Source: an uncultured Clostridia bacterium
Lineage (GTDB): Bacteria > Bacillota > Clostridia > Oscillospirales > SIG627
Assembly (NCBI GenBank): GCA_946645685.1
Contig: CAMPCJ010000008.1
Location: forward strand, 1-36,640
Direction: 5' to 3'
Length of the DNA stretch: 36,640 nt
Shown: positions 1 to 36,640 of the stretch, one piece after another
Position numbering within the stretch: position 1 is the stretch's first letter
How the letters are laid out: each line of letters begins with the position of its first letter
Notes under the pieces: generated by a model
Database searches by the model: none
What the model saw: the letters and a program-made list of their open reading frames with translations, nothing else
What the model was told of the DNA's origin: nothing
Made by a program: the position numbers and the translations under genes

Positions 1-884
1 GTGGCGTCGAAGATGGAGCCGGCGGTGGCGCCGATGATGTCGGAGGACACGATCTCATCTTCGTTGTACTCAAAGGACTCGGTGGCGGCAGCCTTCATGG
101 CGGCGTTGATGCCTTCCTTGGTCACGTCCTTGCCCTTCACCACGGCAATGAGGATGGTGGTGGAGCCGGTGGGGGTGGGCACGCGCTGCGCGGAGCCGAT
201 GAGCTTGCCGTTCAGCTCGGGAATGACCAGGCCGATGGCTTTGGCGGCGCCGGTGGAGTTGGGAACGATGTTGATGGCGCCGGCGCGGGAGCGACGGAGG
301 TCACCCTTGCGCTGGGGGCCGTCCAGGATCATCTGGTCGCCGGTGTAGGCGTGCACGGTGGTCATGATACCGCTCTGGATGGGGGCGTAGTCGTTGAGCG
401 CCTTCGCCATGGGAGCCAGGCAGTTGGTGGTGCAGGAAGCGGCGGAGATGATCTTGTCATCCTTGGTGAGGATGTTGTGGTTCACGTTGAACACAACGGT
501 GGGCAGGTCGTTGCCGGCGGGAGCGGAGATAACGACCTTCTTGGCGCCGGCGTTGATGTGCGCCTGAGACTTTTCCTTGGAGGTGTAGAAGCCGGTGCAT
601 TCCAGCACGACGTCCACGCCCAATTTGCCCCAGGGGCAGTTGTTGGCGTCTTTTTCGGCGTAGATCTTGATCTCCTTGCCGTTTACGATGATGCTGTCCT
701 CGGTGGCTTGCACGGGCAGACCGTAGCGACCCTGCGCGGAGTCATACTTCAGCAGATGGGCGAGCATCTTGGGGCTGGTAAGGTCGTTGATGGCGACTAC
801 TTCGTAACCCGCGGCGCCGAACATCTGGCGGAAAGCGAGACGACCGATGCGACCGAAACCGTTGATGGCAACTTTTACAGACAT
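1..884 (-). CDS. gap: Type I glyceraldehyde-3-phosphate dehydrogenase (3' end beyond window)
   Basis: Reverse-strand reading from ATG at 884 gives [22 protein letters not shown]...[16 protein letters not shown]...HAYTGDQ...[32 protein letters not shown]. It holds the Rossmann motif and catalytic SCTTNC. Absent from the ORF track because it runs off the left edge. Confidence 0.97.
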
Positions 885-932
885 GGTGATTTTCTCCTTT
901 GTTTTATAGTTTTACGAGTTTCTTGCGTAAAC

Positions 933-961
933 AGTATAAATGCTTTCCGGCAGAAATACAA
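933..961 (-). promoter_or_regulatory. Predicted sigma-A promoter of gap (TTGTAT-17 bp-TATACT)
   Basis: Reverse complement: -35 at 956-961, -10 at 933-938, 17 bp spacer, about 50 bp upstream of the gap ATG. Confidence 0.6.
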
Positions 962-1057
962 GGGAAAGTGTGATATTTTTTTACTTTTGTAACATTTGTG
1001 AAAAAACGCTTGTGAACTTCTGTGAACTTTTGTTTGGTTTTTGCGTGGGCGCGCCGC

Positions 1058-1843
1058 TTACAGGCCGAAAAAGCGGCGGGCGTTGGCGGCGGTGACGGCG
1101 AGGATCTCCTCGACGGAAACGCCCCGGAGCTCCCCCAGAAGGGCGGCGACGGCGTACGCTTTCCGGGAGTCGTTCCGGCTGCCCCGCCAGGGTACGGGCG
1201 CCAGGTACGGACAGTCCGTTTCCAAAAGGATGCGATCCGCCGGCACGGCGGCGGCGACTTCCCGAGGGACGCGGGCGCCCTTAAAGGTGAGGGAGCCGCC
1301 GATCCCGATGTACCAGCCCATATCCACCAGCTGCCGCGCCATTTCCGGGGAGCCGGAAAAGGCGTGCATCACCCCGGTCACGTCCCGGTGGGCGCGGATC
1401 AGATCAAAGCATTCCCCGTGGGCTTCCCGGTCGTGGACGCACACGGGCTTTTTCAGCTCCCGCGCCAGGGAAAGCTGGGCGGCGAAGACCGTTTTCTGCA
1501 CGTCCAGGGGGCAGTCGGGACCCTCCCAGTGGCGATCCAGCCCGATCTCCCCCACCGCCACCGCTTTGGGGTGGGCGAGGAGCGCCCGCAGCGCCCCTTC
1601 CGTATCCTCGTCCCAGGTCAGGCACGCTTCCGGGTGAACGCCGGCGGCGAAGAAGACGAAGGGAAAGCGCTCCGCCAGGTCACGGGAGGCACGGGAGGAG
1701 GGCAGGTCGCACCCCTGATTGACCACGCCCTCCACCCCGCAGGGGCAGAAGTCGCTTTTCTCCGGCAGGGCGGACAACAGGGAAAGACGATCCTCGTCGA
1801 AACGGGGATCGTCGTAATGGGCGTGGGTATCGAAGAGCGCCAT
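1058..1843 (-). CDS. TatD family metal-dependent hydrolase/DNase
   Basis: MALFDTHAHYDDPRFDEDR...GEIGLDRHWEG...PVCVHDREAHGE...HAFSGS...LLETDCPYLAP: classic TatD motifs (DTHAH, GEIGLD, HAFSG, ETDCPYL). Confidence 0.95.
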   Translation of the reverse strand: MALFDTHAHYDDPRFDEDRLSLLSALPEKSDFCPCGVEGVVNQGCDLPSSRASRDLAERFPFVFFAAGVHPEACLTWDEDTEGALRALLAHPKAVAVGEIGLDRHWEGPDCPLDVQKTVFAAQLSLARELKKPVCVHDREAHGECFDLIRAHRDVTGVMHAFSGSPEMARQLVDMGWYIGIGGSLTFKGARVPREVAAAVPADRILLETDCPYLAPVPWRGSRNDSRKAYAVAALLGELRGVSVEEILAVTAANARRFFGL

Positions 1844-3780
1844 CAGCCGATGACGGCGCCGTTGGGCGTCTCGGGAGACAGGGTCAGAACGCGCAGCACC
1901 CCGTCCTTTTCGCTGGACAGGATCATCCCGTGGGACTCCAGCCCCATCATCTTCCGGGGCAGGAGGTTTTTCACCAGGACGAGCTTTTTGCCCACCAGCT
2001 CCTCCGGCTCGTAGAACTTGGCGATGCCGGACAGCACCTGCCGCTCCTCCGTGCCGATGTCCAGGCGGAATTTCAGCAGCTTTTCACTCTTGGGCACCTT
2101 TTCGCACGCCAGCACCTCCCCGCAGACCATGACCACTTTTTTGAAGTCGTCGATGGTGCAGGGCGCCTCTTTCGCTTCCTCTTCGGCGGCTTTTCTTTGC
2201 GCCTGCGCCTTCTCTTCCAGCTTTTTCAGCATCGCTTCCCCGTCGATGCGGGCGAAGAGCGGGGAAACGGGGGCGACGTCAAAGCCCTCCGGCAGACCGA
2301 AGGGGGCTTCCACGCCGGACAGATCCGCCCCGGGCGCCTCCCCCAGGGCTGCGGCGATCTTTTCCCCGGTCTGGGGCATAAAGGGGGTGATCATCACGCC
2401 GATGCGGCGGATGCCCTCCAGCAGGTTGTACAAGACCTCCGACAGACGCGCCTTTTTCGCCTCGTCCCGGGCAAGCACCCAGGGCTCGGTCTCGTCGATG
2501 TACTTGTTGCAGCGTTTGGCAAAGTCCATCACCGCCGCCAGCGCGTCCCCCACGTGGAGATCCTCAAAGCGGGCTTTTTCCGTCTCGAGAGCCGCTTTGC
2601 CGCAGGCGATGAGATCCAGATCCACCGGGTCGGTATAGGCGGCGGGACGGCGCACCTTTCCGTCGAAATACTTCGCCGCCATGGCGACGGAGCGGCTCAC
2701 CAGGTTGCCCAGGGTGTTGGCAAGGTCGCTGTTATACACGCCGATGAGGGACTCCCGGGTGATGGAGCCGTCGTTGGCGAAGGGCATCTGGCTGAGCAGG
2801 TAATACCGCACCGCGTCGGTGCCGAAATCCTCCGCCAGCTCGTCCGCGTAGAGGACGTTGCCCCGGGATTTGCTCATCTTATCCTCCCCGAAGAGCAGCC
2901 AGGGATGCCCCAGCACCCGTTTGGGCAGCGGCTCTCCCAGCGCCATCAGGATGATGGGCCAGTAGATGGTGTGGAAGCGGACGATGTCCTTGCCGATGAC
3001 GTGGAGATCCGCCGGCCAGTATTTCCGATACCTGTCGGAAGGATGATCCGGGTGGTAGCCCACGCCGGTGATGTAGTTGGACAGGGCGTCGATCCACACG
3101 TAGATCACGTGGCCGGGATCGAAGGAAACGGGAATGCCCCACTTGAAGCTGCTCCGGGACACGCACAGATCCTCCAGCCCCGGCAGGATGAAGTTGTTCA
3201 GCATTTCCGCCTTCCGGCTCTCGGGGGCGAAGAAGTCGGGGTGAGAGTCGTAATACTTTTGCAGCCGCTCGCTGTACTTGGAGAGCCGCAGGAAATACGC
3301 CTCCTCCCGGGCGTCGGTCACGGGTCTGCCGCAGTCGGGACAGACGCCGCCCTCCCCCAGCTGGGAAGCGGTGAAGAAGGACTCGCAGGGGACGCAGTAT
3401 TTGCCCTCGTAGCTGCCCTTGTAAATGTCGCCCTGCTCATAGAGCTTTTTGAAGATCGCCGCCACCGCCGCCTCGTGATCCGGGTCGGTGGTGCGGATGA
3501 AGCGGTCGTAGGAGATGTTCATGGAGTCCCACACCCGGCGGATCTCGCCGGCGACCCGATCCACGAACTGCTTGGGGGGGATGCCCTCCGCCTTCGCCTG
3601 CTCCTCGATCTTCTGCCCGTGCTCGTCGGAGCCGGTGAGATAGAACACGTCATAGCCCTGCATCCGCTTGTACCGGGCGATGGCGTCCGCCAGCACGGGA
3701 TCGTACACGTTCCCGATGTGGGGCTTCCGGGAGGAATAGGCAATGGCGGTGGTGATGTAATACGGTTTCTTCTGGTTCAT
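1843..3780 (-). CDS. metG: Methionyl-tRNA synthetase with C-terminal tRNA-binding (EMAP-like) domain
   Basis: MNQKKPYYITTAIAYSSRKPHIGNVYDPVLADAIARYKRMQGYDVFYLTGSDEHGQKIEE, KMSKSRGNV, and C-terminal FKKVVMVCGEVLACEKVPKSEKLLKFRLDIG...RQVLSGIAKFYEPEELVGKKLVLVKNLLPRKMMGLESHGMIL. Confidence 0.97.
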   Translation of the reverse strand: MNQKKPYYITTAIAYSSRKPHIGNVYDPVLADAIARYKRMQGYDVFYLTGSDEHGQKIEEQAKAEGIPPKQFVDRVAGEIRRVWDSMNISYDRFIRTTDPDHEAAVAAIFKKLYEQGDIYKGSYEGKYCVPCESFFTASQLGEGGVCPDCGRPVTDAREEAYFLRLSKYSERLQKYYDSHPDFFAPESRKAEMLNNFILPGLEDLCVSRSSFKWGIPVSFDPGHVIYVWIDALSNYITGVGYHPDHPSDRYRKYWPADLHVIGKDIVRFHTIYWPIILMALGEPLPKRVLGHPWLLFGEDKMSKSRGNVLYADELAEDFGTDAVRYYLLSQMPFANDGSITRESLIGVYNSDLANTLGNLVSRSVAMAAKYFDGKVRRPAAYTDPVDLDLIACGKAALETEKARFEDLHVGDALAAVMDFAKRCNKYIDETEPWVLARDEAKKARLSEVLYNLLEGIRRIGVMITPFMPQTGEKIAAALGEAPGADLSGVEAPFGLPEGFDVAPVSPLFARIDGEAMLKKLEEKAQAQRKAAEEEAKEAPCTIDDFKKVVMVCGEVLACEKVPKSEKLLKFRLDIGTEERQVLSGIAKFYEPEELVGKKLVLVKNLLPRKMMGLESHGMILSSEKDGVLRVLTLSPETPNGAVIG

Positions 3781-3837
3781 AAAGCACCTCAAACGCGACG
3801 CTTTGGGGAGCGCCGTTTCTTTCACGATACACATACT

Positions 3838-3865
3838 ATTATAGCCGACTCACACGGCTTTGCAA
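3838..3865 (-). promoter_or_regulatory. Predicted sigma-A promoter of metG (TTGCAA-16 bp-TATAAT)
   Basis: Reverse complement reads TTGCAA agccgtgtgagtcggc TATAAT upstream of metG. Confidence 0.65.
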
Positions 3866-3896
3866 GAGGGAAATGGACGCGCCCGCCGCCGGGCGC

Positions 3897-3923
3897 AAAA
3901 AAGCCGCCGTTACGGACGGCGGC
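3897..3923 (-). terminator. Intrinsic terminator downstream of carD-like gene
   Basis: Reverse strand GCCGCCGTCCGTAACGGCGGC followed by TTTTTT. Confidence 0.8.
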
Positions 3924-3934
3924 GAACGGGACGG

Positions 3935-4447
3935 TCAATCTTCCGACAAAAGCTTTTTCCAATCTGCTTCCACGGCGTCATAGGGCTTGCCCGTGACGTG
4001 GGCGATCTCGCTGAACACCAAGATCTCGGCGTCCCGGAGAAAATAGTCGTCCGTGGTATGCATATTCTTGCCGATCTTCGCCATTTCCTTTTTGTGGGCG
4101 AGGATGGACTTGATGAGCAGCAGCGCGTCCAGGCGATCCGGCGATCCCAGCGCCCGGCGGCTCTCCTCACTGCGCTTCCGGAAGTCCCTGTTCCAGGGGC
4201 AAGCCGTCTCTTTCGCCCGCTTCCTGAGAGAAGCGATCTCCTCCTTCGTGAGGAGCGGGCGCATTCGTTCGGTCAATTCCCCGTTGTCGCAGGGGACGAA
4301 GACCTTGGAGGAGCCGGCTTTGTAAAGAGGGGTAAGCGTATAATAGCGCGCGTCGCCCGCGCCCGTGTTCATGGTCACGACTTCGCCGACTTCGCAAACG
4401 CCCGCCTGACCGTAGCGCACCAGCGCCCCGGGTTTGTATGCCGTCAT
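3935..4447 (-). CDS. CarD family transcriptional regulator
   Basis: MTAYKPGALVRYGQAGVCEVGEVVTM...YYTLTPLYKAGSSKVFVPCDN...MRPLLTKEE: CarD/RID N-terminal domain pattern (YG.AGVCEV, Y.L.P......VFVP) plus a helical C-terminus. Confidence 0.88.
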   Translation of the reverse strand: MTAYKPGALVRYGQAGVCEVGEVVTMNTGAGDARYYTLTPLYKAGSSKVFVPCDNGELTERMRPLLTKEEIASLRKRAKETACPWNRDFRKRSEESRRALGSPDRLDALLLIKSILAHKKEMAKIGKNMHTTDDYFLRDAEILVFSEIAHVTGKPYDAVEADWKKLLSED

Positions 4448-4681
4448 ACGCGCTCCTTTCTCTGGTTTCCAAGATGCAGCAACAAAAGATGGTCGGAATA
4501 AAAGGAAAATGATCCCTTCGAATATAGTATAACATAAATTAAAAGAAAAAGCATGGGAAAAAGTTCGACGAATTTTTCCACCGATTTTACAATTTTTTCG
4601 GAAGGATGCACAAATCTAAAAAGGCGGCTTTGGCGCTTTCGCCAAAAAAGCAAAATCGGGAACGGAGTTTACGAAACCCGC

Positions 4682-4710
4682 TTGCTTTTTCGGCGGAAAA
4701 AAGGTATAAA
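4682..4710 (+). promoter_or_regulatory. Predicted promoter of ceramidase-like cluster (TTGCTT-17 bp-TATAAA)
   Basis: -35-like TTGCTT 4682-4687 and -10 TATAAA 4705-4710, 17 bp apart, upstream of the ATG at 4768. Confidence 0.5.
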
Positions 4711-4767
4711 GTATAGGTACAAAGCGGGATCCACGCGCAGGAGCGCACTTTTCGGGGAGGAGCGGAT

Positions 4768-6243
4768 ATGAAGCACAAAAGGATCGTAAAGCGCCTGGCG
4801 TTCTGGCTGGCGCTGACGTTTGTTTTATCCGGCTGTGCCGGCACGCCCGCTCCCGTAACGATTGCGCCCGCGCCGGAAAGCGCTCCGGCGACGGAAGAGC
4901 CCGCGCCGCCCCCCGGCGACACCTCCGGCTTCTGCGTGGGCGTCGGCAGGGCGGACATCACCCCGGAAAGCCCCGTGCCCCTGGCGGGGTACGGCAACGT
5001 GGATTACCGGATCTCCAAGCGGGTCCTGGATCCGCTGTATATTACCGCCGTGGCGGTGCGGGACGAGATCGGTGAGACCCTGATCCTTCTGAACATCGAC
5101 CTGGTCAATCTCAAGGGGGATCTTGCCGAGCGGGTGCGCGCCTTTGCCGCGGACGAGGTCGGCATAGCCCCGGATCACGTGATGACCAACTGCACCCACA
5201 CCCACTCCGCCCCCGCCCTGGAGTCCTCCGAGCCGGGGATCGACCGGTATAAGATCAAGTTTTACAAGGCGGTGAAAAGCGCCGCCGCAGACGCCGTGGC
5301 GGATCTGGACGCCTGCTCCGTCTTCATCGGCACCACGGAAACGGATCGGCTGAATTTCATCCGCCGCTACTATAAGACCGCGGGCTTCATCACCGACAAC
5401 GCGGACTACGGCACCGGGGAGATCACCGCCCACGAGACCGAGATCGATCAGGAAATGCGCCTCATCCGCTTCGTCCGGGAAAACCGGAAGGACATCGTGA
5501 TGGCGAACTGGCAGTGCCACCCCCACCGCACCGGCGGCTCGCAGAAATACGACGTGTCCGCGGACATCATCGGCGTCTGGCGCAAGGAAGCGGAAAAGGA
5601 TGAGGACGTTCTCTTCGCCTTCTTCCAGGGGGGCGCGGGAAACATCGACCCCTTCACCCGCATCCCGTCGGAGAGCCGCTATACGGACTATAAGGACATC
5701 GGCAAGGCGCTGAACGAGCATATGCAGGAGGGCTTGGCGCAGCTGCGGGAGATCGCTCCCGGCAGAGTGCGGGTCGCCACCGCCACCCTCACGGCGCCCT
5801 ACAACCACGCGGACGAGGACAAGCTGGAGATCAGCAAAAAGATCTATGAGGTCTTCCGGGGGGGCGACCGGGAAAAAGCCAGGGAAATGTGCAAGGAGGC
5901 GGGGCTTTCCTCTTACTTTGAAGCCGGCGCCATCATCGGCAGGGCATCCCGTCCCGAGACCGGGGAGATCCCCCTTGCCTGCTACGCCATCGGGGACATC
6001 GCCATCACCGCCGCGCCCTTCGAGACCTTCTGCCAATCGGAGCAGAAGACCCGGGCGGGTTCCCCCTTCGCCATGACCTTCAGCTGCGGCTACGCCAACG
6101 GGAGCCAGGGGTATCTGCCCGCGGCGGAATGTTACCAAAACCGGGGGTATGAGGTGGCGGTCACCCACTACGCCCGCCTCACCGCGGAAATGGTCGTTGA
6201 AAGCCATCTGGAGCTGCTGGCGGATCTAGCGGCAAACCCATAA
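4768..6243 (+). CDS. Neutral/alkaline non-lysosomal ceramidase-like lipoprotein (paralogue 1)
   Basis: Lipobox FVLSGC; VGVGRADITPESPVPLAGYG; NCTHTHSAP; ANWQCHPHRTGG; FFQGGAGNIDP; APFETFC; CGYANGSQGYLPAAECYQNRGYE. Confidence 0.85.
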   Translation: MKHKRIVKRLAFWLALTFVLSGCAGTPAPVTIAPAPESAPATEEPAPPPGDTSGFCVGVGRADITPESPVPLAGYGNVDYRISKRVLDPLYITAVAVRDEIGETLILLNIDLVNLKGDLAERVRAFAADEVGIAPDHVMTNCTHTHSAPALESSEPGIDRYKIKFYKAVKSAAADAVADLDACSVFIGTTETDRLNFIRRYYKTAGFITDNADYGTGEITAHETEIDQEMRLIRFVRENRKDIVMANWQCHPHRTGGSQKYDVSADIIGVWRKEAEKDEDVLFAFFQGGAGNIDPFTRIPSESRYTDYKDIGKALNEHMQEGLAQLREIAPGRVRVATATLTAPYNHADEDKLEISKKIYEVFRGGDREKAREMCKEAGLSSYFEAGAIIGRASRPETGEIPLACYAIGDIAITAAPFETFCQSEQKTRAGSPFAMTFSCGYANGSQGYLPAAECYQNRGYEVAVTHYARLTAEMVVESHLELLADLAANP

Positions 6244-6286
6244 ACGAAATCGCGGACAGACGCGTGTTTGTAAGGAGGAGATACCC

Positions 6287-7744
6287 ATGAAAAAACGTTG
6301 GATCGCCCTTTTGGCGCTGCTTGCCCTGTTGCTGACCTGCTGCGGGCAGAGCGCGACCCCGGCGGGAACGGCGCCGTCGCAGACCGCGACGGGAACGGAA
6401 GACGGACCCCGCCCGGCGGCGGAGGGCTTTTGCGCCGGGATCGGCAGAGCGGACATCACCCCGGAGGCGGGGGTGCCCCTGGCGGGATACGGCAATGAGG
6501 AAAAGCGCCTGAGCGCCACCGTGCTGGATCACTTGTACGCCACCTGCGTGGCGGTGCGGGACGAGGCGGGCACCACCCTTCTGATGTTCAACTTCGACCT
6601 GATCAACCTGCGGGAGGACGTGCAAGGTCAGATCCGGAAGCAGGTGACCCGCGCCACCGGCGTGGAAGGGGAGAACATCTTCACCAACTGCACCCACACC
6701 CACTCCGGCCCCGCTCCCGAGATCGAAAGCCCCGCCGTTTCCGCGTGGAAGGCGAAGCTGTATAAGGGCGCTGCCGCCGCCGCCACCGACGCGCTGGCGG
6801 ATCTGGGCACCTGCACCATCTCCGTGGGCACCACGGAAACGGATCGGCTGAATTTCGTCCGGCGGTATTTCAAGACCGACGGCTTTGCCACCGACCACTC
6901 GGATCGGGGCACGGGGGACATCATCTCTCACGAGACCGAGATCGACCGTGAGATGCGGGTCATCCGCTTTACCCGGGAGGGGCAGAAGGACATCGTCCTC
7001 GCCAACTGGCAGTGCCATCCCCACCGCACCGGCGGCACCAATCTGTTCAACGTGTCCGCGGACATCATCGGCGCCTGGCGCAAGGAAGCGGAAAAGAGCG
7101 GAGAGATCATGTTCGCCTATTTCCAGGGAGGCGCCGGGAACGTCAATCCCCGCTCCCGCCTGAGCGAGGAAAATCCGGATTTCGCGGATTACAAGGACTA
7201 CGGCAAGGCGCTGAACAAGCACATGACGGACGCGCTGGAGAATATGAAGGAAATGGCGCCGGGGAAGGTGCAGATCGCCACCGCCACCATCACGGCTCCT
7301 CACAACCACGCCGGGGAGGAAAAGCTGGAGGCGTGCAAGGAGATCGTCCGGCTGTCCGGCGCGGGGGATCAGATCGAAGCGGAAAAGCTGTGCGCGAAAA
7401 ACGACGTGGAGTCCGTCTTTGAGGCGAGCGCCATCGTTTCCCATTCCAACCTGGGCGAGACCGGGGAGATCCCCCTTGCCTGCTACGCCATCGGGGACAT
7501 CGCCATCACCGCCGCCCCGTTTGAGATGTTCTGTCAGACGGAACGGCAGACCCGGGCGGATTCTCCCTTTGCCTTCACCTTCAGCTGCGGCTATTCCAAC
7601 AGCTCCCTGGGCTATATGCCCGCTTCGGAATGCTTTGCCAACCGGGGCTATGAAGTGGACGTGACCCGCTATGCCGCCGGCACGGCGGAACAGATCGCCG
7701 CCCGCCAGCAGGAGCTGCTGGTGGAATTGGCGGCAAACAAATAA
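6287..7744 (+). CDS. Neutral/alkaline non-lysosomal ceramidase-like lipoprotein (paralogue 2)
   Basis: MKKRWIALLALLALLLTCCGQ N-terminus; AGIGRADITPEAGVPLAGYG; NCTHTHSGP; ANWQCHPHRTGG; YFQGGAGNVNP; APFEMFC; CGYSNSSLGYMP. Closely similar to paralogue 1. Confidence 0.85.
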   Translation: MKKRWIALLALLALLLTCCGQSATPAGTAPSQTATGTEDGPRPAAEGFCAGIGRADITPEAGVPLAGYGNEEKRLSATVLDHLYATCVAVRDEAGTTLLMFNFDLINLREDVQGQIRKQVTRATGVEGENIFTNCTHTHSGPAPEIESPAVSAWKAKLYKGAAAAATDALADLGTCTISVGTTETDRLNFVRRYFKTDGFATDHSDRGTGDIISHETEIDREMRVIRFTREGQKDIVLANWQCHPHRTGGTNLFNVSADIIGAWRKEAEKSGEIMFAYFQGGAGNVNPRSRLSEENPDFADYKDYGKALNKHMTDALENMKEMAPGKVQIATATITAPHNHAGEEKLEACKEIVRLSGAGDQIEAEKLCAKNDVESVFEASAIVSHSNLGETGEIPLACYAIGDIAITAAPFEMFCQTERQTRADSPFAFTFSCGYSNSSLGYMPASECFANRGYEVDVTRYAAGTAEQIAARQQELLVELAANK

Positions 7745-7802
7745 GAAACCGAAACGCGGATTTTCCGAAAATGAAACGGCGTTCCCCTCAGGAGGAAAAC
7801 GC

Positions 7803-9260
7803 ATGAAAAAACGGTTTTTGGCGCTGCTGGCACTTTTCGCGCTTCTTCTTTCCGGCTGTGCCCGTCCCCTGTCTCCGGCGAGCCTGGGGCAGGAGCCGGT
7901 GTTCCCCCCGGAGACGGAGGAAACGGAAACGCGCCCGGCGCCGGAGGGCTTTGCCGTGGGCTTCGGCAGGGCGGATATCACCCCGAAGTATTCCGTGCCC
8001 CTGCAGGGCTACGGCACTGTGGAGCGGCGGATGTCAGACCGGGTGCTGGATAAGCTCTACGCTACCTGCGTCGCCTTCTCCGACGGGGAAACACGGCTTT
8101 TGTGCTACACCATCGATATCGCCACCATCCCGGAGCGGCTGCAGACCGCTACCCGTGCCACCGTGGCGAAGAAGCTGGGCGTGCCGGAGGAGAGCCTTTC
8201 CTTCACCGCCACCCACACCCATTCCGCGCCCGCTGTGTTCCACGAGGCGGCGGGGGGCTATTACAGCGACTTCCTCAAGGGGCTGTTCGCCGCCGGGCAG
8301 GACGCCCTGGCGGATCTGGATGAAGCGGAAATGTCCTTCGGCACCGTTCCCACGGAGGGGCTGAATTTCGTCCGGCGCTACCTGCTGGCGGACGGCACGT
8401 ATTCCCAGAACAACAGCGGCGTTTATCCGTCCCCCGTGACGGCGCACGAAACGGAAGCCGACCCGGAAATGCGCATCCTCTACATCAAGCGCGCCCACAG
8501 CAAAGACGTGATCCTCGCCAACTGGCAGGTGCATCCCACCCTGACGGGCGCCGAGAGCCGGACGGACGTTTCCGCCGATCTGGTGGGCGCCTTCCGGGGG
8601 GAGACGGAAAAAGGGCTGGACGTACACTTCGCCTATTTTCAGGGCGCCGCCGGCAACCTCAATCCCAAGAGCCTGATCCAGGGAGAGACCCGCGCTTCCG
8701 ACCACAAGACCCACGGCAAGCTTCTCTTTGAAGCCCTGAAGGAGGGGTTGGAGCGCCTGTCCCCCGTCGCCGGCGGGAAGATCCGTCTGCTCCACCGCAC
8801 CTTTACCGGCACCATCAACCACTCGGAGGAAACGCCGGAGCGGATGGCGCAGGCGCAGGAGGTGGCGGACGCGCTGAAGTTCAGCAGCGACCAGGCGCGG
8901 GTGGTAGCGGACAAGTACGGCTTTGCCAACTATTTTTCCGCCACCTCCCTTCTGGCCCACGCCAAGATGGGGCAGACGCAGGATATGGAGCTGTACGCCT
9001 TCGCCATCGGGGATCTCGCCGTGGCGACGAACCCCTACGAAATGTTCGATACCAACGGTATGGCGCTGCGGGCGGCTTCTCCCTTTGCCGCCACCATGAA
9101 CTGGGGCTATTCCAACGGGCACTTCGGCTACATCCCCTCCGCCGCCGGCTATGAACACCGGGGCTACGAGGGCACCACCAGCCGTTTCGTTCCCGGCACC
9201 GGGGAAGAGATCGTTGCCGTTTTGACGCAGATGCTCACGGAACTGAAGGAAGCTGAATAA
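7803..9260 (+). CDS. Neutral/alkaline non-lysosomal ceramidase-like lipoprotein (paralogue 3, more divergent)
   Basis: MKKRFLALLALFALLLSGCARP lipobox; VGFGRADITPKYSVPLQGYG; TATHTHSAP; ANWQVHPTLTGA; YFQGAAGNLNP; NPYEMFD; WGYSNGHFGYIP. The ATG at 7803 behind AGGAGG is preferred to the ORF-track start at 7671. Confidence 0.85.
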   Translation: MKKRFLALLALFALLLSGCARPLSPASLGQEPVFPPETEETETRPAPEGFAVGFGRADITPKYSVPLQGYGTVERRMSDRVLDKLYATCVAFSDGETRLLCYTIDIATIPERLQTATRATVAKKLGVPEESLSFTATHTHSAPAVFHEAAGGYYSDFLKGLFAAGQDALADLDEAEMSFGTVPTEGLNFVRRYLLADGTYSQNNSGVYPSPVTAHETEADPEMRILYIKRAHSKDVILANWQVHPTLTGAESRTDVSADLVGAFRGETEKGLDVHFAYFQGAAGNLNPKSLIQGETRASDHKTHGKLLFEALKEGLERLSPVAGGKIRLLHRTFTGTINHSEETPERMAQAQEVADALKFSSDQARVVADKYGFANYFSATSLLAHAKMGQTQDMELYAFAIGDLAVATNPYEMFDTNGMALRAASPFAATMNWGYSNGHFGYIPSAAGYEHRGYEGTTSRFVPGTGEEIVAVLTQMLTELKEAE

Positions 9261-9280
9261 AACGAATAAAACAGAAAAAA

Positions 9281-9303
9281 GAGCGGGGAACCGCTCCTTT
9301 TTC
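9281..9303 (+). terminator. Intrinsic terminator of ceramidase-like cluster
   Basis: GAGCGG GGAA CCGCTC then CTTTTTC, directly after the third stop codon. Confidence 0.85.
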
Positions 9304-9332
9304 TTGACAGAAGACGGCAAAAAACGTACAAT
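9304..9332 (+). promoter_or_regulatory. Sigma-A consensus promoter (TTGACA-17 bp-TACAAT)
   Basis: TTGACA 9304-9309, spacer 9310-9326, TACAAT 9327-9332, about 50 bp upstream of the ATG at 9384. Confidence 0.8.
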
Positions 9333-9383
9333 GAAGGGGCAAAGACACCAATAAAGGCGAAAGCCGAAAACAAGGAGCATGCT

Positions 9384-9830
9384 ATGTTTCGAGATCCCGG
9401 TAAAAAATTGAAAGTTCTGGCGCAGGTCATTTTCTGGTTTATCTTCATCGGCGGGCTTTTGGGCGCCGTCGGACTGCTGGTGGGCGGCTTGAGCCTTGCC
9501 GGCAGCAGATACGCTCCCGACGGGATGTGGGCGGTGATGATTTTCGGCTCGCTGCTCGTGGGGGGACTCAGCTTCCTGGTGGCGTGGCTGTCCTCTATCC
9601 GTCTGTACGCCTACGGTCAGCAGGTGGACGATACCTCCGCCATCCGCGAGACGCTGGAGAGAATGGCGCCCGCGCCCAGACCTCAATACGTGCAGCAGCC
9701 CTACGGCACGTTCGGCTATCAGCCGCCTCAGGCTCCCCCGGCTCCCCAGGCTCCTCAGGCTCCTCAGGCGCCCCAGGCTCCTCAGGCGCCCCAGAGCAAC
9801 CCCTTTGGCGGGAACGATCAGGCGTTCTGA
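9384..9830 (+). CDS. Small membrane protein with proline-rich (PQA)n C-terminal tail, unknown function
   Basis: Two predicted hydrophobic helices (VIFWFIFIGGLLGAVGLLVGG; WAVMIFGSLLVGGLSFLVAW) and tail QPPQAPPAPQAPQAPQAPQAPQAPQSNPFGGNDQAF. Good RBS and upstream promoter. Confidence 0.75.
   Translation: MFRDPGKKLKVLAQVIFWFIFIGGLLGAVGLLVGGLSLAGSRYAPDGMWAVMIFGSLLVGGLSFLVAWLSSIRLYAYGQQVDDTSAIRETLERMAPAPRPQYVQQPYGTFGYQPPQAPPAPQAPQAPQAPQAPQAPQSNPFGGNDQAF
9727..9795 (+). repeat. In-frame 9-bp tandem repeat encoding Pro-Gln-Ala
   Basis: Repeated CC(C/T)CAGGC(T/G) units within the 9384-9830 gene. Confidence 0.85.
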
Positions 9831-9850
9831 TCAAAAAAAGAACGAAAAAA

Positions 9851-9879
9851 AGAACTGTCGATCTGACAGTTCTTTTTTT
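9851..9879. terminator. Bidirectional intrinsic terminator between convergent genes
   Basis: AGAACTGTC GATCT GACAGTTCT flanked by A-run and T-run. Confidence 0.9.
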
Positions 9880-10645
9880 ACGCCATCAAGGCTTCGGCGC
9901 GGCGCGCCAGCGCGGGATCGGGGTCGGTATTGAACAGCTCCACGCCCCCCGTTCCGTCGGGATCGTCCAAGCCCCTCTCCCGCAGGACGGCGAGCGCCCG
10001 GCGGGCGGTGCCCGCTCCCCCGTCGTACAGACGGGTGGCAGGCTCGAAAAAGCGCTTCAGCGCGGGGCGGATGTGGGGATAGTGGGTACAGCCCAAAACC
10101 GCCGCGTCCAGATTGCGCCGCATTTCCGGCGGGATCAAATGGTCGAGAAAGTCAAACAAAACGTCGTCGTCCAGGTGCCCTCCCTCGATCAATTCCACCA
10201 GCCCCCGGCAGGGGAGGAAGGAAATGAACGCCTTGGTCTCAAAGCGCTGCCGCAGGGCGGCGATGCGCTCCAGCCGCAGGGTCAGCGGGGTCGCCATCAA
10301 CAGGATCTTGCCCCCGGGATTTTCCAGGGCGGCGGGCTTCAGCGCCGGCTCGATGCCGATGAAGGGCACCGCCGGCCACTCCTTCCGCAAGGCTTCAATG
10401 CACACGGCGCTGGCGGTGTTGCACGCCACCACGATCTCCTTACAGCCCCGCTCCAACAGCCACTGCGTACTGCGCCGTGACAGGGCGAGCACCTCGTCCC
10501 CGGTCTTGGTGCCGTAGGGGGCGTTGGCGGAGTCTCCCCGGAAGAGAAAACGCTCCCGGGGCATGACGCCCACCAGCTCCTTCAAAACGGAAAGACCGCC
10601 CAGCCCGGAGTCGAAAACCCCGACGGGCGCTTTTCTGTCCGCCAT
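9878..10645 (-). CDS. murI: Glutamate racemase
   Basis: MADRKAPVGVFDSGLGGLSVLKEL...FLFRGDSANAPYGTK...IVVACNTASAV...AAVLGCTHYPHI: MurI signatures (GVFDSGLGG, ACNTASA, LGCTHYP). Confidence 0.96.
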   Translation of the reverse strand: MADRKAPVGVFDSGLGGLSVLKELVGVMPRERFLFRGDSANAPYGTKTGDEVLALSRRSTQWLLERGCKEIVVACNTASAVCIEALRKEWPAVPFIGIEPALKPAALENPGGKILLMATPLTLRLERIAALRQRFETKAFISFLPCRGLVELIEGGHLDDDVLFDFLDHLIPPEMRRNLDAAVLGCTHYPHIRPALKRFFEPATRLYDGGAGTARRALAVLRERGLDDPDGTGGVELFNTDPDPALARRAEALMA

Positions 10646-10647
10646 CA

Positions 10648-11142
10648 TTACATCAGAACGTTGCTCACCACGATGGCAACGGGCCCGATGACGCACAAAA
10701 GGATGTCCAGAAGCCCGGAGGAGAAGATGCGATCGCCGTCGGGATCCCAGTTATACAAAACGAAGAGCTTGTCGTGGCGCAGCAGGGAGTCCGTCAGCGC
10801 GGCGAGATACCCGTACAGCCCGCAGCAGATCACCGTCAGGGAATTGACGATCTTCAGGAAGACGGCGGCAAAGTGGAACCAGCCGAAAAGGATCTGCAGC
10901 GTCAGATCGCAGGCGAACAGACACACCGCCGCGAAATTCAGCCAATAAAACAGGGGCGGCACCCGCTTTCTCAGCCGCAGGAACAGGGATTTGTTCACCA
11001 GACCCCGGCTGTTTCTCGCCAGATCTCTTTCGCTCATGCGAATGAGCAGCAGGGAGCGCACCACCTTTTGAGACCGGTACACCAGCCACAGACAGTACGC
11101 CAGAAAAACCAGCTGCGCGAAATTTCTTGCAACGTCGCTCAT
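10648..11142 (-). CDS. Hypothetical multi-pass membrane protein
   Basis: MSDVARNFAQLVFLAYCLWLVYRSQ... with several hydrophobic segments; SD-like GGAGTGAG upstream of ATG at 11142; ends 3 bp before murI. Confidence 0.65.
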   Translation of the reverse strand: MSDVARNFAQLVFLAYCLWLVYRSQKVVRSLLLIRMSERDLARNSRGLVNKSLFLRLRKRVPPLFYWLNFAAVCLFACDLTLQILFGWFHFAAVFLKIVNSLTVICCGLYGYLAALTDSLLRHDKLFVLYNWDPDGDRIFSSGLLDILLCVIGPVAIVVSNVLM

Positions 11143-11158
11143 AAAACTCACTCCTTTT

Positions 11159-11704
11159 TCATGATTGCTTTGCGCCCATCCGTTTCCGGAAGAGGGCGGC
11201 AAGTCCCCACGCCAGCGCCGCTTTTACGGCGTCGCCGGGCAAAAAGGGGAACACACAGGCGCTCAGGGCTTTCCATACCCCCGCGTGGGCGGCGATGATG
11301 AACCACACCGTGCCCAAAAGGTACAGAAGGGCTTCCCCCAGAAGAATGCCCGCGATTTGTCCGGCGCTCCTTTTGAAAGCCCCGGCGCAAAGCGAGAGCA
11401 GCAAAAAGCCGAAGAGGTAGCCGCCGGTGGGCCCCGCAAGGATCCCCACGCCCCCTCTGCCGCCGGAAAACACCGGCAGCCCCATGGCGCCCAGGGACAG
11501 ATACAGCGCGGTGCAAGCCACGCCCTCCTTCGCTCCCAAAAGCAGCGCCAAAAACAAAACGGCAAAGCTGCCCAGGGTCACAGGCACGCCCCCCGCCAGG
11601 GGGATGGACCAGGGGGACAGGAGGCACAGAAGGGCGCCGCCCATGGCGATGCGGGTCAGGCGGTACACGCCGCCTTTTTGAAAAAATGCGGAAAGTGCGG
11701 TCAT
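11159..11704 (-). CDS. bioY: BioY family biotin transporter S component
   Basis: RIAMGGALLCLLSPWSIPLAGGVPVTLGSFAVLFLALLLGAKEGVACTALYLSLGAMGLPVFSGGRGGVGILAGPTGGYLFGFLL: BioY hallmark (P.T.Q/G.., GPTGGYLxGF). Confidence 0.93.
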   Translation of the reverse strand: MTALSAFFQKGGVYRLTRIAMGGALLCLLSPWSIPLAGGVPVTLGSFAVLFLALLLGAKEGVACTALYLSLGAMGLPVFSGGRGGVGILAGPTGGYLFGFLLLSLCAGAFKRSAGQIAGILLGEALLYLLGTVWFIIAAHAGVWKALSACVFPFLPGDAVKAALAWGLAALFRKRMGAKQS

Positions 11705-11746
11705 ACTGAAAATGCTCCGTGGAAAAACGTGCGGGCTTGCCGCCCG

Positions 11747-12247
11747 TCAGTCTAAAATACTCTTATAGGCAGAATCGTCTTTCTTGCCGAAGATTTTCCG
11801 CAAAAGGGCGGTGACGCCTAAGGTGATAAAATACAGCGCCAGAAACAGAACCAGGTTCAGAAGCGCCCCTCTCACGGAAAGAGAGCCCGGGTCAAACAGA
11901 CCGTAAAACATCAGGATCATGGTCACGCCGAAGGAGGCAAGCGCCGCCAGAAACCGGAAAAAGCGCAGGAGAGAGCGGCTCTTTCCCTTCTGCTCCGGAA
12001 TGCGGTTGGCGAAGCCCAGGCACAGAGAGAACAGGAAGATGCACAGCTCCTTGCCCAGGATATAGCGCACGGTGATAAAGAAGGAAAACTTCGCGTTATC
12101 CACCGTCACGAAGGCGCTGATCAGGAGATAAAAAAAGGAAAGAAGGGTAAACGCCAGCGCCGTGGTGAACGCCACCCGGCGGGCAAAGTTCCCCACAGGG
12201 GTCCATTCGGTCTCCCGGGGGGCGCTTTTTTTCACGTCTTGTTTCAT
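11747..12247 (-). CDS. Hypothetical membrane protein (DUF3021-like architecture)
   Basis: Four predicted TM helices: MKQDVKKSAPRETEWTPVGNFARRVAFTTALAFTLLSFFYLLISAF... Confidence 0.6.
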   Translation of the reverse strand: MKQDVKKSAPRETEWTPVGNFARRVAFTTALAFTLLSFFYLLISAFVTVDNAKFSFFITVRYILGKELCIFLFSLCLGFANRIPEQKGKSRSLLRFFRFLAALASFGVTMILMFYGLFDPGSLSVRGALLNLVLFLALYFITLGVTALLRKIFGKKDDSAYKSILD

Positions 12248-12763
12248 TTATTCCTCCACCAGATCCATGTCCACAAACGTGGGGGAGACCCCCAGCGCGG
12301 GCAGGATCCCGTTTATAAAATCCTCCGTCCGGAACACCACGGTGGTGGTATCGATCCCGGGATGAAAGCACAAAAGGCGCTCTTCCAGAAGGGACTTGTC
12401 CATGGAATACGCCACCTCCCGCCCTTTGTCGAACAGAAGCTCCAGCGGGGAGACCATGCCCGGCACCGTATGCAAAACCCGCGCCATTTCCGCTTCCTCG
12501 GCGAAATTCAGCCTGCCGCTGCCCATCTGCCGGGACACCGGCCCCGTGCGGAAGCGCTTTTCAAAGCCCATGGTCAGAAGAAACAGGCGGGTCTTTTGCC
12601 GGTTTGCCAAAAGCAGATTTTTGCAATGGGCGGCGCCGAAGATTCCCGCCGCCTCGTCGTGGCGGATCTTTTCGGCAAGCACGTCCGTTTTTTCGTGGGA
12701 GAAGGCGCGGTAGGGCACCCCCGTATCCTCCAGAAAGCGAAGGATCGTTTCTACTTCATTCAT
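12248..12763 (-). CDS. YbaK/ProX-type aminoacyl-tRNA deacylase domain protein
   Basis: MNEVETILRFLEDTGVPYRAFSHEKT...GAAHCKNLLLANRQKTRLFLLTM...KRFRTGPVSRQMGSGRLNFAEEAEM...GMVSPLELLFDKG: matches the prolyl-tRNA editing/ProX family. Confidence 0.85.
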   Translation of the reverse strand: MNEVETILRFLEDTGVPYRAFSHEKTDVLAEKIRHDEAAGIFGAAHCKNLLLANRQKTRLFLLTMGFEKRFRTGPVSRQMGSGRLNFAEEAEMARVLHTVPGMVSPLELLFDKGREVAYSMDKSLLEERLLCFHPGIDTTTVVFRTEDFINGILPALGVSPTFVDMDLVEE

Positions 12764-12771
12764 GCTGACGG

Positions 12772-12803
12772 AAAAAAGGAGGGCGAGATCTCCTCCGCCC
12801 TCC
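12772..12803 (-). terminator. Intrinsic terminator after rplT
   Basis: Reverse strand GGAGGGC ggaggagatctc GCCCTCC TTTTTT. Confidence 0.75.
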
Positions 12804-12815
12804 TGTAAGCCCTTG

Positions 12816-13169
12816 TTACTGAGCCGCCTTCGCGGTCTCGCACAGCTTGGTGAACCCTTCCTTGTCGTGCACCGCCACTTCGGCGAGCATCTTCCGGTTC
12901 AGGGTGACGCCGGCCTTTTTCAGACCGAACATGAACCGGGAATAGTTCATGCCGTTGGCTTTGCAGCCGGCGGAAATGCGGGCGATCCAAAGGGTGCGGA
13001 AGTCTCTCTTCTTCTGCTTGCGGCCGATGAAGGCGTAATTGCCGCTCTTCATGACGGCTTGTTTCGCCATCTTAAAATGCTTGGACTTGGAACCCCAGTA
13101 GCCCTTGGCGGCCTTTAAAACTTTCTTTCTTCTGGCGCGGGTGACCTTCGCCGGTTTGATTCTTGCCAT
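12816..13169 (-). CDS. rplT: 50S ribosomal protein L20
   Basis: [65 protein letters not shown]. Confidence 0.98.
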
Positions 13170-13229
13170 AATACTACACTGCGTATGATACGCTTATCCT
13201 TTCTCGTTTATTTCCCTTCGGTTCGTTTT

Positions 13230-13427
13230 TCAGGCGTAGGGCATGAGCCGCTTGATGTTGGCGGCGTTGGCGTTGGAGATGTAAGCCGCTTTCCGCAGCG
13301 CTCTCTTCCGCTTGGTGGACTTCAAGTGCACCTGATGTCTGCGACCCTGCTGGGTCATTTTGACCTTGCCGTTCTTGGTGAGGCTGAACCGTTTGGCAGA
13401 AGCCTTATGCGTTCTGATCTTTCCCAT
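13230..13427 (-). CDS. rpmI: 50S ribosomal protein L35
   Basis: MGKIRTHKASAKRFSLTKNGKVKMTQQGRRHQVHLKSTKRKRALRKA. Confidence 0.97.
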   Translation of the reverse strand: MGKIRTHKASAKRFSLTKNGKVKMTQQGRRHQVHLKSTKRKRALRKAAYISNANAANIKRLMPYA

Positions 13428-13968
13428 TTTCTTCTCTTCCTTTACTCGTAGTAGTGGTTTTCTTCGGCGCGACGAACATGGTCAGGAAGCGCCCTTCCAA
13501 TTTGGGCTTCTTTTCCACCGTTCCGAATTCCGCGAGAATTTCCGCGATCTGATCCATCATGACCACGCCCCGCTGGGTGTTGTTCATTTCCCTGCCGGAG
13601 AACATAATGGTGACCTTCACCTTGTTCCCCGCGGAAAGAAAACGCTTCACGTGACCGATCTTGGTGTCGAAATCGTGCTGGCCGATGCGGCAGGAGAACT
13701 TGATCTCCTTGATCTCCACCGTGACCTGCTTCTTGCGGGACTCCTTTTCCTTTTTGCTGCGATCAAAGCGGTACTTGCCGTAATCCATGATCTTGCAAAC
13801 AGGCTGCGGTCCCTGCGCGCTCATTTCCACCAGATCCATCCCCTTGTCGTAGGCGACCTGAATGGCGTCCCGGGTCTTCATAATGCCCAACTGGGTTCCG
13901 TCCGCGTCGATCACACGGACTTCCAGCGCGCGGATCCTTTCGTTGATGGCTTGTTCCTTCGTGGCTAT
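13405..13968 (-). CDS. infC: Translation initiation factor IF-3, apparent AUA start codon
   Basis: (I/M)ATKEQAINERIRALEVRVIDADGTQLGIMKTRDAIQVAYDKGMDLVEMSAQGPQPVCKIMDYGKYRFD... is canonical IF-3. GGAGG at 13977-13981 lies 8 nt upstream of in-frame ATA at 13966-13968, with no ATG/GTG/TTG suitably placed. Confidence 0.93.
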   Translation of the reverse strand: MATKEQAINERIRALEVRVIDADGTQLGIMKTRDAIQVAYDKGMDLVEMSAQGPQPVCKIMDYGKYRFDRSKKEKESRKKQVTVEIKEIKFSCRIGQHDFDTKIGHVKRFLSAGNKVKVTIMFSGREMNNTQRGVVMMDQIAEILAEFGTVEKKPKLEGRFLTMFVAPKKTTTTSKGREENGKDQNA

Positions 13969-13995
13969 GTTCAGCACCTCCGTATATAAAACAAT

Positions 13996-14022
13996 GAGTG
14001 CGGAGAACAACGCTCCGCACTC
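13996..14022 (-). promoter_or_regulatory. Perfect 10-bp hairpin in infC leader immediately upstream of the RBS
   Basis: Reverse strand GAGTGCGGAG CGTTGTT CTCCGCACTC followed by ATTGTTTTAT then GGAGG. Confidence 0.75.
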
Positions 14023-14113
14023 AAAAAACGCCGAAAAGGCGGTCTTTCCCAAAGGAACGCTGCCTGGGGATCCCGGCAGGTGAGAACGCGGGTCGTTCTT
14101 CTTTTGCCCGGGT

Positions 14114-14142
14114 AGTATAGCACACCCGGAAAAACTTGTCAA
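14114..14142 (-). promoter_or_regulatory. Sigma-A consensus promoter of infC-rpmI-rplT (TTGACA-17 bp-TATACT)
   Basis: Reverse strand TTGACA (14142-14137), 17 bp spacer, TATACT (14119-14114), implying a leader of about 140 nt. Confidence 0.85.
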
Positions 14143-14162
14143 GTCTTTTTTGAAAAAAGCCT

Positions 14163-14873
14163 TTACCGGAAAAAGGACAGCGGGAAGAAGTGTTTGCGCT
14201 CCTCCCGGGCTTTTCCGTAGCGCTCGAGGCGCTTTTCCAAAAGCCGCTGCAGCACCTCCACCACGGTGCAGAACAACAGGTAGATCAGCGCCGCTTCGGT
14301 ATACAGCGCCAGCGGCTCGAAGGTGCGCCCGTTGATCACCTGCGCTTGACGGAACATCTCCACGATGGTGATGTCCGCGGCGAGGCTGGTGCCCTTCATC
14401 ATGGAGATGAGGGAGTTGGAAAGGCTGGGCAGCGCCACCCGCCACGCCTGGGGCAAAACGACGCGCCACAGAATGGAGGGATAGGACTTGCCCGCCACCT
14501 GCCCCGCTTCGATCTGCTCCCGGGGGACGGCGGAGAGGGCGGCGCGAATGCTTTCCGCCATATACGCCCCCTCGTTTACGGCGAAGACCAGAACGGCGGT
14601 GGGAAAAGCGTCCAGCTTCACGCCCACCTTGGGCAAGCCGTAGAAGACCAGATAGAGCTGGACCAGAAGGGGCGTGCCCCGGATGATCCAGATGTAGACC
14701 TGAGCCAGCTGGCGCAGCACCGGCACCCGGGCGTGACGGATCACCGCCGTGACGACGGCGACCAAAAGCCCTAAGGCAAAGGACAAAAGGGTCAGCGGAA
14801 TGGTGACCTTCACCCCGTATTCCAACAGGACGGGGAAGGCGTCCTTCACCACTTGCCAGGTTCTGTCTGCCAT
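14163..14873 (-). CDS. Amino-acid (polar) ABC transporter permease
   Basis: VKVTIPLTLLSFALGLLVAVV...YIWIIRGTPLLVQLYLVFYGLP...EGAYMAESIRAALSAVPREQIEAGQVAGKSYPSILWRVVLPQAWRVALPSLSNSLISMMKGTSL: HisM/GlnP-like with EAA loop. Confidence 0.95.
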   Translation of the reverse strand: MADRTWQVVKDAFPVLLEYGVKVTIPLTLLSFALGLLVAVVTAVIRHARVPVLRQLAQVYIWIIRGTPLLVQLYLVFYGLPKVGVKLDAFPTAVLVFAVNEGAYMAESIRAALSAVPREQIEAGQVAGKSYPSILWRVVLPQAWRVALPSLSNSLISMMKGTSLAADITIVEMFRQAQVINGRTFEPLALYTEAALIYLLFCTVVEVLQRLLEKRLERYGKAREERKHFFPLSFFR

Positions 14874-14919
14874 GGATCCTCTTCCTTACTTTTCTACCCT
14901 TGTTTTTGACATGCGCCGT

Positions 14920-15750
14920 TTACTGCGCGCCGCCGGGGCGGGTGAGGTCGGCGCCTAAAAAGCGAACGCTCAAGTCCGAAAGGGTGCCGTCTTCCCGGGC
15001 CCCCTCCAGAATGCGGTCGATCTCCCGCGCCAGCGCGTCGCTTTCGGGCCCCTTCTTCATGGGGATGACGTAGCGCTCTTCAGGGGCGCTGCCGGCGATC
15101 TTCAAGGGGGCTTCCGGATGGGCTTCCAGGTACGCCTCGATGGTGGAACGGGCGTTGAGGGTGGCGTCCACTCTGCCGTCGATCACCAGATTCAGCGTGT
15201 CGATGAGGGCGTCCACAGGCACGACGGAGGCGCCCGCTTCCTCGGCGGCGCCGGCGTAGGTGGAGGAGGCGGTGTTGGCGGTGGTCTTGCCCGCCAGATC
15301 CTCCAGAGAGGAAATGGCGTCGTTATCGCTGCGGGTGACGATCACCGTGTCGGTGTAAACGTAGGGCGCGGAGAAGGTGTACGCCTGCGCCCGCTCTTCT
15401 GTGTAGCTGACGCCGTTGCACGCCAGATCGAATCTGCCCGCTTCCACGCCGGCGAGAATGGAGTCCCACTCGGTCTCCTCAAAGCGCACGTCCACGCCGA
15501 GCTTTTCGGCGATGTACCGCGCCATCTCCACGTCGAAGCCGGTGAGGGCGTTGGTTTCATCGTGGTAGGTCAAAGGCGCCCAGGTGCCCTCCGTGGCGAC
15601 GATGAGGACGCCCCGTTCCCGGATGGCGGCAAGGGTATCCGCCGCTTTTTCCTCTCCGGTCTTCACGGGGGTGCCGCCGCAGGCGGTCAGAAGGGTGCCC
15701 AGAAGGGTCAGCGCCGCCAAAAGCGCCAGGTGTCTGATGATCTTCTTCAT
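14920..15750 (-). CDS. Amino-acid ABC transporter substrate-binding lipoprotein
   Basis: MKKIIRHLALLAALTLLGTLLTACGG lipobox; GVLIVATEGTWAPLTYHDETNALTGFDVEMARYIAEKLGVDVRFEETEWDSILAGVEAGRFDLACNGVSYTEERAQAYTFSAPYVY: SBP family 3. Confidence 0.95.
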   Translation of the reverse strand: MKKIIRHLALLAALTLLGTLLTACGGTPVKTGEEKAADTLAAIRERGVLIVATEGTWAPLTYHDETNALTGFDVEMARYIAEKLGVDVRFEETEWDSILAGVEAGRFDLACNGVSYTEERAQAYTFSAPYVYTDTVIVTRSDNDAISSLEDLAGKTTANTASSTYAGAAEEAGASVVPVDALIDTLNLVIDGRVDATLNARSTIEAYLEAHPEAPLKIAGSAPEERYVIPMKKGPESDALAREIDRILEGAREDGTLSDLSVRFLGADLTRPGGAQ

Positions 15751-15835
15751 GCGATAAAACTCCTTGTTCGGTCGTGCCCGGCGGATCGGTTCCGGACGGT
15801 TTGATCCCCAAAGCCTTTCGGGAAAGGCGGTCAAG

Positions 15836-16321
15836 TCAATATCCGGTGCTGCCCAGTGAATCGTCGTTGTCCACCCATTCGGAAACGGCGATGGTGCGGA
15901 AGTTCTCTTTGTCGTCCCGAATGACCACTTTTTCAATCCCCGCGTTGATCACCATCCGCTTGCACATCTGACAGCAGGAGCCGTTCTGTACGTATTCGCC
16001 GCCCCGGGTGAGATCCAGACCCACCAGGTACATCGTCGCCCCCAGCATTTCCTCCCGGCTGGCGTTGATGATGGCGTTGGCTTCCGCGTGGACGCTGCGG
16101 CACAGCTCGTACCGCTCCCCCCGGGGAATGTTCATTTGCTCCCGCAGGCAGAACTTCATATCACAGCAGTTCTTCCGCCCCCGGGGCGCGCCCACGTAGC
16201 CCGTGGACACGATGGCGTCGTTCTTCACGATGATGGCGCCGTATTTTTTTCGCAGGCAGGTGCCCCGCTGAGCCACCGCCTCGGCGATGTCGAGATAGTA
16301 GTTGTCCTTGCTGGTGCGCAT
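15836..16321 (-). CDS. Deoxycytidylate (dCMP) deaminase family protein (ComEB-like)
   Basis: MRTSKDNYYLDIAEAVAQRGTCLRKKYGAIIVKNDAIVSTGYVGAPRG...SVHAEANAIINA...NGSCCQMCKRMVINAGIEKVV: HAE and CxxC Zn motifs. Confidence 0.92.
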   Translation of the reverse strand: MRTSKDNYYLDIAEAVAQRGTCLRKKYGAIIVKNDAIVSTGYVGAPRGRKNCCDMKFCLREQMNIPRGERYELCRSVHAEANAIINASREEMLGATMYLVGLDLTRGGEYVQNGSCCQMCKRMVINAGIEKVVIRDDKENFRTIAVSEWVDNDDSLGSTGY

Positions 16322-16339
16322 AAGATCTCCTCCCGGCTT

Positions 16340-16858
16340 TTAATTTTCGTAGGTCGCGATGATGCGCCGGGCGGCTTCCGTTTTGGAGATGCGCCCGGAC
16401 ATGGCTTGCTCTTCGATGTATTTGTGCGCCCGCGCCTCGGTAAAGCCCAGGGTGCGGCACAAAAGCGCCTTGGCCCGGTTCAGCAGCTTTAAGTCGTCCA
16501 GCTTCTTCTGCAGGGCGGCGCGCTCCCGGGAAAGCCCCGTGAGCATGGCGCGTGCGGCGGTGACGTGGCGGGCGGCGGCGCTGATCTCCCCCGGCTCCTC
16601 CCCCGCGAGGGGGTAGACCCCCGGCGGCGTTTCTCCGCTTCCGTCCAGCGTCAGGATCGCCATGCCCCGCCCCAGCAGGGCGGCGGCTTCCTGCGCCGTG
16701 CCCCCGCAGAGCAGGACGGCGTCAAAGCCGGCGTCGGCAAGGAGGATCTCCCCCAGGCGGATCTCGCTGACCACCACCAGGCGGAAAAACGGGGAAAAGG
16801 CGGCGCGCAAACGCTCGGCGCGGGCACTTTCCCCGTCGATCAAGAGCATTTGCAGCAT
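16340..16858 (-). CDS. ANTAR-domain protein with degenerate receiver (NasT/AmiR-like RNA-binding antiterminator)
   Basis: N-terminal LLIDGESARAERLRAAF...GFDAVLLCGG receiver-like. C-terminal LQKKLDDLKLLNRAKALLCRTLGFTEARAHKYIEEQAMSGRISKTEAARRIIATYEN matches ANTAR. Confidence 0.85.
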   Translation of the reverse strand: MLQMLLIDGESARAERLRAAFSPFFRLVVVSEIRLGEILLADAGFDAVLLCGGTAQEAAALLGRGMAILTLDGSGETPPGVYPLAGEEPGEISAAARHVTAARAMLTGLSRERAALQKKLDDLKLLNRAKALLCRTLGFTEARAHKYIEEQAMSGRISKTEAARRIIATYEN

Positions 16859-16911
16859 GGTCCTCTCCCTCCTTTTCGGGCGTGGATCGTCTCAGAGCCG
16901 GCTATGCCGGT

Positions 16912-18186
16912 TTACAGCACGATATAGGCGTCCCGCTCGGCGCCCACGGAAACGGTGCGGATGGGACAGCCCACCGCCTTTTCCAGATAGCGGATGTAGT
17001 CCAGGGCTTCCCGGGGCAGATCTTCCTTCTTCCGGCAGCCGGAAATATCGCACCGGAAGCCCGGCAGGTATTCATAGACGGGCTTGGCGTTCATCAGCGC
17101 CGTGCCCATGGGGAAATCCTCCGTCCGCTTGCCGTTCACCTCGTACGCCACGCAAACGGGGATCTTGTCGCAGTAGGAAAGCACGTCCAGCTTGGTCAGC
17201 GCCAGCTCCGTGGCGCCCTGCATCATCACGCCGTAGCGGCTGGCGGGCACGTCGAAACCGCCCACCCGGCGGGGACGGCCGGTGGCGGCGCCGTATTCGC
17301 CGCCCGCTTCCCGCAGCTCATCCCCCTCCTTGCCGAACAGCTCGCAGGTGAAGGGGCCCTCGCCCACGCAGGAGGAGTACGCCTTCATGATGCCGATGAC
17401 CCGGTCGAGCTTGGCGCCGGGAATGCCCGCGCCGATGGGGGCGTAGGCGGCGATGGTGTAAGAGGCGGAGGTGTAGGGCAGAATGCCGAAGTCCACGTCC
17501 CGCAGGGCGCCCAGCTGCGCCTCGAAGAGGATCCTCTTCCCCGCCTTCAGCGCCTCGGACAGATACACGGTGGTGTTCTTGATGTGGCACTTGAGGGGAT
17601 CGCCGTATTTCTTCAGCCAGGCGAACATTTCCTCGGCGGAGAGGGGGGCGTGCTTATACCCGTCCCGCACGGTGAGGTTTTTCCATTCCACAATGCCGTC
17701 CAGCTTCTTTTTCAGCACCTCGTCGCTTTCCAGAAGGTCGCCGAAGCGGATGACCTTTTTCATATATTTATCCGCGTACACGGGGGAAATGCCCCGGCGG
17801 GTGGAGCCGAATTTGGCGTCTCCCAGACGATCCTCCTCCAGGCAGTCCAGCAGCTTGTGATAGGGCATACAGATGACGGCGCGGTCGGAGATGATCAGAT
17901 GATCTCCCGCAAAGGAGATGCCCTTGTCCGTCAGCGCCTTCATTTCGCCCGCCAGATGTTCGATGTCCACCACCATGCCGGGCCCCAGCACGTTGGCGGT
18001 GCCGTCCCGCAGAACGCCGGAGGGAAGCAGGTTCAGGATGAAGCGCCCCCGGTCGTTGATCACGGTGTGACCCGCGTTGTTGCCGCCCTGATAGCGGATG
18101 ATGATGTCATATTCCTCGGAAAGCAGGTCCACCATACGGCCCTTGCCTTCGTCTCCCCAGTTGGTCCCTACGATCGCAGTCAGCAT
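16912..18186 (-). CDS. purA: Adenylosuccinate synthetase
   Basis: MLTAIVGTNWGDEGKGRMVDLLSEEYDIIIRYQGGNNAGHTVINDRGRFILNLLPSGVL... Confidence 0.98.
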   Translation of the reverse strand: MLTAIVGTNWGDEGKGRMVDLLSEEYDIIIRYQGGNNAGHTVINDRGRFILNLLPSGVLRDGTANVLGPGMVVDIEHLAGEMKALTDKGISFAGDHLIISDRAVICMPYHKLLDCLEEDRLGDAKFGSTRRGISPVYADKYMKKVIRFGDLLESDEVLKKKLDGIVEWKNLTVRDGYKHAPLSAEEMFAWLKKYGDPLKCHIKNTTVYLSEALKAGKRILFEAQLGALRDVDFGILPYTSASYTIAAYAPIGAGIPGAKLDRVIGIMKAYSSCVGEGPFTCELFGKEGDELREAGGEYGAATGRPRRVGGFDVPASRYGVMMQGATELALTKLDVLSYCDKIPVCVAYEVNGKRTEDFPMGTALMNAKPVYEYLPGFRCDISGCRKKEDLPREALDYIRYLEKAVGCPIRTVSVGAERDAYIVL

Positions 18187-18235
18187 TGTCTTTCCCTCTT
18201 TTTCTCGATGATTCCTTCGCGCCGCCGGCGCGGTT

Positions 18236-19663
18236 TTATACGGTGATCTCGCTCTCGTCGCCTTCCGCCCGGTTGGCTTCCAGAACGGGGGCGACCCAAT
18301 CCTTCAAAAACGCCTCGGTCTGCTCCGGCGCCATGCCGATGAAGCCGCGCACGTCCAGCGCCGCCGCCCACTCCGCTTCGGAGAGCGCGAAGGCGGGATC
18401 GCTCCGCAGGCGGGAGAGCAGGTCGTTTTCGCCGCCGTTTTCCTTCACGTTCTGCGCCGCCGCCACGGAATGGACGCGGATCTTTTCGTGAAGCGCCTGG
18501 CGGTCGCCGCCCCGGGCGACCAGCGCCATGAGAATGTTCTCCGTGGCGAGGAAGGGCAGCTCCTCCTCCAGATGCCGCCGGCACCGGGCGGGATAGATCT
18601 TCCCGTGGCGCAGGATGTTTTCCGCCAGGGAGAGGATCCCGTCCGCCGCCAAAAAGGCTTCCGGCAGGGACAGGCGGCGGTTGGCGGAATCGTCCAGCGT
18701 CCGCTCCAGCCACTGCCCGGCGGCGGTGAACGCCGCGTTCTGCGCGTCGGTGATGATGTAGCGCGCCAGGGCGGCGATGCGCTCGCTGCGCATGGGGTTG
18801 CGCTTGTACGCCATGGCGGAAGACCCGATCTGCCCCGCCTCGAAAGGCTCGTCAAACTCCTTTAAGTGGGACAGGAGCCGGGTGTCGTTGGAAAACTTGT
18901 GGAGAGACTGGGCGATGCCGGACAGCACCGCCAGGATCTGATAGTCCGTTTTGCGGCTGTAGGTCTGCCCGGAGACGGGGGTGATCTTCTCAAAGCCCAT
19001 TTTCCGGGCGATGCGCCGCTCCAGCTCCAGCACCTTTTCCCGGTCGCCGTCAAACAGCGCCAGGAAGCTGGCGCCGGTGCCCGTGGCGCCCTTGCACCCG
19101 AAGAAGGACAGATGCTCCTCTTCAAAATCCAGCCGTTCCAGATCGCTCAGAAGATCCCGCAGCCACAGGGTCGCCCGTTTGCCCACGGTGGTGGGCTGCG
19201 CCGCCTGGAAATGGGTGAAGCCCAGGCAGGGGACGTCCTTCCATTTCTCCGCGAAGGAGGCGGCGGCGTCGATGACCCGGACGAGCTTCTTTTTGATGAG
19301 CCGCAGGGACTCCCGCAGGCAGATGATGTCGGTATTGTCCCCCACGTAGCAGCTGGTGGCGCCCAGGTGGATGATCCCCGCCGCCTTGGGGCACGCCTTG
19401 CCGAAGGTGAATACGTGCGCCATCACGTCGTGCCGCACCTCTTTTTCCCGGGCGGCGGCGGTTTCGTAGTCGATGTCCGTCAGGTGGGCGCGCATCTCGT
19501 CGAGCTGTTCGTCGGTGATGGGAAGACCCAGCTCCTGTTCCGCTTCCGCCAGCGCCAGCCAAAGCCGGCGCCAGGTGGAAAACTTAAAGTCCGGCGACCA
19601 GATCTTTTGCATCTCCCGCCCCGCGTACCGGGCGGATAAGGGAGAGGTGTAAACGTCGTTCAT
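18236..19663 (-). CDS. purB: Adenylosuccinate lyase
   Basis: MNDVYTSPLSARYAGREMQKIWSPDFKFSTWRRLWLALAEAEQELGLPI...HLGATSCYVGDNTD...GSSAMAYKRNPMRSER: fumarase/ASL signature. Confidence 0.97.
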   Translation of the reverse strand: MNDVYTSPLSARYAGREMQKIWSPDFKFSTWRRLWLALAEAEQELGLPITDEQLDEMRAHLTDIDYETAAAREKEVRHDVMAHVFTFGKACPKAAGIIHLGATSCYVGDNTDIICLRESLRLIKKKLVRVIDAAASFAEKWKDVPCLGFTHFQAAQPTTVGKRATLWLRDLLSDLERLDFEEEHLSFFGCKGATGTGASFLALFDGDREKVLELERRIARKMGFEKITPVSGQTYSRKTDYQILAVLSGIAQSLHKFSNDTRLLSHLKEFDEPFEAGQIGSSAMAYKRNPMRSERIAALARYIITDAQNAAFTAAGQWLERTLDDSANRRLSLPEAFLAADGILSLAENILRHGKIYPARCRRHLEEELPFLATENILMALVARGGDRQALHEKIRVHSVAAAQNVKENGGENDLLSRLRSDPAFALSEAEWAAALDVRGFIGMAPEQTEAFLKDWVAPVLEANRAEGDESEITV

Positions 19664-19721
19664 GAAAAACCTCGATTCTTTGCGCCTCTGCCGGGGCGTC
19701 TGAAACATAATTCAACACGCT

Positions 19722-19750
19722 ATTATAATATATATATTTAGGAAAGTCAA
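19722..19750 (-). promoter_or_regulatory. Sigma-A promoter of purB operon (TTGACT-17 bp-TATAAT)
   Basis: Reverse strand TTGACT ttcctaaatatatatat TATAAT. Confidence 0.8.
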
Positions 19751-19773
19751 GGATAAGAGAGGGGCGGATGGAC

Positions 19774-19802
19774 TTGCATTTTCCCCGCCGCCGTGGTAGT
19801 AT
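19774..19802 (+). promoter_or_regulatory. Predicted promoter of rRNA methyltransferase gene (TTGCAT-17 bp-TAGTAT)
   Basis: TTGCAT 19774-19779, -10-like TAGTAT 19797-19802 (or TATAGT 19800-19805), divergent from the purB promoter. Confidence 0.5.
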
Positions 19803-19833
19803 AGTATCCGTATCGATACGGAGGAAACGGGAT

Positions 19834-21174
19834 ATGGCGTGGCACGAGGCGTTCCGGCGGGAAATGGAAACGGTATTGGGAGCGGAAGCCCCCGCCTTTT
19901 TCGCCGCCCTGGAGGAAGCGCCGCGGAAAGGACTGCGCCTTTTGCCCGGCAGGGGCGACGGCGCCGCCCAGAGAGAAGCGCTTCGTCCCTTTCTCGCCTC
20001 TCCCATTCCCTTTGCCGGGGACGGGTGGTTTCTGAAGCCCTCCGTTTCTTCCCTGGGCAACCATCCCCTCCACGCGGGCGGGGCGATTTATCTGCAGGAT
20101 CCCGCCGCCATGGCGCCCGCCTCCTGCGTGACCGTGCGGGAGGACGACCGGATCCTGGATCTGTGCGCCGCCCCGGGGGGCAAAAGCGTCGCCCTGGGCG
20201 CCCGCCTGGGGGAAGGCGGCGTTTTGGTGTGCAACGAGCCCTCTCCCGTCCGGCGCAGGATATTGCTGCAAAACCTGGAGCGGTGCGGTGTTCCCGCGGC
20301 TGTGTACGGGCTGGACGCGGCGGAAGAGCTGCCGGCGGCGTGGCGGGAAGCCTTCGATCTGGTGGTGTGCGACGCCCCCTGTTCCGGGGAAGGGATGTTC
20401 CGCAAGGAGCCGGAGGCGGTGGAGCGGTGGAGCGAGGAGCGGGTGGAAAGCCTTGCCGCCCTGCAGGAAAGGATCCTTGCCCGGGCGGCGGACTGCGTTG
20501 CCCCCGGCGGCACCCTGCTTTACGCCACCTGCACCTGGAACAGAAAAGAGAATGAAGAACAGGTCGCCCGCCTGCTTGCCCGGCGGGGGGATCTGACGCC
20601 TGCTCCCGCCCCGGAAGCGGTGCGCGCCTGCTCCCGCCCCGGCGTGGCGCTGCCCGGCTTCGACGGATCGTGCTGCCGCCGCTTTTACCCCCACGTCTTT
20701 CCCGGGGAAGGGCAGTTCCTGGCGATCCTGGTCCGGGAAGGGACCCGTCCGCCCCGGCGCCCCTTTGCGGAAGAGGGCGGCGGAAAAAAGCGCCCGGAGG
20801 AAGCCGTGGCGCGGGACTTTCTGACGACCTTCCTCGCCCGTCCCCTGTCCGGAGAGCTGCTGGAGCGGGACGGACTGTGGTACGCCTCTCTCACCGGCGC
20901 GGGGGGCGCCAGCCCCGGCGTTTTGCTGGGCGAAGTGCGAAAAGGGCGCTTCGTGCCCCACCACCGCCTGTTTTTGCTCCGCCACGCCGTTTTCCGGAAC
21001 ACGCTGGAGCTGGACGAGGCGGAGGCGCGGGCGTATCTGTCCGGCGAGGAACTGCCCCGGGCGGGGGACGGATGGGCGCAGGCGCGCTATCTGGGCTGTC
21101 CCCTGGGGGGCGTGAAGCTCTCCGGCGGCAGAGCCAAAAATCATTATCCGAAAGGACTGCGGATCCATGTATGA
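19834..21174 (+). CDS. RsmB/RsmF (NOL1/NOP2/sun) family rRNA cytosine-C5 methyltransferase
   Basis: LCAAPGGKSVALGARL (SAM motif), VVCDAPCSGEGMFRKEPEA, GTLLYATCTWNRKENEEQV: RsmF-type motifs with PCSGEGMF and TCTW catalytic cysteines. Confidence 0.92.
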   Translation: MAWHEAFRREMETVLGAEAPAFFAALEEAPRKGLRLLPGRGDGAAQREALRPFLASPIPFAGDGWFLKPSVSSLGNHPLHAGGAIYLQDPAAMAPASCVTVREDDRILDLCAAPGGKSVALGARLGEGGVLVCNEPSPVRRRILLQNLERCGVPAAVYGLDAAEELPAAWREAFDLVVCDAPCSGEGMFRKEPEAVERWSEERVESLAALQERILARAADCVAPGGTLLYATCTWNRKENEEQVARLLARRGDLTPAPAPEAVRACSRPGVALPGFDGSCCRRFYPHVFPGEGQFLAILVREGTRPPRRPFAEEGGGKKRPEEAVARDFLTTFLARPLSGELLERDGLWYASLTGAGGASPGVLLGEVRKGRFVPHHRLFLLRHAVFRNTLELDEAEARAYLSGEELPRAGDGWAQARYLGCPLGGVKLSGGRAKNHYPKGLRIHV

Positions 21175-21667
21175 CGAATTGACCAAAGTTGATATTCAGA
21201 AAATGCAGGAGGAGATCGACGCCCGGGTGGCGATGGGTCCCGAGCTTCGCGCCGCCGTGCAGCAGGCGCGGGAGCTGGGGGATCTCAGCGAAAACGACGA
21301 ATACCGCACCGCCCGCCGGGAAAAGGCGCAGAACGATTCCCGCATCCGTTACCTGCGGAATATGATCGCCACCGCCCGCGTGATCGACGCGGAATCCGGG
21401 GCGGACGAGGTGGGTCTGTTCGACCGGGTGACCCTGTATATAGAGGAAGACGACTGCGAGGAAAGCTACCGGCTGGTCACCACCTTGCGGGAAAACGTGC
21501 TGGAGGGCTGTGTTTCCAAGGAAAGTCCCCTGGGAAAAGCCGTTCTGGGCAGGAAGGTGGGCGATCGGGTGGAGATCCGCCCCAATGAAAGCTACAAATA
21601 CTTCGCGGTGATCCGCGCCATCGAAAAAGGCTTCGACGACCCGGATCTGCCCATTACGTCCTATTGA
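21167..21667 (+). CDS. greA: Transcription elongation factor GreA family
   Basis: MQEEIDARVAMGPELRAAVQQARELGDLSENDEYRTARREKAQNDSRIRYLRNMIATARVID: GreA coiled-coil with GDLSENxEY; C-terminal FKBP-like domain (ESPLGKAVLGRKVGDRVE). Confidence 0.9.
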   Translation: MYDELTKVDIQKMQEEIDARVAMGPELRAAVQQARELGDLSENDEYRTARREKAQNDSRIRYLRNMIATARVIDAESGADEVGLFDRVTLYIEEDDCEESYRLVTTLRENVLEGCVSKESPLGKAVLGRKVGDRVEIRPNESYKYFAVIRAIEKGFDDPDLPITSY

Positions 21668-21681
21668 GGAGGGGAAGACAA

Positions 21682-23496
21682 GTGAAACGACGCATAACGG
21701 CATTGTTTTTGGCGCTGGCGATGATCCTTTCTCTCGCCCCCGCCGTCTTTGCGGACGGGGCGTCCATCGTTCAGGTGGCGATCGACGTGAAGGCGCCCGC
21801 GCAGGGGGAGACCCCGGAGGAGCCCTCCGTGCGGCTGTGGAAAAAAACGGATCAGGGCGGCGCCTCTCAAGCGGTGGAGATCCCGAAAACAGACATCTTC
21901 ATCGACTACAGATGGCAGGAGAGCGGACAGGGCGAAGGCGAGTTTTTCATGGACAAGTTTGAGGACGGGCATACGTATATCCTCACCGTGCTCATCGACG
22001 GTCTGCGGAAAGACTACAACGTGAACAACCCCACCCTCTATCTGAACGGGGCGAAAAAGACGAGCGGCTACCAGATGTCCGTGCAGGGGGACGACGTGAT
22101 CTTCACGCTGACATTCACCGTGAACGCCGGGGACATTGCCCCCGCCGTCGCCGCCACCATCGACGGGGAGATCAAGTCTTCCCTGGATAAGGAGTACGAC
22201 GGGAAGGACGTGATCCTTGCCGCCGCCGTCACCGCCCCCTTGAAGGGCGTGAGCTACACCTTCCAGTGGTATAAGGACAACAAGCCCGTCGCAGGCGGCG
22301 CCCGGGAGCGCCTGATCCTGCACAACGTTTCGGACTCCGGCACCTACGCCTGCCAGGTCACCGCCGCCTCGCCGGGGCTGGCGCCCCGCTCCACCAATTC
22401 CGTGCCCCTCACCGTTTCCATCAAGCCCCACCCCGTCACGCTGGTGATCGAGGACGTGGAAAAGAAGAGCGGTGAAAGCGACCCGGAGCTGGTCTACACC
22501 GTGGACGGCGACGCCTATGATCCCCTGGAAGGCGCCCTTGTCCGGGAAGAGGGCGAGGCGAAGGGGGAGTATGAGATCGACGTGGGCACCCTCGCCTTTG
22601 CGGAGAACGTGGCGGAAAACTACACGGTCACCGTCCGCAAGGGGCGCTTCTCCATCGTGGGAGAGGGGGAAGAGGCGTTCGCGCCGCTGACCGACGTGTC
22701 CGACCTGTCTTACCTTCTGGGCAAAAACCAAAGCAAGGTGCGGGTGAGCGCCACCCGGGGCGCCCTGCCCCAGGGCACGGTGCTTTCCCTCTCCGTGGTG
22801 AAGGAGCAGGATCGGGAGAAGCTGGAGGAAGCGTCCGGCGGCGTGGGGATCATGAAGTCCCTCACCGTCGCCGTCACCGGCGGGGAAAAGAACGAATTGA
22901 ACAAAAACGCCGTCCTGCGCCTGCTTCTGCCCCTCACCGAGGAGCAGGAACGCTACGACCCCGCCACCTTGAAAGCCCTGCTCTTAAAGCCGGACGGCCA
23001 GGTGGAGCCGGTGGAGGTGGCGCGGGAAAAGGACGAGTTCACCGGGGTGGTTTACCTGGTGGTCAAGATGACTTCTCCCGGTACGCTGGCGGTTTTGAAG
23101 GGCGAGCTGCTGCCGGAGGAGCCGGCGGAGGAAGCCGCCCCCGGTGAAACGGGCAAGGGTCCCCGGAAGAGCGCCGGGTGGCTGTGGGCGTTGATCATCG
23201 TGGTGGCGCTGGGCGCCGCCGGGGTCATCGTGTACGTGGTGATCCGTTCCAAAAAGGAAGAGGAGCCGGTGAAAAAGTACACGCCGGCGCCGAAAAAGAA
23301 CACCGCGCCTCCCGCCCCCGCCCCGTCTCCGCGGCAGTCGGGGGAGGCACCCGCCGCCGACGGGGGCGAGACCCGCGCCATCCCCGCCGTCCGTCCCACC
23401 CGTGAGGCGCCCGGCAACGGGGAAGCGGGCGAACCCGTGGATCCCCCGCCCGTGACGGGCAGGGTCATCTCCTTTGACGATCTGGAGGATGATTAA
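21682..23496 (+). CDS. Secreted/membrane-anchored protein with Ig-like domain and proline-rich C-terminal cytoplasmic tail
   Basis: Signal peptide MKRRITALFLALAMILSLAPAVFA (GTG start 21682, SD AGGAGGGG). Ig-like segment VSYTFQWYKDNKPV...HNVSDSGTYACQVTA. C-terminal TM WLWALIIVVALGAAGVIVYVVI then a PAPKK-rich tail. Confidence 0.8.
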   Translation: MKRRITALFLALAMILSLAPAVFADGASIVQVAIDVKAPAQGETPEEPSVRLWKKTDQGGASQAVEIPKTDIFIDYRWQESGQGEGEFFMDKFEDGHTYILTVLIDGLRKDYNVNNPTLYLNGAKKTSGYQMSVQGDDVIFTLTFTVNAGDIAPAVAATIDGEIKSSLDKEYDGKDVILAAAVTAPLKGVSYTFQWYKDNKPVAGGARERLILHNVSDSGTYACQVTAASPGLAPRSTNSVPLTVSIKPHPVTLVIEDVEKKSGESDPELVYTVDGDAYDPLEGALVREEGEAKGEYEIDVGTLAFAENVAENYTVTVRKGRFSIVGEGEEAFAPLTDVSDLSYLLGKNQSKVRVSATRGALPQGTVLSLSVVKEQDREKLEEASGGVGIMKSLTVAVTGGEKNELNKNAVLRLLLPLTEEQERYDPATLKALLLKPDGQVEPVEVAREKDEFTGVVYLVVKMTSPGTLAVLKGELLPEEPAEEAAPGETGKGPRKSAGWLWALIIVVALGAAGVIVYVVIRSKKEEEPVKKYTPAPKKNTAPPAPAPSPRQSGEAPAADGGETRAIPAVRPTREAPGNGEAGEPVDPPPVTGRVISFDDLEDD

Positions 23497-23529
23497 ACAG
23501 GGGCAAGGCGCCCCGGAAAGAAGGAACAG

Positions 23530-24339
23530 ATGGAAAAGAAAGATTCTATGAAGACCGTGCGCGGCTTTGCCAAAGCCGGCGCCATCCTGCTGCGGATCGC
23601 GCAGGTGTTGGCTATCATCGGCTTTGTGGGGTTGATCATCGGTCTGGTCAGCCTGGCGGTGATCCCCGCCGATCTGGTGCGGGTCACCGTGGGAACGAAC
23701 GTGAAGGTGGACGTGAACATGACCGCCATCCTATCCGCCGAGGAGTGGCAGAGGGTGAAGGAAGACGTCCGGCAGAGCATCGCCGTCGACGGAGACGAGG
23801 AGCTTGCCGTCACCGATACCGGCGTGACGATCACCACCGACGGCGCGGCGGAAATGACCCGGGGCGATCTGGCGTTTGCCATAATGCCGCCGCTTCTGAC
23901 CCTGGCGGTGCTGTGGTATTTCTGCCGGGAGCTGCGGAAGGCGCTGGTGAACATCCGTGACGGGCAGGAGCCCTTCACCCGGGAGAACGCCGGACACCTG
24001 AAAGCCGCCGGTATCACGCTGCTGGTGGGCGCCGCCGCGCCCGCCGTCGCCACCTGGTTCATCAGGGTCTTTGCCACCCTGCGGGAAGGCGTCGGCATCA
24101 ACCTTACCATGGCCTTCGCGGGGCTGATGCTCCTGGGGCTTTCCGCACTGTTCAACGCCGTGGCGGACAGCCGTCAGCCCGTGGCGCCGCCCCCCGCCTT
24201 TACCGGGTACAGCGGTTATACCGCCGCCCCCGCCCCGGAACAGACGCCGGAGCAGACGCCGGAGCAGACGCCGGAACAGGCGCCGGAGCAGACGCCCGGG
24301 GAATCACCTTCCTCGCAAGACGACCCCAACGCCTTTTGA
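23530..24339 (+). CDS. DUF2975-like membrane protein with (PEQT)n tail
   Basis: Multi-TM layout with ILLRIAQVLAIIGFVGLIIGLVSL...LPPLLTLAVLWYFCRELRKALVNIRDGQEPFTRENAGHLKAAGITLLVGA, resembling DUF2975; tail PEQTPEQTPEQTPEQAPEQTPGES. Confidence 0.65.
   Translation: MEKKDSMKTVRGFAKAGAILLRIAQVLAIIGFVGLIIGLVSLAVIPADLVRVTVGTNVKVDVNMTAILSAEEWQRVKEDVRQSIAVDGDEELAVTDTGVTITTDGAAEMTRGDLAFAIMPPLLTLAVLWYFCRELRKALVNIRDGQEPFTRENAGHLKAAGITLLVGAAAPAVATWFIRVFATLREGVGINLTMAFAGLMLLGLSALFNAVADSRQPVAPPPAFTGYSGYTAAPAPEQTPEQTPEQTPEQAPEQTPGESPSSQDDPNAF
24236..24298 (+). repeat. In-frame 12-bp tandem repeat encoding Pro-Glu-Gln-Thr
   Basis: Repeats of CCGGAGCAGACG within the DUF2975-like gene. Confidence 0.9.
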
Positions 24340-24344
24340 GTGCA

Positions 24345-24386
24345 TAAAAAAAGAATGCGGATCCGCGGATCCGCACTCTTTTTTTT
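24345..24386. terminator. Bidirectional intrinsic terminator
   Basis: AAAAAAAG AATGCGGATCC GC GGATCCGCACT CTTTTTTTT between convergent genes. Confidence 0.88.
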
Positions 24387-24398
24387 GCGTTTTTGCGC

Positions 24399-25511
24399 TC
24401 AGAGCAGTTCAACCGAGCCGACGCCGATGAGGGCGCCCGTATCCCGGCGGAAAAGGGGGAGCTGTGCGCCGGCAAAGCGCACCCGCACCGTCTGCCCGAT
24501 GGTCAGGGGCGTTTCTCCGAAGATCACGGCGGAAAGAAGCGCGTCCCCCCGTTTGATCTGCACCGTGGTCTCCATCCCCGCGGGCAGGACGCTGTATACC
24601 TCGGCGAGCATGCCGCTCTCTCCCGGAAGGAGCTGTTCCGGGCGCACGCCCAGCGTTACCAGACCGTCCCGGGGCATCTCCCCCGCCCGGTCGGAAAAGG
24701 TGAAGCGGGCGTTTTGATCCCCCGCCAATCTCAGCAGGAGTTCTTCCCCGGGCAGCACCTGCGCGGGGAGCAGATTGATGGGCGGCGCGCCCACGAAGGA
24801 CGCGGCGAAGAGGTTGGCGGGGCGGCGGTACACCGTGAGCGGCGGCGCGCACTGGCGCACCACGCCCTGCTCCATCAGACAGATGGTGGTGGACAGGGTC
24901 ATGGCTTCCAGCTGGTCGTGGGTGACGTAGAGGAAGGTGCAGCCCGTCGCCAGATGGAGCCGCTGCAGCTCCGAGCGCATTTCCAGCCGGAGCTTGGCGT
25001 CCAGGTTGGACAGGGGCTCGTCCATCAGGATCAGCCGGGGACGGGGCGCCAGGGTACGGGCGATGGCGACCCGCTGCTGCTGTCCGCCGGAAAGCTGGGC
25101 GGGATAGCGATCCAGCAGCGCGTCGATCTTCACCGTCCGCGCCACCTCCTTCACCCGCTCGCCGATCCGCTCTTTGGTCAGGTCGCCCCCCTGCAGGGGG
25201 TAGGCGATGTTTTGATACACCGTCATGTTCGGCCACAGGGCGTAGTTCTGGAACAGAAGCCCGATCCCCCGGCGGTTGGCGGGGACGTTGATGTGCCTTT
25301 CCCGGTCGAAAACGGTCTTCCCGAACAGGTCGATGCGCCCGTCCGTGGGGGTCTCCAGCCCGGCGATCATCCGCAGGGTGGTGGTCTTCCCGCAGCCGGA
25401 GGGTCCCAGAAGGGTGACGAATGCCTTCTCCTCCACCGTCAGGGACAGGTCGTTTACGGCGCAGACTTCGCCGAAGCGCCGGGTCACGTGTGTCATGGTG
25501 ATCGCTGCCAT
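24399..25511 (-). CDS. ABC transporter ATP-binding protein, MsmX/UgpC (CUT1) type with C-terminal TOBE-like region
   Basis: MAAITMTHVTRRFGEVCAVNDLSLTVEEKAFVTLLGPSGCGKTTTLRMIAGLETPTDGRI...LLFQNYALWPNMTVYQNIAYPL...LSGGQQQRVAIARTLAPRPRLILMDEPLSNLDAKLR...YVTHDQLEAMTL. The ORF-track start at 26870 is an artefactual extension. Confidence 0.95.
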   Translation of the reverse strand: MAAITMTHVTRRFGEVCAVNDLSLTVEEKAFVTLLGPSGCGKTTTLRMIAGLETPTDGRIDLFGKTVFDRERHINVPANRRGIGLLFQNYALWPNMTVYQNIAYPLQGGDLTKERIGERVKEVARTVKIDALLDRYPAQLSGGQQQRVAIARTLAPRPRLILMDEPLSNLDAKLRLEMRSELQRLHLATGCTFLYVTHDQLEAMTLSTTICLMEQGVVRQCAPPLTVYRRPANLFAASFVGAPPINLLPAQVLPGEELLLRLAGDQNARFTFSDRAGEMPRDGLVTLGVRPEQLLPGESGMLAEVYSVLPAGMETTVQIKRGDALLSAVIFGETPLTIGQTVRVRFAGAQLPLFRRDTGALIGVGSVELL

Positions 25512-25689
25512 AGTTTCTCCGTTCCTATCAGTTGTTGATGGGGTGGCGGGCGCCGTTTCGTCCGGCGCTCTTACGGGATGAGTATACCACGCCAAAGCAA
25601 AACATTCAACAGAAAAACCAAGGAAATGGCGCCCCCCGCCCGCCGGAAAACGGGGAATTCCCGGAAAACACCGGGTTTGCTTCTTTCCC

Positions 25690-25718
25690 TTGCAAAACGG
25701 GGAACAGTGTGATACAAT
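25690..25718 (+). promoter_or_regulatory. Sigma-A promoter (TTGCAA-17 bp-TACAAT)
   Basis: TTGCAA 25690-25695 and TACAAT 25713-25718, upstream of the ATG/GTG at 25767. Confidence 0.75.
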
Positions 25719-25766
25719 GATAAGAACACACCCCGGCGGGGAATCGGAGCAAAAGGAGGAGGCGGC

Positions 25767-26825
25767 GTGAAGTCGAAGAAAAAGCAGCTCTTCAATCTGT
25801 TTGTCTGCGTCAGCTGCGGTGCCGTCGTGATCGGCTTTTTGTTCTTTTCCACCGAGCCCGCGTCCCTCGCCGCTTCCGTTCGGGAGCTGCGGATCGGCTG
25901 GCTTCTGGGCGCTGTGGGGTGTATGCCGGTTTATTGGCTTTTGGAGGCGTGGGCGCTGCATATCCTGCTGAAAAAGATGGATCCCGCCCGCCGCTTCCGG
26001 GACAGCTTCAAGGTCGCCATGGGCGGGCAGTATTTCAACGCCATCACTCCCTTTTCCACCGGGGGACAGCCCTTTCAGGCGTACGCTCTCACCCGGCAGG
26101 GCATGACCGTCAGCGACGGCGCCGTGGGGCTTTTGGGCAGGTTTCTCATGTATCAATCCGCCCTGGTGGCGGTGTCCACCGTGCTGCTCGTCGTGCGGCT
26201 GGGGTATTTTCTGGAGCGGGTGCAGAACTTCGCGCTGGTGGTCCTGGTCGGGTACGCCGTGAATTTCGCGGTGCTGGCGGGTCTTTTGGCGGTGGGACTG
26301 TTCCGGGGCGCGGCGGAGTTCGTCTGCCGGAACGCCATCCGCCTGGGGGGCAAGATGCGCCTGGTGAAGGACGCGGCGGAAAAAGAAAAGGCGGCGGAAG
26401 AGAGCCTGCGCCGCTTCCATGAAAATTTCCGCGTCCTGCTCCGCCACGGCAAACGGATGTGGGCGGGCTTCTTTCTCTCCGTCCTGCAGCTTTTGGCGTA
26501 CCTGGCGGTGCCCTGGTTCATCTATCGCGCCTTCGGGCTGTCCGGGGCGGATCCCCTCACCATTTTGGGGGCGCAGGGCTTTGTGATGATGATCTCCTCT
26601 TTCGTACCCATCCCCGGCGCGGCGGTGGGAGCGGAAGGTTCCTTTTATTTCTTCTTCCGGGGTCTGTTCCGGGAGCGGCTCGCCGTCGCCATGGTGCTGT
26701 GGCGGTTCATCACCTTCTATCTGACGGTGGTGGTCGGCGCCGTATTTGCCTTGCAGACGGGGAAAAAGCAGGGCGGCATGCTTGAGAAAGGCGGGTCCAT
26801 CCATGAAGATCGGTCTGTTCAATGA
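25767..26825 (+). CDS. Lysylphosphatidylglycerol synthase TM region / UPF0104 family membrane protein
   Basis: Multi-TM: LREL RIGWLLGAVGCMPVYWLLEAWALHILLKKM...GQYFNAITPFSTGGQPFQAYALTRQGMTVSDGAVGLLGRFLMYQ...FVPIPGAAVGAEGSFYFFF, diagnostic for the LPG_synthase_TM fold. Confidence 0.9.
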   Translation: MKSKKKQLFNLFVCVSCGAVVIGFLFFSTEPASLAASVRELRIGWLLGAVGCMPVYWLLEAWALHILLKKMDPARRFRDSFKVAMGGQYFNAITPFSTGGQPFQAYALTRQGMTVSDGAVGLLGRFLMYQSALVAVSTVLLVVRLGYFLERVQNFALVVLVGYAVNFAVLAGLLAVGLFRGAAEFVCRNAIRLGGKMRLVKDAAEKEKAAEESLRRFHENFRVLLRHGKRMWAGFFLSVLQLLAYLAVPWFIYRAFGLSGADPLTILGAQGFVMMISSFVPIPGAAVGAEGSFYFFFRGLFRERLAVAMVLWRFITFYLTVVVGAVFALQTGKKQGGMLEKGGSIHEDRSVQ

Positions 26826-27987
26826 CTCCTTTCCCCCCACCATCGACGGGGTGGCGAACGCGGTGCTCAATTACGCCCGCATTCTGACGGAAAAAGGGGA
26901 CGCGGTCACGGTGGTCACCCCGCGCTATCCCAACGTGGAAGACGACTATCCCTTCCGGGTCTACCGGTATCCGTCCTTCCGGTTTCCCGGGGAAATGCCC
27001 TACCGCATCGGGATGCCCTGGGCGCCGTCCGCCGTGCGGGACGTTCACAAGGAACGGTTCGACGTGATGCACGTCCATTCTCCCTGGGCGTCCTCCGTGA
27101 TGGCGCACGAAACGGCGCTTTTGTCCAAAAAGAAGATCCCCACCATCCTCACCTACCACACCAAGTTTGACGTGGACATCGACCGCTACATCCAGAACCG
27201 GGCGTTCAACGCCGTGGTGCGGGATTTTGTGCTTACCAACATCGGCTACGCCGACGAGGTGTGGGCGGTGTCGGAGGGCACCGTGCCCAGCCTGCGGAAG
27301 ATCGGGTACGAGGGAGACGTGGTCGTCATGCCCAACGGGACGGACTTTCCCAAGGGCAAAGCCCCCCGGGACGAGGTGGCGGAGATCGACCGGATCTGGC
27401 GCACCCGGGGCGAGTATCCCGTGTTTTTGTACTGCGGGCGAATGATGTGGTACAAGAACATCCAGATCATTCTGGATACGTTGAAAAACCTCAAGGACGA
27501 GGGGATCGCCTTCAAGGCGTTTTTCGTGGGGGATTCCCCGGATCGCCCCGCCATTGAGTTGTACGCGAAGAAAAAGGGACTGGACGACCGGGTCATTTTC
27601 ACCGGCGCCGTCACGGATCGGGAAAAGGTGCGCGCCTTTTTCAGCCGGGCGGATCTGTTCCTTTTCCCGTCCACCTACGACACCAGCGGGTTGGTGGTGA
27701 AGGAAGCCGCCGCCTGCGCCTGCGCCTCCGTTCTGGTGGCGGGCAGCTGCGCCGCGGAGGGCGTGATCGACGGGGAGACGGGGCTTTTGAGTCCCACCGA
27801 AGACGCCGAGGGCTTTACCAAAGTCGTTCTCGCCGCGATCCGCCGCCCCGGGTTTCCGGAGGCGCTTGGCAAGGCGGCGCAGGAGAAAGTATATTATTCC
27901 TGGGAAGATTCCGTTGCCGCCGCGCGGGCGCGTTACGAGCGGCTGTACGAAAGCTTTCACAGAAGGGAGAAACGCAAGAGATCATGA
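26803..27987 (+). CDS. GT4 glycosyltransferase, similar to 1,2-diacylglycerol 3-glucosyltransferases
   Basis: MKIGLFNDSFPPTIDGVANAVLNYARILTEKGDAVTVVTPRYP...VWAVSEGTVPSLRKIGYEGDVVVMPNGTDF...FPSTYDTSGLVVKEAAACACASVLVAGSCAAEGV (GT-B, E-x7-E-like motif). Confidence 0.9.
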   Translation: MKIGLFNDSFPPTIDGVANAVLNYARILTEKGDAVTVVTPRYPNVEDDYPFRVYRYPSFRFPGEMPYRIGMPWAPSAVRDVHKERFDVMHVHSPWASSVMAHETALLSKKKIPTILTYHTKFDVDIDRYIQNRAFNAVVRDFVLTNIGYADEVWAVSEGTVPSLRKIGYEGDVVVMPNGTDFPKGKAPRDEVAEIDRIWRTRGEYPVFLYCGRMMWYKNIQIILDTLKNLKDEGIAFKAFFVGDSPDRPAIELYAKKKGLDDRVIFTGAVTDREKVRAFFSRADLFLFPSTYDTSGLVVKEAAACACASVLVAGSCAAEGVIDGETGLLSPTEDAEGFTKVVLAAIRRPGFPEALGKAAQEKVYYSWEDSVAAARARYERLYESFHRREKRKRS

Positions 27988-28982
27988 AGATCTTACTCTA
28001 TACGGAAAGCAGGAAATTGCTTCGGCACAGCGGTCTGGGTCGTGCCATCGAGCATCAGGAGAGGGCCCTCCGGGAAAACGGCGTGCCCTTTACCACCTCC
28101 CCCAAGGAGGACTATGATCTGCTCCACGTGAATTTCTACGGGCCCAAGACCTTTTTTCTGGTGAAAAAAGCGCGGCGGAAGGGGAAAAAGGTCGTGTACC
28201 ACGCCCATTCCACCGAGGAGGATTTTCGCAATTCCTACCGCTGTTCCAACGCGCTGGCGCCGCTGTTCAAGTGGTGGATTTGCCGCTGTTACCGGATGGG
28301 GGACGCCATCGTCACCCCCACACCGTATTCCAAGCGGCTCCTGGAGGGGTACGGGCTGACCAACGTCCACGCCATTTCCAACGGCGTGGATACCGCCTTC
28401 TTTCAGCGGGATGAGGAAGCGGGGCGCGCCTGGCGGGAAAAGCTCCGCCTCGCCCCGACCGACAAGGTGGTTTTGGGGATCGGGCTGTATCTGGAGCGCA
28501 AGGGCATCCTGGACTTTGTGGAGATGGCGCGCCGGATGCCGGACGTGAAGTTCGTGTGGCTGGGTCACTTGAATCTGTCCCTGGTGCCCGACAAGATCCG
28601 CCGGGCGGTCACCTGCGGCCTGCCCAACCTGCTTTTCCCCGGGTACGTGCCGGCGGAGGAGGTGCGCGCCGCCATGAGCGGGTGCGATCTCTACTGGTTC
28701 CCCACCCTGGAGGAGAACGAGGGCATTCCCGCCCTGGAGGCGTGCGCCTGCAAAACGCCCCTTTTGGTGCGGGACATCCCCGTGTTCAGCGAATGGCTCA
28801 CCGACGGGGAGACCTGCTTTAAGGCAAAGGACGTGGACGGGTTTGAGGAAAAGATCCGCGCCGTCCTGTCCGGCAGCGCCCCCGATCTGACGGAAGCGGC
28901 GTATCAGGTGGCACTGTCCCACGACGTGGCACCGGTGGGACGGGAATTGATCAAGGTGTACCGTTCTCTGCTGGGAGAATAA
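27984..28982 (+). CDS. GT4 glycosyltransferase
   Basis: MKILLYTESRKLLRHSGLGRAIEHQERAL...VVYHAHSTEEDFRNSY...AISNGVDTAFFQRDEE...YWFPTLEENEGIPALEACACKTPLLVRDIPVFSEW; ATGA overlap with the upstream GT. Confidence 0.92.
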   Translation: MKILLYTESRKLLRHSGLGRAIEHQERALRENGVPFTTSPKEDYDLLHVNFYGPKTFFLVKKARRKGKKVVYHAHSTEEDFRNSYRCSNALAPLFKWWICRCYRMGDAIVTPTPYSKRLLEGYGLTNVHAISNGVDTAFFQRDEEAGRAWREKLRLAPTDKVVLGIGLYLERKGILDFVEMARRMPDVKFVWLGHLNLSLVPDKIRRAVTCGLPNLLFPGYVPAEEVRAAMSGCDLYWFPTLEENEGIPALEACACKTPLLVRDIPVFSEWLTDGETCFKAKDVDGFEEKIRAVLSGSAPDLTEAAYQVALSHDVAPVGRELIKVYRSLLGE

Positions 28983-28992
28983 AGAAAAACGA

Positions 28993-29031
28993 AAACAGAG
29001 CTGATCCTACACAGGATCAGCTCTGTTTTTA
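28993..29031. terminator. Bidirectional intrinsic terminator
   Basis: AAAACAGAGCTGATCC TACACA GGATCAGCTCTGTTTTT. Confidence 0.92.
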
Positions 29032-29039
29032 TGCCGTTT

Positions 29040-29519
29040 TCAAGGGTTTTTGCGGGCAAACAGATCCGCCAGGATCAGCCCCAGACACGCCCCCCGGACG
29101 AAAAAGCCCGCACTGGCGCCGAGCCATCCGTACCAGGGCAGGAGGGAAAAGGGAAACAGCCGCAGGATCAGATCCGCCCCGCAGGCGGCGGCCAGGAAAA
29201 AGCGGGTGACGCGGGACGGTTTTCCCCCGCGCCCCAAAAGCCGCTTCAGAAGTATGCCCCCTGCCAAAGCGAGCCCGGGCAAAAGAAGGGCGACGAGGAC
29301 TTCACTGCCGCTCAGCCGGTACAGGAAGGACAGGGCAAAGGCTTCCCACCGGGGCAGCGCCGCCAGGGGCAGATCAAACAAAAGGCGCCAGGCGCCTCCC
29401 ACCAGCGCATAGGGGTAGAGGGAAGCCAGAACGATATAGAGAGCGGGCACAAGGGACAGGATCTGCCAGACGTCCACCGCAAGGACGGCAAAGCCGTACC
29501 GGTCAAGATAGCGTTTCAT
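29040..29519 (-). CDS. Hypothetical multi-pass membrane protein
   Basis: MKRYLDRYGFAVLAVDVWQILSLVPALYIVLASLYPYALVGG...; 4-bp overlap with upstream gene. Confidence 0.65.
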   Translation of the reverse strand: MKRYLDRYGFAVLAVDVWQILSLVPALYIVLASLYPYALVGGAWRLLFDLPLAALPRWEAFALSFLYRLSGSEVLVALLLPGLALAGGILLKRLLGRGGKPSRVTRFFLAAACGADLILRLFPFSLLPWYGWLGASAGFFVRGACLGLILADLFARKNP

Positions 29520-30136
29520 GCCGCCCCTCCTTCCCCGGTAAGGTACCGCGCGGCAAGATGCGCTTCGTCCGCGGCTTTGTCATCCCGCACCCGGCTCACT
29601 TCCGCGCCCGTTTCCGGGTCGAACAGGATCACGGTGACGGCGGCGGGCGGTACGCCCGTCCCCAGGGAGGCAAGGGCGCACAGGGGATTTTTCTCCGGCA
29701 GGTTGCCGGCGGGGGAGGTCTCGGTGAACACCAGCAGTCCGTCGCCGCGCCGACCCCGCAGGACGGCGCCCCGTGCCGCCACGGTCTTTTCATAACCGTC
29801 CAGATCCACCGCGACCACGTCGCAGAACAGAACGCCCAAGTCGCTGTGGCGGTATTCGTTGATGTAAAGGACGTTCCCCACGGCGGCGCAGCCCCAGTCC
29901 CTGCCGAAATCCCCCGGCACCTTCAGGCTGCCGGTGAGGGCGTCCCCCTCGTACAGTCCGTTGGGCAGATAGGCGGAATAGCGCACGCTCAAAGCCGTCC
30001 CCGGGATCTTCTCGAACACGTTCACCACGCTGCGGTCGGCAACGTCCGTCACCCGGACGGAGAAGAACAGCGCCACGGCGGTGAACACCAGCACGACCCC
30101 CACCAGGGCGTTCAAAGAGAATTTCGGCTCCCGCAT
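29516..30136 (-). CDS. Hypothetical single-TM envelope protein
   Basis: MREPKFSLNALVGVVLVFTAVALFFSVRVTDVADRS... N-terminal TM anchor; SD AAGGAG upstream. Confidence 0.65.
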   Translation of the reverse strand: MREPKFSLNALVGVVLVFTAVALFFSVRVTDVADRSVVNVFEKIPGTALSVRYSAYLPNGLYEGDALTGSLKVPGDFGRDWGCAAVGNVLYINEYRHSDLGVLFCDVVAVDLDGYEKTVAARGAVLRGRRGDGLLVFTETSPAGNLPEKNPLCALASLGTGVPPAAVTVILFDPETGAEVSRVRDDKAADEAHLAARYLTGEGGAA

Positions 30137-30162
30137 AGAAATAACTCCTTTTTTATGGGATA

Positions 30163-30196
30163 AAACAGACCCGTCGGCTGAAGCGGGTCTGCTTTT
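30163..30196 (-). terminator. Intrinsic terminator after LRR gene
   Basis: Reverse strand CAGACCCG CTTCAGCCGA CGGGTCTG TTTTAT. Confidence 0.7.
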
Positions 30197-30202
30197 TGTA
30201 TC

Positions 30203-31741
30203 TTATCGGTCGTATTTGCTGAACGCCTCCGGCAGCTCGGTGCAGTTGTCCACGTGGAACATACCGTTCTTGCCCCAGGCGGCATAGTAGCGCTCGTGGG
30301 TGCGCCAGCCGTTGTCGATGGAGCCGGTGCCCTGGGTGATGATGGTGGCGTTGGGATAATGCTCCCGCAGATACGCCACCTGCTCGGCGGGAACGGGCAC
30401 GTGCTCCATCCACAGCCGCTCCAGCATGGGCAGATCGAAGAGGGGCGAAAAGTCCGTTACGTTGTGCAGGTAGCTCACGTTCACGTCCACCAGCTCCTTG
30501 CACTGCGCCAGGGGCGAAATGTCCGTCAGGTTCCGGCTGTTCACGAACAGCTCGATGTAATGCAGGTGCTTCAGCTTCGCCACGGGGGTCAGATCCGACA
30601 CCTGGTTGTCCACCAACACCAGCAGCCGCAGCTCCTTCAGGTAATCCCCGATGACGGAAATGTCCGTTACCGCCTGATGCCCCAGATCCAGCGCCTGGAG
30701 ATCGGTGCAGTATTTCAGCACCTGGATGTCGTCGGAGGTCATGCGCCGGTGGCTGTAATTGGTGATGAGGACGGAGAACGCCACCGCGTCCGTTTTCAGC
30801 GACCACTGCCCCAGATACACCCGCCACACCACCTTGGTGTTCGGCATCTCGTCCCGGAGAGCGGCAAGCTCTTCGTTGGAAGCGCCGCAGTCGGACAGAT
30901 CCAGCCGGGCGAGCTTGGGGAAGAGGGGGATCGCCTTGCGGATCATATCCACGGTCACGTCTTTTCTGCCGGAAAGGTCCAGCTCGGAAACGTAGGAGTC
31001 ATACGTTTTGCCCGCCAGCTCCACGTTCCAGCCGAACGCCACGTTCGGGAACGCGGTGGCAAGAGCTGTCTGCTCCTCGGCGGAAAACGGCTTGCCCCGA
31101 AGATCCACTTCCGTCAGAGCGGGCAGGAGGGCGAGCCCCTCTTTCAGGCTGTCGCAGTTCACGTCGGCGCCCTTCAGATCCAGCGTGGTGATATTGTCCT
31201 CCAGCTCCATGCCGAAGACGTTTACCCTTGTCACCATCCGAAAGTTCACGCCGGGAAAGTCCGCCCGCAGAGCGTCCAGGGTCGCCCGGGGCACCACGGT
31301 GCCGGTAGCGACCACTTCCTTCAAATTCTTCATATAGGGCAAAACGGCGCGCAGCTCGGCAAGATCCCCCAGATCCTTGTCGGACAGATCCACGCTTTCC
31401 GCGTCCGTCTCATAGGCGCCGCCGTAGAGGGAGGCGTAGGTGGTATAGATCAACTCGGCGCCGGGAAACGTCTTTTTCAGCTTTTCCTCCGACCGCACCT
31501 CCACCCGGTAGGAGCCCAGATCCAGCTTTTTCAGGCGATGAAGCTGGGAAAGCGTCCGGATCACCGTATCCGGATCCTCCCGCACCTCCTCCGTCAGGGT
31601 GAATTCCGTCGCGTCCGCGCGGACGGTCTGCCCGTACAGATGGAGGGGACGGACGGCGTAGAAGTAGAACATCAAAACAACGCCGGCGATGAGAATGACG
31701 GCGGCAACGATGCCGATGGTCAGTTTTTTCTTGGACAGCAT
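30203..31741 (-). CDS. Membrane-anchored leucine-rich repeat protein
   Basis: MLSKKKLTIGIVAAVILIAGVVLMFYFYAVRPL anchor; LRRs such as LTEVDLRGKPF, LARLDLSDCGAS, LQALDLGHQAVTDISVI, LRLLVLVDNQVSDLTPVAKLKHLHYIELFV. Confidence 0.9.
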   Translation of the reverse strand: MLSKKKLTIGIVAAVILIAGVVLMFYFYAVRPLHLYGQTVRADATEFTLTEEVREDPDTVIRTLSQLHRLKKLDLGSYRVEVRSEEKLKKTFPGAELIYTTYASLYGGAYETDAESVDLSDKDLGDLAELRAVLPYMKNLKEVVATGTVVPRATLDALRADFPGVNFRMVTRVNVFGMELEDNITTLDLKGADVNCDSLKEGLALLPALTEVDLRGKPFSAEEQTALATAFPNVAFGWNVELAGKTYDSYVSELDLSGRKDVTVDMIRKAIPLFPKLARLDLSDCGASNEELAALRDEMPNTKVVWRVYLGQWSLKTDAVAFSVLITNYSHRRMTSDDIQVLKYCTDLQALDLGHQAVTDISVIGDYLKELRLLVLVDNQVSDLTPVAKLKHLHYIELFVNSRNLTDISPLAQCKELVDVNVSYLHNVTDFSPLFDLPMLERLWMEHVPVPAEQVAYLREHYPNATIITQGTGSIDNGWRTHERYYAAWGKNGMFHVDNCTELPEAFSKYDR

Positions 31742-31846
31742 GAAAAATAAGCCCTCTTTCCTTGATTTACGGGGATATTCTATCACAGCTTTTTCTCCTT
31801 TTCAACCCAAAAGAGGCGCTTTTTTCCGCAAAAGGAAAAAGTGTCA

Positions 31847-31876
31847 TTGCGGGGCAGTATGGTGGTCGTGTACAGT
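31847..31876 (+). promoter_or_regulatory. Possible promoter of the phage-like cassette (TTGCGG-18 bp-TACAGT)
   Basis: TTGCGG 31847-31852 and TACAGT 31871-31876, upstream of SD GGAGG and ATG 31916. Confidence 0.4.
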
Positions 31877-31915
31877 GTGGGCACCCGAAAAAAGAAATAA
31901 GGAGGAAAAACAAAG

Positions 31916-34015
31916 ATGAACGGCATCACCTATGAGATCCAAGTGGATCTGGCGCAGAGCGCCGGGGGGCGCGCTCTCCCGGTCAAGCAGGGGGACGGCG
32001 GTACCCGCCGCGCCCACGTCGCCCTCTGCTTCAACGGCGCGCCGGTGGCGGTAGAGGCGAACGATTTCGTCCTGATCAACGCCCTGCGCCCGGACGGGCA
32101 GGCGGCGGCGTTTGAAGGGACGGTCAACCGGGACGGTACCCTGTCCGTGCCCTTCGCCGCGTGGATGCTCGCCCTGCCGGGTACGGTGCGGTGCAGCATT
32201 TCCGTCCTGAACAGCGCCCGGGAGGAACGCCTCACCACCGGCGCCTTCACCCTGGCGGTGGAAAAGGCGGAATATACCGGGCAGGACGCCCAAAAGGACG
32301 AGCGGAGCGACGTGCTGGATAGCCTCATCGCCCGGGTGCAAGCCACCGTCATCCAAAGCGCCCGGGTGGAAGGGGGCGTTTTGATCCTGACCCGGGAGGA
32401 CGGGACGGAAACGGCGGTGGGAACCGTCACCGGTGCGAAAGGAGACAAGGGCGACAAAGGCGATAAAGGCGATAAAGGCGACAAAGGAGACCCCGGAGCA
32501 AAAGGTGACAAAGGGGATCCGGGAGAGCCGGGAGCCAAAGGCGACAAGGGCGATAAAGGGGAAAAAGGGGATAAAGGCGATCCCGGCGAATACGCCGCCG
32601 TGGACGACGCGCTTTCTTCCACCAGCGTCAATCCCGTGCAAAACAAGGTTGTCACAAATGCTCTTGCAGCTACCTTACAAGACGCCAAAAACCACACCAA
32701 CAGAGCAAGAGCTTCAGCAATTGAGTACACCAATCAAGAAGTGGACGGCGTAACGCGGTATATTGACACCAAAGCGGCGGCGACCTTACAAGACGCCAAA
32801 GACTATACCGACCATGAAATCGCGACAGTTCCTAAAATCTTTAACGATCCTTCTGCGGTACCGGAAAAAGTCGGCGACCTTCTCATGGTGGACGAATTTA
32901 TGTTTTTCGCCGCGTCAAACGGGCAGTCGCTCTATTGGGAGCCTGCGAATATTGACAAGGCGACCATTTCCTTTGCCAAAATACAAAAGTTAGTCCGCGC
33001 CGGACTTGCCGGTCTGGTATACAAGCCCCACGTTGATACCATTACGGTCAAAAGAGACAACACGGATATCGTGTTCGACGTGCTTGGGATCGACATAGAT
33101 GAACCTGTCGATTCAACTTATACGCATTCGCTTTCGCTTGGAACGCACGCACTTTATGCGAATCGCATATTTGCCGGAAAAGAAGCATTGTTCTGTTCCG
33201 TCGGCGGGCTAACCGCAGGCACCTATCATTTCACGGTATCAGAACAACCCTGGTATGCATCTGATATAGGCAAGTCTTTTCAGTTCACGATCACGCAAAG
33301 CCTTCCCGCCGGCGGGCAAATCGTATACAACGGGACGAGAGCATCATCTTTTGGCGGCGCAACGATAACAACGTATGCAAGTGCTTCTTCTGCAGCTGCG
33401 ATCGAAACGATTCCCCTGACGGAAGGATCGGCAGGGGCGTTGATCGGAGATGTCGGAACAGAAACAAACGAAATGAATGATCTCAGGAATGTTATCTTCG
33501 GCAATGGCGACTATACAGTATCGGCAATACGCCAACTGTTGAATAGCAACAAGCCGGCAGGGGAAGTGTTTGATCCTCAAACGGCGTTTGCGCGACCGAT
33601 CAACGACAATCCAACGAAGAACTCTCCCGGCTTTCTTTACAGTATGGACGAAGATTTCTTGTCCGTCCTTGGGAAAGTGAAAAAGAAAACGGCAACACCC
33701 AACGGATTGGTGGAAACGGAAGAAACCGTGTTCCTGTTGTCCATTACCGAGGTATACGGAGGAAATGCCTCTGCCGGAGCCGACGGAACGCCGTATCCGT
33801 ATTACTCTGACTATTCGGCTCTTGACCATCCGGGGATCGGCTCGGATCCAAACAGAGCAAAACCAGGCAATTATTGGTGGCTTAGATCCTTTGCGCCAAT
33901 GGATCAAAACTACAAAATAGAAGTCCCATACGCTTGCAATGGTAGTGGAGGCGTTTCAAGATACTTGCAGCCATACCAGGGTACAGGCATAGCGCCCGCC
34001 TTGTGTATTGTATAA
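31916..34015 (+). CDS. Phage-type fibre: BppU/DUF2479-like N-terminus, collagen-like stalk, coiled-coil repeats, DUF6273-like C-terminal domain
   Basis: N-term MNGITYEIQVDLAQSAGG...VALCFNGAPVAVEANDFVLINALRPDGQAAAFEGTV; 18 collagen-like G-X-Y triplets; phage-fibre motif DDALSSTSVNPVQNKVVTNAL; C-term PGNYWWLRSFAP...GIAPALCIV. Confidence 0.87.
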   Translation: MNGITYEIQVDLAQSAGGRALPVKQGDGGTRRAHVALCFNGAPVAVEANDFVLINALRPDGQAAAFEGTVNRDGTLSVPFAAWMLALPGTVRCSISVLNSAREERLTTGAFTLAVEKAEYTGQDAQKDERSDVLDSLIARVQATVIQSARVEGGVLILTREDGTETAVGTVTGAKGDKGDKGDKGDKGDKGDPGAKGDKGDPGEPGAKGDKGDKGEKGDKGDPGEYAAVDDALSSTSVNPVQNKVVTNALAATLQDAKNHTNRARASAIEYTNQEVDGVTRYIDTKAAATLQDAKDYTDHEIATVPKIFNDPSAVPEKVGDLLMVDEFMFFAASNGQSLYWEPANIDKATISFAKIQKLVRAGLAGLVYKPHVDTITVKRDNTDIVFDVLGIDIDEPVDSTYTHSLSLGTHALYANRIFAGKEALFCSVGGLTAGTYHFTVSEQPWYASDIGKSFQFTITQSLPAGGQIVYNGTRASSFGGATITTYASASSAAAIETIPLTEGSAGALIGDVGTETNEMNDLRNVIFGNGDYTVSAIRQLLNSNKPAGEVFDPQTAFARPINDNPTKNSPGFLYSMDEDFLSVLGKVKKKTATPNGLVETEETVFLLSITEVYGGNASAGADGTPYPYYSDYSALDHPGIGSDPNRAKPGNYWWLRSFAPMDQNYKIEVPYACNGSGGVSRYLQPYQGTGIAPALCIV
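32432..32593 (+). repeat. Collagen-like G-X-Y repeat (18 triplets, mostly GDK)
   Basis: GAKGDKGDKGDKGDKGDKGDPGAKGDKGDPGEPGAKGDKGDKGEKGDKGDPGEY read directly from the ORF. Confidence 0.97.
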
Positions 34016-34025
34016 GGAGAAGCGT

Positions 34026-34952
34026 ATGAGCAACAGCAATCTGGTCAACTACACCAAACTATCGCTCTTCAAGAACAGTCCCCGGAACCACAAGATCGAC
34101 AAGATCACCATCCACCACATGGCGGGGGACTTTTCCGTGGAGACCTGCGGCAATATCTTCACCCGGATCGGGAAGAACGGCTCCGCCAACTACGGCATCG
34201 GCTCGGACGGCAGGGTGGGACTGTACGTGAACGAGTGCGACCGGGCGTGGACAAGCGGCAGCCGGGAAAACGATCACCGCGCCGTCACCATCGAAGTCGC
34301 CAACGACTGCAAAGCCCCCTCCTGGCACGTCTCCGACAAGGCGTACGCAAAACTGCTGGATCTGTGCGAGGACATCTGCCGCCGGAACGGGATCGAAAAG
34401 CTCACCTTCACCGGGGACGCCTCCGGCAATCTGACCATGCACAAGTATTTCCAGAAGACCGCCTGCCCCGGTCCCTATCTGGAAAGCCGCTTCGGGGAGA
34501 TCGCCGCGGAGGTGAACCGCAGGCTCTCCGGGGGAAAGGCGCCCGCTGAAAAGACGCCCGTCGTCACCTATCAGGTATACGCCAACGGCAGGTGGCTCCC
34601 CAACGTGACGGACAGAAGCGACTATGCCGGGAACTTCGGGCAGAGCGCCAGTGCCCTCTTCGCCTCCGCCGCCGGGGATACCCTGTATTATCGGGTCGCC
34701 TTGAAGGGCGGCAGATGGCTGCCGGAGGTGAAGGATCGGGAAGACTTCGCCGGGAACTTAGGACAGCCCTTCGACCGGGTGATGGTGAGAGCCGCCTCCG
34801 GGCGGAAGGTACACGTGCAAGCCCACGTGGGGGGCAAGGTGTTTGGCAGATGGCTCCCCGCCGTCACCGGGTACAACGCAAGCGACGCCAAAAACGGCTA
34901 CGCCGGAAACAAGGGGCAAGCCATTGACGGCTTGTATATCTGGATGGAATAA
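34026..34952 (+). CDS. N-acetylmuramoyl-L-alanine amidase (Amidase_2) with C-terminal GRWLP/YAGN repeats
   Basis: IDKITIHHMAGDFSVETCGNIF...SANYGIGSDGRVGLYVNECDRAWTSGS...AVTIEVAND...TMHKYFQKTACPGPYL; then three GRWLPxV...(Y/F)AGNxGQ repeats. SD AAGGAG before ATG 34026. Confidence 0.93.
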   Translation: MSNSNLVNYTKLSLFKNSPRNHKIDKITIHHMAGDFSVETCGNIFTRIGKNGSANYGIGSDGRVGLYVNECDRAWTSGSRENDHRAVTIEVANDCKAPSWHVSDKAYAKLLDLCEDICRRNGIEKLTFTGDASGNLTMHKYFQKTACPGPYLESRFGEIAAEVNRRLSGGKAPAEKTPVVTYQVYANGRWLPNVTDRSDYAGNFGQSASALFASAAGDTLYYRVALKGGRWLPEVKDREDFAGNLGQPFDRVMVRAASGRKVHVQAHVGGKVFGRWLPAVTGYNASDAKNGYAGNKGQAIDGLYIWME

Positions 34953-34963
34953 GGAGGAAGAAA

Positions 34964-35440
34964 ATGAAAGAAACGTTTTGGAAAGGCGCGATCTCGGCAG
35001 CGGCAGCCGGCGTCGCCGCGTATTTTCGCGCCCTGGCGGCGCCCGTGTTCGTGCTGATCGCCGTGATGCTGGCGGACTACGTCACCGGGATGACCCGGGC
35101 GTGGATCACTCACTCCTTCTCCTCCCGGACGGGGGTGCGGGGCATTGTGAAAAAGGTGCTGTACCTGGCGCTGGTGGCGGTGGGGATGACCGCGGATTTC
35201 CTGGTCGCCCGGGCGCTGGCGGACGCCGGCGTTCAAACCGGCTTCACCGGGGCGGCGGGGCTGATGGTCACCGTGTGGCTGATCGTGAACGAATTGATCT
35301 CCATTCTGGAAAATCTCTCGGAAAGCGCCGTGCCCGTGCCGCCGTTTCTGGTAAAGCTTCTGCGCCGGTTGAAAAGCGCCTCGGAGCGCCCGTCCGGGGA
35401 AGAGGGCGGCGCGCCGGAGGAAAAAGACCGGACGGAATAA
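34964..35440 (+). CDS. Phage holin family protein (Phage_holin_4/TcdE-like)
   Basis: APVFVLIAVMLADYVTGMTRAWITHSFSSRTGVRGIVKKVLYLALVAVGMTADFLV...GLMVTVWLIVNELISILENLSESAVPVPPFLVKLLRRLK: holin-4 hallmark (D..TG, S..G..G..KK, NE..SI.EN, P.P..L). Confidence 0.93.
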   Translation: MKETFWKGAISAAAAGVAAYFRALAAPVFVLIAVMLADYVTGMTRAWITHSFSSRTGVRGIVKKVLYLALVAVGMTADFLVARALADAGVQTGFTGAAGLMVTVWLIVNELISILENLSESAVPVPPFLVKLLRRLKSASERPSGEEGGAPEEKDRTE

Positions 35441-35463
35441 AGCGGGAAAAAGCGTCAAAACCC

Positions 35464-35492
35464 TTGCAATCGGCGGAGGGGCGTGGTACAAT
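35464..35492 (+). promoter_or_regulatory. Sigma-A promoter (TTGCAA-17 bp-TACAAT) upstream of putative cysteine peptidase
   Basis: TTGCAA 35464-35469 and TACAAT 35487-35492; SD GGAGGAG then ATG 35535. Confidence 0.75.
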
Positions 35493-35534
35493 CGGATCGG
35501 AAACGTTGCACACGCACCGATGTGGAGGAGAAAC

Positions 35535-36640
35535 ATGGCAAATCCATTCAAAAGGACGTGCTTTCCCTGCTATGCGCTGCCGGCGGGGGCGAAGCCGGAG
35601 GAAGTGCGCGCCGCCGCCGCCCGGGCGATGTTTGACGGGCTGACCCTGCCCTGGACGCCCGCGGCGGATTTTACCTATACCAAGTCCGCTAACATGAAGG
35701 TCACCGAGTTCGTCAAGACCGCGGGAACGGAATACGTGGGTCTGCCCTATACCGACGGACGGGGCGGCATTCTCACCTGGCTCCAGTATTTCGATTTTGA
35801 GAAAGGCACGTTCGCACCGCCTGCCGACCGGGATTTCAACAGCAACCTGGGCAACTCCTGCGCCAGCGCCGTGGCGAACGGATGGCGCGCCGTCATTCCC
35901 GATCTTACCGTGAGCGCCACCTATTCCTTTACCCCCTCCCGCGGCTGTATTCCCGTGGGGGATTATACCATTTCCGATGTGACCGCCGAGGATTTCCGGA
36001 CGGTGGGCACCCGGGAGACCATCGCCGCCAACGGCAGGGAGAAGATCCTGGAATGCTACGCCCTGTGCAAAACGGCGGACGCCCTTCTGCTGGTGGCGTA
36101 TCACAGCAACGCGGGCAACCACGCCATGATGGTGGCGGAGGAGCCCACGGTCGTCCGCACCGCCGACGGCGCCATCGACCCGGAGCGCAGCGTGATGATC
36201 ATCCAGGATCAGCGCTTCCGGCAAAAGCCCCATGCGGTCAACGGGGAGATGCTGCTCATCTCCGGGCGGGTGCGCACCGGCGTCACCTTCGCCCAACTTA
36301 TCGAGGAGGGGTACATCCCCTTTACCCACGCCGTCTTCACCGGGCAGCAGCCCTACGTTCCCGCCTCCGTGACGGTGGAGGGAGAGGCGGCTTTGGCGAA
36401 TTGGGACGACCTGATCCTTTCCGCCCCCTATCCGGTGATCGCCCTCACCCTGCGGCAGACGGACGCGGCGGGCAAGGTCTTGCGGGAGGATCGCCGGGTC
36501 ACCTTTGCCGTGGAATTCACCAACGGCGTCGCCCACCGCTTCCCGCTGAAAAAAATGCCCCTGCCGTCCCCGGCGGACGGCGCGAAGCGCCTGACGCTTT
36601 CCGTGATGGTGAACACCGGCGAGGTCTTCACCCCCCTCGT
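35535..36640 (+). CDS. Uncharacterised protein with NlpC/P60-like cysteine-peptidase signature (3' end beyond window)
   Basis: Frame open from ATG 35535 to window end: MANPFKRTCFPCYALPAGAKPEEVRAAAARAMFDGLTLPWTPAADFTYTK...AGTEYVGLPYTDGRGG...NSNLGNSCASAVANGWRAV...AYHSNAGNHAMMVAEEP...IIQDQRFRQKPH. The Cys and His spacing and the YxGLPY segment resemble NlpC/P60. Absent from the ORF track because no stop is reached. Confidence 0.75.
   Translation, partial: MANPFKRTCFPCYALPAGAKPEEVRAAAARAMFDGLTLPWTPAADFTYTKSANMKVTEFVKTAGTEYVGLPYTDGRGGILTWLQYFDFEKGTFAPPADRDFNSNLGNSCASAVANGWRAVIPDLTVSATYSFTPSRGCIPVGDYTISDVTAEDFRTVGTRETIAANGREKILECYALCKTADALLLVAYHSNAGNHAMMVAEEPTVVRTADGAIDPERSVMIIQDQRFRQKPHAVNGEMLLISGRVRTGVTFAQLIEEGYIPFTHAVFTGQQPYVPASVTVEGEAALANWDDLILSAPYPVIALTLRQTDAAGKVLREDRRVTFAVEFTNGVAHRFPLKKMPLPSPADGAKRLTLSVMVNTGEVFTPL

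Follow-up and report, generated by a model that had tools for sequence, protein, structure and literature searches.

Three tandem lipoprotein genes with a ceramidase fold

The window, the whole stretch of 36,640 nucleotides that was analysed, contains three consecutive genes, here A, B and C, in an array that sits among housekeeping genes (metG, tatD and murI). The array comprises the following features:

4768..6243, + strand: gene A, ceramidase-fold lipoprotein, 491 aa (PF04734 44.1 bits, E 1.5e-11; sequence)
4825..4836, + strand: lipobox LSGC of A, Cys23 (sequence; pattern scan)
5647..5649, + strand: Asp294 codon of A at the ceramidase Ser position, GNIDP (sequence; alignments)
6287..7744, + strand: gene B, ceramidase-fold lipoprotein, 485 aa (PF04734 46.6 bits, E 2.6e-12; AF2 model pLDDT 92.4; Foldseek best matches 2zws, 4wgk)
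6332..6343, + strand: lipobox LTCC of B, Cys19 (sequence; pattern scan)
7145..7147, + strand: Asn287 codon of B at the ceramidase Ser position, GNVNP (sequence; alignments)
7803..9260, + strand: gene C, ceramidase-fold lipoprotein, 485 aa (PF04734 45.2 bits, E 7.2e-12; sequence)
7848..7859, + strand: lipobox LSGC of C, Cys19 (sequence; pattern scan)
8661..8663, + strand: Asn287 codon of C at the ceramidase Ser position, GNLNP (sequence; alignments)
9281..9304, + strand: intrinsic-terminator-like hairpin with T tail, 3' of gene C (well placed; the count is close to chance, with 7 found against 6.1 expected in the region)

Ribosome-binding-like sequences precede all three ORFs. The start of gene C was placed at 7803, after aggaggaaaacgc, where the product begins with a signal peptide; the listed ORF opens at 7671. 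Each protein consists of a lipoprotein signal peptide, a low-complexity linker and a domain of ~435 residues, and from the lipoboxes the products would be lipid-anchored at the surface. Since the hairpin follows C and the flanking genes (metG, tatD, a CarD-like gene at 3935-4447 and murI) have the opposite orientation, A, B and C look like a single transcription unit. Long antisense ORFs over the three genes were attributed to the high G+C content of the coding sequence and set aside. Within window positions 9304-9830, a good promoter-like site (TTGACA-17-TACAAT, 11/12) lies 5' of a 148 aa ORF whose product has a proline/glutamine-rich tail with APQAPQ repeats and no Pfam match.

All three proteins score above the PF04734 gathering score of 32.1 bits, the aligned part covering profile positions 1-229 only. 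An NCBIfam search with A, B and C returned no matching model, including the neutral-ceramidase equivalog NF041649, which does match two other proteins in our set, the ceramidase-like L129 and the Kitasatospora ceramidase L160, both below its 1200-bit cut-off. PF17048, the ceramidase C-terminal domain, was not detected in any of the three even with E allowed to reach 1, and was matched at 5e-53 in the Kitasatospora ceramidase. By sequence, the sole credible solved-structure relatives are the neutral ceramidases of human and Pseudomonas. B was modelled with AF2 from 42 window and relative sequences (mean pLDDT 92.4), and the model gave four PDB matches with E < 0.001 in Foldseek, all of them neutral ceramidases (2zws, 4e-27; 4wgk, 6e-26 and 1.5e-25; 2zxc, 2.5e-25), with a TM of 0.69 over the query against 2zws. 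A spurious ORF or chance motif was ruled out by the PF04734 scores, the model of B and its fold matches. The PF04734 scores, predicted Zn ligands, lipoboxes and modelled fold of B bear out a sequence-only reading of this DNA, which had proposed a clustered lipoprotein family of ceramidase-fold Zn hydrolases.

The active site and the serine position

Inspection of the sequences confirmed the motifs reported earlier (THTHS(A/G)P, NWxxHP, (A/N)P(F/Y)E and GYxN...GY(L/M/I)P): A, B and C all contain THTHS(A/G)P, NWQ(C/V)HP, (A/N)P(F/Y)E and GY(A/S)N...GY(L/M/I)P. The substitution of the serine in the ceramidase motif G(D/N)xSP also stands, the residue being Asp294 in A (GNIDP) and Asn287 in both B (GNVNP) and C (GNLNP). 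Alignment to characterised ceramidases, a check proposed along with the substitution, agrees, in that the Ser of GNLSP in P. aeruginosa ceramidase 2zws stands opposite Asn287 of B in the profile alignment.

The sequence-only reading went on to treat this Ser as the catalytic residue and its loss as the sign of a different mechanism, and neither step holds. A review of ceramidases assigns catalysis to His196, Arg257, Tyr579 and Tyr591 in human numbering (PMC6952831), and in the profile alignment these correspond to H139, R192, Y443 and Y455 of B, with human Glu540 at E413 (chain indices and human residue numbers differ here by 98). The predicted Zn ligands of B are H137, H244, E413 and Y443, which line up with those of the human and Pseudomonas enzymes. 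By alignment, then, the triplet retains every residue assigned to catalysis, and what has changed is one second-shell helper residue. Asn or Asp at this position could hold the Arg in place; some relatives have V, I, M or K there, so positioning of the Arg by that residue is not general and the position is tolerant.

Conservation was assessed across 197 homologues drawn from the organism's own family, 300 phylum genomes, named genome contigs and plasmids, a convenience sample in which rumen Clostridia are over-represented and many members are of recent common ancestry. At position 287 (B numbering) Asn occurs in 160 homologues, Ser in 15, Val in 7 and others in fewer. The active-site positions, also in B numbering, are nearly invariant: H137 and H139 in 197/197, R192 in 194/197 (Lys in the remaining 3), H244 in 196/197, E413 in 194/197, Y443 in 195/197 and Y455 in 196/197, with only 8/197 homologues deviating at any of the seven. 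Asn at the Ser position is thus the norm among the short PF04734 proteins sampled, and the triplet is no exception. The catalytic set of PMC6952831 together with these counts rules out reading the change as loss of a nucleophile: the original observation was right, the lost-catalytic-serine interpretation was not, and with it goes the idea that an absent Ser marks a new mechanism. One annotated neutral ceramidase, encoded beside a sphingomyelinase gene on a Kitasatospora indigofera plasmid (L160, 1402-3423), itself has Thr at the Ser position (GDMTP).

Distribution, arrays and phylogeny

PF04734 is present in 20/22 own-family genomes and 19/300 phylum genomes. There are 7 matches in the genome of the window and 27 in a genus relative, G001, and copy number among genus members ranges from 1 to 27. 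On contig C19 of G001 we found a same-strand tandem run of 18 genes for ceramidase-fold proteins spanning ~28 kb (G001:C19:137061-165019; loci L117 3062-18830 and L118 3929-16020), with a lipobox in 17/18 copies and the full catalytic residue set in 18/18. In another relative, G004, five or more copies follow one another up to the contig end, located as in the window next to tatD-metG-CarD; in G001 and G002 the array beside metG is absent and nothing adjoins metG, and the G003 contig ends too early for this comparison. Copy number shifts quickly and the active-site residues do not. For a small genome, as many as 18 intact copies in an array is a striking expansion that needs explaining.

These counts bear on whether the three proteins are catalytically dead paralogues. 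All three do lack the classic motif's Ser, but nearly all of the 197 homologues keep the Zn ligands and the His/Arg/Tyr set, few of them deviate anywhere in the active site, and the intact residue set in 18/18 tandem copies argues for active enzymes. We consider dead paralogues very improbable.

Several side observations concern the surroundings of the arrays. First, in the genome of the window (contig C87), a ceramidase-fold lipoprotein gene has a phage major head protein gene and other phage-like genes immediately ahead of it and tRNA-Leu and tRNA-Met behind it (L114, 331-4067), and related phage-like genes occur near one G001 array (L037). Second, a lipoprotein of 440-459 aa, NlpC/P60-like by eye, lies inside or beside two arrays (L036, 8018-9340; L117, 955-2334); it had no match in Pfam or PHROGs, nor in NCBIfam, which was searched with the L036 protein only.

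In an IQ-TREE phylogeny of 82 rows, the window proteins fall in a clade of 38 (support 100) that includes dockerin-bearing paralogues and groups, with support 99, with the GDxNH (Nag) clade. The two-domain Kitasatospora ceramidase (Thr) and the ceramidase-like L129 (Ser) lie across a branch with support 100. This PF04734 phylogeny, which had also been proposed as a check, sets the window clade apart from ceramidases. A and B group with their G004 counterparts and C separately with its own, so the split between A/B and C is older than the two species.

Gene context and candidate substrates

The window itself holds no clue to the substrate, which we infer from the gene context of relatives. Among 78 named loci of the GDxNH sister clade (1.05 Mb), a NagA-like gene was found in 28 and a NagB-like gene in 20, although neither could be assigned to its family with strength (185 bits, where the cut-off is 226, and E 1e-6). 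Sixteen of the NagA-like genes lie directly downstream, at 0-4 bp on the same strand. About 1.6 NagA genes would be expected in those loci, from 60 in ~39.7 Mb of 22 family genomes, though the ratio is rough in that models and genomes differ between the counts. ROK, AraC and DeoR regulators, sugar ABC transporters, FGGY kinases, PIG-L deacetylases and CBM9 proteins recur near GDxNH-clade genes. Independently of the Clostridia, two Nitratireductor plasmids carry overlapping genes for NagB-like, SIS isomerase, NagA-like and ceramidase-fold proteins, with a sugar ABC transporter next in line. In Haloarchaea, members of the family are found close to Gfo/Idh/MocA genes, sulfatases, heparinase II/III or GH28-related genes. 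Our literature searches found no paper linking amino-sugar operons or dockerins with PF04734.

A short Ser-bearing clade, GDxST, lies near sugar ABC transporters or NagA-like genes. With Ser in sugar loci and the Thr of Kitasatospora beside a sphingomyelinase, Ser does not track context, and Ser versus Asn was ruled out as a substrate marker. The earlier suggestion of a different substrate is therefore plausible from lineage, domain loss and gene context, and not from the Ser change on which it had been based.

Fused forms were also observed: a ceramidase-fold domain joined to a GH97 glycoside hydrolase in Kiritimatiellia (L060, 7917-11339), one joined to an M24 peptidase in Oscillospiraceae (L046, 7908-10013), and proteins of 1456-1632 aa in which ~1000 residues before the ceramidase-fold domain have no Pfam match (L121, 7075-17057; L044, 5019-9386).

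Speaking against a glycan role for the window clade itself, Nag genes were found near none of its loci, and the window array has housekeeping genes around it. GH20 genes adjoin two arrays (L037 and L040), and paralogues on contig C3 of the same genome and in relatives have dockerin-like N-termini, the matches being half-repeats at E 0.0008-0.05, below the gathering score. Other dockerins and cohesins occur elsewhere in the genome of the window. The dockerin-like N-termini, the GH20 neighbours and the ancestry shared with the Nag clade are suggestive of a tie between the window clade and glycans. At three loci (L115, 4616-13182, on contig C3; L125; L128), ceramidase-fold proteins bearing one dockerin-like half-repeat (profile 1-23) are encoded in alternation with members of another family that bear the other dockerin half (profile 31-56), possibly a split dockerin.

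Three other functions have to be weighed against a glycan substrate. If the change of Ser to Asn or Asp is tolerated, A, B and C could hydrolyse ceramides or other N-acyl lipids, such as plant, protozoal or bacterial gut sphingolipids; their PDB matches by sequence and by fold are to neutral ceramidases only, and the catalytic residues are all in place. However, A, B and C have neither the PF17048 domain of the Kitasatospora ceramidase nor the NF041649 match of L129 and L160, they are far from ceramidases in the tree, and no sphingolipid gene was found near them, whereas the Kitasatospora ceramidase gene adjoins one for sphingomyelin phosphodiesterase. We regard ceramide hydrolysis as unlikely, and the label "ceramidase" that databases attach to A, B and C as probably wrong.

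A, B and C could also act on bonds other than amides, as Zn esterases, lactonases or other hydrolases, or serve as Zn-dependent binding proteins. The carbohydrate context would suit an ester or lactone just as well, since in the sister operons a deacetylase is already provided by NagA-like genes, and the type of bond does not follow from the fold. Yet the characterised members of the fold are amidases only (PMC6952831), and the Arg and both Tyr are fully conserved over all copies, which makes this improbable in our view. We give still less credence to action on the cell wall of the organism or of other bacteria, for example on peptidoglycan amide or acyl groups. The lipoprotein location, the NlpC/P60-like lipoprotein at two arrays and the N-acetylhexosamine context of the sister clade, which suits peptidoglycan sugars too, speak for it; the wide range of copy number among genus members is unlike core cell-wall enzymes, and the dockerin-like fusions suggest external polymers.

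Alignment gives all three proteins the ceramidase fold, the Zn ligands, the His/Arg/Tyr set, a lipobox and a place in a non-ceramidase clade, and we infer that they are likely to be active Zn hydrolases with ceramidase-like chemistry. Our favoured, though still tentative, reading is that they are surface Zn amidases whose substrates are N-acylated glycans or amino sugars. The proteins would be secreted and then lipid-anchored; Zn, bound by two His, Glu and Tyr, would hold a water for attack on the acyl carbonyl, assisted by the second His, the Arg and the second Tyr; and the Asn or Asp that stands where ceramidases have Ser would probably take over positioning of the Arg, or make it unnecessary. 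Given lineage, domain loss and the gene context of relatives, ceramide would be a less likely substrate than some N-acylated glycan or amino-sugar compound encountered outside the cell in the gut. More speculatively, a large unrecognised prokaryotic branch of the ceramidase fold might consist of carbohydrate-active Zn amidases, with cytosolic forms in amino-sugar operons and surface forms (lipoproteins and dockerin-bearing proteins) multiplied in rumen Oscillospiraceae to as many as 18 genes per array, every copy adapted to its own acylated glycan. Because many prokaryotic PF04734 proteins bear the label "ceramidase", the sphingolipid metabolism of gut microbes is easily misjudged; our results suggest a carbohydrate setting for the majority of the short members, which have Asn in place of the Ser, and give a concrete, testable class of substrates.

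Comparison with known systems

A, B and C share with the neutral ceramidases (P. aeruginosa 2zws/2zxc; human ASAH2 4wgk; NF041649; PF04734 with PF17048) the catalytic-domain fold, the four Zn ligands and the active-site second His, Arg and second Tyr. Unlike them, they show only 15-18% identity by fold alignment, have Asp or Asn for Ser, have neither PF17048 nor an NF041649 match, and are lipoproteins in tandem arrays outside any sphingolipid context. The short single-domain PF04734 proteins known from Haloarchaea, Nitratireductor and Clostridia and annotated as "neutral/alkaline non-lysosomal ceramidase N-terminal domain-containing" resemble A, B and C in length (420-490 aa), absence of the C-terminal domain, a mostly Asn-bearing Ser position and tree clade. 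Most of these lack a signal peptide and are single-copy, and many lie in Nag-type sugar operons, whereas A, B and C are lipoproteins in arrays. The NagA-like and PIG-L deacetylases are gene neighbours of the sister clade and not homologues, with unrelated folds and active sites; what they would have in common with A, B and C is the kind of substrate proposed, N-acylated amino sugars. The family of A, B and C is a variant of a known fold under a label that is probably misleading.
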